Assembly (NCBI RefSeq): GCF_001886955.1
Contig: NZ_CP016804.1
Span: forward strand, 496,001-560,000
Length of the DNA stretch: 64,000 nucleotides
Reading direction: 5' to 3'
DNA from: Halodesulfurarchaeum formicicum
GTDB lineage: Archaea; Halobacteriota; Halobacteria; Halobacteriales; Halobacteriaceae
A program made the position numbers and the translations under genes. Below, in pieces: positions 1 through 64,000 of the stretch; positions within the stretch are counted from its first letter, which is position 1; every line of letters starts with the position of its first letter. Under the pieces are notes generated by a model, which saw only the letters and a program-made list of their open reading frames with translations, had not been told where the DNA came from and searched no databases.

Positions 1-604
1 TGACGTCCCCGTCGGCGGTGACCATCAGCGGGTTGATCTCGGCGTCGGTGGCGTCCCGGCGCTCCCAGATCGCATAGAGGGTTTCGAGGACGCTCGCCAC
101 GTCGCCGGCGACCGAGCGGTCGATTCCGGCCCGGTACACGGCGTTTCTGGCCTGGTAGGGATGTAACCCGAAGGCCGGATCGACGTGTTCCCGGCCGATG
201 GCTTCGGGGGTCTCCTGGGCGACGGTCTCGATGTCGACCCCGCCGCTGCCCGAGGCCATCACGACCGGCTGTTTCTCGCCCCGATCCATCGTGACCCCGA
301 GATAGAGCTCCTGGGCGGCCTCGACGGCGTCCTCGATCAGGACGGTCTCGACCTGGTAGCCACCGATCTCCATGCCGAAGATCGACTCGGCGGCCGCCCG
401 GAGTTCGGCGTCCGTGGCGACGATCTTGATGCCGCCCTGCTTGCCACGGCCCCCGACGGGGACCTGAGCCTTGATCGCGACCGGGTAGCCGAGTTCCCGG
501 GCGACCGTGAGTGCCGCCGACTGATCCGTGGCTGGCTTCGAAACTGGCGTCTCGATGCCGGCCGCGGCGAAGACCTCCTTCGCCCGGTACTCGTGTAAGC
601 GCAT
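1..604 (-). CDS. sucC: Succinyl-CoA synthetase (ADP-forming) beta subunit, N-terminal part
   Basis: Reading leftwards from an ATG at 604, 201 codons stay open to the window edge. The protein begins MRLHEYRAKEVFAAAGIETP, the usual ATP-grasp start of SucC, followed by a nucleotide-binding stretch (KAQVPVGGRGKQGGIK), GSGGVDIE and an INPLMV segment. The family is about 380 aa, so roughly the N-terminal half is present and the rest lies outside the window. SucC with SucD makes succinyl-CoA reversibly with ATP/ADP in the TCA cycle. sucD would be expected just beyond the edge. Confidence 0.95.
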   Translation of the reverse strand, partial: MRLHEYRAKEVFAAAGIETPVSKPATDQSAALTVARELGYPVAIKAQVPVGGRGKQGGIKIVATDAELRAAAESIFGMEIGGYQVETVLIEDAVEAAQELYLGVTMDRGEKQPVVMASGSGGVDIETVAQETPEAIGREHVDPAFGLHPYQARNAVYRAGIDRSVAGDVASVLETLYAIWERRDATDAEINPLMVTADGDV

Positions 605-680
605 GCCAAATGAGGGGACTGGATCGGACATAAACCTTCCCGGGCGGGGACTTAACCGGGTCGCGGGCGTGGACTGGGGT

Positions 681-1637
681 ATGCGAGCTGTTCGCTATCA
701 CGAATACGGCGACCCTTCGGTACTGGCCGTCGAGACGGTCGATCGGCCGGAACCTCGTGGGGACGAACTACTGATCGAGGTGGCGGCGGCCGCCGTCAAC
801 CCCGTCGACACCTACTTCCGAACCGGCACGTACACCCCGGCCGGCCTCCCGATGATCCCCGGGGCCGACGTCGCCGGAACCGTCGCGGCGGTTGGCCCGG
901 ATGTCAGCAAGTTCGAACCGGGCGATCGGGTCTTCGGCACCGGGCTCGGTCGGGACCGACAGGGAACCTACGCCGAGTTCGCGGTGGGTCCGGAGACACA
1001 TTTCGCCGCACTGCCGGCCGGCATCGACTTCGATTCGGGGGCCGCGATCGCTCTCGTCGGCGTCACGGCCTGGCGCGCACTGGTCCACCACGCGGGGCTC
1101 GAACCTGCCGAGACCTGCCTGATACACGGTGGCGGTGGCGGTGTGGGCCATGTGGCCGTCCAGCTGGCGGCCGCGACTGGGGCCGAGGTCATCGCGACCG
1201 GGCGGCCAGCGATCCACGACGAACTCTCCGCGCTGGGGGCCGATCACACCCTGGACTACGCCCGGGACGACCTGGCTGACGCCGTCATCGAGGCGGGTCG
1301 CCCGGCGGTGATCCTCGATCATCGCCTCGACGAGTACCTCCAGTTCGACGCCGAGGTCGCCCGTGTGGGGACTCGCGTTGTCGGAATTGGGAACACTGAG
1401 CCCGAAGCGGGATTTGGGAACGTTGCCGCGGCACGAGCGACGGACCTCGAACTCGTGTTGATGAGCATGTTCAACACGCCACGTTTCGGCCCCGTGCTCG
1501 ATCGGCTCGGTACTCTCATGCAGGCCGGCGAGATCCGACCACGGATCGCCCGAACCTACGACCTCTCGGACGCAGCGACGGCCCAGCGAGCCGTGCTTTC
1601 CGATCAGTTCCTCGGCAAGCTCGTCGTCGAACCGTAG
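681..1637 (+). CDS. Zinc-free NADPH:quinone reductase-like MDR oxidoreductase
   Basis: The protein is 318 aa. The start MRAVRYHEYGDPSVLAVETV is the typical N-terminus of the quinone oxidoreductase branch of the medium-chain dehydrogenases. A GroES-like half is followed by a Rossmann half with GGGGGVGHVAVQLA near residue 150. The catalytic and structural zinc cysteine clusters of alcohol dehydrogenases are absent, which fits the zinc-independent QOR group. The ATG at 681 was chosen because the frame upstream has no family similarity. The substrate is unknown; NADPH-dependent reduction of quinones or enones is inferred from the family. Confidence 0.9.
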   Translation: MRAVRYHEYGDPSVLAVETVDRPEPRGDELLIEVAAAAVNPVDTYFRTGTYTPAGLPMIPGADVAGTVAAVGPDVSKFEPGDRVFGTGLGRDRQGTYAEFAVGPETHFAALPAGIDFDSGAAIALVGVTAWRALVHHAGLEPAETCLIHGGGGGVGHVAVQLAAATGAEVIATGRPAIHDELSALGADHTLDYARDDLADAVIEAGRPAVILDHRLDEYLQFDAEVARVGTRVVGIGNTEPEAGFGNVAAARATDLELVLMSMFNTPRFGPVLDRLGTLMQAGEIRPRIARTYDLSDAATAQRAVLSDQFLGKLVVEP

Positions 1638-1667
1638 CTATTTCCTCGTGACAGTCTACCATACCGT

Positions 1668-2375
1668 ATGGACGTTACCTTCGACTTCACCGATCAGGTC
1701 CCACTGGTTACGGGTGTCTCCGGGAGTCTCGGCAGTGCCGTCGCCGAGGCCTTCCTGGCGGCCGGGGCGACCGTGGCCGGAACGGACCGCCGCCCGCCGA
1801 GCGAGACCGAGAGCGATCTCGGGACCGAGCAAATCGACTTCTACGAGGCCGACCTCACGGACGAACCGGCCGTCGAGTCGTTAATCGCCGAGGTCATCGA
1901 GGACCACGGCCGCCTCGATTATCTGCTGAACGTCGCCGGCACCTGGGCCGGCGGCGATCCCATCGAGGCGACCGACCTCTCGACCTTCGAGATGGTCTTC
2001 GACGTGAACCTCAAGACCATGTTTCTCGCCTCGAAACACGCGCTCCCGCACCTGCAGGCGACCGAGGGGGCGATCGTCAACGTGAGCGCGAAAGCCTCAC
2101 TCTCCGGGGGCGAGGGCGACGGGCCGTACCGGGCCTCGAAAGCCGGCGTGCGGTTGCTCACCGAGACCATCGCCGAGGAGCAGTCCGGGGTCGTTCGGGC
2201 CAACGCCATCATGCCGAGTGTCATCGACACGCCGGCGAACCGGGAGATGATTCCAAACGGCGACTTCGACGCCTGGGTCGCGCCCGAGGATATCGCCCGG
2301 ACGATGCTCGCACTCTGCAGTGACGCGACAGTCGCCACGAGCGGCGCGGCCGTCCCCGTCTTCGGCGAGGCCTAA
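1668..2375 (+). CDS. Short-chain dehydrogenase/reductase (SDR)
   Basis: This is a 235 aa classical-size SDR. Visible are the nucleotide-binding glycine motif GVSGSLGSAV near residue 13, the NVAGTW segment (NAG motif), an INVSAKAS-type serine region and the catalytic YRASK motif (Tyr-x-x-x-Lys). It starts 30 bases after the quinone reductase on the same strand and may be co-transcribed with it. The last codon overlaps the stop of the convergent UspA gene. The substrate cannot be told from sequence. Confidence 0.9.
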   Translation: MDVTFDFTDQVPLVTGVSGSLGSAVAEAFLAAGATVAGTDRRPPSETESDLGTEQIDFYEADLTDEPAVESLIAEVIEDHGRLDYLLNVAGTWAGGDPIEATDLSTFEMVFDVNLKTMFLASKHALPHLQATEGAIVNVSAKASLSGGEGDGPYRASKAGVRLLTETIAEEQSGVVRANAIMPSVIDTPANREMIPNGDFDAWVAPEDIARTMLALCSDATVATSGAAVPVFGEA

Positions 2376-2827
2376 TCGGAGAACTCCGCTCCCGCATCCT
2401 GGACGGTCAGCACCGGAACCGTCGCGGAGCGGACCACCCGCTCGGCCACACTGCCCAGAAGCAGGCGGTCGAGGCCACCCCGGCCGTGGGTGCCCATGAC
2501 GATCAGGTCGCCGTCGTGATCGGTGGCGTACGCCACGATCTGCTGGCTGGGCCGTCCCTCCAGGCGAACCTGCTCGACGGGAACGTCCCGGATAGCGGCG
2601 GCCTCCGTGACCATTTCGAGGGCCGTCTCGCCCTCCTGTTCGAGCGCCTCGGAGATTCCCTCCATGGAGCCCTCCGTCGGGACACCCGAGAGGCTCGCCA
2701 GGTTGATCACGTAGAGGGCGTGAATCTCCGCGTCGTGGACCGCCGCGAGTTCGACGGCGTGTTCGATCGCGGGGCGACTCGCCGCCGAGCCGTCCGTGGG
2801 GACGACGATCCGATCATAGAGGCCCAT
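2372..2827 (-). CDS. Universal stress protein UspA family
   Basis: This 151 aa single-domain Usp starts MGLYDRIVVPTDGS and ends with the ATP-binding signature GTHGRGGLDRLLLGSVAE followed by VPVLTV. That is the Gly-x2-Gly-x9-Gly-Ser/Thr pattern of nucleotide-binding Usp proteins. It is convergent with the SDR gene and overlaps it by four bases. The role is probably stress-related nucleotide binding; no specific partner is evident. Confidence 0.93.
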   Translation of the reverse strand: MGLYDRIVVPTDGSAASRPAIEHAVELAAVHDAEIHALYVINLASLSGVPTEGSMEGISEALEQEGETALEMVTEAAAIRDVPVEQVRLEGRPSQQIVAYATDHDGDLIVMGTHGRGGLDRLLLGSVAERVVRSATVPVLTVQDAGAEFSD

Positions 2828-2853
2828 GCGTGCTGATTGTTGGCGCTCGCCTC

Positions 2854-3879
2854 TTAACTGTTCGCCGGGAGGTGCACCCGTTTCAGATCCGCGACCCCTG
2901 CCCGACGGACGATTGCTCTGATGGGGTCCTGATAGCCGGCGAGGTTGTCCGTGTCCCCGTCGAGCACGAGTAACTTGGCCGGGCGGCCCGGGGCGAGGAT
3001 GCCGCCGGGCCGGTCGGCGATCGCCGTCCCCGCCAGGGTCGCCATCTCCAGGACTTCCGTCGCCGCGAGGTCACAGCACTTCGCGAGAAACTCCATCTCG
3101 CGGAACATCGACGGCCCGTTGAGCATGACGTTGTCCGTGCCCAGCGCGACAGTGGTGTACTCACGAAGCTTCGAGACCGGCGGGAGTCCCACGCCGGTCA
3201 CCAGGTTCGATCGTGGGGAGACGACGATCGGGATCTCCAGGTCAGCGACCCGTTCGAGGTGCTCGTCCTCGGCGTGGACCATGTGGACGAGGTGGTCCGG
3301 CTCCAGGTCCAGGGCCGCCTCGATGTCGGAGGTGTCCCGCTCGCCGGCGTGGATTCCGAAGGGCTTGCCCGCCTCGCGGGCCGCTTCACGGGCCGCCTGG
3401 AAGTCGCCGTCGTTTGTCCCGCTGGCACCGTAACCGGTTGCGACCGAGAGGACCTCTGGGTCACCGCGACCGAAGGAGAGGGCCTCGATATCCAGGCCCT
3501 CGGCGGCCCGGTCCAGGGCCTTCACGCCCTCGATGCCCTCCTCCCGAAAGTCGACGAACGTCCCGGTGCCGCTTTGCTGCATGAAAGAGAGGGTCCGGCG
3601 CATGGCCTGTACCTGTTCTTCGACACTCGCCTCGGCCAACAGTTGATGTTTCAGCCCGTCCGGTGGGGCGACCAGCGCTTCCAGGCTGCGCCCGCGGCCG
3701 GCCTCTTTCGCGATCGAGTCCCCGACGTGCGTGTGGGCGTTCACGAACGCGGGGAGGATGATGTCATCGCTCTCGACGGGGGTCTCCTCGATGGCCGTGA
3801 TCGTTCCGGCCTCCACGACGACCCGCCCCTCGAGTACGTGGAAGTCCGAACCGACGACGATCTGCCCCTCGAGTCTCAC
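2854..3879 (-). CDS. Amidohydrolase-superfamily protein
   Basis: This 341 aa protein has the metal-dependent hydrolase layout: a small beta-sandwich start (IVVGSDFHVLEGRVVVEAG), the metal motif NAHTHVGDS near residue 50, later FGIHAGE and VHAEDEHL histidines, and the terminal Asp motif GTDNVM. The composite sandwich closes at the C-terminus (APGRPAKLLVLDGD). The family acts on cyclic amides and amines such as atrazine, guanine or cytosine analogues; the substrate here is unknown. Its start overlaps the stop of the upstream HD-domain gene (ATGA), so the two are likely translationally coupled. Confidence 0.9.
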   Translation of the reverse strand: MRLEGQIVVGSDFHVLEGRVVVEAGTITAIEETPVESDDIILPAFVNAHTHVGDSIAKEAGRGRSLEALVAPPDGLKHQLLAEASVEEQVQAMRRTLSFMQQSGTGTFVDFREEGIEGVKALDRAAEGLDIEALSFGRGDPEVLSVATGYGASGTNDGDFQAAREAAREAGKPFGIHAGERDTSDIEAALDLEPDHLVHMVHAEDEHLERVADLEIPIVVSPRSNLVTGVGLPPVSKLREYTTVALGTDNVMLNGPSMFREMEFLAKCCDLAATEVLEMATLAGTAIADRPGGILAPGRPAKLLVLDGDTDNLAGYQDPIRAIVRRAGVADLKRVHLPANS

Positions 3880-5123
3880 GCCGAATCACCCCCGAAGTCG
3901 GTCAAGGATGCATAGCGCCCCGGCGAGTCGGTCTCGGTAATGCGCGAGCCCGTGATCTTTAGTCCGAGAACGGCTTCTGCGGCCCGGCCGACGGCCTCGG
4001 TACGGGCTTCCGGGGCGTAAACGCCCAGTCGCCACTGCTCTCGCTGGGCCTGTTCGAGTGCCCGGACGACCGTCGACTGGGCCGGCAGGCGTCGGATCTC
4101 GCCGTTCACGATAACCCGGGTGGTGGACTCCTGCATCGATGGTGGGTCCTGGACGTCGACGAGCACCTGGTCGACCTCGACCCCCGCGCGCTCGGCGATG
4201 GTCGCTTCGGTGTCCCTGATAGTTTCGGGGGTGGCCTCGATGAGTTCGCCGGCCCGGTCCTGGCCGACGTCCCCGTATTCGGCCCAGATGGCCCGCTTGT
4301 AGAGTCGGCGGTCGGCCAGTCGCCTGGCGAGGGGGGCTGCACCCTCGGCCTCCCGAAGCGCGACCTGCAGGGCCGGGTCGTCCATTCGGGCGACGGTCTC
4401 GGCCGAAACCGCTCCCGACTCGAGGAGGCGCTCGGTCGCCCGCTGGAGCATTCGCTTGGTGATTCTGGTGACGTGGTGGTTGTACACGGTGGGGTTCATC
4501 AGCGCCCGGGCCACCAGCAGACTCTCTGCGGTCTGGACGTTGCCCTCCGCGAGGACTAAATTCCCGTCGACGAAGCGAAGGGCCCGGAGGAGCCGCTCGA
4601 TGTCGATCGTGCCGTAGGGCACGCCGGTGTGGTGGGCGTCCCGGACCAGGTAGTCCATTCGATCCACGTCGAGTTCCCCGGCGATTAGCTGGCCGAGTCG
4701 CCCGTCCCCGGCGATCAGCCCCACGACCCGGTCGGGTTCGATGTCGTGAGCCAGGAGGATGTCGGCCACGTCTCCCGTAAGCAGGTCCTCGACGTCGTCG
4801 TGCTGCCGCCCGGTCCGGTGATAGAGGAGGTCTTCGAGCGTGTGACTATAGGGGGCATGGCCGATGTCGTGCAAGAGCGCGGCGGCTCTGACCGTCTTGG
4901 CGTCCTCGCCCCGGATGTCCAGGTGATCGAGGACCCGAGTGGCCAGGGCATAGACCCCGAGGCTGTGTTCGAAGCGGGTGTGATTCGCGGAGGGGTAGAC
5001 GAGCGAGGCCGTCCCCAGTTGGCTCACCCGTCTGAGCCGCTGGACCGGCGGCGTGTCCAACAGGGCCGCCGCCACGCCCTCGACCTCGATGTGGTCGTGG
5101 ACGCTGTCCTTGATCGTGATCAT
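3876..5123 (-). CDS. HD-domain phosphohydrolase
   Basis: The protein is 415 aa from the ATG at 5123 (MITIKDSVHDHIEVEG, the usual opening of this family). An in-frame start at 5168 would add 15 unconserved residues. The HD signature LLHDIGHAPYSHTLE with an upstream FEHSLGVY histidine marks the metal site. Relatives related to dGTPase/SAMHD1 hydrolyse nucleotides; the substrate is not known here. It is divergent from cofD and its stop overlaps the start of the amidohydrolase gene. Confidence 0.9.
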   Translation of the reverse strand: MITIKDSVHDHIEVEGVAAALLDTPPVQRLRRVSQLGTASLVYPSANHTRFEHSLGVYALATRVLDHLDIRGEDAKTVRAAALLHDIGHAPYSHTLEDLLYHRTGRQHDDVEDLLTGDVADILLAHDIEPDRVVGLIAGDGRLGQLIAGELDVDRMDYLVRDAHHTGVPYGTIDIERLLRALRFVDGNLVLAEGNVQTAESLLVARALMNPTVYNHHVTRITKRMLQRATERLLESGAVSAETVARMDDPALQVALREAEGAAPLARRLADRRLYKRAIWAEYGDVGQDRAGELIEATPETIRDTEATIAERAGVEVDQVLVDVQDPPSMQESTTRVIVNGEIRRLPAQSTVVRALEQAQREQWRLGVYAPEARTEAVGRAAEAVLGLKITGSRITETDSPGRYASLTDFGGDSA

Positions 5124-5202
5124 GTGACGGATTCGTCGGGTTCGCACAAAAACGTCTGGATGGGTCACAAGGGTTTACCGCCCCGACCGCCTTCACCCGC
5201 GC

Positions 5203-6192
5203 ATGCCGACCGTTCTCGCTGGCGGAACCGGAACCCCAAAGCTCCTCTGGGGGACCGATCCGGTTTTCGATCCGGAGACGGTCACCGTTATCGCCAACAC
5301 CGGTGACGACGTGGAACTCGGCGGGTTGCTGGTCTGTCCCGACATCGATTCGGTCCTCTATGGCCGGAGCGATCGACTCGACCGCGAGCGCTGGTGGGGC
5401 CAGGCAAACGATACGGCGACCACCAACACGGAACTCGCTGCACTCACGGAAGCGCTCGACCGGGGGGACGACCCTCGATACCTTCCCGACACAGCACAGA
5501 CGGCCGGCCGGGACCTGGCCCGCTTTCGTCGCTTCTCTGCGGCCCCGGAGTTTCTCCACATCGGCGATCGGGACCGGGCCGTCCACCTCCTCCGGACTTC
5601 GCTGCTTGATGAAGGTCACTCGCTTACGGCAGCCACCCGACAGCTTGCAACGGCCTTTGGGCTCTCGGTGTCGGTGCTTCCGATGAGCGACGATCCGGTC
5701 GCGACCATCGTTCATACTCCGGCCGGCGAGATGCACTTCCAGGAGTTCTGGGTCGCTCGCGGCGGCGAGCCGACCGTCTCGGACGTCGAGTTTCGCGGCG
5801 CTAAAGCGGCCGAACCCACCCAGGCCGTGCTCGACGCCCTCGCGGAGCCAGTCGTCATCGGGCCGGCCAACCCCATTACGAGTCTCGGTCCGATGCTCGC
5901 TCTTGCGGGGGTTCCCGCGGCGCTCTCCGAGACGACCGTCGTCGCCGTCTCGCCGTTCATCGAGGACCAGGTCTTCTCGGGCCCGGCCGCGAAACTCATG
6001 CGCGCCGAGGGCTACGAGGCCTCGACAGCGGGTGTCGCTGCGGCGCTGCCCTTCGTCGATGCCTTCGTGCTCGATACCGCGGACGGGACGAACCTGGACC
6101 GGCCCACGATCCGCACCGACACGAAAATCGAGACGAAAGCGGACGCGACGCGGGTCGCCAGGGCGACCAAAGCGGCTCTGGAGGTCGTCTGA
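5203..6192 (+). CDS. cofD: 2-phospho-L-lactate transferase (coenzyme F420 biosynthesis)
   Basis: The 329 aa protein begins with the CofD fingerprint [14 protein letters not shown] and contains [12 protein letters not shown] and [14 protein letters not shown], all conserved in the family. CofD joins the lactyl-phosphate moiety to the Fo deazaflavin to make F420-0. Haloarchaea use F420 in some redox enzymes and photolyases. Its stop TGA overlaps the ATG of the next gene (ATGA), indicating an operon. Confidence 0.95.
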
Positions 6193-6920
6193 TGTTCGAG
6201 CCCCGCCTCGCGCTCGCGAGTTTGAGTGGCGAGTCGGACGCCCAGTGGGCGACCGCGGCCTCGCCGTGGGCCGGGCTGGCGTTTCTCGGTGGGCTGGCCC
6301 TCGACGACCCGACACGGGCGGCCGCTCGCGAACTGGTCGCCGAGCGTGACCGCAAAGAGTTCCTCCCGGCCGATCCCTTTGGGTTCATGGACGCTCAGCT
6401 CGGCCAATTGGCGGATCTGAATATCGAGCCGGGATTCAACGTCCGGGCCGTCGAGCCAACTGCGCTACGCCGGGCCGCCGCCATCTGTGAGGAGCACGAC
6501 GCGGTTCTCGAAATCAACGCCCACTGCCGGCAGCCCGAGATGACCGATCGGGGTGGCGGGCAGGCGTTGCTCCACGAGCCCGAACGACTACGAGAACAGG
6601 TCGCGGTCGCGAGTGCGACCGGGGCGACGGTGAGCGTGAAAGTTCGGGCGGAAGTGGACGGAGTCGATCTCCCCGCGCTCGGCGAGTCACTCGTCGCGGC
6701 CGGGGCCGATATCCTTCACGTCGACGCGATGGACTCGGAGCCGGTGGTGGGTGCGATCGCCGACCGGGTCGACGCCTTCCTCATCGCGAACAACGGGGTT
6801 CGTGACCGGGAGACGGCTCGAAACTACCTGCAACGGGGTGCAGATGCCGTCAGCGTGGCCCGGCCCAGCGACGATCCACGGGTACTGGATCGGGTCCTTC
6901 GGGGCGTCCAGGAGAGCTAG
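6192..6920 (+). CDS. tRNA-dihydrouridine synthase-like TIM-barrel protein
   Basis: This 242 aa protein fits COG0042-type TIM barrels. It has an INAHCRQPEM segment where Dus enzymes have the asparagine-cysteine motif, KVRAEVDGVDLP in the phosphate/FMN-binding region, and IANNGVRDRETA with GADAVSVARP near the C-terminus (the NGxI/GADGVMxGR region). It is shorter than bacterial Dus (about 320 aa), lacking the C-terminal helical tRNA-binding domain. A flavoprotein role is likely; tRNA as substrate is inferred. It is translationally coupled to cofD. Confidence 0.75.
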   Translation: MFEPRLALASLSGESDAQWATAASPWAGLAFLGGLALDDPTRAAARELVAERDRKEFLPADPFGFMDAQLGQLADLNIEPGFNVRAVEPTALRRAAAICEEHDAVLEINAHCRQPEMTDRGGGQALLHEPERLREQVAVASATGATVSVKVRAEVDGVDLPALGESLVAAGADILHVDAMDSEPVVGAIADRVDAFLIANNGVRDRETARNYLQRGADAVSVARPSDDPRVLDRVLRGVQES

Positions 6921-6960
6921 GAACGAATGGTTTTAACCAGGCCGGCCGGTAAGCCACGAT

Positions 6961-7140
6961 ATGGCAATCAAGCCCGACTACGTCAAAAAGACCGGAACGA
7001 TCCTGCTCGAACGATATCCCCAGGCCTTCCAGGCTGACGACTTCGAGCACAACAAGGAGAGCGTGACCGCCCTGACCAACATCGAGTCCAAGGGGGTCCG
7101 CAATCGGATCGCCGGCTACGTCACGCGCAAACTCAACTGA
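6961..7140 (+). CDS. rps17e: 30S ribosomal protein S17e
   Basis: This 59 aa archaeal-type S17e starts MAIKPDYVKKTGTILLERYP, with ESVTALTNIESKGVRNRIAG and the end YVTRKLN. The family in archaea is about 60-65 aa, so it is full length. It lies 40 bases after the Dus-like gene; a TATA-like GGTTTTAACC about 30 bases before the ATG suggests its own leaderless promoter. Confidence 0.95.
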   Translation: MAIKPDYVKKTGTILLERYPQAFQADDFEHNKESVTALTNIESKGVRNRIAGYVTRKLN

Positions 7141-7195
7141 GCGGCAAATCGCTCCCAATCAGAAGGGCTTAGGGCCGGGCTGCCAAACGCCGGGT

Positions 7196-8227
7196 ATGAT
7201 TCAGGTTGGCATCCTCGGTGCGACCGGGGCCGTCGGACAGCGATTCATTCAGCTTCTCACCGATCATCCGGAGTTCGAACTACGCGTTTTGACTGCCAGT
7301 GAGGCCAGTGCCGGTGAGTCCTACCGAGCGGCCGCCAAGTGGCGGGTCGACTCGCCCATCCCCGAGCGCGTTGCGGACCAGACGGTCCGGCGAACGGAGC
7401 CAGATGCGATTCCTGACGACGTCGACTTGCTCTTCTCCTCGCTCCCCTCCGATGTGGCAAGCGAGGTCGAACACGACTTCGTGGAGGCGGGCTATGTGGT
7501 CTCCTCGAACTCCTCGAACGAGCGCCGGGCGACGGACGTGCCTCTGGTCATTCCGGAGGTCAATCCCGAACACCTGGACCTGATCGAGGCCCAGCGGGCG
7601 AATCGGGGCTGGGACGGCGCGCTCATCAAGAACCCGAACTGCTCGACGATCACGATGGTTCCCGCCCTCGCAGCCCTGGAGCAGTTCGGGATCGAACGGG
7701 TCCACGTCGCGACCCTCCAGGCGGTCTCGGGGGCCGGCTACTCCGGGGTCTCCTCGATGGACATCATCGACAATGCGATCCCGCACATCGGTGGGGAGGA
7801 GGAGAAGATGGAAGCGGAGTCCCGGAAATTGCTGGGCGAGTTGGGTGACGGCGAGGTTCAGTACCACGATGCTGCGGTCACCGCTTCCTGCAACCGGATC
7901 CCCACGATCGACGGCCACCTGGAGAACGTCTTCGTGGAGTTTGCGGAGGACCCCGATACCGAGGCCGTCGCGGCTGCCTTCGAGGACGCCGAGACGATCG
8001 ACCTGCCGACGGCCCCGGACCCGCTCATCACCGTCTTCGAGGATCCGGAGCGGCCACAGCCGCGGCTGGATCGCATGGTCGGGGACGGCATGGGCATCGC
8101 GGTCGGCGGCATTCAGGAGACCGAGACGGGGATCAAATTCAACGTCCTCGCACACAACACGATCCGGGGTGCGGCCGGCGCGAGCGTGCTGAACGGCGAA
8201 CTGCTGGCCGAGGACGGCTGGCTGTAG
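7196..8227 (+). CDS. asd: Aspartate-semialdehyde dehydrogenase
   Basis: This 343 aa enzyme has the N-terminal NADP-binding motif GILGATGAVGQRFIQLL and the active-site motif KNPNCSTITMVPAL, where the Cys is the catalytic nucleophile, plus QAVSGAGYSGV downstream. It makes aspartate semialdehyde from aspartyl phosphate for threonine, methionine, isoleucine and lysine synthesis. A TATA-like GGGCTTAGGG lies about 28 bases upstream of the ATG. It is convergent with the hydroxyacid dehydrogenase gene, whose stop is adjacent. Confidence 0.96.
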   Translation: MIQVGILGATGAVGQRFIQLLTDHPEFELRVLTASEASAGESYRAAAKWRVDSPIPERVADQTVRRTEPDAIPDDVDLLFSSLPSDVASEVEHDFVEAGYVVSSNSSNERRATDVPLVIPEVNPEHLDLIEAQRANRGWDGALIKNPNCSTITMVPALAALEQFGIERVHVATLQAVSGAGYSGVSSMDIIDNAIPHIGGEEEKMEAESRKLLGELGDGEVQYHDAAVTASCNRIPTIDGHLENVFVEFAEDPDTEAVAAAFEDAETIDLPTAPDPLITVFEDPERPQPRLDRMVGDGMGIAVGGIQETETGIKFNVLAHNTIRGAAGASVLNGELLAEDGWL

Positions 8228-9187
8228 CTACCGGACCTGATTGACCAACCCGTCGAAGGAGCCTGTTTCTGCAGCGATTTCGACGTTTTCCGCCAGGATG
8301 TCTGCCCGCCGCTCCCAGTAGTTCGGCGTGAAGCCGGCGTGATGGGGCGTCAGAAAGACGTTGTCGAGTCCCCAGAGTTCGTGGTCTGCCGGCAGCGGCT
8401 CGGGGTCGGTGACATCGAGGGCCGCCCCACGAATCCCGTTTCGTTGGAGTTCGCTCACTAGCGCTTCGGTCTCGACGATCGGGCCGCGTGCGATGTTGAC
8501 GAGCACACTATCAGGCGACATCGTTTCGAGGGCCGTCTCGTCGATCAATCCGCGAGTAGTTTCGGTGAGTGGGCTCGCGACGACGACGTAGTCACTGCGT
8601 GCGAGCGCGTCGTGGAGGGCCTCGCCTTCGAGGCCGGCGATCTCGTCGGCCGGGCCGCCCTTCTCCGGGGTGTATCGCAGGCCGATCGTGTGCACGCCGA
8701 AGGGTTCGAGTCGCTGGAGGACGGCTTGCCCGATCGCACCGAGACCGATGACGGTCACGGTACTCCCCTGGAGTTCGTGGGTCTGGAAGGCCTGCCACTC
8801 CCGGCGTTCCTTCTGTCGCCAGGCGGTCGGGAACCCCCGAGCGAACGACAGGATGCTCCCGAGGACGTACTCGGCGATGTTCGGCCCGTGGACGCCCGAG
8901 CCGTTGGTCACGGCGATGCCGTGGTCCTCGAGGACGTCGAGTGGGAGGTGTTCGGTCCCGGCGTAGGTCCCGGCGAAGAGTTCGAGGTTCTCGGCCCGTT
9001 CGACGGCTTCCGGGTCGATGTTCGTCCCGGCCGCGATCTGGGCGGTCCGGAGCAACGCTCGCTCCTCGCTCGGTGTTCTGGCGACGCTGATTTCGGCTTC
9101 GGGGAGCCGTTCTTCGAGGGCCGCGGCGTAGGACTCGCCGTCCAGTCCCTGCAACTGCTGTCTGAGCACGACGATGTCGACTGTCAC
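8228..9187 (-). CDS. D-2-hydroxyacid dehydrogenase
   Basis: This 319 aa protein carries the NAD-binding motif VIGLGAIGQAVLQRL around residue 145, the arginine/acid region VNIARGPIVETEALV and the catalytic-histidine segment LTPHHAGFTPNYWERR. That is the layout of the SerA/GhrB/phosphoglycerate-dehydrogenase superfamily without a C-terminal ACT domain. The substrate (glyoxylate, hydroxypyruvate or another 2-oxoacid) cannot be assigned. Confidence 0.92.
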   Translation of the reverse strand: MTVDIVVLRQQLQGLDGESYAAALEERLPEAEISVARTPSEERALLRTAQIAAGTNIDPEAVERAENLELFAGTYAGTEHLPLDVLEDHGIAVTNGSGVHGPNIAEYVLGSILSFARGFPTAWRQKERREWQAFQTHELQGSTVTVIGLGAIGQAVLQRLEPFGVHTIGLRYTPEKGGPADEIAGLEGEALHDALARSDYVVVASPLTETTRGLIDETALETMSPDSVLVNIARGPIVETEALVSELQRNGIRGAALDVTDPEPLPADHELWGLDNVFLTPHHAGFTPNYWERRADILAENVEIAAETGSFDGLVNQVR

Positions 9188-9261
9188 ACCCTCCGGTAGG
9201 GGGAGCCCTATGAAAAGTTTCGGCCCCGGTCGGCGGACAGGTTTTTCCGCGGTCCCCGCGC

Positions 9262-9425
9262 ATACTGACCTGCGTGCCGTAGTCCCCGCCCGAGCAAGCC
9301 TCCCAGGGCGCGATGACCGGTGGAGAACCCCGGCACGCGACAGACACGCCCGGCACGAGGGTTACCCGGCCGACGCGGCACGCCGCCAGGGATGACGTCG
9401 GGAGTTAGTGTTCCGGGCGACATTC
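9262..9425 (+). ncRNA. Two-hairpin H/ACA guide RNA (23S rRNA pseudouridylation)
   Basis: No credible ORF fills this gap. Hairpin 1 has an 8-bp basal stem (9272-9279 with 9331-9338) followed by ACA at 9340. Hairpin 2 has a 7-bp basal stem (9347-9353 with 9413-9419) followed by ACA at 9420, and an upper stem 9370-9375 with 9396-9401. Hairpin 1 shows a possible kink-turn (GA at 9292, ATGA at 9313). In hairpin 2 the pocket GAGGGTTA (9357-9364) pairs with UGACCCUC, and GTTA (9404-9407) with UAAC, of 23S helix 69, the site of E. coli U1915. In hairpin 1 AACCC (9326-9330) fits GGGUU just before E. coli U2586. The rRNA target sequences are from memory. Both match known haloarchaeal pseudouridine sites made by Cbf5. 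Confidence 0.82.
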
Positions 9426-9510
9426 GACCGTATCGAGCGCTTGCTTCGCACGCCGTCCGCTTGGGAATTTCTGGCCAAACACTCAAGAATTGCGTACACG
9501 TATTTTAGGT

Positions 9511-9756
9511 ATGGCGACCATAGAAATCGATGACGACGTTTACGAGGCGTTACAGCTCCCGGAGAGGGAGCGCTCACCCGCGATGAAGCGGGAGTTAGCG
9601 GTCTCGCTGTACGCCCGCGATATCCTTTCGTTCGGAAAAGCCCGTACGTTGGCAGAGATGTCGAAACGGGAGTTTCAGGAACTCCTCGGCGAACGTGAAA
9701 TCGTCCGTCACTACGGCGAACGAGAACTCGAAGAAGATCTCGACTATGCCGGATAG
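9511..9756 (+). CDS. UPF0175-family antitoxin-like protein
   Basis: This 81 aa protein starts MATIEIDDDVYEALQLPERE and contains RELAVSLYARDILSFGKART and MSKREFQELLGERE. That is the UPF0175 pattern, a small helix-turn-helix antitoxin usually paired with a DUF3368 PIN toxin. A TATA-like TATTTTAGG sits just before the start. Its stop overlaps the start of a PIN fragment by 11 bases, the usual antitoxin-toxin arrangement, but the toxin is truncated (see next entry). Confidence 0.82.
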   Translation: MATIEIDDDVYEALQLPERERSPAMKRELAVSLYARDILSFGKARTLAEMSKREFQELLGEREIVRHYGERELEEDLDYAG

Positions 9757-9889
9757 CGGGCTGGTTGTTTCTGATACCTCGCCACTCCTGAATCTCGCGC
9801 TCACCAACTCCAAACCACGGTACCTGAAATTGCCGGCACAAGCGGATTGTGCCCCCGATATTTGCACTGTTTGGACTCGACGGAAGTAG
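9746..9889 (+). pseudogene. Truncated PIN-domain (DUF3368-like) toxin remnant
   Basis: Only 47 codons are open. The first part, LVVSDTSPLLNLALT, is the start of a DUF3368/PIN nuclease with the first catalytic Asp. After about residue 21 the sequence (SKPRYLKLPAQADCAPDIC) no longer resembles a PIN domain and soon stops. Intact relatives run about 150-170 aa and need three further acidic residues, so this cannot be an active nuclease. The junction near 9806 looks like a deletion or rearrangement breakpoint. Confidence 0.7.
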
Positions 9890-9945
9890 TATCAGGGGAA
9901 GCCCGGGAATCAGGGGGAGAGAACCGACGTCGTCCCGCACTTCCC

Positions 9946-9985
9946 AGAGTCTCCAAAGAGACTCTACTGCATGGTATGCCATGCA
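9946..9985. repeat. Two tandem short hairpins
   Basis: Positions 9946-9953 and 9958-9965 form a perfect 8-bp stem with a CAAA loop. Positions 9968-9974 and 9979-9985 form a perfect 7-bp stem with a TATG loop. They lie in a non-coding, lower-GC stretch between the broken toxin and the next small gene. They could be a terminator, or subterminal palindromes of a lost IS200/IS605-type element. No transposase remains. Confidence 0.4.
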
Positions 9986-10045
9986 CCCGGTTATGCTTTG
10001 TGGCAATTCGAAACGGTCACAAATCTCACGGTATGCCGGACGAAC

Positions 10046-10234
10046 TCAACGGGACTTCTCCAGTTCGGTGACTTGCACTTCCCAGTCGGGGAGTTGCTCC
10101 CCGTTACGGAGCACCCAGGACCCTGCCGGCGGGACGTCGTTTTCATACGCCGATCGGAGCACGGCCTGGAGCGTCCGCTCGAAGTCGGTAGCCGAGGCGA
10201 TGGTGTCGTCGTCGGAGTGAGGGAGGTCTGACAT
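10046..10234 (-). CDS. Small acidic protein, unknown function
   Basis: This is a 62 aa ORF starting MSDLPHSDDDTIASATDFER and ending in a tryptophan-containing EQLPDWEVQVTELEKSR tail. The acidic, haloarchaeal-like composition and ATG start with a short AT-rich leader (TATTTATG) on the coding strand support a real gene. I recognise no domain and give no function. It sits on the minus strand between the toxin remnant and an HTH regulator. Confidence 0.55.
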   Translation of the reverse strand: MSDLPHSDDDTIASATDFERTLQAVLRSAYENDVPPAGSWVLRNGEQLPDWEVQVTELEKSR

Positions 10235-10313
10235 AAATAGGTGGAACCCTGATGAGCCAACGCTCTAATTGTGAGCCTACCTGGTGGCCCGACAGCCATA
10301 GTAGTACCGATGG

Positions 10314-10329
10314 CCCTGGTATACCAGGG
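10314..10329. promoter_or_regulatory. 16-bp perfect palindrome upstream of HTH_10 regulator gene
   Basis: CCCTGGTATACCAGGG is a perfect inverted repeat. It lies about 30 bases upstream of a TATA-like CCTTTAACC (10358-10366), which is itself 24-30 bases before the ATG at 10390. The position suits an activator or autoregulatory site for the downstream regulator. That is inference from placement only. Confidence 0.45.
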
Positions 10330-10389
10330 TGAAAGCCAGTATTCGGCCGTCTCCGTGCCTTTAACCGTCGTTAGTGTGAATGTAGCGTA

Positions 10390-11052
10390 ATGAGTGCAAT
10401 CGTGGAGCTCGAACTGCCGGCGACGGCATTCGAGCTGGGGCAGCTCCTCGACGTGGGTCCTGGGGTACGGGTCGAACTGGAGGGGATCGTCCCGTTCGGG
10501 GAGCGCCGGGTGCCCCTCATCAAAGTCGCTGCCGGACGGGACCAGTTCGAGGCGTCCCTCCGGGACCAGGGACCAGTCGCCGACATCTGGGTCGTCTCCG
10601 AGCACGCGGCGATGGCACTCTACGCCCTGAACTGGGCCCGCTCCGGTGACCGGTTTCTCGATACGGTCAACCAGTTCGACGGGGAGGTCCTGGATTCGGA
10701 ACGGCGGGGGTCCGTCTGGGACTTCGAGATCCAGTTCGAGTCCCACGAGAACCTGACGGACTTTCGGGCCGCCTGTCAGGAGACGGGCCTCCCGATCGAG
10801 ATCACGCGGCTGTTCAATCCCACTCGACCCGACGCAGGGCCCTGGTACGGGCTGACGGGACCCCAGCGGACGGCCCTCGACCGGGCCGTCGAGGCCGGCT
10901 ATTACGAGATCCCGCGACAGATCACCACGAAGGCCCTCGCCGCCGAGTTCGGCGTCTCGGATCAGGCCATGACCGAGCGACTTCGGCGGGCCATCGGGAA
11001 TCTGGTGACGAACACGATCCAGACCGCCGAGCCCCCAATCGGGCGGCCGTAG
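10390..11052 (+). CDS. HTH_10 (Bat-like) transcription regulator
   Basis: The protein is 220 aa. The C-terminal third, GLTGPQRTALDRAVEAGYYE then ITTKALAAEFGVSDQAMTER, is the helix-turn-helix type HTH_10 found in bacterio-opsin activator-like proteins of haloarchaea. The N-terminal part resembles the accessory beta-rich domain that precedes it in such proteins, with no PAS or GAF domain. It is a soluble one-component regulator with an unknown signal. A TATA-like box and a perfect palindrome lie upstream. Confidence 0.88.
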   Translation: MSAIVELELPATAFELGQLLDVGPGVRVELEGIVPFGERRVPLIKVAAGRDQFEASLRDQGPVADIWVVSEHAAMALYALNWARSGDRFLDTVNQFDGEVLDSERRGSVWDFEIQFESHENLTDFRAACQETGLPIEITRLFNPTRPDAGPWYGLTGPQRTALDRAVEAGYYEIPRQITTKALAAEFGVSDQAMTERLRRAIGNLVTNTIQTAEPPIGRP

Positions 11053-11067
11053 CCGGACGACCCTGGC

Positions 11068-12300
11068 TCAGTCTTCGAAGATGCGCGTCTCGAAGGCCTG
11101 ATCCGAATCACGAACCAGCCGCTCGTTCCCCTCGTGCTCGCGTAACTGACCCGCATCGAGGCCGGCGTTGACTCGCTCGATCGTCGCCGCGGTGACCTTC
11201 TCCGTGACTTCGAACTCTTCGACCGGACTCACCACGCCCCACATCGCACCGACAGCGTGGAGCACGACGGCCACGGGCGTCAGCAGGAGCAACACCGGCC
11301 AGAGAAGCGGGTGTTTGCGATACGCGAGTGCACCAAAGAGCATGTAGACAAAGAGGATTCCCAACAGGCCGGTCGAAATCAGGCCGTAGAATTCGATCCC
11401 CGGGGCAGTCCCGGGCAGCAAGAACGATGCGAGGACGAGCAGCGGCACGAACGGGGAGAACGCCCAGGCGATCACCCGGGTCAGATAGAGCGGCCGGTAG
11501 TGAGCAGGCAACAGGTGGTCGTCCCCGATGGTGCCGGACATCCAGCGCCGCCGCTGTTTGAACATGGCCCTGATCGACGGCGGGGCCTGGTTGCGAAACC
11601 GGGCGTCGACAAGCTGGTACTCCAGATCGTAGGCCTCGGCGGCCCGCCAGATGAGGTTCGTGTCCTCCGTGATCGTCGCGACGTTCCAGCCAAGTTCTTC
11701 TTCGATCTCCCGGCGGATGGCAAAGCCACCGCCCCAGGCATAGAGCGGGTAGTTCAGGCGGTGGAATCCGAGCTGTTCGAACTGATAGCCCGTCCGGAAG
11801 ATCTCCGCGAGGTAGGAAAACCGCGACCCCGTGTAGATCGGCTTCTCGGTGAACTGGACGAAATCCGCGTCCGGGAGGCCGGTGAGGTCCGTGACGATCG
11901 TATCCTCATCGAGGTAGAGGACGTACTCGGTGTCACACTCGACGTGGCGTCGGGCCCACTCCACCGCACGGCCCTTGTTCGTCGCCGCACACTCGAAGTC
12001 CTCGGGCACGACATGGACGGTTGCGCCGTCGATTTCGATCTCCCGCTCCGCGATCACTCGGATGTTGGCGATACCGTTTGGAATTGCGTCGACGGTGGTC
12101 TGTACCACCGATTCGGCTCCGATGGTCAGGATTCGCACCTGGATCTCTTCGAGGCCCCAGGCGTCCGTCGAGTCCGGTCGCCAGCCCCTGGAGAGGCCAA
12201 ACGTCTCGATCACCCACCAGAGTGACGAGAACCCATACACCGCCAGGGCGGCCCAGAGGAGGACTGCGAGAACGACTTGCAGCGTCTCTATCGCCACCAC
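11068..12300 (-). CDS. Membrane glycosyltransferase, family 2-like
   Basis: This 410 aa protein has an N-terminal membrane segment (VVLAVLLWAALAVYGFSSLW), a GT-A domain with LYLDEDTIVTDL as the metal-binding acidic motif and a KQRRRWMSG motif (the Q-x-x-RW signature of processive GT2 enzymes). Several hydrophobic helices follow residue 265. It resembles Egghead/beta-1,4-mannosyltransferase-type enzymes. It probably acts at the inner face of the membrane in polysaccharide or glycolipid synthesis; donor and acceptor are unknown. Confidence 0.88.
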   Translation of the reverse strand: MVAIETLQVVLAVLLWAALAVYGFSSLWWVIETFGLSRGWRPDSTDAWGLEEIQVRILTIGAESVVQTTVDAIPNGIANIRVIAEREIEIDGATVHVVPEDFECAATNKGRAVEWARRHVECDTEYVLYLDEDTIVTDLTGLPDADFVQFTEKPIYTGSRFSYLAEIFRTGYQFEQLGFHRLNYPLYAWGGGFAIRREIEEELGWNVATITEDTNLIWRAAEAYDLEYQLVDARFRNQAPPSIRAMFKQRRRWMSGTIGDDHLLPAHYRPLYLTRVIAWAFSPFVPLLVLASFLLPGTAPGIEFYGLISTGLLGILFVYMLFGALAYRKHPLLWPVLLLLTPVAVVLHAVGAMWGVVSPVEEFEVTEKVTAATIERVNAGLDAGQLREHEGNERLVRDSDQAFETRIFED

Positions 12301-12342
12301 GAGTGGGTTCCGGGTCGGCCCGAACTTAAGAAGTGTGGATTA

Positions 12343-12969
12343 TCAGATGCCGAGCCACTCGTCGTTGCGGACCTCGTAGCCGTTCTCGCGGCAGTAGTCC
12401 GCGGCTCGGCGACGCACGCCCCGCGAGCCGGGAAGTTCCCCGTTCTCCCGGAGGCTTTCGAGGATCCAGTCCCGGAGGACGGGAATCCCTTCGTCATCGT
12501 CGACCGCGTCGATCGCCTTCAGTTCGAGGAAGGTCTTCTCGTAGGTTTCCAGCTGTGACCCCGTCAAGGAGGCGCCCTGGATGGTGTCTGTCTCCTCGAC
12601 GATCCGCTTTAGCGCCGTAGCGATCGACGGCCGCTGAATTCGCATGCGAACCTCCGCCGGGCGGTTGAACGAGATCGCCTCGGTCGCGGGCAGGAGTTCG
12701 GCGACGCTGTAGGCCTGCTCGAGTCCTTCGAGTTCCTGATGCCCCATCTCGGAGACCACCTCCGTCGCCGTGACGGGGAACTCGAGTTCTTCGAGGGCCG
12801 TCTCGAAGAGGGCAAGTTCCCCCTCGTCGATCTCGGGTTCCGGCTCGTCCATCCGTTCGAGCTCCGACGCGATCGCTCGCTTTCGCTGCCGTCGGTCCGC
12901 GTTCCTGGCCTGCTTCTCCCGGCCTCGTTTGTCATCCGGCATACCCGAAACTCGGAGCGGCTCGGTCAT
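12343..12969 (-). CDS. Conserved haloarchaeal protein, unknown function
   Basis: The protein is 208 aa from an ATG at 12969 (MTEPLRVSGMPDDKRGREKQ); a start at 12942 is the alternative. A charged Arg/Lys/Glu-rich N-terminus is followed by an acidic region and ends REAADYCRE-like, ENGYEVRNDEWLGI. I recall close relatives across haloarchaea as a domain of unknown function. No catalytic motif is visible. It is minus strand, downstream of the SHOCT gene pair. Confidence 0.75.
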   Translation of the reverse strand: MTEPLRVSGMPDDKRGREKQARNADRRQRKRAIASELERMDEPEPEIDEGELALFETALEELEFPVTATEVVSEMGHQELEGLEQAYSVAELLPATEAISFNRPAEVRMRIQRPSIATALKRIVEETDTIQGASLTGSQLETYEKTFLELKAIDAVDDDEGIPVLRDWILESLRENGELPGSRGVRRRAADYCRENGYEVRNDEWLGI

Positions 12970-12994
12970 AGGTTTGTGGGCTGTCGGGAGCCTA

Positions 12995-13441
12995 CTACCG
13001 ACACGACCGTCGTCGGGAACCGCAGCGGCCGGACGGTCGGGATTTCCGCCGTTCCGGGTGTGTATCCTCGGCCCGTGGTTCTGTCTCGACCGTCTCCGGG
13101 CTCGATTCCCGGTCGTCTGTCGCATCGGTTTCTCTCCGGAGCGAGCGCTCCACGTCCGAGACCGTCTCGTTCTCGAACAGCGTCTCCAGCTTTCGTTCGA
13201 ACTCGACGTCGTCTATCTCGCCGGCGACGTACCGTTGTTTGAGCGCTTCGAGACTCGTTGCCTTTTCGGAGGGCTGACTGGTGCTGTCCTCGCCGAATGA
13301 GAGCGACCCGCTCGCTACAACCGCCACGACTACGGCACTCGCGAGGAGGGCCAGTATCGGCCACTGACCCAGTCCCAGGCCCGTCTGTGCCAGCACGGCA
13401 ACGAAGATCCCGCTCGCGAGTAGTGGCCAGAGCCGTCTCAT
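12995..13441 (-). CDS. Two-TM SHOCT-domain membrane protein
   Basis: This 148 aa protein has two predicted membrane helices: about residues 4-24 (LWPLLASGIFVAVLAQTGLG) and 28-49 (ILALLASAVVVAVVASGSL). A SHOCT-type helical hairpin, SLEALKQRYVAGEIDDVEFERKLETL-like, lies near 63-90, and the tail is acidic then basic (ERRKSRPSGRCGSRRRSC). The ATG at 13441 overlaps the stop of the next SHOCT gene upstream (ATGA), showing an operon. Function is unknown; SHOCT hairpins are thought to mediate oligomerisation. Confidence 0.7.
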   Translation of the reverse strand: MRRLWPLLASGIFVAVLAQTGLGLGQWPILALLASAVVVAVVASGSLSFGEDSTSQPSEKATSLEALKQRYVAGEIDDVEFERKLETLFENETVSDVERSLRRETDATDDRESSPETVETEPRAEDTHPERRKSRPSGRCGSRRRSCR

Positions 13442-13821
13442 CGCTCGTCGTCGAGACGAAGCGTCGCCCGTCGTCGCTCGAACTCCTCCTCCGAGATGTC
13501 TCCGCGTGCGTATGCGGTCCGCAGTTCCTCGATTGCACCGTCCCCGGAACGGCCGAGTCGGTGATCGCCGTCTCCGGCGACCGCCTGGAAGAGAACGTAC
13601 GCCCCAGCGACGAGAAGTGCGAGGAAGAGCAGCTGTGCGAACGGTCCCAGCAGCCCCATTCCGCCACCGAAACCGCCGTATCCGCCACCCATCATGCCGC
13701 CGTACCCACCGCCCATCGTTCCATAGCCGCCGGTGGCCCCTGAGCGGAACGTTGGAACGAGGAGGATGAGTCCTGCGAGAGCCAACACGCCCAACCCGAC
13801 CCGCTTGCCCAGGCTGTTCAT
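13438..13821 (-). CDS. Gly/Met-rich SHOCT-domain membrane protein
   Basis: The protein is 127 aa. The first membrane helix (about 7-24) is followed by a Gly/Tyr/Met-rich stretch at 30-56 with repeated GGYGG and GGMMGG units. A second helix lies near 58-77, and a C-terminal SHOCT hairpin, AIEELRTAYARGDISEEEFE, near 95-114. The positive N-terminus predicts the Gly/Met loop outside and the SHOCT inside. Similar Met/Gly motifs recur in the regulator at 14117 and the exported protein at 14862. Confidence 0.75.
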   Translation of the reverse strand: MNSLGKRVGLGVLALAGLILLVPTFRSGATGGYGTMGGGYGGMMGGGYGGFGGGMGLLGPFAQLLFLALLVAGAYVLFQAVAGDGDHRLGRSGDGAIEELRTAYARGDISEEEFERRRATLRLDDER

Positions 13822-13907
13822 TATCGATCACCCCCGAGATCGGCGGTAGTATGGGTCGGATTCGGTCGGACTGGAACACGTATCGGTTCGGTCGGTTGGT
13901 CGGTCAT
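13821..13907 (-). CDS. Possible 28-aa leader ORF of the SHOCT operon
   Basis: This short ORF starts MTDQPTEPIRVPVRPNPTHT. Its TAA overlaps the ATG of the Gly/Met-rich SHOCT gene (TAATG), as expected for translational coupling. A strong TATA-like box (AGTATAAAAG on the minus strand, 13981-13990) lies upstream. It has no hydrophobic or recognisable motif. It could be a real small protein or merely the coupled leader of the operon. Confidence 0.35.
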   Translation of the reverse strand: MTDQPTEPIRVPVRPNPTHTTADLGGDR

Positions 13908-13980
13908 CGTCTATCACCCCGTAGATCTCCTCTGGGGTTATCTTCCTGCCCGAAAATGTAGTCCACAAAATCGCTTAGAA

Positions 13981-13990
13981 CTTTTATACT
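13981..13990 (-). promoter_or_regulatory. TATA-like box for the SHOCT operon
   Basis: On the minus strand this reads AGTATAAAAG, close to the haloarchaeal TATA consensus, in an AT-rich pocket between the divergent SHOCT operon and the membrane-HTH gene. The intergenic region 13908-14116 holds no other convincing ORF. On the plus strand TTTCATAT (14084-14091) could serve the gene at 14117. Confidence 0.5.
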
Positions 13991-14116
13991 GCCTGTTAAT
14001 CGTTTTTCGTCAGAAAGACCGTTTATCCGTGACGAGTTTGCCCCAAAGCGATCCCCGTCCGAATTCAGCCGGGAGGGGAGGGTTTTCATATCCTCGAAAG
14101 CCTTCGTCTCGATGAG

Positions 14117-14734
14117 ATGAACAAGCGACGCGCGGACCGCCTGGCGGCGATCGTCGTGGGTGCGGTTCTGCTGCTGGGCGGGTTGTGGACCTGGGATCGG
14201 TACCAGGCCCAGCAGGCTTTCGAGAGTCAGATGGACGGCATGATGGGGTCGATGATGGACGGGATGGGTACGACACAGGGTACAGACCCCCTGGTCATCG
14301 CCGTCGGCACGCTGGTGGTGGCGGGAGTGCTGGGCGGCGGCTATCTCGTCCTGCGAGACGAGTGGACCGAGCCCGACACCCAGGCGGCCCCGCAAATGGG
14401 CACGTCCGACATCGAATCCGCTGCCCACGAGGCGGGGGAGGAGTCCGCGGACGTGTCCGCGGACGCCACGTCGAGTGTCGAATCGGTGGCTGGGCTCGAA
14501 TCACAGCGCGCACTGCTCGATCTGCTGCCCGAAGACGAGCGGCGGATTCTCGAACCCGTTCTGGAATCGCCCGGCCTCACCCAGATCGAAGTCAGGGACC
14601 GTTCGGACTTCTCGAAGAGCAAGGTGAGCCAGACGGTCTCCGATTTGGAAAAGCGGGGGCTCGTGTACCGCGAAAAACAGGGGCGGACCTATCGTGTCTA
14701 CCCGGCCGAGCAATTGCCCGGCGTGACCGAGTGA
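14117..14734 (+). CDS. Membrane-anchored winged-helix regulator with Met-rich outer loop
   Basis: The protein is 205 aa. Helix 1 (about 9-25) and helix 2 (about 58-78) enclose a loop with MDGMMGSMMDGMG; the positive start MNKRR places this loop outside the cell. A long acidic linker leads to a cytoplasmic winged helix near 129-200 (LTQIEVRDRSDFSKSKVSQT, then VSDLEKRGLVYREKQGRTYR), MarR/IclR-like. The layout is that of a one-component transmembrane transcription factor. The Met-rich loop suggests soft-metal (for example Cu+) sensing, which is inference. It is divergent from the SHOCT operon. Confidence 0.75.
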   Translation: MNKRRADRLAAIVVGAVLLLGGLWTWDRYQAQQAFESQMDGMMGSMMDGMGTTQGTDPLVIAVGTLVVAGVLGGGYLVLRDEWTEPDTQAAPQMGTSDIESAAHEAGEESADVSADATSSVESVAGLESQRALLDLLPEDERRILEPVLESPGLTQIEVRDRSDFSKSKVSQTVSDLEKRGLVYREKQGRTYRVYPAEQLPGVTE

Positions 14735-14861
14735 CCGGGCTCGACGAACGGTCTCTGTTCTCAAAAACGCTTAGCTTCGTCGAGAAACGGTTTGCGCTGT
14801 TTTCCTGACTTCGTTCACGGCCACGGAGACAACCCCTCCCCGATCTATAGGTTCATTTGCA

Positions 14862-15371
14862 ATGCGACGAACCACACTCGTCCTGATCACTGGGGCGATT
14901 ATTACGGCACTCGCCGTGGGGGCATTTGCCCCGACCGCGCTTGCCCACTCTGGAACCGACACGCAGACATCGAACCCGTACGGTGACGCCTCGCCGTACG
15001 CGGACGCCGAGAACACCACCGACGCTCGCGCCCAGTCCATCGCGTACTGGATGGAAGAGCGCATGGGCCCTGATGGCGTTGCCGCCTTCGAGGAGCAGAC
15101 CGGCACGACGGTCGAAGCCGTGGCCCAGGGGATGGCCGAGCACATGGTTCCGTGGGGCGGAACCGCATCAGAACGGAGCCAGTACGGTCCGTTCGGGAGT
15201 GGCCCGAGCTGGTTCGGGCCGGCCGATAACTACGGGCCCGGTGGATACGGTCCGCAGGCACCCCATCATGGCGGCTACGGCATGGGCGGTCCCGGAATGG
15301 GTGGTCACGGCATGGGCGGCCACGGTTCCGGTGGGTACGGCATGGGTGGCTCCGGCTGGGGCGGCTGGTAA
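14862..15371 (+). CDS. Exported Gly/Met/His-rich protein
   Basis: This 169 aa protein has a Sec-type signal peptide (MRRTTLVLITGAIITALAVG, cleaved near ALAHS). A central helical region follows (IAYWMEERMGPDGVAAFEEQ then TTVEAVAQGMAEHM). The C-terminal 50 residues are low-complexity GYGMGG and GMGGHG repeats rich in Met and His. It lies 128 bases downstream of the membrane regulator on the same strand. No known family; an envelope metal-binding or structural role is a guess from composition. Confidence 0.7.
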   Translation: MRRTTLVLITGAIITALAVGAFAPTALAHSGTDTQTSNPYGDASPYADAENTTDARAQSIAYWMEERMGPDGVAAFEEQTGTTVEAVAQGMAEHMVPWGGTASERSQYGPFGSGPSWFGPADNYGPGGYGPQAPHHGGYGMGGPGMGGHGMGGHGSGGYGMGGSGWGGW

Positions 15372-15458
15372 CTCCGGCCTGGTCCGGACTTCGTTCCGTT
15401 TTCGTTGTCCTATTCCGCCATACCAACTGACTTTGGTACCCGTCCCCTATGGGATGGT

Positions 15459-15668
15459 ATGGCACTTAGTGCCCGCAACCGACTCGACGGAACTGTCAAA
15501 GAAGTCACGACGGGGGAGGTCATGGCCGAAGTCGTCATCGAACTCGGCGACGGTCAAGAGGTTACCTCGACGATCACCCTGAACTCCTGTGAACGGCTGG
15601 ATTTGGCCCCGGGTGATGCGGTCTCGGCAGTCATCAAGGCCAGCGAAGTGATGGTCAACAAGGACTGA
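15459..15668 (+). CDS. Molbindin-like single TOBE/Mop-domain protein
   Basis: This 69 aa protein starts MALSARNRLDGTVKEVTTGE, matching the SARN-x-L-x-G-x-V opening of molybdate-binding Mop domains, and continues AEVVIELGDGQEVTSTIT and VIKASEVMV. It is full length for a molbindin, which oligomerises to store or buffer molybdate or tungstate. The ATG at 15459 was chosen because the Mop domain starts there. The overlapping inverted repeat CCATACC/GGTATGG (15418-15424 and 15454-15460) just upstream may be an operator. Confidence 0.88.
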   Translation: MALSARNRLDGTVKEVTTGEVMAEVVIELGDGQEVTSTITLNSCERLDLAPGDAVSAVIKASEVMVNKD

Positions 15669-15669
15669 C

Positions 15670-16005
15670 TCAGAGGACCACGAATCGGAGTACCCAAAGC
15701 GAGCCCATTCCCGCGAGCAGCGTCGCGAGGACGTTCTCGGTCCGCCAGGCGATCGCCGCCGCGATTCCGCCCGCCAGAAGCTTGTCCATCGCGGGCCCGC
15801 CAGCCCCGTCGAAGGTGAGAAATGCGGGGAAGACCAGGCCAGCGAGGACGGCCGCGGGGACGTATCGAAGGAAGAGCTTCGCCCGGGCTGGGATCTCGTC
15901 CAGCCGACCGAACAGCGCGATGAAGGAGACCCTGATCGCGAAGGTCAGCACGCCGATGGCGAGGATGGCAAGCCAGACGATGGGGTCGGGATAGCCCGTG
16001 GTCAT
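15670..16005 (-). CDS. azlD: AzlD-type branched-chain amino acid exporter subunit
   Basis: This 111 aa protein has about four hydrophobic helices, including the conserved AIRVSFIALFGRLDEIPARA and LRYVPAAVLAGLVFPAFL segments of AzlD. AzlD is the small partner of AzlC in two-subunit exporters of branched-chain or related amino acids. Its ATG overlaps the stop of azlC (ATGA), so the two are translated together. Confidence 0.9.
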   Translation of the reverse strand: MTTGYPDPIVWLAILAIGVLTFAIRVSFIALFGRLDEIPARAKLFLRYVPAAVLAGLVFPAFLTFDGAGGPAMDKLLAGGIAAAIAWRTENVLATLLAGMGSLWVLRFVVL

Positions 16006-16679
16006 TGTTTCACCGTTTCGAACGTCGCTCCGGCCAGCACGCCGATCGTGGCCCCGACCGGGAGCCCCAGGTTGAGCGGCAAGCCCGCGCCAATCACCGC
16101 GACGCTCCCACCGACGAATGCTGCGGCCATTGTCGCCGAATCCTCCACGGCGGGAACAAGCAGTGCGAGAAAGACCAGCGGGACGGTGAAATCGAGCCCC
16201 CAGGAGTCGGGGACCCCGGCCCCGAGGAGGGCCCCCGCGACGGTCATCACCTGCCAGACGAGCCAGATCGGCATCGCGACGCCGACGTAGTAGGACACCC
16301 GGTCGACGTCCGGCCCGTTCTCGAAACGGGCGATCGAGAGGGCGTAGGCCTGGTCGGTGAGGACGTAGGCCAGCCCACCCTTCAGGCGGGCCCCGAGGTC
16401 CCGGAAGTGTGGGGCGATCGAGGCGGAGTACATGAGCATTCGGAGGTTGATAATTGCCGCCGTCGAGATGACGACCACGAGGGGCGCATCCGTCCGCAGC
16501 AGTTCGAGTGCGGCGAGCTGGGCGGCTCCCGCGAAGACCAGGACGGACATCCCGATGGCCAGTTCGAGATCCAGGCCGGCGTTCGCGGCCGCGACTCCGA
16601 CAACCAGGCCGAAGGGTGCGATACCAAGCAACAGCGGGGCGACGTCCCTGACGCCACGGCGGAGATCTGCAGTGTGCAT
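16002..16679 (-). CDS. azlC: AzlC-type branched-chain amino acid permease
   Basis: The protein is 225 aa from the ATG at 16679 (MHTADLRRGVRDVAPLLLGI). Conserved AzlC features include FGLVVGVAAANAGLD, FAGAAQLAALELL and LTDQAYALS, with six or seven hydrophobic helices. It pairs with AzlD downstream. A TATA-like CCTTTAAC (minus strand, near 16720) sits about 40 bases upstream. The left end of an IS element begins only about 60 bases upstream of the start, so upstream control may have been altered. Confidence 0.9.
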   Translation of the reverse strand: MHTADLRRGVRDVAPLLLGIAPFGLVVGVAAANAGLDLELAIGMSVLVFAGAAQLAALELLRTDAPLVVVISTAAIINLRMLMYSASIAPHFRDLGARLKGGLAYVLTDQAYALSIARFENGPDVDRVSYYVGVAMPIWLVWQVMTVAGALLGAGVPDSWGLDFTVPLVFLALLVPAVEDSATMAAAFVGGSVAVIGAGLPLNLGLPVGATIGVLAGATFETVKQ

Positions 16680-16768
16680 CGAATCGACTGTGTTGCTCGG
16701 GTAGTGGCCGGCCGGCACGTTAAAGGACGTGATCTACAGGCGGAACAGGCCGAGTGCCTCGGGGTCGT

Positions 16769-16813
16769 ACGGAAATCTTCGATTTCCGTGATGACGAGAA
16801 TCGGAGATTCTCG
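16769..16813. repeat. Tandem subterminal hairpins at IS left end
   Basis: ACGGAAATC and GATTTCCGT form a perfect 9-bp stem with a TTC loop (16769-16789). CGAGAATC and GATTCTCG form a perfect 8-bp stem with a GGA loop (16795-16813). HUH transposases of this family bind subterminal palindromes, and these lie just beyond the tnpA 3' end, where the left-end recognition hairpin is expected. Two in tandem is more than the single hairpin usually described. Confidence 0.6.
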
Positions 16814-16850
16814 AACCACTTGACCCTGAGGGTGAAGGCCGTAAGCTCGG

Positions 16851-17249
16851 CTAAACGTGTTCCGTTCGCTCGATGTACTGTTCAATCGTGCTGGTCGAAA
16901 CATCACCAGCCGTCCCGACGTAGTACGATTCCTCCCAGAACCCACCGCCCCACAGGTATTCCTGTAATAGAGGTTTGTGCTGTTGCCACATCTCTCCTGC
17001 TGTAATGCTCTTGACTGCCCGTACAATCTCGCTCGGGGCGTGTTTGGGATGTGCCGACAGAAACAGGTGTACGTGGTCGGGTGAGATGTGCAACGACAGA
17101 ATCTCGTAGTTGTACTCGTCGCACACCGCTCGAAAACTCGATTCCAGTGAATCTTCTATCACACCCAGTATTGGGTGTCGATACTTCGGACACCACACAA
17201 AGTGGTAGTTGACGTTGTATACCGTGTGGTTTGACCGTTTCTCGCCCAT
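16851..17249 (-). CDS. tnpA: IS200/IS605 transposase TnpA (HUH Y1)
   Basis: This 132 aa protein starts MGEKRSNHTVYNVNYHFVWC. The HUH motif is in SPDHVHLFLSAHP, and the nucleophile tyrosine is probably in STIEQYIERTE near the C-terminus, after the conserved GGFWEESYYVGTAGDVS. Length and motifs match active single-strand transposases. The ATG at 17249 is preferred over 17279 because the family begins there. It is divergent from the RHH-tnpB operon, which starts 57 bases away. Confidence 0.92.
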   Translation of the reverse strand: MGEKRSNHTVYNVNYHFVWCPKYRHPILGVIEDSLESSFRAVCDEYNYEILSLHISPDHVHLFLSAHPKHAPSEIVRAVKSITAGEMWQQHKPLLQEYLWGGGFWEESYYVGTAGDVSTSTIEQYIERTEHV

Positions 17250-17305
17250 ACAGACAGTGCGTGGACAAGATTTAAGCATTTCAGTGAATAAGCAATACGT
17301 GTGAG

Positions 17306-17443
17306 ATGACTAAACGACTCACCGTGGACTTCGAGGACAAGCTATACAAGGAGTTCTCGAAGCAATGCATCGACGCTGAGAAAACTAAGTCCGAAGTCGT
17401 GCGTGGACTCGTCCAAGACTGGCTCAACGAATCCGAAGAATGA
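17306..17443 (+). CDS. Ribbon-helix-helix protein encoded inside the IS element
   Basis: This 45 aa protein, MTKRLTVDFEDKLYKEFSKQ then EKTKSEVVRGLVQDWLNESE, has the beta strand-helix-helix pattern of RHH/CopG regulators. Its stop overlaps the tnpB ATG (ATGA, 17440-17443), so it is translationally coupled to tnpB. It sits in the tnpA-tnpB divergent promoter region, where it could repress both promoters. That role is inferred from fold and position. Confidence 0.82.
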   Translation: MTKRLTVDFEDKLYKEFSKQCIDAEKTKSEVVRGLVQDWLNESEE

Positions 17444-18717
17444 CCGACGTACAGACTCTCGTGAAGACGCTGGATTTCCAACTGAACATCCATAGTGACA
17501 ACGAGAGTCTGCTGGAAGACGCCACGCTCGAATCCCGGTGGGCGTACAACGAAACTATCCGTCTTGCCAAGCAGGGCGTTGACTGGGATGAAATCCCCGA
17601 CCGTGTGGCCGACGACGCCGACCTCGTGAAAAATACCACACAGCGCGTCGTTGCGAAAGCACTCGGCGCGATGGAAAACTACCACGAGTACGACGACTTC
17701 GGCCTGCCGAGCCACACCAAAGACGGCGCGTACCCGCTTCGAGCCAACTACGAAGAAGGCTACAACCTCACGCTCCGAGACGACGGTACTATCGAGTTCC
17801 GTATCAGTGCCAAACCGTACAAGCACGTCAATGGCGTGCTGGTGGGCGACGACACCCATCTCGACATTCTGCGGACGGCACTCGCTGGTGACGAGTGGTC
17901 CATCGGGACAGCCGAAGCCCTGTTCCACGACGGAACACCTGAGTTGCACGTCAATGTCACGAACACCGAGCGTACCGTCCGAGAGAAACAGGACTCTCGG
18001 ACAGTCATTGGCGTGGACGTGAACGAAGACAACATGGCACTGTCGGCACTGTCAGCAGAAGGCGTTGAGGATACGCTTGTCATTGACTTCCCCGAAATCA
18101 AGTTCGAGCGTCACCGCTACTTCACGATGCGAAAGCGGGTGCAGAACGCCGAGAAACCGAGTATGCACGATACGCTCGAAGGTCGGGAAGAACGGTTCGT
18201 CCGTGACCGACTCCACAAGGTGAGCCGTCACATCGTGGAATGGAGCCACCAGTTCGAGAAGCCGTGCATCGTCTTTGAAGACCTCAAAGAGATGCGCGAC
18301 AGTATCGACTACGGCACTCGGATGAACCGACGCCTGCACCACCTGCCGTTCCGTGCGCTCCAATACTACACGTCGTACAAAGCCGCTTTCGAGGGCGTGC
18401 CAACGGCGTGGATTGACCCTGAATACACGAGTCAGCAGTGTCCGATGTGCGGACACACAGAACGGGCGAACCGCCACAGAAAGCGGTTCAAGTGCCGGTC
18501 GTGCCAGCATCAGGACCACGCCGACCGAAGTGCGAGCGTCAACATCGCTGTGAAAGGTATCGAGAAGCATCAAGACTGGAATGTGCCTGCTCTCAACAGC
18601 CTTCCCCAAGTGCGGAAGGTGCGACGGCAGGCATCGGGGGCCGTGGACGCCCCGACCGTGACCTCGGATACCGCGAGAGGGCACCATCCCAATGGTATCC
18701 GAGGCGTGTCCGACTAA
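17440..18717 (+). CDS. tnpB: TnpB RNA-guided nuclease, catalytically complete
   Basis: The protein is 425 aa. The RuvC-like acids are all visible: D193 (IGVDVNEDN), E280 (CIVFEDLKEM) and D362 (DHADRSASVNIA). The zinc-ribbon cysteines are CPMC (334/337) and CRSC (352/355). TnpB uses a guide RNA from the element's right end to cut target DNA and promote IS retention. The 3' hairpin at 18728 would be part of that RNA, and the guide would read from about 18758. Inferred to be active from the intact motifs. Confidence 0.93.
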   Translation: MTDVQTLVKTLDFQLNIHSDNESLLEDATLESRWAYNETIRLAKQGVDWDEIPDRVADDADLVKNTTQRVVAKALGAMENYHEYDDFGLPSHTKDGAYPLRANYEEGYNLTLRDDGTIEFRISAKPYKHVNGVLVGDDTHLDILRTALAGDEWSIGTAEALFHDGTPELHVNVTNTERTVREKQDSRTVIGVDVNEDNMALSALSAEGVEDTLVIDFPEIKFERHRYFTMRKRVQNAEKPSMHDTLEGREERFVRDRLHKVSRHIVEWSHQFEKPCIVFEDLKEMRDSIDYGTRMNRRLHHLPFRALQYYTSYKAAFEGVPTAWIDPEYTSQQCPMCGHTERANRHRKRFKCRSCQHQDHADRSASVNIAVKGIEKHQDWNVPALNSLPQVRKVRRQASGAVDAPTVTSDTARGHHPNGIRGVSD

Positions 18718-18727
18718 TCCACGGGAA

Positions 18728-18750
18728 GCCTCGGGGCTTGACCCCGAGGC
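18728..18750 (+). repeat. IS right-end hairpin (TnpB guide-RNA scaffold region)
   Basis: GCCTCGGGG and CCCCGAGGC form a perfect 9-bp stem with a CTTGA loop, 10 bases after the tnpB stop. Right-end hairpins at this place in IS605-type elements serve TnpA recognition and form the scaffold end of the TnpB-associated RNA. The same type of hairpin is found at the right end of the second tnpB element (39981-40003). Confidence 0.7.
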
Positions 18751-18799
18751 GGTTCACTCGACCCGGAGGTCTTTAGGCGTCCCTCGATTAGAACTCTCT

Positions 18800-19321
18800 A
18801 TGCGCCTGTTCCGGTCGAGTGAGCTCCTCGGCATCGCGAGAGAGACGATGGAGTTCACCCTCGAGGCCTGTGAGGCGACCCATCCCAACGAGTACATGGG
18901 CTTTCTCCGGGCTGAAGACGCCAGCAAACTGGGCCTCGACCGGACCGGCCAGGTCATCACGGACGTGCTTGTGATTCCCGGTACGGAGTCCAGTCCGGTG
19001 AGCGCCTCGGTCCGCTCTCACATGAAGCCAAACGACATGCGATCGGTCGGATCGGTCCATTCACACCCAAACGGCGTCCTCCAGCCGAGCGACGCCGACC
19101 TGGCCACGTTCGGGCAGGGCCAGGTCCACATCATCGTCGGCGCGCCCTACGGCTGGGGGGACTGGAAGGTCTTCGACAACGACGGCCGGCAGACCACCCT
19201 TGAGGTCCTCGACATCGAACTCCCCGAGGAGCACTTCTTCGATTTCACCCAGGCGGAGATCGACGCCGAACTGGCCGCTGAAGGCCGGCTGGACGAGGCG
19301 GATCGGGATGATCGCCACTGA
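18800..19321 (+). CDS. JAMM/MPN-family metalloprotease
   Basis: The protein is 173 aa. The zinc site HSHPNGVLQPSDAD (H87, H89, D100) with E31 (HPNEYMGFL) matches the JAMM+ motif of Rpn11-like isopeptidases. In haloarchaea such enzymes (HvJAMM1/2 of Haloferax) remove ubiquitin-like SAMP proteins from conjugates or mature sulfur carriers. Which of these applies here is not shown. It starts 43 bases after the right end of the IS605 element. The C-terminus is acidic, ending EADRDDRH. Confidence 0.85.
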   Translation: MRLFRSSELLGIARETMEFTLEACEATHPNEYMGFLRAEDASKLGLDRTGQVITDVLVIPGTESSPVSASVRSHMKPNDMRSVGSVHSHPNGVLQPSDADLATFGQGQVHIIVGAPYGWGDWKVFDNDGRQTTLEVLDIELPEEHFFDFTQAEIDAELAAEGRLDEADRDDRH

Positions 19322-19322
19322 G

Positions 19323-19514
19323 CTACTGACCGCTTTTCCTGGGCGAAAACTCCGTCGTCACTGGCCGAACGGTGATGCCGCCCTCGGGTGAAGCGACCAC
19401 CAGGACACGGCTGTCCCGTTCGAGTTGACAGGCCTCGAAGACCGCCTCGTCGAGTTCGATGGTCCCGTCGGCATCGATTTCGTGCACGCCGATCATCGTC
19501 CGCTCTGCTGTCAT
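19323..19514 (-). CDS. AbrB/SpoVT-like small DNA-binding protein
   Basis: From the ATG at 19514 the protein is 63 aa: MTAERTMIGVHEIDADGTIE then LDEAVFEACQLERDSRVLVV. This is a swapped-hairpin AbrB-like pattern (conserved strand, D-x-x-G, hydrophobic helix, VLVVA). A GTG at 19556 overlapping the stop of the HPP-Usp gene (GTGA) is an alternative start giving 77 aa. It is the downstream partner of that gene and may regulate it. The domain call is moderate because the family is short and divergent. Confidence 0.6.
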   Translation of the reverse strand: MTAERTMIGVHEIDADGTIELDEAVFEACQLERDSRVLVVASPEGGITVRPVTTEFSPRKSGQ

Positions 19515-19552
19515 GGCCCGAGATTGTGCCGGGAGCCCCATCTGCGTGCCGA

Positions 19553-20986
19553 TCACCCACGATGAACCAGCGCGATGTCGGCCTCGACTTCGGTGAGGTG
19601 CTGGAAGGTCGGCGGCGAGAGGATCCGGGAGGCGACCGACCGGTCCGTACTCGATCCCACGAAGACCACGTCGTAGTACCTGGCGTTGTGCTCCAGAAAT
19701 CGTCCGACTGGCCCCCGGGCGACCCGGGTCTCGATGCTCGAATCGAAGGAGTCGACCAGTTCAGCGAGCATGGTTTCGGCCTCCCGGCGTCGTTCGCGTT
19801 CCTCGATGGTGTGGGCGACACTCACCCGTTCGGGGGCAGTGGCGATCCGGGTGGCAAAGTCGATCATCGCGCGGGAGGTCTTCCCGGGACCTCTGACGAG
19901 GACGAGGATCCGACTCCAGCTCGTCGCCTCCTCGGCGGCGTGAAAGGCGATCGCGTCGATGTCGCCGCTGAAGATCCCCACGAGGTAATCGGTCGGATCG
20001 GCCAGCGCGCCCTCGTGGCTGGTGACGATCAGATCACAGTTCAGGGCCGCGGCCGCGGCGCGGATGCCCTCCGGGTCGTCCGGTTCTCCCGGCTCGATGG
20101 CCACCTCACAGGGGACATCGACGGTGTCCTCGATGGCGGTGCGAACCTGGTTGACCGCGGCGATATCCGGGGTGGGTGTCCGTGGGTCTTCGCCCTCGGC
20201 ACCGGGTACTGGCACCATGGTCGGTTCAAGTTCGAATTGTGGGGCTGGAAGCTCCTGTCTTGGAGAGGCGCGGTAGAGGACGACCGTTCCAGCCTCGTGT
20301 GCCGCGGCGAGGAGCGCTCCGAACTGCCCAGTCTCCGCGTCCGCGAGACGGTCACGAACTGGGATGAGTACTCGATCGTCGCTCGTGACCGTGCGGTAGA
20401 GAAACTGGCCCCGCTGCTCGTAGATCCGGTCGTGCCAGACCAGGTAGACCCCGGCGACAAGGGAACTGGACAGGCCGATCGCGATGACGTAGGTCAAATT
20501 GGTGCCGGCCACCAGTGCCAGAAGCGCCGCGGAGAAGGCCACCGGCACTTCGAGCTTCAGCGCCCACGTTGTGAGCGTGGTGAGCGCCACGGCGAGGGCT
20601 GTCGCGCCGGCGTGGACCTCCATCTCTCCCGGCGGCACCGTATACCAGAGCGCCGTGGCGATCTTGAGCGCGACCCAGCCGGAGAACGCACCCAGGGTCA
20701 TCCCACCGACAAAGCGTCGGGGTTCGGCATAGATGCTCTCCGGGTTGGCAAAGAGGGTGTAGGTGCCCGAGGCCAGCGGTGGGTAGATGACGAACGGAAG
20801 CAAGGAGATGGAATTCGAGAGGAACGTAAGCCCGGCCAGGAGGAGCGGGACGACGAACAGGACCATCAGGTGCAGGAGGATGTCGGTGCTGGTCACTCGC
20901 TGGCGGGCCGCCTCGAGCAACCGACGGCCGATCGCTCGCTTTGCTTCCCGCAACTCCGGCTCTCCCCATCGCTCCCCGCGTGCCAT
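19553..20986 (-). CDS. HPP-type membrane protein fused to UspA-like domains
   Basis: This 477 aa protein has an N-terminal HPP-like four-helix membrane region from about residue 40 to 170, with LLPFVIYPPLASGTYTLFA, GGMTLGAFSGWVALK and LKLEVPVAFSAALLAL. Two Usp-like domains follow (SDDRVLIPVRDRLADAETG and SWSRILVLVRGPGKTSRAMI), ending YDVVFVGSSTDRSVASRIL. HPP proteins have been linked to nitrite uptake in chloroplasts. Here transport with stress or nucleotide sensing is only a hypothesis. The start at 20986 (MARGERWGEPELREA) is followed by an amphipathic basic stretch. Confidence 0.8.
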   Translation of the reverse strand: MARGERWGEPELREAKRAIGRRLLEAARQRVTSTDILLHLMVLFVVPLLLAGLTFLSNSISLLPFVIYPPLASGTYTLFANPESIYAEPRRFVGGMTLGAFSGWVALKIATALWYTVPPGEMEVHAGATALAVALTTLTTWALKLEVPVAFSAALLALVAGTNLTYVIAIGLSSSLVAGVYLVWHDRIYEQRGQFLYRTVTSDDRVLIPVRDRLADAETGQFGALLAAAHEAGTVVLYRASPRQELPAPQFELEPTMVPVPGAEGEDPRTPTPDIAAVNQVRTAIEDTVDVPCEVAIEPGEPDDPEGIRAAAAALNCDLIVTSHEGALADPTDYLVGIFSGDIDAIAFHAAEEATSWSRILVLVRGPGKTSRAMIDFATRIATAPERVSVAHTIEERERRREAETMLAELVDSFDSSIETRVARGPVGRFLEHNARYYDVVFVGSSTDRSVASRILSPPTFQHLTEVEADIALVHRG

Positions 20987-21170
20987 ACGCCCGGAGTGTG
21001 GGGGGCGGGCAGTTGAACGCACCGATCGTCGGCGATAATCAGCGACTAACTGAATTGTTAGGTATCTCCTTATCCCGGCGATACCGGAACCGGACCCATT
21101 TAAGCAATGGGCCCGTAGGTAGCAGTGATTGCTCTGAGGCCCAGCGCCGACCTCGGGGTAACGGGTACAC

Positions 21171-21740
21171 ATGACTGGTCAGGTATTCCGACTTTCCGCG
21201 TCGTTCGAACTCCCGCTCGAGGATCTCGAGGCCTATCTCGAGGATCCAGACCTTCCCCCGGAAATCGAATCCCTCGAGCGGACGAGACGAAACAACATCT
21301 TGCTCATCAAGGCCGTGGCCGCGGGGGACGGCGTGGGCAAGTACACGCCGACGGCCCAGCTCAAAGCGAGCATCGAGGAGAAACGCGTCTACGAGGAGGA
21401 GCCCCCACGGGGCCGCCGCTGGAACGCCCTCGACGAGGACGAGGAGATCCCGAGCGAACTCGTCACGATGGCCTCTTTCAGCGGGGACCGCGAGGCGGTC
21501 CTCCAGAACACGGCGCTGCAGTACGAGATGTTCACCGTTCTGCGTGACATCGCGTTGCTCGACACCGAGGGCACGCTCACCGCGATCACCGCGATCGATG
21601 GCACCCTCGAACCGCTGAAGATCGTCGACGGCGAGCCGACCGCCGCCACTGTCGAGGTCGTCGAGGAACCGGTCGAACCGGGCGGGGACGGCGAGGACGG
21701 CGGCGTCGACTGGCGAGAGAACCCCTACATTTCCGAGTAG
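21171..21740 (+). CDS. Conserved haloarchaeal protein (probably DUF7110)
   Basis: This 189 aa protein starts MTGQVFRLSASFELPLEDLE and includes RRNNILLIKAVAAGDGVGKY, LQYEMFTVLRDIALL and an acidic end, DWRENPYISE. I recall near-identical relatives in many haloarchaea as a family of unknown function. There are no catalytic motifs. A TATA-like ATTTAAG (21098-21104) is about 70 bases upstream. It precedes hisD but with 55 bases between them. Confidence 0.8.
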   Translation: MTGQVFRLSASFELPLEDLEAYLEDPDLPPEIESLERTRRNNILLIKAVAAGDGVGKYTPTAQLKASIEEKRVYEEEPPRGRRWNALDEDEEIPSELVTMASFSGDREAVLQNTALQYEMFTVLRDIALLDTEGTLTAITAIDGTLEPLKIVDGEPTAATVEVVEEPVEPGGDGEDGGVDWRENPYISE

Positions 21741-21795
21741 GCCCAACTCGGGGCCGATGCCAACCGTTTTCCTGCCGCCCTTCGAGAAGACAGGT

Positions 21796-23073
21796 ATGCA
21801 ACTGTCGCCGATGCAGCTTTCGGATCTGGATGCCGATCGTCGGGCCGCGCTCGTCGATCGGGATTCCGGGGTCGAGGCCGAACGGGAGACCGTCCGGGAG
21901 ATCATCGAACAGGTCAGAGCCGACGGCGACGCCGCACTCAAGGAATTGAGCAGTCGCTTCGACGGCGTCGAGGTCGAGTCGATCGAGGTCACAGCGCGAA
22001 TCGACGAGGCGGGTTCGGCACTGGATTCCGACATCAAAGCAGCGATCGAAACCGCCGCCGCGAACATCCGCGAGTTCCACGCCGCGGAGGTGCCGGAGGA
22101 CTGGCGTGCGGATTTTGACGGCCGGGAACTGGGTCGTCGGTTCCGGCCCCTCGATCGAGTCGGGATCTACGCCCCGGGTGGGACCGCCGCGTACCCGTCG
22201 AGCGTGCTCATGGGTGTGATTCCCGCGAAGGTCGCCGGGGTCGAGGAGGTCGTGGTCGCGACGCCGCCGGCCGAGGAGATCCACCCGGCGACCCTCTACG
22301 CGGCCGACGTCGCTGAGGCCGATGCGGTCTACCAGATCGGTGGGGCACAGGCCATCGCGGCGCTGGCTTACGGAACCGAGTCGGTGGAACCAGTTCAGAA
22401 GATCGCCGGGCCCGGCAATCGGTTCGTGACCGCGGCGAAGGCCGAAGTCCAGGGCGACGCGGCGATCGACTTCCTGGCGGGCCCCAGTGAACTGCTCGCG
22501 ATCGCCGACGACACCGCCGATCCGGCCGCCGTGGCGGCGGACATGCTCGCCCAGGCCGAGCACGATCCCGACTCCTCGGTGGTCGCCATCACGGACGACG
22601 CGGCGGTCGCTGATTCCATCCGGGCCGCGATCGACGCCCAGATCCCGGAGCGTAATCGGGCAGAAACCATCGAGGCGGCCCTGGATGGCGCTCAATCCGC
22701 GATCCTCGTCGCCGATTCGCTGTCGGCGGCCGCGACCTTCGCCGAGGCCTATGCGGCCGAGCACCTCTCGATCCAGACGGCCGACGACGAGGCGGTACTC
22801 GATGCCATCGATAGCGCTGGCTCGGTGTTCCTGGGCCATCAGACGCCGGTGGCTGCTGGGGACTACGCGACTGGGACGAACCACGTCCTGCCGACCGGTG
22901 GCCAGGCGAAAATCGTCGGTGGGCTCTCCGTCGATACCTTCCTTCGGGCGACGACCGTCCAGCGACTGGACGAGGATTCACTCTCGGGACTCGCCGACAC
23001 GATTCGGACCCTCGCGACGACCGAGGGACTCGACGCCCACGAGGCGAGTGTCTCGGTCCGGCTCGAGGACTGA
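21796..23073 (+). CDS. hisD: Histidinol dehydrogenase
   Basis: The protein is 425 aa from the ATG at 21796 (MQLSPMQLSDLDADRRAALV). Family signatures are visible: GIYAPGGTAAYPSSVLMG, IGGAQAIAALAYGTESV, KIAGPGNRFVTAAKAEVQG, IDFLAGPSELL and the active-site region YAAEHLSIQT. It oxidises histidinol to histidine in two NAD+-dependent steps with a zinc ion. It is full length. It is convergent with the dodecin gene, which begins directly at its stop. Confidence 0.96.
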   Translation: MQLSPMQLSDLDADRRAALVDRDSGVEAERETVREIIEQVRADGDAALKELSSRFDGVEVESIEVTARIDEAGSALDSDIKAAIETAAANIREFHAAEVPEDWRADFDGRELGRRFRPLDRVGIYAPGGTAAYPSSVLMGVIPAKVAGVEEVVVATPPAEEIHPATLYAADVAEADAVYQIGGAQAIAALAYGTESVEPVQKIAGPGNRFVTAAKAEVQGDAAIDFLAGPSELLAIADDTADPAAVAADMLAQAEHDPDSSVVAITDDAAVADSIRAAIDAQIPERNRAETIEAALDGAQSAILVADSLSAAATFAEAYAAEHLSIQTADDEAVLDAIDSAGSVFLGHQTPVAAGDYATGTNHVLPTGGQAKIVGGLSVDTFLRATTVQRLDEDSLSGLADTIRTLATTEGLDAHEASVSVRLED

Positions 23074-23283
23074 TCAGGCCTCGGGCTCTTCGAGTTCGAA
23101 GGCGACCTCCAGTTCGACCTGGTACTGTCGGCCCTCGACGGAGGCGACCTCGACGCCCATCTCGGTTACTTCGGCCCACATGACGTTGTCGAGTGTCATC
23201 TCCGCCCGGTCGACGGCGTTGTCGGCGGCGGCTTCGAAACTCTCCTCGCTCGTCCCGGTCAGGGTGATCTTCTTGAAGACCAT
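23074..23283 (-). CDS. Dodecin flavoprotein
   Basis: This 69 aa protein, [20 protein letters not shown] then [20 protein letters not shown], matches dodecin, with the conserved Trp (NVMWAEV) that stacks on flavin and a terminal strand [11 protein letters not shown]. Haloarchaeal dodecin is a dodecamer that stores riboflavin/lumichrome. The ATG at 23283 gives the family length; an in-frame start at 23307 is probably not used. Confidence 0.93.
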
Positions 23284-23344
23284 CGAGTGAGTGTATGGTT
23301 TGATCACCGATAAAACTACGCGCCGGTGAGGGGGTTCGGGACTG

Positions 23345-23998
23345 TCAGCTTCGCGAGAGATGTCCCGCCAGCATCGCGGTCATGGCGTCGACACGTGTGC
23401 TCCCGAGGATGCCGACGAGCACCGCTCCCACCACGTCAAAGATCAAATCAAGCATAGTGTCGCCGACCCCGTACTGGGTGAGCACGGGTTCCGCGCCGAG
23501 CCACAGGGAGAGTTCGGCGATCACGAACTCCGCGACCTCCCAGAGCACGCCGAAGGCGATCACCAGGACGACGATGAGCGCGAACTCGAATCGTCGCGGG
23601 AACTCGACGTTCTCGACGTGTCCCTGGAGGGCCCGAACGGTTGCGTAGCCCGCCCCGGCCACGAGCGAGGCCGAGACCATGTGTGTGAGGTGGTCCCACC
23701 ACCACACCGACTGATAGACGTTCTGCTCCATACCCGGCAAGCCGACCGCACCGAGCGTGTGTAAGAACACCGCTGCGGTGATCCAGAGGGTCAATGCTGG
23801 GTCCATCGGGAGTTGGTAGTCACGGCTGATGATCGCGGGAAGGGTCGTTATCACCAGCCCCAGCGTCGAGTTTACGATGATACCCACGTCGATCTCGTAG
23901 AGTCCGACGAAGAGAAAGCCCACGAGAGAGAGCTGCATGAGTCGACTGATCTGGGCCTGCCGTTTTCGGTCGATGCCCAGGCGCTCGCGGATTTTCAT
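23345..23998 (-). CDS. Multi-TM protein, DUF2238/YjdF-like
   Basis: This 217 aa protein has about five to six hydrophobic helices. The motifs [31 protein letters not shown] and [20 protein letters not shown] resemble the DUF2238/YjdF inner-membrane family, with His and Asp/Glu in membrane helices. Function is unknown. Its ATG (23998) overlaps the stop of the next membrane gene (ATGA), so the two probably act together. Confidence 0.75.
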
Positions 23999-24639
23999 TC
24001 GATCGCCTCCGCGATTTCCGGGGGGAGGCGGCTCCGGCCGGCGGCGAGTCGTCTGAAGTACCACGCGAAGATGAACCCGGCAAACAGGCCGGCCAGCGTT
24101 GCGCCCACGAAGTCCCACATCAGCGCCTCCAGCGCGATCTGCTCGACGGCCGGGGTGACCGGTGGCGGTGTCGGGTACACCATCGTCGTCCCCAGGAAGA
24201 TATCGGAGAGCCACCTGAGTACGGCCCAGATGCCCGCGGTCGCCATCGTGGTGACGCCCACGAAGATCACGGCGAACCAGGTAGTCATGCGGACCGGCGT
24301 GAACACGTCCAGGTCCACCGCAACTACCAGGGCCACTGCCGCGACCCCCAGGTAGGCCGCGATGGTCCCGAGGAGGCCGCCGAAGAATCCACGGACGAAA
24401 AGCGGGAGGATCACGAGCCCCAGCACCTCCCAGGGCAACATAACCAGCGGGTTTCGGAACGTGAGTGGCGGAAAGATCGCGAGCCCGAGGACGATCACGG
24501 CGATTGCCACCCAGACCCAGTCCGCGTCGATCGCACTCTTGGTTCCCACGAGCGCGATCGCCAGGAGCAGGAGCCAGCCCAGCGCGGCGTTGAGGCGCGT
24601 CTCGCTCATCACCGCAGCGAGCTCACCGGTTCGTGCCAT
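23995..24639 (-). CDS. Integral membrane protein, unknown function
   Basis: This 214 aa protein has about six hydrophobic segments, for example ALGWLLLLAIALVGTKSAID, VAIAVIVLGLAIFPPLTFR and FVGATLAGLFAGFIFAWYFR. It shares short features with its downstream partner (a conserved MWDFVGATLAG with charged residues). A start at 24609 (MSETRLNAALG) is possible. Translational coupling suggests a two-component membrane complex; I recognise no known family. Confidence 0.65.
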   Translation of the reverse strand: MARTGELAAVMSETRLNAALGWLLLLAIALVGTKSAIDADWVWVAIAVIVLGLAIFPPLTFRNPLVMLPWEVLGLVILPLFVRGFFGGLLGTIAAYLGVAAVALVVAVDLDVFTPVRMTTWFAVIFVGVTTMATAGIWAVLRWLSDIFLGTTMVYPTPPPVTPAVEQIALEALMWDFVGATLAGLFAGFIFAWYFRRLAAGRSRLPPEIAEAIE

Positions 24640-24678
24640 TGGGTATCCTTCGCGTGGGACGGTTAGGAAAGCTTCGTC

Positions 24679-25584
24679 TCAGAGACCGATGAGGAGGTAC
24701 GCGCCGGTGTAAGCCACGCCAGCTAGCGTGATCGCCGTGAGGCCGGTGATCGCCCAGGACAGCGGGGCCCGACGGTTTCGGGGAACGAGTCCGATCAGGC
24801 CGACGGCCGTGACCCCGAAGACGAACTGGTAGGACTCCGCGAGTGTGGGGGCTGGGATCACGAACGCGAACAGCGCGAAGACTGCCCCGAGGGCGGCACG
24901 GGGCCGCACTCGCTCGACGATCGAATCCCCCCGCAGCCACGTCACGGCGGCGAGTCCGAGCCAGATCGCCCCGAGTTCCAGGAAGAAGGCCGCAAGCAGG
25001 TGCACAGTGGGATCGGGGGCGAGCGTGACCCGGCCGGTCAGGACCTCGAACCCGGCGGGATAGAGGAGCCAGGGCGGATCCCCAGTTACGAGGTCACCGA
25101 ACGGGTGGCTGAACAGGGCGATGCCCGCCGCCAGAGTCACGGCGGGCCAGGGAACCGATAGCCTGCCAGCTGCGATCCCCAGCAGGACCGCTCCGAGGAC
25201 GAAGGGGACGACGATCGTTGGTTGGCCCGCTGGGAGTGTCAAAAGCGCCCCGGTGAGACCCAGCGCGAGCCCGAGACCAGCAAGTCGGTGCCGACCACGG
25301 GCGGCGACGAGCCCCACCGTCGCCGCGATTGGTGCGGCCACGACCAGCGAGTGGGTGATCGATCGGTGGGCTGCGGCCCCGTCCCAGAAGGCTTCCACAG
25401 GCACACCGCCCAGACTCACGCCCCCCAAAAGTGTGGGAAGCGCGTAGAGCACATCGACGTCCGGGAGGGTCGCCGCGACAGCCGCGACGGTCCCAAGTGC
25501 CAGCGCTCGCTCGCGGGAGAAGCCGAATCCGTAGGCCCCGAGGCCGACCAGGGCGAGGGCGAGCGCGGCGTGGCCGACGAACAT
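24679..25584 (-). CDS. DUF457-type membrane-bound metal-dependent hydrolase
   Basis: This 301 aa protein starts MFVGHAALALALVGLGAYGF, where the His near position 5 is conserved. It contains TLPDVDVLYALP and AAHRSITHSLVVAAPIAATV, the Asp/His motif of the YdjM/YbcI (DUF457) inner-membrane family. Seven or more hydrophobic helices follow, with a second HPFGDLVTGDPPW motif. It is probably a membrane metallohydrolase of the LexA-regulated YdjM type; the substrate is unknown. Confidence 0.82.
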   Translation of the reverse strand: MFVGHAALALALVGLGAYGFGFSRERALALGTVAAVAATLPDVDVLYALPTLLGGVSLGGVPVEAFWDGAAAHRSITHSLVVAAPIAATVGLVAARGRHRLAGLGLALGLTGALLTLPAGQPTIVVPFVLGAVLLGIAAGRLSVPWPAVTLAAGIALFSHPFGDLVTGDPPWLLYPAGFEVLTGRVTLAPDPTVHLLAAFFLELGAIWLGLAAVTWLRGDSIVERVRPRAALGAVFALFAFVIPAPTLAESYQFVFGVTAVGLIGLVPRNRRAPLSWAITGLTAITLAGVAYTGAYLLIGL

Positions 25585-25636
25585 GGTATCCGCTATGGTC
25601 GCCGACCGCTTAAAGTCGTTTCTCGGTGTGAGACAC

Positions 25637-26488
25637 TCACAGGCTGGAGACGCCAGTTTCGGTGACCAGGGTGTCGATTAGCCGGATCGGCGTCGCGTCG
25701 TAGGCCGGATTCGCCACGTCGAAGCCCTCCGGTGGCTCGCGGATGACCTCGCTTGGCGGTCGGAAGTCGTTCTCGAAGCGAAAGCCCTCCTCGACGACCT
25801 TCGCGCTCGAACCGGTGACGGTAACGGGGACGTTTCGGTCGGCCGCCGTGGCGGCGATGGGGTAGGTCCCGACGCGGTTGTAGAGTTCGTCCTCGACGAT
25901 GCAGTCCATCCCGATGATGACCTCGTCGATCTCCGAGAGGTAATAGCCCGCGGCGCTGTCGACGATCAGTGTCGTCTCGATCCGGTCGATCTCGCCCAGC
26001 ACGCGGGCGGTCTTGCGCCCGAGGTGCCGGGGCCTGGCCTCGGTGACAAACACCTGGAGGTGTTTCCCGTCCCGGGCCGCGGCTTCGAGTGCCTCCAGCA
26101 CGGTCGAGGAGTAGTCGTGGGTGAGGATGGTCGCCCCGTCCTCGATCCGGTCGGCCGTGGCCTCGGCGGCCCGGTGTTTGGCCGTCTCGATCGTGGAGAC
26201 GACGGCCTCGATGGCCCCTTCGGTGCGGGCCTTGGCTGCGGGCACGGTGTCCGGATCGGCCTCCCGGACCGTCTCGATGATCTCCCGCTGGGTCGTCACC
26301 AGCGAGGCGTGTGAGGGGTTGGCTCGGCGCAGCGCGGAACTGTTGTGTTCCAGTTCGCGGAGGTACTCCTCGACGCTCGGGTACTCGCGGTCGAGCAGTT
26401 CTTCGAGGGCGTGGGCGGCATTCGCCGCGACGACCGAGGAGCTGTGGGTCCGCATCGAACGGATCTCCTCGGCGGTCTCATCGATCAT
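25637..26488 (-). CDS. eIF-2B alpha/beta/delta-like protein
   Basis: The protein is 283 aa. The N-terminal helices (RSMRTHSSSVVAANAAHALE) are followed by a Rossmann-like NagB-type half with ATILTHDYSSTVLEALEAAA, VFVTEARPRHLGRKTARVL, DEVIIGMDCIVEDELYNRVG and NVPVTVTGSSAKV. This is the archaeal aIF2B-like family, which also includes ribose-1,5-bisphosphate isomerases of the AMP-to-RuBisCO pathway. Sequence alone does not separate the two roles here. Confidence 0.85.
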   Translation of the reverse strand: MIDETAEEIRSMRTHSSSVVAANAAHALEELLDREYPSVEEYLRELEHNSSALRRANPSHASLVTTQREIIETVREADPDTVPAAKARTEGAIEAVVSTIETAKHRAAEATADRIEDGATILTHDYSSTVLEALEAAARDGKHLQVFVTEARPRHLGRKTARVLGEIDRIETTLIVDSAAGYYLSEIDEVIIGMDCIVEDELYNRVGTYPIAATAADRNVPVTVTGSSAKVVEEGFRFENDFRPPSEVIREPPEGFDVANPAYDATPIRLIDTLVTETGVSSL

Positions 26489-26530
26489 ACGAACTCTCGG
26501 CTCCGACTCGGCAAAAAGCTCCCGACAGGC

Positions 26531-29416
26531 TCACCCCTTGATGTTCAACACCGGGAAGGTCCGGGCGACCGGGTCGCCGATACCCAGTTCTTTGGAGACT
26601 CGAATCACCTCGTCGATGTCCTTGTAGACACCCGGAGCCTCCTCGGCGATCGTGGCCCCGCTCTGAGCGCGGACGTAGATGTGATCTCGGCTCTCGAGTT
26701 CTTCCTGGACGTCCTCGCCCCAGAACTCCTGTTTGGCCTGGGTTCGGCTCATCAGTCGGCCGGCACCGTGGGCCGTCGAACCGAACGATCGCTCCATGGA
26801 GTGCTCGCCGCCCCGGAGCACGTAGCTGCCGGCGCCCATCGAGCCCGGAATAATGACGGGCTGGCCCACGTCGCGGTACTGCTCGGGAACGTCGGGGTGG
26901 CCCGCGGGGAAGGCCCGCGTGGCCCCCTTCCGGTGGACGTACAGCTCTTTTTCCTCGCCGTCGATCTCGTGGGTCTCCTTCTTGGCGATGTTGTGGGCCA
27001 CGTCGTAGAGCAGGTCCATCTCCATGTCCTGCCAGTCCCGGTCGAAGACCTCGGCGAAGGTCTGTCTGGTCTGGTAGGTGATGAGCTGGCGATTCACCCA
27101 CGCGAAGTTGATCGCCGCGTTCATCGCCCCGTAGTACTCCGCGGCGAGTTCGCTCCCGGCCGGTGCGGCGGCCAACTCGCGGTCCGGAAGGGATTCGAGC
27201 AGGTCGCCGTGGCGCTTTTCGATCTTCCGGAGGTAGTCCGTACACACCTGATGGCCCAGTCCGCGTGACCCACAGTGGATGAGCACGACTAGCTGGTTCG
27301 GTTCGAGTCCGAACGCATCTGCGACCTCCTCCTCGTAGACGTCGGTCACCTCCTGGACTTCGAGGAAGTGGTTCCCGCTCCCGAGGCTGCCGATCTGCTT
27401 GCGCCCCCGATTTTTGGCTTCTTCGGAGACCATGCTCGGGTCGGCTTCCTCGCGGAAGCCGTTGTCCTCGCAGTGTTCCAGATCCGACTCGACGGCATAC
27501 CCCTCTTCGAGGGCCCACTGCATGCCCCGGTCGAGAATCGACTCGATCGTGCTCGTCGTCCCCTGGATCACTCCCCCCGCGCCGAGGCCCGACGGGACCG
27601 CCTCGAAGAGGGCGTCGACGAGTTGTTCTTCCTTCCCGGCGAGGTCCTCGCGGGTCAGGTTCGTCCGGATCATTCTGACGCCGCAGTTTGAGACCACGAA
27701 CCCGTTCGCGACGAAGTTGTGAGCGTCGTGCTCGACGCCGATGTCGTAGACTGGCTTGGTTCCGGCGGATGTGATCGACGCAATTTCGACCGGGATGGTC
27801 ATGTCCTCGGCGACCGGATGGCGGTCGGCAAACGTCTCGAAGTCGGGGAAATCGGCGGCCGGCCGCGGTCGGCCCTCCCGCTGGTCGTAGATACTCCGCT
27901 CCAGGAATCGTCTGTTCACCGCGTCGAAACGGTCCTCGATCGATCCGATCGGTTCGCCGCCGTCGGCCAGTGTGGCCGCCTCGTTTGCGATCGACGCGCG
28001 TAATTGGATGTGTCGTTCCTTTGCCTTCAGGTACTGGGCCGCCTGGAGCGCTCGCTTTTGTTTTGCTTCGTTGTACCGGTACCCCACCCGCGTGAAAAAC
28101 CGGATCAAGTTGTCCGGCGTACTCGAAACGCCGAATCGGAACCGGACACTCGTTCCACCCGCTCGTTCGGTGCGCTCGACGGTCTCGATCTCGTTCGTCT
28201 CGATCCCCAGATCGCCGAGCAGGGACTTGAGGGCTGTGAGGAAGTCCTTCCCTGCCGACTCGACACGCTCCAGTCGATTGTGAGAGACGGTCGGCGCGTA
28301 GAAGTTCGTGGCCGAGGCGGTATCGGGACGACTCATCTCGGCCCCGAAGAATGCCGAGAGGTAGAGTGCCTGCTGCCAGCCTGCAAGCTGATCGAGGAAG
28401 GCTGGAACCCCGAAGGTCGACTCGACCTTTCGTCCCTCCGGAGCGCCGAGCCGTTTGAGCAGCGCGGCAACGGAACTCGCCGTTGCCCGGACGCTGTACT
28501 CGGTTCGCTCGAAGGATTCGCCGTCGATCGTGTGGGTCCGCTCGCGCTCGTAGATCTTCGAGGGGGTGAACCCGAGTGCCTCGATGTCGTCCTGGATCGA
28601 TTCGAGGTCAGCCGGGTCCCCGTAGAACCAGGTCTGTGAGCCGCTGAATGAACCGTCCCCGGTGTGGAACCCGAGCAGCTTCAGGAGGTGATTGAAGGCG
28701 TCGTCGTCAGTTTTGAGCGGTAACAGATCCCGTTTCTCGAGAGCTCGGACGAGTTGTGGATCCTCGTCCGCGAAGTCCTCGGCGGTCAGCACGGTCTTTG
28801 CGGGTGGGGTTTCGTCCGGCAATCCCTCGAACGGATGTACCGAAACGGTGTCACCTTCCTGCAGCTCCTCGACAGTGACCATCCCGTCCGGAGTTCGGAA
28901 GGGGTGATCGGGGCTGGCCTCGATCCGATCGCCAGTCTCGGTCGCTACTTCGACGACGGGTTTTTCGTCCGTGGTGAACAGCTGAATCGAGGAATCGATG
29001 GGTCGATCGCCGATGACCCGTGCGTTTTCGGTGGCAAAATCCGGTGCCAGGTCCTCGATTTGTCGACGGCGGCCGAACGAGAGGACCACCTCGCTGTCTC
29101 CGGCTAGGCAGTTGATGTCATAGCCCACACCGCCAGGACTGATTACCCCATCTTCAGCACTTATGGCAGCGACGCCCCCCACCGGAAATCCATAACCCTG
29201 GTGGGCGTCGGGCATGGCCAGCGCGGGGGACTCGATACCCGGTAGATGGGCCACGTTCTGGAGCTGTTCGAGGGATTTGTCATCGGCGATCTCTTCCAGC
29301 AGGGATTCGCTCGCCAACACCCGGGCCGGGACGTTCATCCCGCCGGTCTGCTCGATTTCCCAGGTGAAGGGGGCGACCTGCTCCAGGGTGAGCCCGTCGG
29401 TCTCGAATGTCTTCAT
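26531..29416 (-). CDS. rtcB: RtcB RNA ligase interrupted by an intein
   Basis: The precursor is 961 aa. Residues 1-102 and 578-961 form a normal 486 aa RtcB: PDAHQGYGFPVGGVAA, GGVGYDIN then CGVRMIRTNL, GSLGSGNHFLEVQEV, HCGSRGLGHQV, and TAHGAGRLMSRTQA with the guanylylated His. Residues 103-577 are an intein inserted directly before the Mn-binding Cys. RtcB joins tRNA exon halves and repairs RNA 2',3'-cyclic phosphates using GTP and Mn2+. Its cofactor archease is encoded just upstream on the same strand. Ligase activity should require splicing first. Confidence 0.96.
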   Translation of the reverse strand: MKTFETDGLTLEQVAPFTWEIEQTGGMNVPARVLASESLLEEIADDKSLEQLQNVAHLPGIESPALAMPDAHQGYGFPVGGVAAISAEDGVISPGGVGYDINCLAGDSEVVLSFGRRRQIEDLAPDFATENARVIGDRPIDSSIQLFTTDEKPVVEVATETGDRIEASPDHPFRTPDGMVTVEELQEGDTVSVHPFEGLPDETPPAKTVLTAEDFADEDPQLVRALEKRDLLPLKTDDDAFNHLLKLLGFHTGDGSFSGSQTWFYGDPADLESIQDDIEALGFTPSKIYERERTHTIDGESFERTEYSVRATASSVAALLKRLGAPEGRKVESTFGVPAFLDQLAGWQQALYLSAFFGAEMSRPDTASATNFYAPTVSHNRLERVESAGKDFLTALKSLLGDLGIETNEIETVERTERAGGTSVRFRFGVSSTPDNLIRFFTRVGYRYNEAKQKRALQAAQYLKAKERHIQLRASIANEAATLADGGEPIGSIEDRFDAVNRRFLERSIYDQREGRPRPAADFPDFETFADRHPVAEDMTIPVEIASITSAGTKPVYDIGVEHDAHNFVANGFVVSNCGVRMIRTNLTREDLAGKEEQLVDALFEAVPSGLGAGGVIQGTTSTIESILDRGMQWALEEGYAVESDLEHCEDNGFREEADPSMVSEEAKNRGRKQIGSLGSGNHFLEVQEVTDVYEEEVADAFGLEPNQLVVLIHCGSRGLGHQVCTDYLRKIEKRHGDLLESLPDRELAAAPAGSELAAEYYGAMNAAINFAWVNRQLITYQTRQTFAEVFDRDWQDMEMDLLYDVAHNIAKKETHEIDGEEKELYVHRKGATRAFPAGHPDVPEQYRDVGQPVIIPGSMGAGSYVLRGGEHSMERSFGSTAHGAGRLMSRTQAKQEFWGEDVQEELESRDHIYVRAQSGATIAEEAPGVYKDIDEVIRVSKELGIGDPVARTFPVLNIKG
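27686..29110 (-). other. Intein with LAGLIDADG homing endonuclease inside rtcB
   Basis: The intein is 475 aa. It starts at Cys103 (CLAGDSEVVLSFGRRR), has block B EASPDHPFRTPDG, two LAGLIDADG-like helices (LLKLLGFHTGDGSFS with D253; LYLSAFFGAEMS with E360), block F KPVYDIGVEHDAHNFVANG and ends VVSN before Cys+1. The endonuclease motifs keep acidic residues, so it may be active. The penultimate residue is Ser instead of the common His. The host site is the catalytic Cys of RtcB, the kind of conserved site inteins favour. Confidence 0.95.
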
Positions 29417-29466
29417 AGATGACAGCTAGGCCCGGGCGTACAAAGCTTTGGCCGGTCGGATCGATT

Positions 29467-29922
29467 TCAAACGTCCAGGACGACGTAGGCGTGCCACCGG
29501 CCGTCCTGTTGACTGAGGTCCATCTCGGAGTACGTGGCCGCTTTCACCTCCCTGGCAGCGATCGACTGAAGTGGGACCCCCCGGAATCGCGCCTCGACCT
29601 GCCACTCGCCGTTTTCCTCCGTCACCCTGGCCTCGTTGTCGACCGGCAACACGCTCTCGACGTCCCGCAGGTAGATCAGCCGGTCGAGGTAGTCAAAGAG
29701 CAGTGCACTCGTGCTCTCGGCGGTGACCGAAAACTCGTGTGTCGAGCCGCCGTCTTCGGGCAGCGTATCGACGTGGGCCGCTGCCAGTCCCTCTGCGGTG
29801 GCCCCGAAAACCGCGGAGATGCTGTCCCCGGTCGCTTCCACGGCCACGTCGGCGGTGTGAGACCTGAGTTCGAACTCGCCCGACGCCGGCTGACCGTCCC
29901 CTGTGTGACTGTTCATCCCCAT
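29467..29922 (-). CDS. Archease, RtcB activating protein
   Basis: This 151 aa protein contains FELRSHTADVAVEATGDSIS, YLDRLIYLRDVESVLP and the C-terminal region VKAATYSEMDLSQQDGRWHA then YVVLDV, all typical of archease. Archease accelerates RtcB guanylylation and broadens its nucleotide use. It lies 50 bases upstream of rtcB on the same strand, the usual operon. An ATG at 29916 (MNSHTG) is the alternative start. Confidence 0.95.
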   Translation of the reverse strand: MGMNSHTGDGQPASGEFELRSHTADVAVEATGDSISAVFGATAEGLAAAHVDTLPEDGGSTHEFSVTAESTSALLFDYLDRLIYLRDVESVLPVDNEARVTEENGEWQVEARFRGVPLQSIAAREVKAATYSEMDLSQQDGRWHAYVVLDV

Positions 29923-29978
29923 ACGATACCTGCCGGTGGGCGGAGGTATTATGTTTCGGGACGGGATACCAGCAACTA

Positions 29979-30455
29979 GTGAGCGTGACGCTGGACCGGC
30001 GGGTCGTCCCGCCAGGGGAGGATGACTACCTCCAGGCGGCCTGGGAGCTCAAGGAGGCCATCCGCGAGGAGGAGGGGCTCCTCAAACAGCGATGGGGCTT
30101 CTTCGCGGATGCCTACCGGAAGGCGACCGTCCACGCCTTCTTCGACGGTGAGACTCTGGCCGGTTTCGCCGCCGCTCGTGGGGACGGGTACATCCTCTTT
30201 CTGGGTATCGACCCGGACTACCGCGGCCGGGGGCTGGGCGAACGGCTCATCGCGGCCATCGCCGAGGACGCGACGGGCGTGTCCTGTCACGCCCGCGTGT
30301 CGAATCGCAACGCCCTGGAGTTCTACGAGCATCTGGGCTTCGAGCGGGTGCGGCGGATTCAGGACTACTACGAGGACGGGGTCGACGCGTATTACCTCCG
30401 ACTTGGGGACAGCGATCGACTCCTCGAACGGCTGACCGAACTGTTCGGTCGGTGA
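29979..30455 (+). CDS. GNAT-family N-acetyltransferase
   Basis: The protein is 158 aa with a GTG start at 29979 (29985 is a second GTG). The acetyl-CoA motif A is ILFLGIDPDYRGRGLGERLI, with RNALEFYEHLGFERV downstream, the classical GNAT motif A/B. It is divergent from archease and precedes priS by 47 bases. The acceptor substrate is unknown. Confidence 0.88.
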   Translation: MSVTLDRRVVPPGEDDYLQAAWELKEAIREEEGLLKQRWGFFADAYRKATVHAFFDGETLAGFAAARGDGYILFLGIDPDYRGRGLGERLIAAIAEDATGVSCHARVSNRNALEFYEHLGFERVRRIQDYYEDGVDAYYLRLGDSDRLLERLTELFGR

Positions 30456-30502
30456 GCCGGTGAAGAAACCTCTTTACCGTGCCGTCGAGTACGGGAGGAC
30501 CC

Positions 30503-31678
30503 ATGGAGGAGCGCACGCGGTCCTATCTCCGGGGTCGGTTCCGGGACTTCTACCGCCGGGAGCCCCCGGCTGACCCACCGGACGTGACCGCCCGCGAGTG
30601 GGGCTACATCCCCTTCGAGTCCGGGCCCGGGACGACCATGATCCGACACCGTTCGGTGCACGACCTGGGCTCGCTGGACTCCTTTCTGGTCCGCGAGCGT
30701 CCCCGACACGTCTACTTCTCGGCCGGCCACTACGCGGACCCGAGCGCGCGAACGATGGACGAGAAGGGCTGGCAGGGCTCGGATCTGGTCTTCGATTTGG
30801 ACGCCGATCACCTGCCGAGTGTCGATCCCGGCACGGACACCTACGCGGAGATGCTTGCGGCCTGTAAAGGGGCACTGCTGCGGCTCTTAGATCTCCTGGA
30901 GACCGATTTCGGCTTCGAGGACCTGACGATCACGTTCTCCGGCGGGCGCGGCTATCACGTCCACGTTCGGGACCAGTCGGTTCGGAACCTGGATCGCGAG
31001 CAGCGCCGGGAGGTCGTGGAGTACGTCCGGGGCAGCGGGCTCTCCCTGGAATCACTGCTGACCGAGGAGCCGGTCAGTGGCCGGGGGCGAAAGACCCCGG
31101 CGAACAGGCGGTCGATCCCCACGGCGGGTGGGTGGGGTCGACGTGTGGTCGAGCACATCCAGGAACTCACAGACCAACTGCTGGCACTCGAGGAACCAGA
31201 CGCGATCGATCGGCTAACCGAGTTCGACGGGATCGGCGAGAAGAACGCCACGGCGGTCCTCTCGGTCCTCCAGGAGAACACGGCGGCCGTGGAGGCGGGC
31301 AACGTCGACGTGCATCCGGCGTTCCTGCCGGTCGCCCGGGCGATGGTCGAAGAGACTGTCCGGGCGGAATCCTCGCCGATCGACGAACCGGTCACGACCG
31401 ACACACATCGACTGATTCGACTCCCCGGATCCCTCCACGGTGGGACTGGGCTCAAGGTCGTTCCCATCGAGCGGGCGGCCGTCCCCGATTTCGACCCACT
31501 TAGCGACGCCGTGCCAGAACCCTTCCGCGGGCACGAGATAACAGTGGAGGTCACCGAGGCGACGACGGTCACCTTCGACGGGGAAAGCCTTAGTGTGAGC
31601 CCGGGCAACGAGACAGTACCCGAGTACGCGGGCATCTTCCTCATGACCCGCGGCCAGGCCGAGAAGCCCACAGAATAA
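30503..31678 (+). CDS. priS: DNA primase small subunit PriS
   Basis: The protein is 391 aa from the ATG at 30503 (MEERTRSYLRGRFRDFYRRE). The catalytic acids are in DLVFDLDADHLPS, with FSGGRGYHVHVRDQSV and the later RLPGSLHGGTGLKV segment of archaeal/eukaryotic primases. It makes primers with PriL (not in this window). It ends one base before the GINS gene, a conserved archaeal replication pair. Confidence 0.95.
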   Translation: MEERTRSYLRGRFRDFYRREPPADPPDVTAREWGYIPFESGPGTTMIRHRSVHDLGSLDSFLVRERPRHVYFSAGHYADPSARTMDEKGWQGSDLVFDLDADHLPSVDPGTDTYAEMLAACKGALLRLLDLLETDFGFEDLTITFSGGRGYHVHVRDQSVRNLDREQRREVVEYVRGSGLSLESLLTEEPVSGRGRKTPANRRSIPTAGGWGRRVVEHIQELTDQLLALEEPDAIDRLTEFDGIGEKNATAVLSVLQENTAAVEAGNVDVHPAFLPVARAMVEETVRAESSPIDEPVTTDTHRLIRLPGSLHGGTGLKVVPIERAAVPDFDPLSDAVPEPFRGHEITVEVTEATTVTFDGESLSVSPGNETVPEYAGIFLMTRGQAEKPTE

Positions 31679-31679
31679 C

Positions 31680-32462
31680 ATGGATCTATCGGAGCTACAC
31701 CGCGTCCAACGGCAGGAGCGAGCGACGGACAGCCTCCAGGAGCTCCGCGAATCCTTTTATGCCGACGTCGCTGCCTATCTCGAATCCCTGCGCGAGAAGC
31801 GGGCGGATGCCGCCGCGGAGGCTGTCGATCCCTTCCGCTCGGATCGCGTGAGCGAGCTGACCCGTGAAATCGAGACCGCCGAGCACGTCGTCGAGGCGAT
31901 CTATCAGCGCCGAATCGGCAAGCTGGTCGACGAGGCCACGCTGACGGCAACGGGCAACGGGGGTGGCGCCGACGGGTTAACCGCAGAAGAGCGGGACCTC
32001 TACGAGGACCTGGTCGATCGCATCCAGGAAAACCAGCAAACCGTCCTCGAAACGGTCGCCGGTGATCGCTCGCCGGCGGCAACGCCGACGGACTCGACCG
32101 ACACCGACACGTCGGAAACCGAACCCGACACGGAGACTGGCTCGGATTCCGAGCGGGTCCCGCCGGACCCCCCGTCGGGGGATATCGAGACGAGTCCCGC
32201 CGCAGTCATGGGGCCGGATTCGAACTCAGAATCGGACGGGCCCGAGGACGAGGGGGCTGAAGACGCGGCTGGGGGCGAGGCGGAGACGACGAGCGACGGA
32301 GATGGCGTGGAGCGCCGGACAGTTCGGGTCACGAGTGAGGTGGGTGAGATCTTCGGTGTCGACGCCGAGGATTACGAACTGCATCCCTCGGACGTGGTCG
32401 ACCTGCCACGCGAAAACGCCGATCCGCTCGTAGAGCGGGACGCTGCAGAACGAGTGGAGTGA
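31680..32462 (+). CDS. GINS complex subunit (Gins51-type)
   Basis: The protein is 260 aa. The N-terminal helical GINS A-domain (MDLSELHRVQRQERATDSLQ then LRESFYADVAAYLESLREKR) is followed by a very acidic Ser/Thr/Glu-rich linker at about 130-215. A small C-terminal B-domain ends in VTSEVGEIFGVDAEDYELHP and VVDLPRENADPLV. The A-then-B order fits Gins51. GINS links MCM and GAN in the archaeal CMG-like helicase. The gene follows priS directly. Confidence 0.92.
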   Translation: MDLSELHRVQRQERATDSLQELRESFYADVAAYLESLREKRADAAAEAVDPFRSDRVSELTREIETAEHVVEAIYQRRIGKLVDEATLTATGNGGGADGLTAEERDLYEDLVDRIQENQQTVLETVAGDRSPAATPTDSTDTDTSETEPDTETGSDSERVPPDPPSGDIETSPAAVMGPDSNSESDGPEDEGAEDAAGGEAETTSDGDGVERRTVRVTSEVGEIFGVDAEDYELHPSDVVDLPRENADPLVERDAAERVE

Positions 32463-32463
32463 G

Positions 32464-34752
32464 TTACTGGAAGCTCCGGCCGAACTGGTCGTCGACGCCC
32501 GCTTCTGATTCGGCCCGGGCCTTCGTGAACCGTTCTTCGAGCTCCTCGTAGCGGCGCTTGATCTCGTCGTCGATCGAGGGCGAGACCTCTTCGAGTGCGT
32601 GCTCGAAGTGCTCGGCGGTCACACGGACGTTGGCCGCGCCCTGGGTGGCCTCAGCAGGATCGACGCTGTTGAGGAACTCCCGGGTGGCCTGCATGGTCGC
32701 CTCGCGGCAGACCGCCTCGATGTCCGCACCGACGTAGTTCTCGGTGCGACGGGCCAACTCGTCCAGATCGACGCTGTCGGCCAGGGGCTTGTTCTCCGTG
32801 TGCACCTCGAAGATGGCCCGTCGGGCTGCCTCGTCCGGAATCGGCACGTGGATGTGCCGGTCCAGCCGGCCCGGACGGAGCAGGGCGTCGTCGATCAGGT
32901 CCGGACGGTTCGTCGTCGCGATCACGACCACGTCCTCGAGGGATTCGATGCCGTCGAGTTCGCTCAGCAGCTGGGAGACCACGCGTTCGCCCACGCCCGA
33001 ATCGCCCATCTGCCGGCCGCGCTGGCCCGCGATGGCGTCGATCTCGTCGAAGAAGATCACCGTCGGGGCGTTCTGTCTGGCCTTCTGGAAGATCTCCCGG
33101 ATCCCCTTCTCGGATTCGCCCACGTACTTGTTCAGGAGTTCGGGGCCTTTCACCGAGATGAAGTTGTTCTTGGCCTCGCTGGCGACGGCTTTCGCGAGGA
33201 GGGTCTTCCCCGTTCCGGGCGGCCCATACAGGAGAATCCCGCGGGGGGTATCGAGGTCCATCTGCTCGAAGACCTCGGGGAAGTCGAGGGGCCACTGAAC
33301 GGTCTCGCGCAGCCGCTCTTTGGTCTCTTCGAGACCACCGACCTGTTCCCAGGTCACGTCGGGGACCTCGATGAAGACCTCCCGAAGCCCGGAGGGCGTG
33401 ATGCCCTTCATCGCCTCCGAGAAGTCACGGTCCGTTACCGTGAGTTCCTCCAGGATCTCGGCGTCGATCTCGTCGGCCTCCAGGTCGATCTGGGGACGGA
33501 TCCGCCGCAGGGCGTTCATCGCGGCCTCTTTGGCCAGTTGCTCGATGTCCGCGCCCACGTAGCCGTGGGTGTTCTCCGCGTACTCGTCGATGTCCACGCT
33601 GTCGGCCAGTGGCATTCCGCGGGTGTGGACCTGGAGGATCTCGGTCCGACCGTCCCGGTCCGGGACGCCGATCTCGATCTCACGGTCGAACCGACCGCCA
33701 CGCCGGAGCGCGGGATCGATCGCGTCGACACGGTTCGAGGCGGCGATCACGACCACGTCGCCACGCTCTTCGAGCCCGTCCATCAGGGAGAGCAGTTGCG
33801 CAACGACCCGTCGCTCGACGTCGCCGGCTGTCTCGTCGCGTTTCGGCGCGATGGAGTCCAGTTCGTCGATGAAGATGACTGCGGGGGCCTTCTCCTCGGC
33901 CTCCTCGAAGACCTCCCGGAGCTGTTCTTCTGACTCCCCGTAGTATTTGGACATGATCTCCGGGCCGGAGATCGTCTGGAAGTGCGCGTCGATCTCGCTG
34001 GCGACGGCCTTCGCGATCAGGGTCTTGCCCGTGCCGGGCGGCCCGTGGAGGAGCACCCCTTTGGGCGGTTCGATGCCGAGCTGCTGGAAGAGCTCGGGGT
34101 GGCGCATCGGCAACTCGATCATCTCCCGGACCTGTTCGAGTTCGTCGTCCAGGCCGCCGATGTCCTCGTAGGTGATACTGGGGGTCTGGGTATCGACCGT
34201 CTCGGTCTCGGTGGTGATCTCCTCTGCGGGGCGCTCGCTCACGTGGATCTCCGTCGAGTCGGTGACGACGACAGTCCCTTCGGGGTCGGTGTCCGCGATC
34301 TTGAGGGGGATCTGCTGGCCCGAGACGGAGGCGATCCCACCGAAGCCAAGCGAGACCGGCACCGTCTGTCCGGTGGTGACGGGCCGGCCGGAGAGTTTCT
34401 CCCGGAGCATCGGCTCGACGTTGCCCCGAATCCGGAGGTTCTGTGGCAGGGCGATCGTCACGGATGTGGCCGGCTTGATGTCGGCCTTCTCGATCTCCAC
34501 GCGGTCGTCGATGCCGACGTTTGCCTCCTGCCGGAGGCGCCCGTCGATCCGGACGATGTTCTTGCCCTCGTCCTCGGGATAGCCGGGCCAGACCCGAGCG
34601 ACGGCCCGCCCCTGGTTCGGCCCCTCGATGAGGATGTAATCGCCGTTCTCCAGGTCCAATTCCTCCATCGCTCGTCGGTCGATGGCTGCCAGTCCCCGCC
34701 CCGCGTCCTTCTGCTTGAGGGGCTTGACAACCAGTTTGAGCGTGTCGCTCAT
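32464..34752 (-). CDS. CDC48/VAT-type AAA ATPase
   Basis: The protein is 762 aa. An N-domain (double-psi barrel, about 1-185) precedes two AAA modules. D1 has [18 protein letters not shown] and [17 protein letters not shown]2 has [18 protein letters not shown] and [16 protein letters not shown]; both carry arginine-finger regions. It is the archaeal p97 homologue that unfolds proteins, often for the proteasome. The C-terminal tail is DDQFGRSFQ. Its ATG overlaps the stop of the upstream Hsp20-like gene (ATGA). Confidence 0.96.
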
Positions 34753-35003
34753 GCCTCGTTCACCTCGATAGTGAGGATGCCGTTCCTGATAAACGTATCC
34801 GCGAGGCTACCCGTCGGCAGGTCGATCTCGAACTGCCGATCCTCCCCATCGGCCCGTTCGACGACCACGAGCGCCACGTCCCCGAGGACCTCGACGCTCG
34901 CGTCGGCCACCGACGCCCCGAGGTCGGCGACGATCCGTGCCCCGCTCTCGGTCTGGTATCGCCGCACCGGTACGTCCGACCGAACCTGCGCATTTCTCTC
35001 CAT
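34749..35003 (-). CDS. Hsp20/alpha-crystallin-like small protein
   Basis: This 84 aa protein, [20 protein letters not shown], then [20 protein letters not shown] and [13 protein letters not shown], has an alpha-crystallin-like beta sandwich pattern with the terminal ILTIEV strand. It is shorter than true Hsp20 (lacking full N- and C-terminal arms). It is translationally coupled to the CDC48 gene, which suggests a chaperone or adaptor role for that unfoldase; that role is inferred. Confidence 0.7.
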
Positions 35004-35030
35004 GTTGCTAACTCGATGTAATTTGTTCTT

Positions 35031-35040
35031 CTATAAAAAG
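35031..35040 (-). promoter_or_regulatory. TATA box of the Hsp20-like/CDC48 operon
   Basis: The minus strand reads CTTTTTATAG, 28-37 bases before the ATG at 35003, in a strongly AT-rich pocket. This is the haloarchaeal promoter layout for an mRNA with a very short leader. The stretch from here to 35146 shows no gene. Confidence 0.65.
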
Positions 35041-35146
35041 GCATCGCTCATTAACCCGCCGAAAGCGTCGGGGCGATGAAACGGCGGTCGTATTGCGGTC
35101 CGGAACGTGCGCTGGATTGGTGCTGATTCAGTCTGCCCGACAGAAG

Positions 35147-35920
35147 TCACTCGCGGGGAAAGTCTCCGCGTGTCACTGCGTCCTGGTAGCCCTCGATCGC
35201 GGCCCGCATCTCGCGCCTGACCTCCCCGAACTGCTCGGCGAAGGGTGGCACCGACTCGGAGAGTCCCAGCACGTCGGCGAGCACCAGCACCTGGCCGTCA
35301 GTGGCCGGGCCGGCCCCGATACCGATCGTGGGGACCGAGAGCGCTTCGGTGACGGCCCGCCCGACATCGTCCGGAACGTGTTCGACGACCACGGCGAACG
35401 CGCCCGCCGCCTCGTGGGCTTCGGCGAGCGAGACGATGGCGTCCGCTTCGGACTCGCTTCCCCCTGTCTGGCCGAGCCCACCCGCCTGTCTCGCATGTTG
35501 TGGTCGGGTTCCGACGTGGGCCATCACCGGGATGCCCATGTCCGTCAGCCGGTCCGTGAGCGAGACGGTGTGGGGACCACTCTCCAGTTTGACGGCATCG
35601 GCGCCCGCTTCCTTGATGAACCGGCCGCAGTTCCGGACGCTCTCGGCCCGATCAGCCCCATACGAGAGGAAAGGAACGTCGGCGACGACGGGCACCGTTT
35701 CAGTTCCCCGGACGACGGCGGCGGTATGACTCTCCATCTCGTCCTGTGTCACCGGGATCGTCGAGTCATAGCCCAGGAGGGTGTTGCCGAGGCTGTCACC
35801 GACCAGAATGACGTCGATGCCGCTCTCCTCGATGATCTTGGCCGTCGGGGCGTCCGCGGCCGTGAGCATCGTGATCGGCGCGTCCCTCGTGTCCGTCCTG
35901 ATCGTCGCGATGCCGCTCAT
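35147..35920 (-). CDS. panB: 3-methyl-2-oxobutanoate hydroxymethyltransferase
   Basis: This 257 aa protein contains PITMLTAADAPTAKIIEESG, DVILVGDSLGNTLLGYDSTI, PVVADVPFLSYG and EAGADAVKLESGPHTV, the PanB metal- and ketoisovalerate-binding motifs, plus IPVMAHVGTRPQHARQAGG. It makes ketopantoate from 2-oxoisovalerate and a one-carbon unit for pantothenate and CoA synthesis, upstream of CoaD (46945). Confidence 0.95.
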   Translation of the reverse strand: MSGIATIRTDTRDAPITMLTAADAPTAKIIEESGIDVILVGDSLGNTLLGYDSTIPVTQDEMESHTAAVVRGTETVPVVADVPFLSYGADRAESVRNCGRFIKEAGADAVKLESGPHTVSLTDRLTDMGIPVMAHVGTRPQHARQAGGLGQTGGSESEADAIVSLAEAHEAAGAFAVVVEHVPDDVGRAVTEALSVPTIGIGAGPATDGQVLVLADVLGLSESVPPFAEQFGEVRREMRAAIEGYQDAVTRGDFPRE

Positions 35921-35957
35921 GGGAGTATCTCACACGCCACCACCTTGAAAATACGTC

Positions 35958-36107
35958 TCAGTCGAGTTTGGAGAGCGCCTCGCCGACGTCGAAGGCCTCG
36001 GTTCGCTCCTCGCCCTCCTCGCTCCGCTCGACGTCCTCCTGCTCCTCGTCGATTTCGACCTCCGGCCCGCCGTCGTCGTTGTACTCGCTGTGAACGCCCC
36101 AGGGCAT
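35958..36107 (-). CDS. Small acidic protein, 49 aa, unknown
   Basis: The ORF runs MPWGVHSEYNDDGGPEVEID then EEQEDVERSEEGEERTEAFD and ends VGEALSKLD. It is strongly acidic as expected of a haloarchaeal protein. Its ATG shares a T with the TGA of a 15-codon ORF at 36107-36154 (TGATG), which begins just after the AlaX stop, so all three may be read as one operon. No family is recognised. Confidence 0.55.
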   Translation of the reverse strand: MPWGVHSEYNDDGGPEVEIDEEQEDVERSEEGEERTEAFDVGEALSKLD

Positions 36108-36175
36108 CAGTCCCACCTCGGAGCGCGCTCGATTGTCCGATCCTGTTCGTGCATACGCCAGTCTACGGGAATCGG

Positions 36176-37372
36176 CTACTTGCCCGTTTCGGCTCGTTCG
36201 ACGAGGAACGCCTTCACGTCCGCTGGGTCGGCGTCGAGGCCACCGCCCTGCGCGAAGGTCGGGCCGCCGCCGCCTCCGCCACCGAACTCCTCGGTCACGG
36301 CGTCGACGATTTCGGCGGCGTCTGCCGTTCCGTCGGTCCCGACCACGACGAAGGGCCGGCCGTTCCCGCCCGTCGCGGCCAATACGGGGGCCACCTCGCC
36401 GGCGAGTTCCTGAACACGGTCCCCGACGGCATTCGCCTCGTGGCCGTCGATCACGCCCACCTGCCAGTCGCCGACCCCGTCGAGGTCGCGCAACTCCGCG
36501 GTGAGGACCGTGTCGGTGAGGTCCTCGACCTCCGCCTCCAGGGACTCGACCTCGGACTGGAGTCGCGTGACGGCCTGGGGCAGCGAGGTGATGTTCGTCC
36601 CGATCTCGTTTGCGGCTTGCAGCGCGGCCTGGTGCTCCGCGGCCCGCTCTTCGACGGCGCTCGGGCCGACGGCGAACTCTACCCGGGTGAGTCCCTCGCC
36701 CGGATTCGAGCGATCCAGCACCGAAACCGGGCCGATCTCTCGCGTGTTCGAGACGTGGGTTCCCCCGCAGGCACCAACGTCCCAGTCTTCGACGGTCACA
36801 ACTCGGACGGTGTCCGCGTCGGCCATCACGCCCTCCTCAGTCGCGGTGTTGAAGGCGATGTCGTCCAGTTTCAGGGCCTCCTCGCGCGGGAGTTCCTCCC
36901 AGGTGACTTCCCGGGAGTCCCAGATCGCGCGGTTGGTCAGTCGCTCCAGTTCGACGAGGGTGTCATCGTCGATCTCCGTCGACGTCTCGAAGTCGACCCG
37001 GACCTTCTCGTCGGTGATTCCAAAGCCGCCGTACCCGATGTCGGCGAAGACCTGCCGGCCCGCGCCGTAGAGGACGTGACTGGCGGTGTGGGCCCGCATC
37101 GCGTAGGTCCGGAACTCGTCGTCGATAACCGCACCGATCGTGTCCCCGACCTCGAAGTCCGGGGCCCGTTCGAGGGTGTGGACGACCTGCCCGTCGACGG
37201 ACTGGACGTCGACGACCGGCACGCCTTCGATGGCGCCCCGATCGGCGGGCTGTCCGCCACCTTCGGGGTAGAACCAGGTCTCCTCGAGGACGACGTCCGT
37301 GCCGTCGATCGACTCCACGGTCGATTCGAACGCTCTGACTTCGGGCTCCGTTGGCCCGCGTGAGGCTGCCAT
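36176..37372 (-). CDS. alaX: Alanyl-tRNA editing protein AlaX (long form)
   Basis: The protein is 398 aa. The tRNA editing domain has WFYPEGGGQPADRG, the zinc motif HTASHVLYG and the second zinc motif GACGGTHVSNTREIGPV. A coiled coil at about 255-290 leads to a C-terminal DHHA1 domain with GNGRPFVVVGTDG and a Gly-rich FGGGGGGGPTFAQGG. It hydrolyses Ser- or Gly-tRNA(Ala) in trans, with no aminoacylation domain. The length fits AlaX-L. Confidence 0.93.
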   Translation of the reverse strand: MAASRGPTEPEVRAFESTVESIDGTDVVLEETWFYPEGGGQPADRGAIEGVPVVDVQSVDGQVVHTLERAPDFEVGDTIGAVIDDEFRTYAMRAHTASHVLYGAGRQVFADIGYGGFGITDEKVRVDFETSTEIDDDTLVELERLTNRAIWDSREVTWEELPREEALKLDDIAFNTATEEGVMADADTVRVVTVEDWDVGACGGTHVSNTREIGPVSVLDRSNPGEGLTRVEFAVGPSAVEERAAEHQAALQAANEIGTNITSLPQAVTRLQSEVESLEAEVEDLTDTVLTAELRDLDGVGDWQVGVIDGHEANAVGDRVQELAGEVAPVLAATGGNGRPFVVVGTDGTADAAEIVDAVTEEFGGGGGGGPTFAQGGGLDADPADVKAFLVERAETGK

Positions 37373-37418
37373 TACTGGGCCGAATTCGTCGACTCGTAAA
37401 AAGCGGGTCGGTCGCGGG

Positions 37419-37931
37419 CTACTCCTCGACCAACTCGACGTCGAGTTCCGCTTCGAGGGCCCGGATCAGCGAGCCACCGACCGACGCCGAGGTCGCCCGG
37501 CCCTGTTCGACGGCGAGCAGGTCGTTCTCGTCGATGTCCATGGACTCGGCGAGTTCCTCGCGCTGATAGCCGGCCTCCTGGCGGGCCCTGAGGACCCGCT
37601 CGCCGTAGTCGGCAACGAGATACGGGAGCCGATCGCCCTCGTAGTTCGTGCCCTCCTCTTCCCAGTGGGTCGAATCGCCCGTGGCCGCGTCGAAGGCCTT
37701 GGCGGTGTGCTGGGCGGCCCGCTTGCGCCGCTCTGTCTCCGACCCTGACTCGTCTGGAGTGTCCGCTGCCGGACCGCCCGTTGTTTCGCCGAGTGAGGCA
37801 CAGTCCGAACAGACAGACAGTGTCGCGCCCTCGACGGTCACCGTATGCAGGTCGTCGGTGGCGGTCCCGCAGAGCTCACAGGTCCCGCCGTCGCCACCGC
37901 CGTCGGTGCCGCCGGTGGAATACTTCGCCAT
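37419..37931 (-). CDS. Multiprotein bridging factor 1 (MBF1) family regulator
   Basis: The protein is 170 aa. The N-terminal zinc ribbon is CELCG (18-22) and CSDC, followed by an acidic linker and a C-terminal Cro/C1-type HTH: YGERVLRARQEAGYQREELA then ESMDIDENDLLAVEQGRA. Archaeal MBF1 binds ribosomes and may link transcription and translation. The ATG at 37931 is the family start (MAKYSTGG). Confidence 0.93.
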   Translation of the reverse strand: MAKYSTGGTDGGGDGGTCELCGTATDDLHTVTVEGATLSVCSDCASLGETTGGPAADTPDESGSETERRKRAAQHTAKAFDAATGDSTHWEEEGTNYEGDRLPYLVADYGERVLRARQEAGYQREELAESMDIDENDLLAVEQGRATSASVGGSLIRALEAELDVELVEE

Positions 37932-37980
37932 ACTCCCCCGTATTGGGTCCGGGCATTTGAATAATCCGTTTGACTCGGCC

Positions 37981-39792
37981 CTAGTCGTCGCCGCTGCCGT
38001 CCGTCGCCACCGATTGCCACTCCATCGAGTCCGCGCCGGCACCCGTCTCCCCGCTCGCGGACGGGCCCGTATCACCCTCGAACTCCGCGTTCGACCCGCC
38101 AGCACTCGACCTGGTTCTCCGGACCTCGAACTGAGAGAGCCGGGACTCCAGCCCCTCGGCGTTGTCCGCCAGGTCTGTGGCGTTTTCGGCGACACTCGAC
38201 AGGGTCGCGGCCTGTTCTTCGGCCGCCGCGGCCACGGACTGGGATTCGGTCGCCGTCTGGTCGCTGATGGCCGCGATCTCCTGGATCATCGCCACCACGT
38301 CCTGCATCGATTCGGCCTGTTCGGCGGTCGCGTCGTTGACTTCCTTGATCGAGGTGTTGATCTCCGAGACGTTCTCTGCCATCTCCCCGAAGGCGGCCGT
38401 CGCGGTCTCGACGGTCTCGGTCCCACTCTCGACCCGATCGGCCATCTCGTCGATCTCCGCGACGGTCTCTTCGGACTGGGCCTGGACCTCGCCGATGAGG
38501 CCCTCGATCTCCTCGGCGGACTCTTTGGTGTCCTGGGCCAGGGACTTGACTTCCTCGGCCACGACGGCGAAGCCGTCGCCCCCGGCGTCGGCTCGGGCCG
38601 CCTCGATGCCCGCGTTCAGGGCCAGAATGTTCGTCTGGTCGGCGATGTCCAGGATCACGTCGGTAATCTCGCCGATCTCCTCTAGGGTCCCATTGAGCGT
38701 TCTGACTGCGTCGGTGACCGACTCGCTTCGCTCCCGGAGCGCGGCCATCTCGGCTTCGGCGTCCTGGGCTGCTTCCTGGCCGGTCTCGCCGACTTCCGCC
38801 GTCTGTTCGGTGAGCGTCGCGACGTTGTCCGAAGACGCGGTAATCTCCTGGATCGTCGCCGAGAGGTTCTCGGACTCGTTCGAGGCCTCGTCGAGCCGTC
38901 GACTCTCCTGATCGACACCCGCCGAGATCTCCTGGACGGACTCGCTGATGTCCTCACTCGCGTTTCTGACTTCGGCCGCGTTGGTCTCCAGGGCCTGGCT
39001 CTCGTCGGCGACCTGGTCGGCGAACTGCCGGAGTTCACCGAGCATCTCCTCCCACTCCTCGACCATGCGGTTGAACGAGTCGGCGATCCCCGCCAGGGCC
39101 TCGTGGTCCGTATCCGCGTCGAGGCGTCGGGTGAGATCGCCGTCGGCTACATAGCCCATCGTCTGCTGGTAGGCCGTGGCGGTCTCGGTCAGTTCCTCGT
39201 TCCGGCGCTCGATGGCCTCGCGTTTCGCTTCGAGGTCCTCGATTCGGGTCCGGAGGTTGTCCTCCATCTGCTCGAGTGACTCACCGAAACTTCCCGGGAC
39301 ATCGGCCTCGAGAACCTCGGCGTCGAACTCCTCGCGGCTGAGTGCCTCGGCCTGGGCGCTGACCGTCCCGAGATAGCCGTGCATCCGGTCGAAACAGCGG
39401 ACGAGTTCGCCGATCTCGTCCCGTTGGTCGGTCGTTGGGACTCCTTCGTCCAGTTCGCCTTCGGAGATCGCCGACGCCGCGGTCTTCACCTCCTCGATCG
39501 GCGTGACGAAATCACGTTTGAGAATGAGCCAGGTGTTCAAGAGTGCTCCGACGGCGAGGACGAACACGGCCGCGAAGACTGCGATCTCGGCCGTCGTGAA
39601 GACGGTCTGGAACTCCTGGACGCCGATCAGCGCGACCCCGAGGACGAAGATGGTGACGATGGCCCCGAACTGGAGCAGCGTCGCCATCAACATCTTCCGC
39701 TCCACGGTGGCGGTCACGCCCAGGGCGTCCATGACGCCCCAGAGGAACCGTTCGTAGTGGCCCATCAGGCCACTTGAGTACTGGCTGGGCAT
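37981..39792 (-). CDS. Methyl-accepting chemotaxis transducer, no extracellular domain
   Basis: The protein is 603 aa. Two membrane helices (about 43-65 and 72-94) are separated by only a few residues, so there is no ligand-binding ectodomain. HAMP domains follow ([20 protein letters not shown]; a second near [20 protein letters not shown]). The long methylated coiled coil has the signalling tip [20 protein letters not shown] then [13 protein letters not shown]. The two-TM layout resembles the sensory-rhodopsin transducers HtrI/HtrII, but no opsin gene is adjacent. It signals through CheA/CheW. A TATA-like CTTTATATCG lies just upstream. Confidence 0.92.
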
Positions 39793-39897
39793 GGTGGCAA
39801 CTGTTCGTTTCAAACTCCGATGGGCGATATAAAGATCTATGGCCTAATTTTCACCTACGATAACTTTGGCCGCCATGGTTTCACTCCACACGGTGGC

Positions 39898-39972
39898 TCA
39901 GATAATCAGGGAGGGAAGATAGAGCAGTAGACAGACCACTGCGAGTGGGCGGGAAATGCCTCGCCGCCAGTA
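39898..39972 (-). pseudogene. C-terminal 24 codons of the IS-split Na+/Ca2+ exchanger
   Basis: On the minus strand these codons read YWRRGISRPLAVVCLLLYLP then SLII and a stop, the characteristic last segment of haloarchaeal CaxA-type exchangers. The matching N-terminal 280 codons lie at 41449-42288 on the same strand. Between them is a tnpB-only IS. Joining ATG (41449) to TAC (39972) restores one frame of 304 codons, the family's usual size. This fragment has no start of its own and is a gene remnant. Confidence 0.88.
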
Positions 39973-39980
39973 CTTGACAT

Positions 39981-40003
39981 CCTCCCCGCGCTGAAGCGCG
40001 AGG
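39981..40003 (-). repeat. IS right-end hairpin (TnpB guide-RNA scaffold region)
   Basis: On the minus strand CCTCGCGCTTCAGCGCGGGGAGG folds with CGCGCT/AGCGCG as its core stem. It lies 22 bases beyond the tnpB stop. It is the counterpart of the hairpin at 18728 in the other element. The TnpB guide sequence would follow at 39972 and read into the exchanger's 3' fragment. Confidence 0.7.
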
Positions 40004-40024
40004 ATTCCCGACCGCGTTGGGATA

Positions 40025-41299
40025 TTACGGTTCGCGGTTCTCGACCTGTTCTCGTGGGGCAAAAACACCCTCACTACGGTCGAACAGGTGAACCGCTGGC
40101 TGTGCCAACCAGCCGTTATCCCTATCACCGCCATCTGTGGCGAGACTCGGGAGTACCTTTTGCCGAATGTTCTCTGCACCGTTCACATCCGCGTTCGAAA
40201 CCGTGTCGCAGTTCTCACACACGTACAGTCCCCGTTCAACACGCTGATTGTCGTCAGTGTGGCCGCATGCCGAACATGACTTCGACGTATCGTGTTCCGA
40301 CACCAACTCCACGTCAATACCTTCGACTTCGGCCTTGTAGTCGAGGAGCGTCGTGAAGCGGTCAAACGCCCACCCGTGCAAGTCGAGATTGCCGTGGTCG
40401 CCCCAATTCCGAGGGTCGCCGTTCTCGTCGTCCTCGCGGATGCCGCCAAGGTCGCCAACGACAAGCGTTCCGACACCTCGTTCGGCACACTCTTCTACAA
40501 TGGCTTTCGAGAGTGCGTGCAGGAAGTGCGTCCGACGACCCCTCCGCTTACGGTCGAGACGAGTCGCTTCACGGGATGAGGAATCGTCGCACTTGGCTTT
40601 CTGCTTCATGAAGTAGTATTCGTCTTCTTTGAGTGCGCCACCGGGATACAACACGGATTCACCACCGAACGAGACGGTGGCGAAGTTGCATATCCCAAGG
40701 TCAACACCGGCCACTTCCTCGCCCGGCGGTTCCGGGTCGATGGTGGTGCGACAGACGAATTGGAGTCGCCACTCGTCGCGTTTGTAGACGGCGCGAACCT
40801 GTTGAATGTCCCACTCGGTCAAGTCAACATCCGGGCGAGTCTGATACTCGCACAGGATGAAGTCCGAACGGTGCTCTTTGAGGTTACGGCCTTTCGAGAG
40901 GCGGACACGGGTGAACTGTGCGTCGTGCCTGAAGCCAGCCGCTTTGAACGACACAGTTGAACGCGGGTGGGAGTCTCCGTGTTTGCGGTAGCCGGGCGGT
41001 CGGGCACGGTCGTCGCCGTTCCGACGCTTTTTGAACCAGCCGTTGAACGCTTCAGCGAGTTCTTCGAGAACGCGCTGACTGGATTGTGAATGTAAGTCCG
41101 TGTAGCGTTCGTGGGTTTTGAGTTCGGCTTTGAGCTCCCCGTCATCAGGAATTTCGCTCGTTTCATCCCACTGTTCTTGTGCGTAGTAGCGACCGACGTT
41201 CCAGAGTTTTGAGGCGGCCCATCCGAGTTGGTCAAGGTCGTCACGAACCTGTTGTTGGTTCGTGATTGTGGCCTCGAATGTTCGGATGGTTCGACCCAT
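40025..41299 (-). CDS. tnpB: TnpB-family RNA-guided nuclease (IS1341 type)
   Basis: The protein is 424 aa from the ATG at 41299 (MGRTIRTFEATITNQQQVRD). RuvC acids: D200 (AGVDLGICNFA), an acid in LVVGDLGGIRED (D283, where many TnpBs have Glu), and D371 (SNADVNGAENI). The zinc ribbon is CSAC (342/345) and CENC (361/364). It is only distantly similar to the TnpB at 17440, so the two elements are not copies of each other. The C-terminal 40 residues, after the RuvC end, are variable. Confidence 0.92.
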   Translation of the reverse strand: MGRTIRTFEATITNQQQVRDDLDQLGWAASKLWNVGRYYAQEQWDETSEIPDDGELKAELKTHERYTDLHSQSSQRVLEELAEAFNGWFKKRRNGDDRARPPGYRKHGDSHPRSTVSFKAAGFRHDAQFTRVRLSKGRNLKEHRSDFILCEYQTRPDVDLTEWDIQQVRAVYKRDEWRLQFVCRTTIDPEPPGEEVAGVDLGICNFATVSFGGESVLYPGGALKEDEYYFMKQKAKCDDSSSREATRLDRKRRGRRTHFLHALSKAIVEECAERGVGTLVVGDLGGIREDDENGDPRNWGDHGNLDLHGWAFDRFTTLLDYKAEVEGIDVELVSEHDTSKSCSACGHTDDNQRVERGLYVCENCDTVSNADVNGAENIRQKVLPSLATDGGDRDNGWLAQPAVHLFDRSEGVFAPREQVENREP

Positions 41300-41410
41300 T
41301 TCTGGCTCCATAACTGGTTATGCGTGCTGTTTTGTTAATAGTGTCGGTTGGTGTGGAATATCCAGAACTGCTACTGTCGGTGGTTTGCGTCATTCAGTGA
41401 CGGCGCGTAT

Positions 41411-41430
41411 CCCCGCGCTAAAGCGCGAGG
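41411..41430 (-). repeat. IS left-end hairpin matching the right-end hairpin
   Basis: The minus strand reads CCTCGCGCTTTAGCGCGGGG, differing at one base in the loop from the right-end copy and in the same orientation. It lies about 18 bases inside the left junction. The two ends of this element therefore carry near-identical hairpins as direct repeats 1.43 kb apart. Confidence 0.7.
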
Positions 41431-41448
41431 TTTTGCGCCTGTTCATCC

Positions 41449-42288
41449 CATAAGCGCGAGTACGGCCACCGAGACCAGGACCATGTAACTCGCCGAGAGC
41501 AGCACTTGCTCGGGGTTGCTCACACTGATCTCGAAGAACAGGGCGCCGATCCCCAGCGAGAAGACCGGGTCCGTGACGTTGCTCCCCAGCAGTGAGCCCA
41601 CCGAGATCCCCTGCTGGCCCCTGGTGGCGGCGAGTCCGGCGATGGCGATCTCCGGTAGCGTCGTGCCGAGACCGGTCAACAGGCCGATCGTGTACTCCGG
41701 GACCCCCACGATTCGGGCGACTGCCATGCCGTTTGTCACCATGATCTGGCTCCCGACGACGACCAGCATCAGTCCCCCGATGATCCACGGCAGGGCTTCA
41801 CGAGGGCTGAGTCGCCCCTCGATCTCTTCGCCGATCTCCGCCCCGCCCTCGTTCGTGTACAGGATGTAGACGAACTGCACGTAGGCGAGCATCATCAGGA
41901 CCCCCTCCGAGCGACCGATCGACCCGTCTTCGAGGGCCAGTAGCATCACCGTCATCGCGAGGAGCATCGCACTCCCGTATGTGAGCACGTTCCGCCGGTT
42001 GGCTATGATCGGGGCGATGAACGCGACGATCGCGATCGCGATGGTGATCTGGGCGGTCTCGGAGCCGACGATGTTGCCCACGACCAGATCGCCCGCCCCG
42101 AAGGACGCCCCGGTAATCGAGGTGACCATCTCCGGGACCGAGGTCCCGATCGAGATGACTGTCACGCCCACGAAGAAGGGCGAGACGCCGTAGAAGAGAG
42201 CCAGTCCGGCCGCGGCAGTCACGGCCCGGTCGGCACCGAAGACCAGGAGTGCCAGCCCGAAGACGAACAGCGCGAGTTCGACGAGCAT
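41449..42288 (-). pseudogene. CaxA-type Na+/Ca2+ exchanger, N-terminal 280 codons (disrupted by IS)
   Basis: The protein starts MLVELALFVFGLALLVFGAD and has both antiporter repeats: GTSVPEMVTSITGASFGAGD (alpha-1) and GTTLPEIAIAGLAATRGQQG with LLGSNVTDPVFSLGIGAL (alpha-2). After Met280 the frame runs into the IS, adding one Gly and a stop (41443). The last transmembrane segment is lost to 39898-39972. The truncated product keeps both alpha repeats, so residual function is possible but unproven. Its ATG overlaps the stop of the Ca2+-ATPase gene (TAATG), making a calcium-export operon. Confidence 0.88.
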
Positions 42289-44855
42289 TACGATTCACCG
42301 GTGCGATCTCGCTCCCACTGTGCCGTGACGGAGCGTCGCACCATCCATGCCACGGTGAGGAAGGCCGGCATCGCCACGCCGAGCGCACCGAGTAACAGGC
42401 CCCAGTCGCTCAGGCGCAATGGAACCGTGCCGAAGTACCGGTTCAGCGGAGTGTACAGGACGGCTAGCTGGAGCAGGATGGAGCCGAGGACCGCAGCCGA
42501 GAGCCAGGGGTTCGAGAGCGGGCTCGTTCCTCGCGTGAACCGCACCAGGTACAGCTTCGCGATTTCGAAGCCGACGAAGCCGGTGAACACCATCGTCATC
42601 GCGTACGGCGTCACCGCTGGAGCGCCATCGAGGGCGAGCACCAGCACACCGAGCAGCACGACCGTCGCCGTCCCGCCGAAGCCCCCTATGAGTGTCAGCA
42701 TCGGTCGATCGATGACGCCGCTCTCCGTGCGCGGGCCGCGTTTCATCACGTCCGAGGCTTCGGGATCCGCCCCGATCGCGAGCGCCGGGAGGCCGTCGGT
42801 GAGCAGGTTGATCCAGAGCAACTGCACCGCCGGGAGGACGAGATAGCCCCAGAGCGAGGCGATCAGGACCAGGAGCACCTCCGCGAGGTTCGCCGAGAGG
42901 AGATAGCCCACGAACTTCCAGATGTTGTCGAAGATCGCCCGCCCACGCTGGATGGCTCCCTCGATTGTCGCGTAGTTGTCATCCAGGAGCGTGATGTCAC
43001 TGGCTTGCTTGGCGACGTCGGTGCCTCTGATGCCCATCGCGATGCCCACGTCGGCGTTCTTCAGCGCGGGCGCATCGTTCACCCCATCGCCCGTCATCGC
43101 GACGGTTCGGCCGCTGTTCTGCAGGGCCTGCAGGATCCGGACCTTGTGGGTTGGGGTCGTGCGTGCGAAGATGTCCACGTTCCCAACTTGCCCGGCGAGA
43201 GCCTGCTCGTCCATGGCGTCGATCTCCGGGCCGGTGAGGACGGGAGACTCGATCCCGACCGCCCGCCCGATCGCCCTCGCCGTGCGGCGGTTGTCCCCCG
43301 TGATCATCTTGACTGCGATGCCGGCACGCCGAGTCTCTGCGATGGCGGCTTCGACCTCCGGGCGGGGCGGATCGATCAGCCCCTGTAGTCCGACGAACAC
43401 CAGGTCCGACTCGGGGTCACCGGCTCCGGCTTCTTTGTACGCGAACCCCAGGACCCGCAGTGCGTCGTCGGCGAAGGCCGCGACTTGTGCTTCGATTCGG
43501 TCCCGTGTCTCCTGGTCCAGGGGTTTCTCGCCGTCGGCGGTCAAGATCCGGTTCGAGCGCTCCAGAACGACGGTGGGGGCTCCCTTCATCCGGACCCGAT
43601 CCTCGTGGATCGTCGTCATGCGCTTGCGATCCGCCGAGAACGGGATCTCGTCCGTTCGCGGCCGCCGCTCGCGCAGTGTTGCCACGTCGATCCCCGCTTC
43701 GATGGCCGCCTCGTAGAGGGCGTTTTCCGTGGGTTCGCCCCGGTCCTCATCGGCGTCGTTACAGAGCGCGCCGATGGTGAGCAGCGTCTCCACCTGCTCG
43801 CTTCCATCGAACTGCTCGTGGCTCTCGTCGTGGACCCAGAACCGATCGACGTGCATCCGCCCCTCAGTGAGGGTCCCTGTCTTGTCCGTACAGACCACGT
43901 CGACCGAACCGAGGGACTCCACAGCCGGCAGGGTTCGCACCAGTGCGTTCGCATCGGCCATCCGCCGGACGCCGAGTGCGAGGGTCAACGTGACCACGGC
44001 TGGCAGTCCCTCCGGGATGGCGGCGACGGCCAGGGAGACCGCAGCCAGGGCGGCGTCCACGAGCGCCGTTCCCCGCCAGACCAAAAGTGGGACGACGAGC
44101 GCGGAGAGTGCGAGTACGCCCAGGCCGATCCGCTTCCCCAGTCGGTCGAGGTCCCGCTGGAGCGGCGTCTGGCGCTCCCGGGCGGTGGCCAGTTCGTCCG
44201 CGATGGCCCCCACCTCGGTCTCCATCCCGGTTTCGACCACGAGGGCTCGACCCCGTCCGCGAGTAACCACCGTCCCGCGGAAGACCATGTTCGCCCGCTC
44301 CGCGACCGGGGTTGTTGCCGCCAGTTTCCCGGCCTGTTTCTCGACGGGGACACTCTCGCCGGTCAGCGGGGCCTCGTCGACTTCCAGGCTCGCGGTCTCA
44401 AGCACGCGAGCGTCGGCCGGGATCGCGTCCCCGCCCTCCAGGACGATCACGTCCCCCGGGACGACCGCCCGTTGGCTGATATCCACTCGCTTGCCGTTCC
44501 GGATCACCGTTGCCTCGGGGGTCGCCATCTCGGCCAACGCCTGGAGGCTTCGTTCGGCGCGGTACTCCTGGACGAACCCGAAGAGGCCGTTTGCCAGCAG
44601 GATCACGGCGATGAGGACGGTATCGACGAGGTGGCCGATCGCCGCCGAGAGGATCGCGGCCCCGATCAGGACGAGAATCAGCCCGCTCGTGAACTGCGAG
44701 ACGAAGACCGCAAGCGGGGTTCGGCCCCCCTCGCTCTCGATCTCGTTCGGCCCGACGGCTTCGAGTCGCTCCCTGGCTTCCGTGTCAGTCAGGCCGCTGG
44801 CGTCGCTGTCCAGGGTCTCGAACACCGCCGCGACGGGCCGGTCGTGCCAGGCCAT
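42288..44855 (-). CDS. Calcium-type P-type ATPase (P2A/SERCA-like)
   Basis: The protein is 855 aa. The motifs are LTGESVPVEK (about 164-173), IPEGLPAVVTLTLALG (about 280-295, the PEGLP calcium-pump signature), the phosphorylation site CTDKTGTLTEG with Asp324, MKGAP in the N-domain and TGDGVNDAPALKNADVGIAM in the hinge. About ten membrane helices are present. It probably exports Ca2+ using ATP. Its stop overlaps the start of the exchanger gene, now split by an IS. Confidence 0.93.
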   Translation of the reverse strand: MAWHDRPVAAVFETLDSDASGLTDTEARERLEAVGPNEIESEGGRTPLAVFVSQFTSGLILVLIGAAILSAAIGHLVDTVLIAVILLANGLFGFVQEYRAERSLQALAEMATPEATVIRNGKRVDISQRAVVPGDVIVLEGGDAIPADARVLETASLEVDEAPLTGESVPVEKQAGKLAATTPVAERANMVFRGTVVTRGRGRALVVETGMETEVGAIADELATARERQTPLQRDLDRLGKRIGLGVLALSALVVPLLVWRGTALVDAALAAVSLAVAAIPEGLPAVVTLTLALGVRRMADANALVRTLPAVESLGSVDVVCTDKTGTLTEGRMHVDRFWVHDESHEQFDGSEQVETLLTIGALCNDADEDRGEPTENALYEAAIEAGIDVATLRERRPRTDEIPFSADRKRMTTIHEDRVRMKGAPTVVLERSNRILTADGEKPLDQETRDRIEAQVAAFADDALRVLGFAYKEAGAGDPESDLVFVGLQGLIDPPRPEVEAAIAETRRAGIAVKMITGDNRRTARAIGRAVGIESPVLTGPEIDAMDEQALAGQVGNVDIFARTTPTHKVRILQALQNSGRTVAMTGDGVNDAPALKNADVGIAMGIRGTDVAKQASDITLLDDNYATIEGAIQRGRAIFDNIWKFVGYLLSANLAEVLLVLIASLWGYLVLPAVQLLWINLLTDGLPALAIGADPEASDVMKRGPRTESGVIDRPMLTLIGGFGGTATVVLLGVLVLALDGAPAVTPYAMTMVFTGFVGFEIAKLYLVRFTRGTSPLSNPWLSAAVLGSILLQLAVLYTPLNRYFGTVPLRLSDWGLLLGALGVAMPAFLTVAWMVRRSVTAQWERDRTGES

Positions 44856-45058
44856 AGGCTCGCGTTCGCCTGGCCTGTTGGACTCCCGTCACGATAACAG
44901 CACCGTCGGTTTTTGGGTGTGGGTGAGTAGATGGGATTAACGGGCATTTGAAATCTTCACTACAATCTCTTGCGGGTATGCAGTTTCCGTCATTTTTGAA
45001 CCAGAAAAATCCGAAATCGGCACCCCTTCTCTATGTCCATAATTCGTAATGTGGGCCG

Positions 45059-45769
45059 CTACTTGACCACACTTGGAAGGCGATCGGCTGCAAAGTGGTT
45101 AACGAACTCTTCAATTCCTTTTCGAATATCGTCGGCCGTCCGGTCCGTTTGGCCTTCGATTACGTCAAGCCGTTTCGCGATTGCCCGCAGTTCGGCTGTC
45201 AGATCGACTCGACAGACCTCTTCTTCTGTGTCTGTATGCAAGTTAGAGCGCCATAACGTCCAGCGAAGTCCATCTGTCCCAATCGCGACCATGTACTCGT
45301 GTTCCATCTGTCGCAGATACTTACAGAACGCGTTCACTTCGATATATTCGCGGATATCGTTCGTTGCCGCCCGTGTGGCCTTCTGTTCTCTATTTGCTGC
45401 TTTGGATTCGAGAATACAGACCAGTGCGGGGTCGACCTGCTTCAGAAGATAATCGGGGCGTTTGCTCTCCACGCTGCGGAACGTCGTTGGTCTTCGTACG
45501 AAGTGTGGCCCGGTCCCATCATATTCAACTGACGCTGGATTTCTGTAACCCAGCCCAGCTAGCACCGGTTCGATCAGATATTGCTCCGTGAAAACTTCCG
45601 GCTGCTGACCGACATAGGGACCTTGAAGCGTTTGTGTTTCACCCGCTGTAAGAATTTGACTCAGTTTGCCACCTTCTCCTAACTCTCTGAACTTGAGCGG
45701 GAACGTGCGAAGTTGCTGGCGAACACGCTCTGCCACCGGGTCGAATTCCTTGAGTTGTGAATCAGTCAT
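45059..45769 (-). CDS. Restriction-system-like protein with PD-(D/E)xK-type motif
   Basis: The protein is 236 aa from the ATG at 45769 (MTDSQLKEFDPVAERVRQQL). KRPDYLLKQVDPALVCILES followed by K looks like the D...E-x-K core of a restriction nuclease, similar to the N-terminal domain of type I R or Eco57I-like subunits. Lower GC and less acidic composition than its neighbours suggest transfer. Its start overlaps the stop of a 38-codon ORF that may be the end of a lost methylase gene. The region 44856-45058 downstream shows no gene. Confidence 0.65.
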   Translation of the reverse strand: MTDSQLKEFDPVAERVRQQLRTFPLKFRELGEGGKLSQILTAGETQTLQGPYVGQQPEVFTEQYLIEPVLAGLGYRNPASVEYDGTGPHFVRRPTTFRSVESKRPDYLLKQVDPALVCILESKAANREQKATRAATNDIREYIEVNAFCKYLRQMEHEYMVAIGTDGLRWTLWRSNLHTDTEEEVCRVDLTAELRAIAKRLDVIEGQTDRTADDIRKGIEEFVNHFAADRLPSVVK

Positions 45770-45878
45770 CGCCAACAGCTTCTTCGACCATCTCGATTTC
45801 TTGGTCAGTCAGTCCGTATAATTCGCATTCCGCATCGACTGGAATATCAACATGGTCCCCTTCCGCGAAGCGATTCAT
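45762..45878 (-). pseudogene. Possible C-terminal remnant of a restriction-modification methylase
   Basis: These 38 codons read MNRFAEGDHVDIPVDAECEL and YGLTDQEIEMVEEAVGDD. The YGLTDQEIEMVEE ending closely resembles the C-terminus of Eco57I/type IIG-like methylases (YGL-(S/T)-x-E-E-I). The rest of such a gene is missing, and upstream sequence is a tRNA-fragment repeat array. It overlaps the start of the nuclease-like gene by 8 bases. It may instead be a genuine short ORF. Confidence 0.45.
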
Positions 45879-45955
45879 TTGCCTCTAATCTTGTCACGGC
45901 AGCAGTTAGTCCTGTCTCCTCGTCGTCTCACTGCGTTCGACTTCGGAACGTTCGG

Positions 45956-46486
45956 TTTCCAGGGCTTGAATCCAGACCAAAACACGAATCTACACACCCG
46001 CTAGCGGTCTTTTTCCCCACGTTTTTGCGAGAGGCTGCGTAGCAGCCTCTCGGAAAAAGTGGGCCTGGGACAGGATTCGAACCACGGTCGGAGCAAAGCT
46101 CCTCCCTGCTTCGAATCCGTGCCTGCTCGTTCACTGCGGGCGGCTCCGCTGCCCTTCGCTCACTGCGCGGGAAAGGATTCGAACCAAAGGAAGACTCGCT
46201 CGTACCTCGCTCGTCTTCCAGGGCTCGAATCCGGCGACCGCATTTCCGACCGTGATCTCATCGCAGCGACACAGCAAGCTGGTCGCTGCGAAGTGAGAGT
46301 CGCTGAAAATGCGCGGGACAGGATTCGAACCAAAGGAAACCTCGCTTCGCTCGGTTTCCAGGGCTCGAACCTGTCCTGCTCGTTCGCTCGCTACGCTCGC
46401 TCACTGCTCACGGGTCGTTCCTCCCCGTTCGCCACCCGAGGTCTCACTTCGTTCGACCTCGCACTGCGCGGGACAGGATTCGAACC
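45956..46486. repeat. Array of degenerate tRNA-Leu 3'-end (att-like) repeats
   Basis: The tRNA 3' segment GCGCGGGACAGGATTCGAAC (46466-46486 in tRNA-Leu) is repeated exactly at 46311-46331, with one mismatch at 46165-46185, and partly at 46067-46083. A second motif, TTCCAGGGCTCGAATCC, recurs at 45956, 46215 and 46355. Each unit also has a hairpin: 46090-46102, 46189-46219 and 46335-46359. The pattern suggests repeated integration and excision at the tRNA gene, leaving att-site scars. Apart from this array the 590-base gap holds no gene. Confidence 0.75.
46029..46053. terminator. Strong 11-bp stem hairpin
   Basis: CGAGAGGCTGC and GCAGCCTCTCG form a perfect 11-bp stem with a GTA loop, preceded by CTTTTT and TTTTTG stretches. 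It may be a bidirectional terminator or a part of the att-like array next to tRNA-Leu. Confidence 0.45.
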
Positions 46487-46547
46487 TGCGGAGGGCTACC
46501 CCACAGCGTCCTAAGCGCTGCGCCGTTGACCACTTGGCTACCCGCGC
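46465..46547 (-). tRNA. tRNA-Leu (anticodon UAG)
   Basis: An 83-base cloverleaf is read on the minus strand. The acceptor GCGCGGG (46547 leftwards) pairs with CCCGCGC, followed by discriminator A. The anticodon stem CAGCG/CGCTG holds the loop CTTAGGA with anticodon TAG. A long class II variable arm (TGGGGTAGCCCTCC region) and the T-loop TTCGAAT are visible. The 3' CCA is not encoded. A TATA-like AGTCTTATTG lies upstream on the minus strand near 46580. It is flanked by copies of its own 3' end, marking it as an integration target. Confidence 0.92.
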
Positions 46548-46635
46548 TCTGCAACCGACTTTCGACCCCGCTCACAATAAGACTCACGAGTCACCTGGCA
46601 ACACCGTTAACTCCCTGCCCCGACTGCGTTTCTCT

Positions 46636-46944
46636 ATGTACCGGGCCGGGACCGAACGGGCCGAAGAAGCCAATCTCGCGGCCCTGGAGCAGGTCGCAGA
46701 CCGACTCGAACTCGACTCCCAGGCCCGATCGGCGGCCCGTGAACTCTACCTCTCCCAACTCCCGGCCCCGGACCGCTCCAAACCCGGGCTCCGCGCCGCG
46801 AGCCTCTATGCCGGCTCGCTCATCGCTGGCGATCAACGGTCCCAGACCGCCGTCGCTGACGCCGGAGATGTCGCTCGGCTCACGATTCAGCAACAGTGGC
46901 GGGAGTTGCTCCGGGACGCGGGCTTCGAGCCGCCGTCCTGGTGA
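46636..46944 (+). CDS. Single cyclin-fold TFIIB-like protein
   Basis: The protein is 102 aa from the ATG at 46636 (MYRAGTERAEEANLAALEQV). A helical repeat with RAASLYAGSLIAGDQRSQTA then VARLTIQQQWRELL resembles one cyclin repeat of TFB, including the (A)ASLY-A and recognition-helix-like segments. It lacks the zinc ribbon and the second repeat of true TFB. It may be a transcription-factor relative with unknown action. A TATA-like CCGTTAACTCC lies upstream. Confidence 0.7.
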   Translation: MYRAGTERAEEANLAALEQVADRLELDSQARSAARELYLSQLPAPDRSKPGLRAASLYAGSLIAGDQRSQTAVADAGDVARLTIQQQWRELLRDAGFEPPSW

Positions 46945-47436
46945 TCAGCGGACGGCCGAGCGCTCGTTCTCCGGCCCCTCCGTGACGTGGCCGTGCTCGT
47001 CGATCTCCCCGCGAACGATTCGCGTGCTCGAAATGATCTCCCCGTCGTCCGCCAGCAGCCGCTCGACCACGACGATCTCCAGGGGGTCGAGCCCGCGCTC
47101 CCGTCGAATGCGATTGATGCGCTCGCCACCGGCCTGGGTCTCCGGCGTGACGACCAGCGCCTCGAACGGCGGCTCGACGGCGATGCCCGTGGGCTCGGTG
47201 AGCTTTCGAACTGCAAACTCCCGATCGTAGGTGGCGGCCATCTCGGCCAGTTCCCCACGCAGTTTCGCCTGCCGCTCCTCGAAAGGTCGCACGTATCGGG
47301 GTTCGTGACGCGTCTCGGGGGCCAGGTCGTCGCTGGTCAAGCCGACAGTCAGGTCACCGAGTTCGAATCCGCGACGAAAAAGGCGACGGTGCCCGTCGTG
47401 GATGGGATCGAACGTTCCCCCCAGCGCCACGTCCAT
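46945..47436 (-). CDS. coaD: Phosphopantetheine adenylyltransferase, archaeal type
   Basis: This 163 aa protein opens with MDVALGGTFDPIHDGHRRLF, the T/HxGH nucleotidyltransferase motif, and has EAVVVTPETQAGGERIN-like and EIISSTRIVRGEID (the ISSTR motif). Archaeal PPAT is about 150-165 aa and differs from the bacterial enzyme. It makes dephospho-CoA. It is convergent with the TFIIB-like gene, with stops adjacent. Confidence 0.94.
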   Translation of the reverse strand: MDVALGGTFDPIHDGHRRLFRRGFELGDLTVGLTSDDLAPETRHEPRYVRPFEERQAKLRGELAEMAATYDREFAVRKLTEPTGIAVEPPFEALVVTPETQAGGERINRIRRERGLDPLEIVVVERLLADDGEIISSTRIVRGEIDEHGHVTEGPENERSAVR

Positions 47437-47480
47437 ACTCCGTCGGAGGGTGCCCGCGCGTTTAGAGGTTGGGTTTCGGC

Positions 47481-48062
47481 TCAGTCCTCGTCTTCCTCGG
47501 ACTCGTCGTGGACCTCGATCTGCACCGGCTCGGTGGTTTCAGTTTCCGCCGAATCGAGCACCTGATCCATGTTGAAGATGGTGTTCAACTCCTCCTGCAC
47601 GCGGCCGACGACCGAGCCCACGAGGTCGCTGGGCGCGATGGACTTGTACTCGTAGGGGTTGTTCCCGGCCCTCTCGCTCTCGCGTTTCTGTCGCTCCACG
47701 ATGTCCTCCTCGGCGAGTTCGGCCAGCGCTTCCCGCACCGTACTCGGGTACAGGCCAGTGCCCTCCGCGACCTCCTCGCTGGTGCTCCAGGGGTGCTGTC
47801 GCAGGTAGACGTAGATCCGGCCCCGGGTCTCGGTGTCGAGGACCCAGGAGAGGATGTCGATGACCTTGGTGTCGAGTTCGTCGACCGCCCGGTCGGCGCT
47901 TTCCTCCAGGCGCTCCCGTGCGCCCCGGCCGGTCGCGTCCGCTTCGGTCGCTTCCTCGTCTGCAGTCTCCTCGGCGTCCGCTCCGGTCGTCACCTCGACC
48001 GGCTCGCCCGCTACGTCCGTGGCCTCCGCTTCCGTGGTGTCTTCTGTGTCTTCGTCTGTCAT
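47481..48062 (-). CDS. Winged-helix transcription regulator with acidic N-terminus
   Basis: The protein is 193 aa. The first 60 residues are a Glu/Thr/Asp-rich acidic tail. A winged helix at about 75-140 follows: ILSWVLDTETRGRIYVYLRQ, then TSEEVAEGTGLYPSTVREAL and IVERQKRESERAGNNPYEY, like ArsR/TrmB-type repressors. It ends in another acidic stretch. It has no ligand-binding domain. It lies just downstream of gshA on the same strand; the target is unknown. Confidence 0.82.
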   Translation of the reverse strand: MTDEDTEDTTEAEATDVAGEPVEVTTGADAEETADEEATEADATGRGARERLEESADRAVDELDTKVIDILSWVLDTETRGRIYVYLRQHPWSTSEEVAEGTGLYPSTVREALAELAEEDIVERQKRESERAGNNPYEYKSIAPSDLVGSVVGRVQEELNTIFNMDQVLDSAETETTEPVQIEVHDESEEDED

Positions 48063-48096
48063 GTCCTCTCTACGAGGACACAAGTGACGAGGCCGT

Positions 48097-49179
48097 TTAA
48101 ACCCTCGGCTCGATGAGGAGCGCCTCGCGAAGCGCTTCGGGGCCTGACTCCTCCAGGATCCGACGCTGGCGGGTCGCCCCACTTTCGGCCTCGAACACGC
48201 GTTTGATCCCGTCGATTCCCAGGCGGTCGGCCTCCCGGTCGACGATCTCCGCCAGGGACAGCGTCGACCCGTCCGGCTGGATGAGATCCGTCTCCTGGCC
48301 GTATCGCAGGGCTCGCCACTTGTTCTCGTCGAGGAGTTCCCAGCGCAACGCCTGTGAGGACTCACCGTCCTCGTATCGCGCTGCGAGATCCAGGACGAGT
48401 GCGTGGGCGTATTCTACGAAGGCATCCACGTGGCCAACGCGATCCTGGGCGTCCGGGATCCGGATCTCGACTGTCCCGATGCCGGTGTGGGGCCGGACAT
48501 CGTACCAGAGTTCCCCCGAGTCCCGGATCGAGTCCGTCTCGAGCATCCGGGATTCGAAGCGTTCGAAGGCCGCAAAGTCCTCGAAGGCCGTCGGCATCCC
48601 GGTGTTCGGCAGGTTCTCGAAGATTTTGGCTCGGGCCGAGCAGAGTCCGGTGTCAAAGCCGTTCCAGAACGGCGAGTTCGCGGAGAGGGCCAGAAAAATC
48701 GGGAGATAGCGCCGGATCTCGTTCGTGATCCAGACCGCCTTCTCGGGGTCGTCCACGCCGACGTGAACGTGCAGCCCCGCGGTCGTGTTGCGATGCTGTG
48801 GATACTGGATGCGATCGAGTTGGGCCCGATACCGCGGCTTTTCGGCGTGCTCGTGGAGTTGCCAGTCGGCCGCGGGATGGACCCCCGCCGCCGCGATCTG
48901 GAAGCCATGTTCGGCCGCGTACTCCTGGAGGGTTTCACGGACGGTCCGGACCGCCCCTGGCGCGGCCTCGGGACCATCGAGTTTCCGGGTGCGGGTCTCC
49001 AGCACGAACTTGAAGAGTTCGTGATCGACGTCGCCCGTGATCGGTGGCGGCGCGTCGTTCTCGTAGACCAACTCGTCCGACCCCGCGACTGGAACGCCGT
49101 CGCTGTCGACGACGAAGTATTCCTCCTCGACGCCGAGGGTTCCCATCTCGTCGAAGACGGTTCCGGACCCGTTCGCCAT
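48097..49179 (-). CDS. gshA: Glutamate-cysteine ligase
   Basis: The protein is 360 aa. [20 protein letters not shown] is the YbdK/GCS2-type start, with [49 protein letters not shown]-like and [12 protein letters not shown]. Haloarchaea make gamma-glutamylcysteine as their main thiol, and GshA of Haloferax belongs to this group. Full length for the family. Confidence 0.92.
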
Positions 49180-49224
49180 CGCGGGAATCGAAGGGTGGTC
49201 GACGTAAATAGTTCCTGAAGTCGG

Positions 49225-49869
49225 TTATTCAGCCGGGGGTGCTCGTGGCGTCGCGACGACCGCGAGATGGTCCTCGTGGAACGGGTCGAGTTTGCGGGTT
49301 CCAAGCACTTCGTAACTCGATTCGAGCGTCTCCAGTGCCTCCTCGAATACGGCACTCGGCTCGCGGGTGACGTCTTCGCTGCGGGCCTTGATCGAGAGCA
49401 GCAGGCGGCCGTCCGGCGCGAGAAAGCGCGCGTTCTCGAGTGCGACTGTGGCCTGGCCGGTCGTCGCGACGTCCTGGACGATCACGTCCAGGTTCGCCTC
49501 CACCACGTGGCCGTAGGACGCTGGCTGCCGCGCGTCCGCAAGCAGCGGGAAGAGATTCGGCCGGCTCTCACAGACCGTGAGGAGGTCCCTGACCGGTCGG
49601 GGTGCGAACTCGACGGCGTAGGTCGGCCCGGCCACGTCAGCGACGTGGCTCACGGTCGTGCCACTCGCCGCGCCGAGATAGAGGACTCCATCCCCTGCCT
49701 CGAACCCGGTGTCGAGCCCCAACTCGAGCATCGCCCCGAGCTTCGAGCGGTGGGGATCCCAGCGTCGCCACCCGTCCGCCGTCGGCTCGCCGTAGACCGG
49801 CTCGCCACGGGTCGCGAGTGCCATCTCACCGTTGAATTCGCGGCGCTGGACGCCGTCTGGCAAACTCAT
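49225..49869 (-). CDS. flpA: Fibrillarin-like 2'-O-methyltransferase
   Basis: The protein is 214 aa. The SAM-binding motif VLYLGAASGTTVSHVADVAG is followed by YAVEFAPRPVRDLL and DVIVQDVATTGQATVALENA, the fibrillarin core without the Gly/Arg-rich tail. It is the catalytic subunit of archaeal box C/D sRNPs. Its ATG overlaps the stop of nop5 (ATGA), the conserved order. Confidence 0.96.
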   Translation of the reverse strand: MSLPDGVQRREFNGEMALATRGEPVYGEPTADGWRRWDPHRSKLGAMLELGLDTGFEAGDGVLYLGAASGTTVSHVADVAGPTYAVEFAPRPVRDLLTVCESRPNLFPLLADARQPASYGHVVEANLDVIVQDVATTGQATVALENARFLAPDGRLLLSIKARSEDVTREPSAVFEEALETLESSYEVLGTRKLDPFHEDHLAVVATPRAPPAE

Positions 49870-50696
49870 TGCTCAGCCCCTCCCGCGCGGATCGTCGCGA
49901 TTCGCTCCTCGAGGTCCGCTTTGAGCTCCGGATGCAGTTCACCGCGATAGTGATCGATGCGGGCGGCGATGGACAGCTTTCCGGCCAGAGCGCGGGCCGC
50001 CGAGCCGCGCTTTTCGGGGCGGGTCCCGCGCACGTACTCGTGCGTGAAGATGATCCCGTGTTTGGGTGACGGGGCGTGCCCCTCCAGGTGGGCGAACAGG
50101 GCGTCCTCGGCCCCGAGTACCTGGACGGTGCCGCTTGGCTTCTTCGCGAGTGTTTCGAGGCCGCCGGCCAGGGCGATCAATCGGGCCGCGAGGAACGGCT
50201 CGGCGAGATTCGAGAGGTTCGGGGCCACTGCGGGGGCCAGTGTCTCGACGAACGACCGAAGGGCCTGTCGTCGCTGTTCGAGATCCCGAACTGACTCGGC
50301 AAACGCCACGACTTCCGCCTCGACCGGCCCATCTGGCTCCCTCGCGGCGACTTCGAGCACGTAGTCAAGCCCTTCCCGCGACTCGCTGAACTGACTGCCG
50401 GCCCACTCCGCGGCCCGTTCGGCGAGCTCGTTTTTGACTTCGGTGAGGTCGTCCATCGCTCGGACCGCGTGGACGAGTTGCTGGTCGTCGGCCTGCTCCC
50501 GCTCACTCACTGCCTCGCGGGCGGCCGCGACGGTGGCCTCGTGGAGCGATTCGTAGTACCCCGACTTGTCGGGGGCGAACCCCGATTCGACTGCCAGCGC
50601 CGGCCAGTCTCTGGGTTTCTGTGCGCGTCCCGATCGAATGGCCCGGGTGGCGCTCGCGGGGTCCTCGTCCAGTTCCGCGAACCACGCCTCTTCCAT
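49866..50696 (-). CDS. nop5: Nop5 (NOP56/58-like) C/D sRNP core protein
   Basis: The protein is 276 aa. The Nop domain is clear: APNLSNLAEPFLAARLIALA, GGLETLAKKPSGTVQVLGAE, HGIIFTHEYVRGTRPEKRGS and ARALAGKLSIAARIDHYRG. The N-terminal part is short compared with other archaeal Nop5 (about 350-400 aa), and the Lys/Glu tail is missing, as is usual in haloarchaea. It bridges L7Ae and fibrillarin on guide RNAs. Operon with flpA. Confidence 0.95.
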   Translation of the reverse strand: MEEAWFAELDEDPASATRAIRSGRAQKPRDWPALAVESGFAPDKSGYYESLHEATVAAAREAVSEREQADDQQLVHAVRAMDDLTEVKNELAERAAEWAGSQFSESREGLDYVLEVAAREPDGPVEAEVVAFAESVRDLEQRRQALRSFVETLAPAVAPNLSNLAEPFLAARLIALAGGLETLAKKPSGTVQVLGAEDALFAHLEGHAPSPKHGIIFTHEYVRGTRPEKRGSAARALAGKLSIAARIDHYRGELHPELKADLEERIATIRAGGAEQ

Positions 50697-50795
50697 GGGC
50701 CTGCTTCCCGGGCAGCCGGGTTAAGTGGGACGGTCGGGCGGCGGTCGAAAGACAACGGTTAAACCGCACGGGACAGGTAGAGACACGTATCGATC

Positions 50796-50969
50796 ATGAG
50801 TGAGACCGACCGGGCCCGCCGATGTGTCTCCTGTGGGATCAACATCTCCGGGACCAACGCGGCGGCCTTCAAGTGTCCGGAGTGTGGTCACCAGATCTAT
50901 CGGTGTGCCACCTGTCGCAAGCAGAGCAACCTCTATGAGTGTCCCGAGTGCGGTTTCCGGGGGCCATAA
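50796..50969 (+). CDS. Small zinc-finger protein (HVO_2753-like)
   Basis: This 57 aa protein, [20 protein letters not shown] then [20 protein letters not shown] and [11 protein letters not shown], has four C-x2-C pairs (two zinc sites). It directly precedes the aEF-1beta gene with one base between, as in other haloarchaea, where this protein is called a zinc ribbon. In Haloferax the HVO_2753 protein affects swarming and biofilm formation. A TATA-like CGGTTAAACCG is at 50756-50766. Confidence 0.9.
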
Positions 50970-50970
50970 C

Positions 50971-51237
50971 ATGGGGAAAGTCGCCGCCGTCATCAAGGTG
51001 ATGCCCCAGAGTCCGGAACTGGACCTGGACGTACTCACGGAGCGACTGGAGAGTTCGCTGCCGGAAGGCGCGAAGATCAACGACGTGGACCAGGAGGAGG
51101 TCGCCTTCGGCCTCGTCGCGCTCTACCCCACGGTCATCGTCCCCGACGACGCTGGCGGGACCGAGGCCGTCGAGGAGGCCTTCCGGACCGTCGAAGGCGT
51201 CGAGTCGGTCGCCGTCGAGGAAGTCGGCCGGATCTAG
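50971..51237 (+). CDS. Elongation factor 1-beta (aEF-1beta)
   Basis: The protein is 88 aa: [20 protein letters not shown] then [20 protein letters not shown] and [20 protein letters not shown]. It is full length for the archaeal GEF domain, which exchanges GDP on aEF-1alpha. It forms an operon with the zinc-finger gene. Confidence 0.95.
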
Positions 51238-51277
51238 GCAGCAAGCTTTTCTCCCCGGCCCTCCACTGTGTGGGTGC

Positions 51278-51460
51278 ATGCCACACGAGGCCTACGTCCA
51301 GTTGGTCTGTCCGGAGTGCCAGAAGGCCTGGGAAGCGACGCCGAGTGAACTCCCGGCTCCGGAAGCGAACTTTAGCTGTCCGAACTGTCATGCGACCCGC
51401 CGGACGGCCGAGTTCATGCGGACAGAACGCGATCTACAGAACCTCAAGAAACTCGCGTAG
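51278..51460 (+). CDS. Zinc-ribbon protein, unknown function
   Basis: This 60 aa protein, MPHEAYVQLVCPECQKAWEA then FSCPNCHATRRTAEFMRTER, has two C-x2-C pairs forming one zinc ribbon. A TATA-like CAAGCTTTTCTC is about 30 bases upstream. Conserved small proteins like this are common in haloarchaea; the function is unknown. Confidence 0.8.
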   Translation: MPHEAYVQLVCPECQKAWEATPSELPAPEANFSCPNCHATRRTAEFMRTERDLQNLKKLA

Positions 51461-51466
51461 CCGATT

Positions 51467-51865
51467 TTAGACCGAGGAGCGGGCGCCACAGGCGTCACAC
51501 TCCAGCAGTTCCGCTCCCTGCTCGTGGGTCAGATGCGTGTCGGGAAGCCCACACTCCGGGCAGATGACGTACTGATCGACATACTCGTCGATCACGGCCT
51601 GTACGCGTGATTCGTTGAACTCCCCGGTCAGCCGTGCGCGGCCCCGTTCATCGATCTGTGCGGCCGTGCCGAGTTCGTCTTGCAGGAACTTGAGGACGTG
51701 TTCGTCCTCCCGATCGAGCCGGTCCAGCAGGGCCTGGAAGTTCTCGAAGACCGTGACGTTTCCCTCCGTTCGGAGCTTCGGATCCGGAACCTCGAAGCGA
51801 CTCTCCTTTGCCGCGATGTCGGGTTTTGCCTCGAGGGCTCGTTCGAGTTGCTCGTCGTAGTCCAT
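51467..51865 (-). CDS. Translation initiation factor aIF-2 beta
   Basis: The protein is 132 aa: MDYDEQLERALEAKPDIAAK, then FENFQALLDRLDREDEHVLK, QIDERGRARLTGEFNES and the zinc-binding end CPECGLPDTHLTHEQGAELL with ECDACGA. It is full length for the archaeal beta subunit of the initiator-tRNA carrier aIF2. It is convergent with the zinc-ribbon gene. Confidence 0.95.
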   Translation of the reverse strand: MDYDEQLERALEAKPDIAAKESRFEVPDPKLRTEGNVTVFENFQALLDRLDREDEHVLKFLQDELGTAAQIDERGRARLTGEFNESRVQAVIDEYVDQYVICPECGLPDTHLTHEQGAELLECDACGARSSV

Positions 51866-51993
51866 ATCGTTGCAAGCGGGCGGGCCCCCTAAAAGCCTTT
51901 CAGGCCGCCTGTCCCGGGAATCCAGGGGTACAAGGCTTGGTAACTCTCCTCAGAGTAATACTATAACCCTGTACTCGTTACGATAGGGTGCAC

Positions 51994-52236
51994 ATGAAAA
52001 AACAGGAGCTCATCCACCTGCATGGACTCCTCGCCGAGGTCGGGAATTACTACGAGCGAGTATCCACACGAGAACTGGAACTTTCCGAATACGAATCCAA
52101 GGGCGTCCGACCGACTTCGATCCACAAATCGAAAACTGATCACAAATCGGCTGTTTTTGCACTCGCGAAGGGCATCACCGGCACTATGGACGAGGCCGAG
52201 AGTGCAGAAGAGACCGTGACGGCCAAGGCCGACTAA
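51994..52236 (+). CDS. UPF0058 family protein
   Basis: This 80 aa protein, MKKQELIHLHGLLAEVGNYY then GVRPTSIHKSKTDHKSAVFA and LAKGITGTM, matches the UPF0058 family of archaeal small helical proteins. A TATA-like TACTATAACC (51957-51966) sits about 30 bases before the start. Function is unknown. Confidence 0.88.
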   Translation: MKKQELIHLHGLLAEVGNYYERVSTRELELSEYESKGVRPTSIHKSKTDHKSAVFALAKGITGTMDEAESAEETVTAKAD

Positions 52237-52311
52237 CTGTTCTCACCGACCCGCGACCCGCGAAGCAAGCGCCAGTCAGCGACGGGTCTACGAGGAGGAA
52301 AATCGCCGGGT

Positions 52312-52752
52312 TCAGCCCTCGATGAGTTCGTCGAACTCCGGTAGTACGTCCTCTTCTGCGTCCGATTCGGTTTCCTCGGCCGACTCCGCTTCCTCCGCCG
52401 CCTCGTCCTCGTCGTCCTCGATGACCTCGACCTCCAGGACTTCCAGGGGGATGTTCTCCAGGCGCTGCCCGATCTCTTTCCGGGCGATCCGCGAGGCGTG
52501 TTCGGTTCGCTCGACGTTGAAGACCGTCATTTCGAGTTCGAGGGCGACCAGGCTCTCGTCGGCGGCGACGAAGGCCGGCTCCAGCTCCTCCCCGCAGTGG
52601 GGGCAGGTCCGCTCCCCCATGTCGATCTCCACGTAGTTGAGGTCGGGATTCAGCATCTCGCCCGTCTTCGAGATCGCGATCCGGACGGCCTCGTCGGGCG
52701 TTTCTACGTCGTACACCGGAACCGCGGCCTCGACAACGACCCTACAATCCAT
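52312..52752 (-). CDS. UPF0212 (DUF555) family protein
   Basis: The protein is 146 aa: MDCRVVVEAAVPVYDVETPD then AVRIAISKTGEMLNPDLNYV, with a zinc-like CPHC and a strongly acidic C-terminal tail (EDEDEAAEEAESAEE). It matches the archaeal UPF0212 family with unknown function. It is divergent from ogg. Confidence 0.88.
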   Translation of the reverse strand: MDCRVVVEAAVPVYDVETPDEAVRIAISKTGEMLNPDLNYVEIDMGERTCPHCGEELEPAFVAADESLVALELEMTVFNVERTEHASRIARKEIGQRLENIPLEVLEVEVIEDDEDEAAEEAESAEETESDAEEDVLPEFDELIEG

Positions 52753-52838
52753 GGGTATGTTGGCATAGCACGCCCGTGGTAAAAATAGATTGGCCCCGAA
52801 CCGACAGCCTTTCCGGGGGCAAACGCCCAGGTCTGTCG

Positions 52839-53702
52839 ATGGAATCCGGGCACATCGATGCGGCGGCCGTCCGTGGGCCGGTCGACCTGCAGATCATTCT
52901 GGAGAGTGGGCAGACCTTCCTCTGGCGACGGGTCGAGTCCGCCGACGGTACCTGGTTTCGGACCGTGGCCGGGACGGAGGTGATCGAAGTACGAGAAGAA
53001 ACGGGCGGTCTCACCTGGCGATCGACGACCGATGCCGCCGGGATCCTCCGCCGTCGCCTCGGTCTGGACGACGACCTCCCGGCGATCCAGTCCGCCTTTC
53101 CCGATCACCCGGTGCTCGAAGCGGCCACGACCCGATATCCCGGGCTCCGAGTGGTCGACGCGCCGGTAGTGCCCACGATTTTCTCTTTCATCCTCTCGGC
53201 CCAGATGCGGGTCGACCGGATCCACGAGAACGTCACTGCCCTCAGAGAGGGCTTCGGCGAACCGATCGCCTGGCGGGACACGACCGTTCACGCGTTCCCG
53301 ACGCCGTCAGCGCTGGCGCGGGCGGGCGAAGCCGAGTTACGTGATCTGGGACTGGGCTATCGAGCCCCCTACATCGAAGCGACCGCCGAGATGCTCCGGG
53401 ACGACGAAGTCGCCCTCGATGAGATCGCTGCCAGTCCGTACGAGGAAGCGAGAGCAGCGCTCACCCAGTTGGTGGGCGTGGGCCCGAAAGTCGCGGACTG
53501 TGTCCTGCTGTTCGCGATGGACTTCGACGAGCCGGTTCCCCTGGACACCTGGATCAACACCGCGATCGAGGAACACTTCCCGGACGCGGCAGGGAACTCC
53601 TACGAGTCGACCTCGCGAGCGATCCGTGATCGACTGGGCCCGAATCCGGGGTACGCCCAGACCTATCTGTTCACCCACCTCCGGACGAGCGGGGACCCGT
53701 AG
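52839..53702 (+). CDS. ogg: 8-oxoguanine DNA glycosylase (Ogg/HhH-GPD)
   Basis: The protein is 287 aa from the ATG at 52839. The N-terminal domain has GPVDLQIILESGQTFLWRRV (QxFxW, as in OGG1/AlkA). The helix-hairpin-helix is LTQLVGVGPKVADCVLLFAM, with catalytic Lys, and the Asp is in PVPLDTWINTAIEEHF. It removes oxidised guanine and has lyase activity. An upstream in-frame ATG at 52776 is less likely. Confidence 0.9.
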   Translation: MESGHIDAAAVRGPVDLQIILESGQTFLWRRVESADGTWFRTVAGTEVIEVREETGGLTWRSTTDAAGILRRRLGLDDDLPAIQSAFPDHPVLEAATTRYPGLRVVDAPVVPTIFSFILSAQMRVDRIHENVTALREGFGEPIAWRDTTVHAFPTPSALARAGEAELRDLGLGYRAPYIEATAEMLRDDEVALDEIAASPYEEARAALTQLVGVGPKVADCVLLFAMDFDEPVPLDTWINTAIEEHFPDAAGNSYESTSRAIRDRLGPNPGYAQTYLFTHLRTSGDP

Positions 53703-53747
53703 CCGCCGACCACTTCCTTTAGTGGGGTCGACCGTGTACCACGGGAC

Positions 53748-55181
53748 ATGATCGACAGCACCGAGATGGCGATCGTCGACCGCAACGCCGTGGCCCTGGG
53801 CGTTCGCGAGACGAACCTCATGGAGTCGGCCGGCAACGCGGTGGCGCGAGCGGTCCGGGACTTGGATCTGGACACCCCCGAGATCGCGGTTCTCGCCGGT
53901 CGGGGTAACAACGGCGGGGACGCACTCACGGCGGCCCGCTTTCTCGCCGATCTGAACCCGACGGTTCACCTCCTGGGCCATCCGGACCGCATCCGGAGTG
54001 CGGTCACTCGGGAGAAGTACGACGCCCTCCAGTCCGCCGAGGTGGCGACGAACGTCATTCGAGACGCGAGTGCCCTCTCGATCGGTGAGCCCGAGGTGAT
54101 CATCGATGGCGTGCTCGGGACCGGGGTCTCCGGCACCCCCCGAGAGCCGGAGCGCACGGCGATCCAGGCCATCAACGACACCGAGGCGACGGTCATCTCG
54201 GTCGACGTCCCCTCCGGGATGGACGTGGATACGGGTGAGCGACCAGGCGTTTCGGTCGTCGCGGACCAGATCATCACGTTCCACGACACGAAACCCGGGC
54301 TGGCAGACCACGAGAACGTGACTGTTGCGAACATCGGGATTCCACCCGCCGCCGAGCGATTCACTGGGCCGGGAGACCTGCAGCGACTGACCCGCCCCAC
54401 GGACGCTCACAAGGGCGACTTCGGCCGAGTGCTGGTGGTCGGCGGGGGCCCGTACACGGGCGCACCGGCACTTGCCGCTCAGGCCGCGCTCCGGGCCGGG
54501 GCTGACCTCGCGACGGTTCTCACGCCTGAACCGGTTGCCGATCAGGTCCAGGGCTTCAGCGAGGATCTGATCGTTCGCGGGCTTCCAGGCGCTCGGATCG
54601 AGCCCACGCACGTCTCGACGATCCTGGAGGCCGCAGCCGACCAGGACGTCTTGATCCTCGGCCCGGGTCTGGGGGCGGCCGATCCAACCCGTGAAGCCGT
54701 GGGACAACTTCTGGAGGCCTACGAGGGCAAAGCGGTCGTCGACGCGGACGCGATCAGCGTGGTTTCGGCCGTCGAGACTGACGCGTCTCTGATCCTGACT
54801 CCCCACCGTGGCGAGTTCGAGGGGCTGGGCGGCGAGTCCGCTGATGATCGTGACGGCTGGGCTACGTCGGCTGGCCGGGTCGCTGCGGATCTGGGCCAGA
54901 CGCTGCTCCTCAAGGGCCCCCACGACGTGATCACTGACGGCGATCGCACGCGCATCAACCGGACGGGCAACCCCGGCATGACCGTGGGCGGAACTGGCGA
55001 CGTGCTCGCTGGGGTCACGGGGGCTACCTTCGCCACGCTCGATCCGGTGCCGGCCGCGGCGGTCGCGGCCTACCTGACCGGGATGGCTGGCGACCTCGCG
55101 GCTGAGTCACGGAACGGGGGGCTCCTCGCCTCCGATCTCCTTGGGACCTTGCCGTCGGCACTCGGGGGTGAACAGGCATGA
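53748..55181 (+). CDS. Bifunctional NAD(P)HX epimerase/dehydratase
   Basis: The protein is 477 aa. An N-terminal YjeF_N epimerase domain (about 1-210: LAGRGNNGGDALTAARFLA, DGVLGTGVSGTPREPE, VISVDVPSGMDVDTG) is fused to a C-terminal ribokinase-like dehydratase (HKGDFGRVLVVGGGPYTGAP, LTPHRGEFEGL, NPGMTVGGTGDVLAGVTGA). It repairs hydrated nicotinamide cofactors. Its stop overlaps the ATG of moaC (ATGA). Confidence 0.94.
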   Translation: MIDSTEMAIVDRNAVALGVRETNLMESAGNAVARAVRDLDLDTPEIAVLAGRGNNGGDALTAARFLADLNPTVHLLGHPDRIRSAVTREKYDALQSAEVATNVIRDASALSIGEPEVIIDGVLGTGVSGTPREPERTAIQAINDTEATVISVDVPSGMDVDTGERPGVSVVADQIITFHDTKPGLADHENVTVANIGIPPAAERFTGPGDLQRLTRPTDAHKGDFGRVLVVGGGPYTGAPALAAQAALRAGADLATVLTPEPVADQVQGFSEDLIVRGLPGARIEPTHVSTILEAAADQDVLILGPGLGAADPTREAVGQLLEAYEGKAVVDADAISVVSAVETDASLILTPHRGEFEGLGGESADDRDGWATSAGRVAADLGQTLLLKGPHDVITDGDRTRINRTGNPGMTVGGTGDVLAGVTGATFATLDPVPAAAVAAYLTGMAGDLAAESRNGGLLASDLLGTLPSALGGEQA

Positions 55182-55663
55182 GCGACGAGGACGAACTGAC
55201 CCATACTACCGCCGAGGGCGAGGCCCAGATGGTCGACGTGGGGGACAAACCGGACACCGCCAGGCGGGCTGTCGCTCGTGGGACGATCCACCTCCAGCCC
55301 TCGACGATCGACGCGATTCAGGCCGATTCGGTGGGCAAGGGGAACGTCCTGGCTACGGCTCGTGTCGGGGCGATCCAGGCCGTCAAACACACCTGGGAGA
55401 CGATTCCGATGTGCCATCAGATCCCGATCACGAACGTCGAGACCGACTTTGACGTGGCACGAGAGACGATCACGCTCACCGTGGCCGTCGAGACGACGGG
55501 GAAAACTGGCTGCGAGATGGAGGCCCTCCAGGGCACGACGACCGGCCTCGACGTGATCTGGGACATGGTGAAGGCCGCCGAGAAAGACGCCGACGGGCAG
55601 TATCCGGACACGGCTATCGGCGACGTCCGGGTCGTCGAGAAGGAAAAACGGGCGCTCGATTGA
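55178..55663 (+). CDS. moaC: Cyclic pyranopterin monophosphate synthase
   Basis: The protein is 161 aa: MVDVGDKPDTARRAVARG, then KHTWETIPMCHQIPITNVET, KTGCEMEALQGTTTGLDVIW and the acidic end. The MCHQIP and EMEAL motifs are the MoaC active site. It completes the first step of molybdopterin synthesis. It is coupled to the NAD(P)HX repair gene and relates to the molbindin-like gene at 15459 only by pathway. Confidence 0.95.
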   Translation: MSDEDELTHTTAEGEAQMVDVGDKPDTARRAVARGTIHLQPSTIDAIQADSVGKGNVLATARVGAIQAVKHTWETIPMCHQIPITNVETDFDVARETITLTVAVETTGKTGCEMEALQGTTTGLDVIWDMVKAAEKDADGQYPDTAIGDVRVVEKEKRALD

Positions 55664-56965
55664 TCAGGCGTCCGCCGCCAGGTCACTCGCCTTGGCACGT
55701 GTCTGTTCGACGACCGCCGGTCGGGCCAGAAAGTCCACGATGACCTCCGAATCACGGTACTCCACGTCCTCGACGAAGGCGTTGTCGTGAACCCAGGAGA
55801 CCACGCTCATCGTGTCCTCGGTCATCGGGAGGACCAGCCGTTCGCGCTTGCGGTCGGGCAGTTCCTCGTGGATGCGCGCCCGTAACTCCTCCAGGTTCGT
55901 CTCCGCTTTCGCGCTCACCGCAACCGGATTCGGGGCCAGCGCACGCAGTGCCGCCCGTTTTTCCTCCAGCTCAGCGTCGTCGATTCGGTCGATCTTGTTG
56001 AGCACCGTCACGATCGGCGCTTCGTTGCGCTCGTAGAGCGTGTCGTGACTGGTCATGAGCTTCTCGCGGATCTCCGCGATCGGCTCGCTCACGTCCACGA
56101 CGAGCAGCACGAGATCCGCCCGGTAGACCGATTCCAGGGTCGACTTGAAGGACTCGACCAGCCAGTGGGGTAAATCGCTGATGAATCCGACTGTGTCAGT
56201 GAGCAGGGCGTCCCGCCGTTCGAGATCGAGTCGCCGAGTCGTCGTCCCGAGGGTAGTGAACAGCCGATCCTCGCGCTCGGCCGTCGGATCGAGGTCGGGG
56301 TGGATCGACTCGTTCTCCCCGACTTCCAGGTCCTCGGCCAGGGCCTGCATCAAGGTCGACTTCCCGGCGTTCGTGTAGCCTGCCAGGGCGACCAGGTCGA
56401 ACCCGGACTCCCGGCGCTTTTCCCGCCGGTCCTGCTCGGTCTCCTCGATCCGTTCGAGTTCGTCCCGGATCCGGCTGATCCGGGATTTGATGTCCTGCTC
56501 GCGGCTCTCGTCGTACTCGCCCAGGCCCATGAACCCGGGTCGCTCCTCACGTTTGGCGAGGCTGGTCTTGGCCTCGGCTCGTGGAAGTTCATAGCGCAGT
56601 TCCGCGAGTTCGACCTGGAGCTGGGCTTTCCGGGTCTGGGCCCGCTGTCCGAAGATATCCAGTATCAGCCGGAACCGGTCCTTGACCGTCACGCCCTCCG
56701 GAAGTTCGTTCCCGAGGTTGTACACTTGATAGGGGCCAAGTCGGTTGTCGAAGATCACCGTCCGGGCACCGGTCGCCTCGACCTGCTCGGTGAGTTCCTC
56801 GACCTTCCCGGCCCCGAGTTGCAGGGCCGGGTCCGGTTCGCGACGCTGTGTGCACTCGCCGACGACCTCGTAGCCGGCTGCGGCGGCAAGCTGTCTGATC
56901 TCGGCCGTGTCCGGCTGGCCGTCCCTGACTCGCTTCGCGATGATCGCCCGGTCGGGTTCCGTCAC
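55664..56965 (-). CDS. hflX: GTPase HflX
   Basis: The protein is 433 aa from the GTG at 56965 (MTEPDRAIIAKRVRDGQPDT). The N-terminal HflX domain has LQLGAGKVEELTEQV and ARTVIFDNRLGPYQVYNLG. The G domain has GYTNAGKSTLMQAL, LTDTVGFISDLPHWLVESFK and VTVLNKIDR. HflX splits or rescues ribosomes. The TATA-like CTTAAG (56992-56997) is 27 bases before this GTG; an alternative GTG at 56992 would lie at the TATA box and is unlikely. Confidence 0.93.
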   Translation of the reverse strand: MTEPDRAIIAKRVRDGQPDTAEIRQLAAAAGYEVVGECTQRREPDPALQLGAGKVEELTEQVEATGARTVIFDNRLGPYQVYNLGNELPEGVTVKDRFRLILDIFGQRAQTRKAQLQVELAELRYELPRAEAKTSLAKREERPGFMGLGEYDESREQDIKSRISRIRDELERIEETEQDRREKRRESGFDLVALAGYTNAGKSTLMQALAEDLEVGENESIHPDLDPTAEREDRLFTTLGTTTRRLDLERRDALLTDTVGFISDLPHWLVESFKSTLESVYRADLVLLVVDVSEPIAEIREKLMTSHDTLYERNEAPIVTVLNKIDRIDDAELEEKRAALRALAPNPVAVSAKAETNLEELRARIHEELPDRKRERLVLPMTEDTMSVVSWVHDNAFVEDVEYRDSEVIVDFLARPAVVEQTRAKASDLAADA

Positions 56966-57046
56966 TCGCCGCTCTGTAGGGGCCGAGATCACTTAAGGGC
57001 CATGCGGGGCACAAAGGACTTACCGGAGAACGGCCCAACGAGGGGT

Positions 57047-57367
57047 ATGGCGCTCGAACTGGACCCGACACAACTCGGCCTCGAATTCGGTAGCGGGGCC
57101 GTGATCGGCGCGATTATCGGGTTTGCCTTCAAGAAGATCGCGAAGGTGATCGCGGTCATCGTGGGCCTCGAACTCGCGCTGTTCAAGTTCCTCGAATCGC
57201 GGGGCATCTTGACCGTGGACTGGGACCGCCTCACGGGCGGGCTCCTGGATCTGACACAGACCGCCTCGATGGAGACCCCGCCGCCCTGGGTGAACACGTT
57301 CCTCTCGACGCTCTCCGTTGGGGCCGGCTTCACCGGGGGCTTCCTCGTCGGCTTCAAGAAAGGATAG
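57047..57367 (+). CDS. FUN14-family membrane protein
   Basis: This 106 aa protein, MALELDPTQLGLEFGSGAVI then GAIIGFAFKKIAKVIAVIVG and GAGFTGGFLVGFKKG, has two or three hydrophobic helices and a Gly-rich FUN14 pattern. The eukaryotic relatives are mitochondrial outer-membrane proteins; the archaeal role is unknown. The ATG at 57047 is the family start. It is convergent with the SBDS gene. Confidence 0.85.
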   Translation: MALELDPTQLGLEFGSGAVIGAIIGFAFKKIAKVIAVIVGLELALFKFLESRGILTVDWDRLTGGLLDLTQTASMETPPPWVNTFLSTLSVGAGFTGGFLVGFKKG

Positions 57368-57370
57368 TTT

Positions 57371-58096
57371 TCAGCGGCGGGCGATCTCGTCTTCGTCCCG
57401 GATGATCTGGACCTCCGCCTCGCCGCTCGTGTGCTCGTTGACCAGATCGTAGAAGTCGTTTTGCAGCCCTGCCGGGAAGGTCAGGACCCCGATCCAGGAG
57501 CCATCCGCCTGCCACTCCTCCCGTTCTAGGTCTCCGAACTGCCGGATCTGGGCCTGGGCGCTCCCGGCATAGTCCGGTGGGACCTGGACGGCCATGGTTA
57601 CCTCGTCGAACCGGATCGGGATCACGGGTCGCAACGCATCGAGAGCGTCCTCGACCTGTGACTCGACCCGCTCCATCGGGTCGACGTCGAACCCGGCCTC
57701 CTCCAGGGCGTTCTCGATTCGATCCGGGGGGTGCGGGGCGTCGTCCATCTGTGGGTTCACGGCGTTGCGCGCGATCCGGTCGATGAGTTCGCGGCGCTTG
57801 CGTTCGAGCATCTTCCGGCGCTGTTCGGCGGTGATCTGGATCTCCCCGCGCTCGATCACCTGCGGGATGATCTCCATCGGATCCGTGGTGTCAAAGACTT
57901 TCTCGACGTCCGATTCGGCCGGTCGATCGCCTCGCGAGGCGTTCTCGAAGACGTCCCGGGCCGCGATCACGTCCTCCAGGTCCCCATCGAACTCCCCACG
58001 TTTGATCGCGAGGGCCGCGTCCGGATCGACGAGGACCTCGAAGCGCGCCCCGTGGGACTCGAGCCGCGCCGTCACTGCATCGTCAAGTGATATCAT
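57371..58096 (-). CDS. SBDS/SDO1 ribosome maturation protein
   Basis: The protein is 241 aa with the three-domain layout: MISLDDAVTARLESHGARFE then VLVDPDAALAIKRGEF, TTDPMEIIPQVIERGEIQIT, RRKMLERKRRELIDRIARNA and the ferredoxin-like C-terminal domain with RPVIPIRFDEVTMAVQVPP. It helps release aIF6 from the large ribosomal subunit. It is the last gene of the proteasome-RNase P operon on the minus strand. Confidence 0.95.
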   Translation of the reverse strand: MISLDDAVTARLESHGARFEVLVDPDAALAIKRGEFDGDLEDVIAARDVFENASRGDRPAESDVEKVFDTTDPMEIIPQVIERGEIQITAEQRRKMLERKRRELIDRIARNAVNPQMDDAPHPPDRIENALEEAGFDVDPMERVESQVEDALDALRPVIPIRFDEVTMAVQVPPDYAGSAQAQIRQFGDLEREEWQADGSWIGVLTFPAGLQNDFYDLVNEHTSGEAEVQIIRDEDEIARR

Positions 58097-58135
58097 GGCC
58101 TGCGCTACGGCGTGGAGCGTGAAAAATGTAGCACG

Positions 58136-58849
58136 TCACTCCGGCAGGGCGGCTTCGATCTCCTCGTTGGTGAGTTGGATGTACTGCTCGGACTCGGCGT
58201 CCACCGTCGCCGCGCCCACGCCCGCGGGATCGAGGGGCTCCTCCTGGACCGAGCCCAGAGCCTGGAGTCCGAGTTCGACGGCCTCGGCCAGTTCGATTTC
58301 GGGGTCGTACTCGGCTTCGAGAGACGACTGGATCTCCTCCCGATCGGAGCCGATGGCGATCGCCTGCCACTCGTAGGGCGTACCACTCGGGTCCGTCTCG
58401 AAGAGGCGTGGCTGGCCGTCGTCCAGTCCACCGACCAGCAGGGCCACGCCGAAGGGCCGGGCCCCGCCGATCTGGGTGAACTGCTGGATGTGATCGGTCA
58501 CGTCCTTGGTGAGCGTTTCGACCCCGATGGCCTGCTCGTACCGCAGTCGCTCGACCTGGGCGTCCCGGCGGGCGAAGTCGATCAGTCGGCGGGCGTCGGC
58601 GACGTGGCCAGCACTCGCGATGCCGACGTGATCGTCGACCTTGTGGAGTTTCTCCACGGAGTCCTGTTCGACCAGCGGGGATCGAACCGGCTTGTCGACG
58701 ATCAGTGCAACCCCGTCGCTGGCTCGCACCCCGATGCTCGCCGTGCCTCGCTTGACTGCCTCCCGGGCGTACTCGACCTGGTAGAGTCGGCCGTCCGGGG
58801 AGAAGATGGTGATGCCACGATCGTACGCTTGCTGTTGTTGTCCTTGCAT
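58136..58849 (-). CDS. psmA: Proteasome alpha subunit
   Basis: The protein is 237 aa with the alpha signature AYDRGITIFSPDGRLYQVEY then AREAVKRGTASIGVRASDGV. The N-terminal helix MQGQQQQAYD forms the gate. The acidic C-terminus lacks the HbYX motif, as expected of alpha subunits. It assembles the outer rings of the 20S proteasome, served by AAA ATPases such as PAN or CDC48 (32464). Confidence 0.96.
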   Translation of the reverse strand: MQGQQQQAYDRGITIFSPDGRLYQVEYAREAVKRGTASIGVRASDGVALIVDKPVRSPLVEQDSVEKLHKVDDHVGIASAGHVADARRLIDFARRDAQVERLRYEQAIGVETLTKDVTDHIQQFTQIGGARPFGVALLVGGLDDGQPRLFETDPSGTPYEWQAIAIGSDREEIQSSLEAEYDPEIELAEAVELGLQALGSVQEEPLDPAGVGAATVDAESEQYIQLTNEEIEAALPE

Positions 58850-59326
58850 TTAGAGATCCCGGGGTGTTGCCCCGACGAAGGTGTCCGCGCACTCGACGTC
58901 GACGCGGTCCTCCCGCAGGTGGGCGGTCGCCTCACCGTCGCGAAAGGTCACGGCCGTCGAGTCGGTCACGGCTGGCGGTCCCTGCAGGAACGACCGCCTG
59001 GTGGCTCGAACTGTTCCGCCCACCCCCCGAACGCCGACCCGAACCGGCTGGTCCTGGACGGAATCGACACACGCGATTGCGGCCCGGGCCTGCTCGACGG
59101 TCCCTCGGCGGACCCGAACGAGCGCCCAGCCACCGCCGGGATACAGGTCGGTCTCCAGGACACGCGGATCAACCTCGGCGCTTCCGGGATCGCCCAGAAG
59201 CGTCCGTGTCGCCGTCCAGACCGCCTCCTGGAGGGGTCGCTCCGCGAGGGTGACATCCGGCCACGTCTCTATCTCGACGGCGAGATAGCGATAGCGCGGT
59301 CGGAGGTGTTTCGGGAGGTGGCGCAC
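58850..59326 (-). CDS. rnp2: RNase P protein component 2 (Pop5)
   Basis: This 158 aa protein, MRHLPKHLRPRYRYLAVEIE then VWTATRTLLGDPGSAEVDPR and ARAAIACVDSVQDQPVRVGV, matches the archaeal Pop5/Rpp14 family. It binds the RNase P RNA with Rpp30 (next gene) to process tRNA 5' ends. It ends next to psmA. Confidence 0.93.
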   Translation of the reverse strand: MRHLPKHLRPRYRYLAVEIETWPDVTLAERPLQEAVWTATRTLLGDPGSAEVDPRVLETDLYPGGGWALVRVRRGTVEQARAAIACVDSVQDQPVRVGVRGVGGTVRATRRSFLQGPPAVTDSTAVTFRDGEATAHLREDRVDVECADTFVGATPRDL

Positions 59327-59375
59327 GGCAAGGGGTTACACGTGGACTGTTGTAACTCCACGGATCGAGGTGGTC

Positions 59376-60074
59376 TCAGCTTTCGGGCTCGGAGACGGTG
59401 ACCCCCGGCCCCACGGTGTCCGGGTCCCGCCGGTGTCGATTCCGCTCGGCGATGGTTCGCCAGGCCGCCAGTCCCTGCTGGATCGTTTCGTGGTCGAAGC
59501 CGATCTGGGCACCCACCGCGAACAACTCCCGCGGCCCGCGAACCTGTAGATGGCTCGATGGGGCTCCAGAAACGACAAACGGCGCGCCCGCATCAGCGAC
59601 GAGTTCGTGGAGTTTTCGGAGCGCTTTGATCGCTCGCACTCGGTCGCCGCCACTCGATCGGAGCACGGGACCGAGATTTAACTCCAGTGCGACGTCGTTT
59701 GCGGCGGCGGTCTGGGCGATTACGTGGTTGACGTCCCCGGCCCCGCCCATGGGATCGGCGAGGACGTCCACCTGGGCTTGCTCGACCACGAAGCGATTCA
59801 TCTCCGGATCGCGACCCTGGACGAGAAGCACTTCGGCTTCGGGCCGGCGATTCCCGATCGCGCCGCTTGCCCGCCCCGGTTCGTCGGCGGTGATCTCGAT
59901 GCCCTGGACCACGTCGATGCCGTGGGTCTCTGCGATGGCCTCGTGATCGACCGCTGCGGGCGTGGACTGACGATTCCTGACGACCAGGCCCTCGAACCCG
60001 GCGTTTTTCACAGTCAGCCCGAACCTGTCGGGGGTTGTCGGCCCGTCCTCGCGAACGCGGACGGATTCGTACAT
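59376..60074 (-). CDS. rnp3: RNase P protein component 3 (Rpp30)
   Basis: The protein is 232 aa from the ATG at 60074 (MYESVRVREDGPTTPDRFGL). It is a TIM-barrel-like PHP fold protein: AGFEGLVVRNRQST, VQGIEITADEP, VDVLADPMGGAGDVNHVIAQ and ALELNLGPVLRSSG. It pairs with Pop5 in the catalytic-domain binding subcomplex of RNase P. Confidence 0.93.
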   Translation of the reverse strand: MYESVRVREDGPTTPDRFGLTVKNAGFEGLVVRNRQSTPAAVDHEAIAETHGIDVVQGIEITADEPGRASGAIGNRRPEAEVLLVQGRDPEMNRFVVEQAQVDVLADPMGGAGDVNHVIAQTAAANDVALELNLGPVLRSSGGDRVRAIKALRKLHELVADAGAPFVVSGAPSSHLQVRGPRELFAVGAQIGFDHETIQQGLAAWRTIAERNRHRRDPDTVGPGVTVSEPES

Positions 60075-60075
60075 C

Positions 60076-60492
60076 TCAGGAGAGGGCCTCCCGGGCGTTT
60101 TCGAGGGCGTTCTCCCGGTTGGCCGGGTAGGCCTCGACCTTCGCCCGGAGGGTGATGCCGTCGCCGCGTGTGACCTCGCCACGGGCGGCGGCCTGCTTGT
60201 CCAGTGTCACGTAGAAGGCGTTGTTGTCGTCGAGTCGATCCCCCAGTTCGTCCAGGAGTTCGGCCATGTTCACCCCGTCCCGGAGGCGCTCGAAGACGTG
60301 TTCGATCTCGTCGGTGCGTTCCAGTCGGGCGCTGAGGACGACGATTCGATCGCCGTGATGGCCCTCCCCGACCGAGGACTCGATTTCGGCCTCCGGCGGG
60401 AGCAACGTCCGGAGTGCCGAACGCACGCGGTCCTCGGCCTCCGTCTCGTAGCAGAAGGCCCGGAGGTCGACGTAGTGGAAGGGAAGGCCCAT
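60076..60492 (-). CDS. RNA-binding protein COG1325 (exosome-associated)
   Basis: The protein is 138 aa: MGLPFHYVDLRAFCYETEAE, then GEGHHGDRIVVLSARLERTD and DDNNAFYVTLDKQAAARGE. It fits the COG1325 family of RNA-binding proteins that lie in archaeal exosome/RNase P gene clusters. It directly precedes rnp3 with a one-base gap. Confidence 0.88.
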   Translation of the reverse strand: MGLPFHYVDLRAFCYETEAEDRVRSALRTLLPPEAEIESSVGEGHHGDRIVVLSARLERTDEIEHVFERLRDGVNMAELLDELGDRLDDNNAFYVTLDKQAAARGEVTRGDGITLRAKVEAYPANRENALENAREALS

Positions 60493-60498
60493 GCCCGC

Positions 60499-60693
60499 TC
60501 AGTCGTCGGTCTCCTCGGGGGCGGCCTCGAGGTGGTCCTCGGGGACGCCGGCCTCCTGGCCGTCCTCGAAGGACACGGTGTAGTTGGCGTCGCCGAACAT
60601 GGTCTCGACGACCTGTGTCACGGTCCCGATCTCGCCGTCGAACTCGCTGTGCTCGTCGTGCAGGAGCACCTCGTCGTCTTCTTCGAATGGCAT
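60499..60693 (-). CDS. Small acidic SH3/KOW-like protein
   Basis: This 64 aa protein, MPFEEDDEVLLHDEHSEFDG then EIGTVTQVVETMFGDANYTV and FEDGQEAGVPEDHLEAA, has a beta-rich SH3/KOW-like repeat (V-L-x-D...G-x-I-G-T-V-T-Q) resembling the DUF1918 family. It is probably the first gene of the RNase P-proteasome operon. Function is unknown. Confidence 0.75.
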   Translation of the reverse strand: MPFEEDDEVLLHDEHSEFDGEIGTVTQVVETMFGDANYTVSFEDGQEAGVPEDHLEAAPEETDD

Positions 60694-60823
60694 ATCACGG
60701 GATATTTCCCCGGCTCATTAAAGTCAACCGGTCTCTTTTCCGGTGCGCCATCCGAACTCCTGGTCGCAGACTTGTGGTTCGAGAACCGGCCCGAAAATCC
60801 GAACTCGCTCGTCGCCGTGGTCG

Positions 60824-60931
60824 TCAGTCGATACGGTCGATGGTCTCTTCGTCTTCACGGCCCAGTACGAGCTTCCAGACCAGGGCGATCAGGATGAGCG
60901 CGACACCGACTTTGAGGATTGTGCGTCCCAT
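60824..60931 (-). CDS. Single-TM small protein, 35 aa
   Basis: The ORF reads MGRTILKVGVALILIALVWK then LVLGREDEETIDRID. One helix (about 7-25) is followed by a charged acidic tail. Its start is preceded by an AT-rich stretch (GTATTACCACTTAG on the coding strand), a promoter-like context. It is too short for a family call but the composition fits a real haloarchaeal membrane microprotein. Confidence 0.55.
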   Translation of the reverse strand: MGRTILKVGVALILIALVWKLVLGREDEETIDRID

Positions 60932-60982
60932 ACCTGTTACTAAGTGGTAATACGTTATACACTTTCTGGCGAGCGGGGCCGT

Positions 60983-61447
60983 TCAGGTCTCGATGTGGTC
61001 GGTGATGTTCTCGCGAATGATGGTTTCACAGTAGCGACACTGCACCCCGGTATCGAGTACGTCGAAGTGTGTGTTCACTGGCTCGCCCGCGTTGGTGATG
61101 CAGTTGGTGTTCGGACAGGTGAGCACGCCGACCACTGACTCGGGCCGATCGACCCGGGACTTCTCGATGACCTCGTATTCCCGGATGATGTTGATGGTGG
61201 CATCCGGCGCGATCAGGGAGAGCACGTCCACCTCGTCCTGGCTGAGTTCCATCCCCTCGACTTTCACCACGTCTTTGCGCCCGAGCCGGTCGCTCGGGAC
61301 GTTGATGCCGACACTCACCGTCTCGCCCTCGGTGCCGTCGATGCCGAGGATGGCAAGCACCCGGAGGGCCTCGCCGGCGGTGACGTGGTCGATGACGGTC
61401 CCGTTCTCGATCTTGCTCACGCGGAGTTCGGTGTCTGGCTGGGTCAT
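60983..61447 (-). CDS. pyrI: Aspartate carbamoyltransferase regulatory subunit
   Basis: The protein is 154 aa: [20 protein letters not shown], then [19 protein letters not shown]. The zinc domain has [18 protein letters not shown] and QCRYCETII. It binds allosteric effectors (CTP/ATP) and holds the PyrB trimers. Its ATG overlaps the stop of pyrB (ATGA). Confidence 0.96.
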
Positions 61448-62343
61448 AGTAGCATATCCAGGAGTGCCATTCGCACTGGCACGCCGTTGTGGGCCTGTTC
61501 GAAGTACGTCGCACCTGGCAGGTCATCCACGTCCGCTGCGATCTCGTCGACCCGGGGGAGCGGGTGGAGGACGGTCAGGTCCTCGTTGTACTCACGGATG
61601 GTCTCGGCGTCGAGACGGTACTTGCCGGCGACGGCGTGGTACTCGTCCTCGTCGGGGAACCGCTCGCGCTGGATCCGGGTGACATAGAGCACGTCGAGTT
61701 CCGAGAGGATCTCCTCGTAGCCCTCGTGTTCGCGGACCTGGGCCCCCTGTTCGTGGAGGTCATATCGGACACTTCGGGGGAGACGAAGGGAGTCGGGGCT
61801 GATGAAGTGCTGGCGGGTGTCGAAGTTCGTCAGCGCCTGGGCCAGCGAGTGGACGGTTCGACCGTACTTCAGGTCGCCCATGATCCCGATCGTAAGGTCA
61901 TCGAGTCCGACTTCCTCCCGGATGGTGAACAGATCGAGCAGCGTCTGGGTCGGGTGCTGGCCGGCCCCGTCCCCGGCGTTGAAAAGCGGGACGTCGATGA
62001 ACTCCGAGGCCATCGTGGCCGCGCCCTCCATCGGGTGGCGCAACACGATCCCATCGGCGTAGCCCTCCAGTACCCGAAGCGTATCCGCGAGGGTTTCACC
62101 TTTGCTCACACTCGAGAACTCGACCGGCCCCATGTCGATCGTGTCCCCGCCCAGGCGCTTGATGGCCGTCTCGAAACTCATCTTCGTCCGGGTGCTGGGC
62201 TCGAAGAAGGCGAGTGCGAGCAGGGCCCCCTCGTGTCCGCTTGCTGCCTGCGGGTCGGCGGCGAAGTCGGCGGCCCGGTCCAACACCGCCTCGATATCCG
62301 CCCGCGAGAACTGTTTCGCGGAGATCACGTGCTCGTGACGCAT
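61444..62343 (-). CDS. pyrB: Aspartate carbamoyltransferase catalytic subunit
   Basis: The protein is 299 aa from the ATG at 62343 ([20 protein letters not shown]). Carbamoyl phosphate motif [15 protein letters not shown], then [38 protein letters not shown] and the HPLPRVDEI loop are visible. It catalyses the first committed step of pyrimidine synthesis. It forms an operon with pyrI. Confidence 0.97.
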
Positions 62344-62437
62344 TACTCTCACTCGCTCGTGGAACGGTCTTGAATCTCCCGTTTGGCGGGCACGGCCCGG
62401 CCGGTCCTTTATCAGAGAGGACCGGACCAGAAGGCCC

Positions 62438-63049
62438 ATGCTCGCCGTGACTGGGGGGAAAGGTGGCACCGGCAAGACGACGACCGCGCTGGGACTGGCC
62501 GTCACGCTCGCCGAGCGCCGTCGCGATCCGATCGTCATCGACGCGGACGTGGACATGCCGAACTTGCACATCCGGGCGGGCACTGACGATTCCGGGCTGG
62601 CCGCCCTCGCTGCGGGCACGCCGATCGAGGCGGCGGCGACGCCCGCCGAACGCTATCCCGGCGTGTCGATCGTCGGGGCCACCCCCGGGACCGATCTGGA
62701 ACGCGCGCTCCGACAGGTCCGGACCGAGCGTCCGGTGATCCTCGATGGGGCTGCCGGGGCCGACGAGCGCGCAGTGACGCCGCTGCGACACGCCGACGCT
62801 GCGGTCGTCGTCGCGCGGCAGACTCCTGCGGCCGTCACGGATAGCGTGAAGTCGGTCCGGATGAGTCGGGCCGTCGATGCACCGCTCGCCGGGGTAATTC
62901 TCAGCCGCGCCGCGGCCGTGCCGGCGTCGGTCGAAACCGCACTTGGCGTGGAGCCGCTGGTGCCCGTCCCGTCGGTTTCGGATCCGATCGCCCACGATCA
63001 GGCCCGCGTGGCGTACGACCGGATTCTCGACGAGTGGGCGAACGCTTAA
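62438..63049 (+). CDS. MinD/ParA-like P-loop ATPase
   Basis: The protein is 203 aa. The deviant Walker [36 protein letters not shown] (switch) and [14 protein letters not shown] (Walker B region) identify the MinD/ParA/SRPBCC-type ATPases. It is shorter than MinD (about 260 aa) and has no obvious C-terminal membrane-targeting helix. Its TAA overlaps the ATG of the next RecA-like gene (TAATG), so the two are likely partners. Confidence 0.88.
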
Positions 63050-63702
63050 TGTCCCGGGAACCAACCGTTCAGGGGATGGCGGAGAAACTCTCCACCGGGG
63101 TCGAGGTACTCGACCGCGAACTCGCCGGCGGGCTTCCGGCCGGGAGCGTCGTCGCCTACCAGGCCCCCGCCGCGAGCCAGGGAGAGTTGCTCCTCTACGA
63201 GTTGACCCGGCCCCGGGAGACGCTGTATCTCACCACCATTCGGACCGAGGACGCTGTCGCGGACGCGATTGCGGCCGCCAAGGCACCGACGGGCGAGCCG
63301 AAGATCGAACTCGTGACCGGGGAGGATCCGATCGACTCGACCCGCCGGGCCGTTCGCAACGCTTTCGAGGGCATGACGGTGATCATCGATCCCATCGACC
63401 CCCTCGAACGGGCCGATCGGGCCCGCTACGAGCAACTGCTCAACGAGATTCGAAATCACATGATCAACACGGGCGGGATCGCCTTCCTGCACGCCCTGGA
63501 GGGGCCGAATCCGCCGGCTCACCGGGAGACTACCCAGCACATGGCGGACGTGGTGCTGGATCTCGATGTCGATCGAAAGGGGAGCGAGATAGACAGCCGG
63601 CTCACCGTGCAGAAGTATCGCGGCGGGAAGATTCCCAGCGAGTCGATCAAACTCGACCTCACCGAGCGCGTGCGGGTCGATACGAGCCGGGATATCGCCT
63701 GA
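63049..63702 (+). CDS. RecA/KaiC-superfamily protein lacking Walker A (HTR-like)
   Basis: The protein is 217 aa. It has the KaiC/RadA-like layout (LSTGVEVLDRELAGGLPAGS then VVAYQAPAASQGELLLYELT, MTVIIDPIDPLERAD, GIAFLHALEGPNPP), but the Walker A position reads APAASQGE with no GKT/S, so ATP hydrolysis is unlikely. Such RecA-like proteins are widespread in haloarchaea and are sometimes called HTR-like. It is coupled to the MinD-like ATPase, whose activity it may modulate. Confidence 0.75.
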   Translation: MSREPTVQGMAEKLSTGVEVLDRELAGGLPAGSVVAYQAPAASQGELLLYELTRPRETLYLTTIRTEDAVADAIAAAKAPTGEPKIELVTGEDPIDSTRRAVRNAFEGMTVIIDPIDPLERADRARYEQLLNEIRNHMINTGGIAFLHALEGPNPPAHRETTQHMADVVLDLDVDRKGSEIDSRLTVQKYRGGKIPSESIKLDLTERVRVDTSRDIA

Positions 63703-64000
63703 TTACTCCTCGAGTTCGTCCACGTCGAGTTCGTCCATGATCTCGTCGGCGTCGACGTCGGCGTCTTCGAGGGACGCCTCGATGTCGCCGAGTCCGCCGC
63801 CCATGCCACCCATGCCGGGCATCGCGGGCGCGCCGTCGATGATCTCCTGGACGATGACCCGATCGATGTCCAGCTTCTCGATGACGTCACCGAGGATCTG
63901 CTGTTTGGACATCATCCACTGCTGGTTGAACTGTAGTTGTGGGTTGCTCTCGATGTAGAGGGTCTCCTTCTCGACGGTCTGGACTTCCGTTTCGGTCTCG
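63703..64000 (-). CDS. FKBP-type peptidyl-prolyl isomerase (SlyD-like), C-terminal part
   Basis: The frame is open to the right window edge and reads ETETEVQTVEKETLYIESNP, then QLQFNQQWMMSKQQILGDVI and VIVQEIIDGAPAMPGMGGMG, ending ADEIMDELDVDELEE. This matches the C-terminal extension of long archaeal FKBP proteins, whose FKBP and insert domains lie beyond the edge. The Met/Gly-rich stretch is near the end. The start is outside the window. Confidence 0.82.
   Translation of the reverse strand, partial: ETETEVQTVEKETLYIESNPQLQFNQQWMMSKQQILGDVIEKLDIDRVIVQEIIDGAPAMPGMGGMGGGLGDIEASLEDADVDADEIMDELDVDELEE

Follow-up and report, generated by a model that had tools for sequence, protein, structure and literature searches.

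The gene of a two-hairpin H/ACA guide RNA in Halodesulfurarchaeum formicicum appears to play two roles. Its RNA would guide modification at three sites of 23S rRNA, and its 3' end would serve as the attachment site (attB) of toxin-antitoxin cassettes mobilised in trans. From sequence comparisons, we give this reading a probability of about 0.85. The gene is part of a complete chromosome of 2.09 Mb and lies in the window analyzed here, i.e., the whole stretch of 64,000 nucleotides. Reading it as a guide RNA is correct, but as a guide it is already known and of low novelty. Its second role, as the place where toxin-antitoxin cassettes that lack an integrase attach, is well supported by the comparisons below and apparently undescribed.

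A two-hairpin guide RNA

The guide, its promoter and its divergent neighbour occupy the following positions:

9271..9342, + strand: HP1, first H/ACA hairpin, with a K-turn-like GA motif and an ACA box; candidate guide for 23S U2586 (E. coli numbering; 2623 in the host's own 23S)
9347..9422, + strand: HP2, second H/ACA hairpin; candidate guide for 23S U1915 and U1917 (own 1958, 1960)
9237..9247, + strand: BRE/TATA-like promoter element (ACAGGTTTTT), at a position conserved over 98 homologous loci
8228..9187, - strand: D-2-hydroxyacid dehydrogenase gene (Pfam PF02826), divergent neighbour of the guide

The first-pass annotation had described two consecutive hairpins with perfect basal stems, followed by ACA at 9340 and 9420, and all these elements were found exactly there. 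In HP1, GCGUGCCG (9272-9279) pairs with CGGCACGC (9331-9338), with an extra U.G pair (9271/9339) right before the ACA box (9340-9342); the guide segments are AACCC (3' guide, 9326-9330) and GUC (5' guide, 9282-9284). In HP2, the basal stem is formed by CGCCCGG (9347-9353) and CCGGGCG (9413-9419), followed by ACA (9420-9422), and the pocket consists of GAGGGUUA (9357-9364) and GUUA (9404-9407). The distance from guide to ACA is 14 nt in HP1 (9326 to 9340) and 16 nt in HP2 (9404 to 9420). With their pocket pairing, both hairpins agree with the rule that places the target U 14-16 nt from ACA (PMC7991803). Both also conserve GATGA facing CGAG/CGAC, a sequence pattern that may correspond to a K-turn or K-loop above the pocket. 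When all 164 nt were folded by energy, z was -1.1 and the minimum-energy structure differed from the two-hairpin fold. Thermodynamic folding was thus uninformative, and we used conservation instead.

Matches to the guide RNA were found by sequence search in all 26 genomes of the host's family. At the level of the class, our HP2 covariance model (R1) matches 383 of the 391 genomes. Among the other eight, three have divergent hairpin pairs recognizable by eye, one has an assembly gap at this place, one a contig end, and three are unexplained. In a deep family (f11; genomes G230, G293, and G385, loci L280-L282), both hairpins are compact and strongly diverged, with a pocket, AGGGTCA, fully complementary to UGACCC; the HP2 model misses them. 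In one locus (L278, genome G189), an N plus AGATGTGTATAAGAGACAG inside the HP2 gene is a sequencing-adapter remnant, i.e., an assembly artefact.

We then compared 100 homologous loci, picked to span about 85 genera. HP1 and HP2 co-occur on one strand in 99 of them. A lack of compensatory stem changes in related genomes had been set beforehand as a reason to abandon the guide RNA reading. Such changes are present: over about 100 homologues, the HP2 stem has 97.6% of cells paired and 108 double-sided changes, the HP1 stem 96.4% and 211. This covariation exceeds that of all 500 shuffles and far exceeds that of slid controls. The guide segments of HP2 are nearly invariant (GAGGGTT in 98/100 homologues, GTTAGTGT in 100/100), AACCC of HP1 is kept in 97/99, and HP2 ends in ACA or ATA in 100/100.

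The promoter is conserved as well. Relative to the HP1 start, 98 loci show an A at the BRE position -31 (information content, IC, 1.04) and a TATA-like stretch from -26 to -23, of which -26 to -24 are T/A-rich with an IC around 0.8. The host has TTTTT at 9242-9246, and its BRE/TATA lies 23-32 nt upstream of HP1. The conservation of these elements at fixed upstream positions indicates that transcription would start on the plus strand, close to where HP1 begins. Genes for Cbf5, Nop10, and L7Ae are present in the host genome, and the D-2-hydroxyacid dehydrogenase gene is a conserved neighbour in relatives, accompanying the guide in 46 loci.

Relation to known guide RNAs

Judged by sequence, 9271-9422 is a haloarchaeal two-hairpin H/ACA guide, the orthologue of HP1/HP2, a guide RNA also called sR-h45. 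Both hairpins, their order, their guides, and their linkage are kept across the class, as expected from orthologues of sR-h45/HP1-HP2. The HP1/HP2 hairpins were predicted in H. volcanii and other halobacteria by Grosjean et al. 2008, with Psi2621 (E. coli 2586) as the target of HP1 and Psi1956/1958 (1915/1917) as those of HP2 (PMC2584109). Toffano-Nioche et al. 2015 name the hairpins Hvo1/Hvo2 and credit their experimental validation to Blaby et al. 2011 (PMC4652768). The host guide shares with Haloferax volcanii HP1/HP2 (Hvo1/Hvo2, sR-h45) the two hairpins, their order, the pockets, the three 23S targets, and the stand-alone gene. It differs from it in a spacing between hairpins of 3 nt, against a class median of 47 nt, and in a pocket that is altered in the host genus. 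Neither trait sets the host apart. The spacing, described in the literature as a "long spacer", varies continuously across the class, from -1 to 259 nt, and we rejected compactness as a unique host feature, since it is one end of this range. The idea of a genus-specific "improved" HP2 pocket was also dropped, because similar bases recur in other families.

A search with archaeal H/ACA models, proposed with the first-pass annotation, gave a divided result: the HP2 model built here recovers the RNA almost throughout the class, and the models of Rfam do not. With Rfam 15, no H/ACA family reached its gathering score in the host or in 16 haloarchaeal loci. The best likeness was to HgcG (RF00064), with 11.2 bits against a gathering score of 77. 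This family, the thermococcal Pab40/HgcG (Pf7 stems II and III), resembles host HP2 in its stem III, but the host guide lacks the first stem and scores far under the threshold. The two RNAs have been published as homologous (PMC2584109). The host guide thus adds one more species to a known RNA, for which Rfam has no matching family though it occurs in virtually all haloarchaea.

Predicted targets in 23S rRNA

The rRNA sequences with which the guides were first paired proved correct: GGUAACUAUGACCCUC and GGGUUUAGACCG are both present in the host's own 23S. Both target stretches are identical in 30 further 23S copies, bar one base outside the pairing region. We scanned the pockets against all 518 U of the host 23S (and 23S only). 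U1915 (own U1958) and U2586 (own U2623) ranked first; a failure of the host 23S to pair with the pockets would have spoken against the guide. This agrees with the assignment of AACCC in HP1, 14 nt before ACA, to U2586. The claim that the HP2 pocket pairs with all eight bases of its target holds in number, although one of the GAGGGTTA "pairs" is G.U. That the pocket frames both 1915 and 1917 holds for U1915; the 8-bp register fits this position only, since A9364 would pair with U1917.

It is therefore conceivable, but unlikely, that HP2 in the host genus serves only U1915. Compared with most relatives, three genomes of the genus have A for U at 9364 and GA for UC at 9402-9403, and the 8-bp register occupies U1917. 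However, A at the position of 9364 is common elsewhere (GAGGGTTA in 37/100 homologues), and A9403 could instead pair with U1915, which would favour U1917. A further 23S target for HP2 at own U2236 is much less probable still. Its context, ugac[UG]ugacccuc, allows 4+8 pairs and a score of 27, against 28 for U1915, but the site varies among haloarchaea and the guide does not follow it. Nor is U2236 among the only three 23S pseudouridines listed for Haloarcula (PMC2584109). The second UGACCCUC of the 23S around this position (L001:3723-3747), whose potential pairing with HP2 comes close to that of the H69 target, is probably a coincidence.

Hence, we retain the reading in which HP1 guides U2586 and HP2 guides U1915 and U1917, as inferred from pairing and orthology. 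The three positions at which the first-pass annotation placed haloarchaeal pseudouridines match the published HP1/HP2 targets (PMC2584109), and its interpretation that a single RNA may serve all three sites is supported by every computable test.

A putative attachment site at the 3' end of the guide gene

One segment of the guide stands out by its copies elsewhere:

9406..9419, + strand: attachment core, the only part of the RNA repeated downstream in other haloarchaea

The core comprises a putative 7-bp exchange spacer, TAGTGTT (9406-9412), and a right arm, CCGGGCG (9413-9419), which doubles as the 3' strand of the HP2 basal stem. In many loci, the terminal 14-24 nt of HP2 reappear downstream; the 14-nt form is TAGTGTTCCGGGCG (9406-9419). 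When we slid 14-mers along the RNA, 19 of 152 loci had exact HP2 14-mers again in the 1.5 kb downstream, and no locus had them upstream. The repeated 14-mers start only at TAGTGT, 18-19 nt before the HP2 end, with none from earlier HP2 segments. Allowing one mismatch, 33 loci have one to three downstream copies.

The downstream copies carry a matching left arm, resulting in the composite motif CGCCCGG-TAGTGTT-CCGGGCG. This motif occurs in 70 of the 391 genomes, from 27 genera, while the reversed control pattern occurs once. In genomes where the guide could be placed, there are 106 copies; 101 of them follow the guide on its own strand, at a distance of no more than 12 kb, and none lies upstream. 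The genome G015 has two cassette-end motifs 1.4 Mb from the guide (L271:7749 and L271:15131), 7.4 kb apart on one strand; they bracket a squalene/phytoene synthase gene and may mark a secondary site or a larger element. In 45 of 169 loci, a longer, 53-bp cassette end occurs in the 1.5 kb that follow the guide; we never saw it upstream or on the opposite strand. The alignment of 105 distinct copies revealed a shared left end of about 39 bp (TTTCACTTCCACCGAGCCTACTAGTAGATTCTCGCCCGG) ahead of the TAGTGT core.

The boundaries of the copies are informative. Immediately after the 7-bp spacer comes a base that takes part in the pairing of the HP2 basal stem. At 86 of 96 boundaries it agrees with the HP2 of the host itself, where 45 were expected. 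This means that the arm remains with the host or, alternatively, that selection favours arms able to pair in the stem. In genomes devoid of cassettes, the host flank directly follows the core (L276 compared with L167; L135, L139, and L178 compared with L166). Two features expected of an attB are thus present, namely an oriented, precise duplication of the target at the far end of the inserts and collinear genomes with and without the insert. The six Haloferax loci inspected, with 0.9-6.7 kb of downstream sequence, have no cassette end, which may be why the attachment site was missed.

Since CGCCCGG-TAGTGTT-CCGGGCG can form a hairpin and sits 3' of small gene pairs, the downstream copies might be transcription terminators or REP-like hairpins that close small operons and have nothing to do with insertion. 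This is the least probable of the alternatives that we considered. Terminators would be expected genome-wide, not confined to one side and one strand of the guide, and they would not account for an arm that tracks the host's own HP2 base or for modules that align exactly from core to end across genera at different positions. The site specificity of cassette insertion appears instead well supported by these comparisons.

Cassettes and arrays

The intervals between repeats define modules, which occur in tandem arrays of up to seven; many of the 96 closed intervals measure 725-960 bp. Single-linkage clustering over-merged the modules, so we grouped them by a 60% length rule, which resulted in about 40 families, 29 of them singletons. 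Many modules are toxin-antitoxin pairs. Recurrent cargo includes UPF0175 with a DUF3368 PIN protein, DUF433 with DUF5615 (PIN-like), and Fic/Doc, and two further recurrent families have a MazF-like appearance and no Pfam hit. Larger intervals encode transporters, hydrolases, P-type ATPases, regulators, and transposases. Several modules span multiple kb and carry ordinary host-like genes, hence an interval between repeats may not always correspond to a single mobile element. In many cassettes (e.g., in L251, L086, and L254), the ACA at the start is followed by a stretch resembling TTTCGACCTTTTGCAGCGCCCGCT, which might be a leader or belong to the recombination site.

Identical modules occur at different array positions in different genera and families, and their alignments begin exactly where the core begins and stop exactly where the end element stops. 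For example, module 1 of L242 and module 2 of L252 are 96.6% identical over 1,089 bp, and L242 shares a module at 94% identity with L265, from another family. No tyrosine recombinase was found among the module families listed or in single scans of 29 larger proteins from the arrays; one more protein scanned in this way lies outside the guide arrays. Among the viral contigs and plasmids searched, there was no excised circle and no plasmid or virus with a joined site.

In the mechanism that we propose, the guide would be expressed from a promoter of its own and form a complex with Cbf5, Nop10, Gar1, and L7Ae, and TAGTGT[T/C] within HP2 would be the point of cassette entry. Every cassette would open with the last 14 nt of the guide and the ACA-side flank, and close with the conserved element of about 39 bp ending in CGCCCGG. 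As a cassette carries the guide 3' end and closes in CGCCCGG, its insertion would restore an intact guide gene and push older cassettes downstream, building arrays. Joined cassette ends would give CGCCCGG-TAGTGTT-CCGGGCG, i.e., inverted arms on either side of a 7-bp spacer. This layout would suit a tyrosine recombinase, which would perform a conservative exchange within TAGTGT[T/C]. Given that the cassettes examined encode no recombinase, the enzyme would have to act in trans. The toxin-antitoxin cargo may persist because it is self-stabilising.

The lack of a recombinase gene in the cargo examined would also fit a scenario of rare founding insertions, after which cassettes spread mainly by homologous recombination between the repeats of about 60 bp and their flanks, with no active site-specific recombinase. 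The array repeats are long enough for this, and we regard the scenario as a real, if rather improbable, alternative. Against it, cassette-less genomes do not have the 39-bp end, and yet single cassettes have entered the genomes of their relatives precisely at the core; homology at the empty site amounts to only 14 nt or slightly more. The spread of cassettes across families also favours a site-specific step.

A cassette remnant in the window

The host itself carries part of one such cassette:

9406..9803, + strand: 5' part of a toxin-antitoxin cassette, about 398 of some 905 bp, right-hand end lost
9511..9756, + strand: UPF0175 antitoxin-like gene (PF03683, Pfam E-value 6.6e-24), intact
9746..9803, + strand: 5' fragment of a PIN-type (DUF3368) toxin gene, truncated near 9803

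The segment 9406-9803 aligns at 79-87% identity with complete UPF0175/DUF3368 cassettes of other genera and families, the closest being module 4 of L251 (87%) and module 1 of L086 (86%). The best six alignments start at the first base of the cassette, i.e., at the core. The UPF0175 gene is also found in cassettes of L015, L020, L022, and L086, and the intact partner in cassettes of this family matches DUF3368 (PF11848, E-value 8.8e-13). No right-hand cassette end remains in the window. Past the remnant, the region 9804-10231 includes about 180 bp at 84% identity with the sister genome and is not obviously coding.

The cassette with the UPF0175 gene is absent from the sister species (L003). Together with the alignments that begin at the cassette start, this absence suggests that the 3' strand of the host HP2 basal stem and the ACA box probably arrived with the cassette. 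The start of a UPF0175/DUF3368 cassette would thus now be the guide 3' end, the toxin and the right end having been lost later. In this the host would differ from Haloferax volcanii HP1/HP2, as its guide has a 3' end supplied by an inserted cassette.

Comparison with known systems

The arrays resemble integrons in several respects: a constant point of entry in the chromosome, sub-kb cassettes that lie in tandem and lack a recombinase, a conserved recombination site at each cassette end, and many toxin-antitoxin cargoes. Integrons have also been reported in Archaea (PMC9668308). The differences are also clear. The entry site here lies inside an H/ACA RNA gene that has to be rebuilt, and the cassette end appears, in our own judgement, unlike attC. 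There is no IntI beside the entry site, as the guide in the window is flanked by the dehydrogenase gene and that of an aspartate-semialdehyde dehydrogenase, and no integrase was seen in the cassettes examined.

The Xer/pdif modules of Acinetobacter plasmids are toxin-antitoxin modules bounded by short sites with inverted arms and mobilised by a recombinase in trans. The cassettes at the guide share the cargo, the type of bounding site and, putatively, the recombinase in trans, but they are chromosomal and archaeal, have one fixed orientation, and are tied to one RNA gene. With elements integrated at the 3' ends of tRNA genes (PMC8371274), the cassettes would share an attB at the 3' end of an RNA gene, its rebuilding on insertion, a 7-bp spacer, and inverted arms. 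Here, in contrast, the target is an H/ACA guide gene, and the cassettes are tiny and lack an integrase. The targets named in a review of the tyrosine recombinases of archaea are tRNA genes, intergenic sites, and coding genes; its text, when searched, showed no mention of an sRNA or snoRNA (PMC8371274).

We found no prior description of a guide-gene attachment site in the open-licence literature, and one may exist elsewhere. Taken together, an undescribed haloarchaeal integron-like system, in which a pool of integrase-less toxin-antitoxin cassettes with ends of about 60 bp enters at the guide gene, is mobilised in trans, and leaves the guide intact, seems to us fairly likely. We know of no other H/ACA guide gene that acts as an integration site, and this one, if the reading is true, would be the first. 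The guide site would explain the chromosomal entry point of the archaeal toxin-antitoxin cassette pool, and a concrete site of 53-60 bp would provide a handle for finding the recombinase.

Follow-up and report, generated by a model that had tools for sequence, protein, structure and literature searches.

In bacteria, CusRS, PcoRS and SilRS control the exported proteins PcoE and SilE, and two proteins usually share the work of envelope sensing. SilE is a small exported Met/His-rich binder (PMC5008109, PMC10080550), and MxxH/HxxM motifs in its peptides bind Ag+ (PMC10080550). In haloarchaea, a described copper regulator is VNG1179C of Halobacterium salinarum, an Lrp-family protein with a TRASH domain that is described as cytoplasmic and regulates an ATPase and CopZ-type chaperones (PMC3551603). 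A survey of Haloferax mediterranei reported that a copper-specific regulator is absent from the annotation (PMC9240420), and in Haloferax alexandrinus silver raised the expression of copA and copZ and of genes for a SHOCT membrane protein and a COG0701 permease, as these genes are named there (PMC10694973). ArnR and ArnR1 of Sulfolobus acidocaldarius are archaeal one-component factors that combine a membrane anchor and an HTH domain in one chain and have surface-related targets (PMC6396743). ArnR is tied to archaellum and pili control and to ArnC phosphorylation.

Here we analyse a gene cluster within a 64,000-nucleotide stretch of Halodesulfurarchaeum formicicum DNA (hereafter the window), which belongs to a genome of 2.09 Mb on one contig. 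The original prediction proposed an envelope metal-sensing system in which Met/Gly motifs are common to three neighbouring proteins, encoded from 13438, 14117 and 14862; all of these reading frames and motifs are present. Judging from sequence comparison, we put at roughly 0.6 the probability that the 14117 protein senses Cu(I)/Ag(I) at the envelope and, as a single chain, drives expression of an exported protein that binds metal. The promoter of the exported protein also proved to contain a repeat, ACGTTCTCGAACGTTCTC, that is conserved and phased at 10 bp. No published description of the module was found in the open-licence literature.

A Met-rich loop and a winged helix in one chain

The gene at 14117..14734 on the plus strand encodes a predicted membrane-anchored one-component regulator, identified from its DUF7343 (PF24034) and MarR_2 matches, AlphaFold helices and a 41-member alignment. 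Two hydrophobic segments flank MDGMMGSMMDGMG. TM1 spans residues about 9-26 and TM2 residues about 59-80, and the predicted outward loop between them (residues 27-58) carries Met39, 42, 43, 46, 47 and 50, and Gln54. A disordered linker precedes the winged helix (residues about 123-200). The AlphaFold model places helices at residues 3-42 and 58-84, the disordered linker at ~94-122 and the winged helix from residue 123 on. The C-terminal DUF7343 match scores 40.1 bits, above the curated cut-off of 27.6, and the winged helix also matches MarR_2 (34.8 bits). A PDB sequence search gave a single weak MarR match, Foldseek returned MarR/ArsR-type winged helices for the most part, and Pfam matching gave neither an Lrp fold nor a TRASH domain. 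The earlier proposal that membrane segments and a DNA-binding domain lie in one chain is borne out by the hydrophobic segments, the AlphaFold helices and the DUF7343/MarR winged helix. The loop is predicted to lie outside because Arg/Lys residues precede TM1 and an invariant Arg follows TM2 in the family alignment.

Near full-length relatives of the regulator (E<=1e-30) occur in 63 of the 243 genomes of the order, and matches were found in 36 PLSDB plasmid records, where the usual annotation is 'MarR family transcriptional regulator'. Comparison of a non-redundant set (41 members, pairwise identity <85%) gave a coherent haloarchaeal family with the layout TM – short loop – TM – linker – DUF7343/MarR-type winged helix. 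Across the 41 members, 11.2% of loop residues are Met, as against 0.3% of those in the cytoplasmic part after position 90. Four Met columns and one His column are conserved, namely Met39 (93%), Met42 (73%), Met43 (83%), Met50 (68%) and His54 (90%), so that the Met conservation looked for in the loop was found. These columns are kept at ~50% overall identity, whereas the linker diverges and is unconserved. The recognition-helix region, FSKSKVSQTVSxLEKRGL, is nearly invariant. A paralogue (L212) shares the TM-loop-TM-winged helix layout with a Met-poor loop, and a distant DUF7343 protein (L202) combines the membrane layout with an extra DUF7345 domain. With such members in the class, the Met loop marks the regulator subfamily and not DUF7343 as a whole.

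Exported and SHOCT proteins beside the regulator

Downstream, at 14862..15371 on the plus strand, lies the gene of a small exported protein, hereafter exp. Its product has an N-terminal hydrophobic segment, a conserved helical core (YWMEERMGPDGV) and a Gly/Met/His tail with MGGH and GMGGHG repeats; AlphaFold predicts an N-terminal helix, the helical core at residues 53-94 and a disordered tail. It has no family match in Pfam or NCBIfam. Mature exp proteins contain 7.7% Met and 7.9% His, and His-rich forms have 24% His. MxxH/HxxM motifs number 57 in the family as against 24 in shuffles, and 3 as against 0.7 in the window protein alone. A Cys lies within the last four residues in 31 of the 33 exported proteins compared and is absent from the window protein. 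The exp gene is present in 51 genomes, 48 of which carry the regulator. Directly 3' of exp, a small Mop/TOBE molybdate-binding protein is encoded at 15459-15668; none was seen near the other regulator loci examined.

Two SHOCT membrane proteins are encoded on the minus strand. The gene at 13438-13821 (PF09851, 33.9 bits, above the Pfam cut-off) specifies a protein with a GGYGGMMGGGYGG loop (GGYGGMMGGG). The second, at 12995..13441 (PF09851, 28.7 bits), has no Met/Gly loop and is kept in a genome of the same genus (L082); its start is most likely the ATG at 13441, a correction that leaves a 4-base overlap with the stop of the 13438 gene. Near the cluster is an IS200/IS605-type element (16851-18717), with a Y1 transposase (PF01797) at 16851-17279 on the minus strand and a TnpB-like gene (PF07282) at 17440-18717 on the plus strand.

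As controls for the 41 non-redundant regulator loci, we took 39 arbitrary 19-kb regions, most of them on the same contigs. The conserved synteny that had been suggested for the gene set is evident: exp lies beside the regulator in 25 of the 41 loci and SHOCT genes in 29, compared with 0 of 39 controls in either case. Cu-type P1B ATPases (CPH, or CPC with SSxxVxxN) occur in 14/41 loci and 0/39 controls (p=3e-5); the five P-type ATPases of the control regions are CPC without the Cu motif. ArsP_1-type permeases with YHS domains (14/41 versus 0/39) and CopZ-type HMA proteins (7/41 versus 0/39) are likewise found near the regulator. A halocyanin fused to SHOCT, a multicopper oxidase and a Csp-like DUF326 protein occur at fewer loci, at frequencies that are not significant in the non-redundant set. 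One ATPase near the family is of SPC/HEGST type, and DUF302 and thioredoxin-family genes are often found downstream. The annotated cluster genes include no sensor histidine kinase or response regulator.

The module is carried by named plasmids, including Haloarcula marismortui pNG600 and Halobaculum pCBA1158-2, both of which hold an AsnC-family regulator near the copper genes. Many chromosomal copies consist of regulator, exp and SHOCT genes, with no copper genes nearby. This is also the case in the window, whose cluster has no copper gene beside it; a CopB-like ATPase next to an HMA protein, CopA and CopZ are encoded elsewhere in the genome. A cation-transport P-type ATPase (PF00122, PF13246) at 42822-44639 on the minus strand is only ~30% identical to CopB.

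A phased repeat in the exp promoter

An alignment of 25 promoters shows strong conservation over the 140 bp that precede exp, with, in order, TGAACGGTC, AAACGnTTAG, ACGTTCTCGAACGTTCTC at -84 and GTTCACACCCA...GATAACC. AAACGnTTAG is probably the BRE/TATA element. The ACG triplets are spaced 19, 9, 11 and 10 bp apart, a spacing by which the half-sites tend toward one DNA face. A conserved RNA leader 5' of exp was considered and rejected, RNAalifold giving 5 weak pairs (-1.04 kcal/mol); with such weak support, we read the conservation as acting at the DNA level.

We built a PWM from 24 exp promoters and used it to scan 17 held-out loci, namely the window, with its diverged exp, and 16 loci without a BLAST-detected exp near the regulator. 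It found a site in 13 of the 17, and 11 of these sites lie on the same strand, 33-119 bp past the regulator stop. On 741 kb of control sequence, the PWM gave 1 match of at least 18 bits. Small exported His-rich proteins follow the held-out sites in 8 cases, with, for example, EHMAGHNHGEHM repeats. At four loci (L042, L056, L069 and L047), the proteins behind the motif consist of His/Met repeats (EHMAGHNHGEHM, GEHHAEHDH) and end in GHC or similar.

Comparison across genomes associates the array with the regulator. A strict motif pattern occurs in 47 of 63 regulator-positive genomes versus 23 of 180 regulator-negative ones (p=2e-19), and the backward control pattern gave 1 match. At exp genes unlinked from a regulator that the genome carries at another place (L245, L246), the motif persists at 21.1 and 24.6 bits; it is absent from exp remnants in regulator-free genomes (L243, L244), a comparison that is suggestive only, because it is small (n=2 remnants) and both remnants are truncated genes. 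The motif is not a general feature of CopA, CopZ or permease promoters, and a single SHOCT promoter (L064) carries it at 23.5 bits. Autoregulation through the same repeat at the promoter of the regulator gene was rejected, as the repeat is not a general feature there. An 18-mer, ACGCTCTCAGACGATCTC, is identical in four regulator-free genomes of one genus (L191 and relatives; G007, G079, G159, G213). The copper-specific neighbours and the conserved promoter repeat, both read from sequence, support envelope metal sensing.

The window copy

In the window, the candidate operator begins with an ACGGTC half-site at 14748..14753 (plus strand; block A), which aligns with TGAACGGTC across the 25 exp promoters. 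It is followed by AAAAACGCTTAG at 14763..14774 (plus), a probable BRE/TATA element by its likeness to the conserved AAACGnTTAG, which would also serve as a second half-site (ACGCTT at 14767). Block B, at 14787..14804 (plus), reads ACGGTTTGCGCTGTTTTC, a degraded form of the consensus ACGTTCTCGAACGTTCTC; in the same-genus relative it reads ACGTTTTACAACGTTCTC. Between block B and the exp start, at 14813..14834 (plus), lies a further element (GTTCACGGCCACGGAGACAACC / GTTCACnCCCAnnGnGATAACC), kept in the 25 promoters and with no supported RNA structure. The half-sites at 14748, 14767 and 14787 (ACGGTT) hold the family spacing of 19 and 20 bp. Block B, however, has decayed in its second half, and the score is -1.1 bits; L082 gives 19.4 bits at the expected place.

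At the position where His is usual among the relatives, the window regulator carries Gln54. The copy in the window stands out from the family, with no conserved His, no C-terminal Cys in exp, a partly degraded operator and no adjacent copper gene. Because of Gln54, the missing Cys and the degraded block B, this copy may be relaxed or tuned otherwise. A second motif in the same genome (G000:C1:1267205; L196 3206; 26 bits), near a membrane-protein reading frame, is likely a chance match, since the control density predicts ~2-3 matches of at least 18 bits in a genome of this size; it could still be a second target.

Proposed mechanism and alternatives

In the mechanism that we propose, the N terminus and winged helix of the 14117 protein would be cytoplasmic, and the Met(-His) loop would bind a soft metal outside. 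Binding would rearrange the regulator helices, probably in a dimer or oligomer, and so alter winged-helix activity. The winged helices would act at 10-bp-phased ACGnT(C/T) half-sites around the exp BRE/TATA box and the probable start site. Release or rearrangement of the regulator would increase transcription of the exported Met/His-rich protein, which would soak up metal extracellularly, and transcription of the SHOCT membrane proteins would also be raised where their genes follow in the same direction. On many plasmids the module lies together with CopA/CopB ATPases, CopZ, the YHS-domain permease, halocyanin and an AsnC-family regulator of its own kind; there, sensing at the envelope would add to sensing in the cytoplasm.

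Sequence comparison establishes the family and its layout, the conserved Met residues, the synteny, and the promoter array with its link to the regulator. From these we infer which metal is sensed, that it is sensed directly, that the regulator binds the array and whether it represses or activates. Met-rich loops in general point to Cu(I)/Ag(I), and the outward position of such a loop, the copper neighbours and the exported Met/His-rich targets together favour sensing of Cu(I)/Ag(I) outside the membrane. The array straddles AAACGnTTAG, and block B lies over the probable start site; if AAACGnTTAG is the BRE/TATA element, this arrangement would suit repression relieved by metal, towards which we lean, with activation from block A as the alternative. 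In the full reading, a single-chain factor embedded in the membrane would detect external Cu(I)/Ag(I) directly by its Met-rich loop and, acting on a phased operator array, would govern a SilE-like exported protein, independently of phosphotransfer; we give this reading even odds.

The ligand could be something other than copper or silver. External oxidants or reactive sulfur species might be sensed, through Met oxidation or the terminal Cys of the exp product; the near-constant Cys and the downstream DUF302 and thioredoxin-family genes would fit this, and plasmid loci L089, L091 and L100 hold sulfur-oxidation-like genes (clusters 26, 34 and 45, assigned by inspection only). We consider this rather unlikely, as copper-type P1B ATPases, CopZ, halocyanin and the YHS permease are far commoner neighbours, and the exported forms richest in His fit metal binding, not redox sensing. 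That the protein senses a different soft or borderline metal, for example Zn, Hg or As/Sb, appears about equally unlikely. The YHS permease is of ArsP_1 type, the SPC/HEGST ATPase is like Zn/Cd pumps, and Zn and Ni are among the metals that His-rich exported proteins can bind; yet the general link of Met-rich loops is to Cu(I)/Ag(I), the great majority of the neighbouring ATPases are of the CPH or Cu-type CPC kind, and an unsystematic scan of the neighbours searched found none assigned to mercury or arsenic detoxification.

The array might be bound by a different factor, the membrane protein having another target. As motif and exp occur together, the association of motif and regulator across genomes would by itself also fit another protein on the exp promoter, and the AsnC-family regulator near copper genes on pNG600 and pCBA1158-2 could be such a factor. 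We regard this as unlikely, since chromosomal loci without copper genes again have the motif immediately after the regulator gene, and since it is kept at exp genes unlinked from the regulator and missing from the two remnants in regulator-free genomes. That the Gly/Met-rich stretches are low-complexity sequence arising by drift, with no sensory role, is very improbable: the window exported protein and the SHOCT loop are compositionally simple, but single Met/His columns of the regulator are conserved where the linker is not, and L212 has the same layout without a Met-rich loop.

If Cu(I)/Ag(I) sensing by the 14117 family is confirmed, it would give archaea a way to detect metal beyond the membrane, alongside the cytoplasmic regulator already described, with one protein in place of a kinase-regulator pair. 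It would also give a function to part of the DUF7343 class, to SHOCT proteins whose loops are rich in Met and Gly and to a family of exported proteins that now carry the annotation 'hypothetical'. The module is found on named plasmids such as pNG600, hence in strains that may be open to genetics, and the predicted operator allows the hypothesis to be tested directly.

Comparison with known systems

The original prediction held that no described system was known to have this layout. Relatives do exist, in the haloarchaeal DUF7343 membrane proteins and in ArnR, so that the arrangement is partly precedented. Haloarchaeal DUF7343 membrane proteins (PF24034, some with DUF7345) share the DNA-binding family and the anchoring of the 14117 protein, and L212 has the same layout; they differ in that L212 lacks the Met-rich loop and L202 has DUF7345 instead. 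VNG1179C provides haloarchaeal copper-dependent control, and an AsnC-family regulator shares plasmids with the module; the domain content, location and targets described for VNG1179C set it apart from the 14117 protein.

ArnR is likened to the 14117 protein by layout. Its HTH domain is N-terminal (PMC13286277), whereas the winged helix of the 14117 protein is C-terminal, and neither a Met loop nor a link to metal is described for ArnR. With CusRS, PcoRS and SilRS, the proposed system has in common envelope Cu/Ag sensing and a small exported Met/His-rich protein. Those systems use two proteins and phosphotransfer as against one chain here, and we found no sequence relationship. The exp product has the features of SilE and PcoE, being exported, largely disordered and rich in MxxH/HxxM, and gave no match to their sequence families in Pfam or NCBIfam. 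By the features tested, the 14117 system resembles ArnR in kind and CusRS/SilRS with SilE in role, and is a member of neither.
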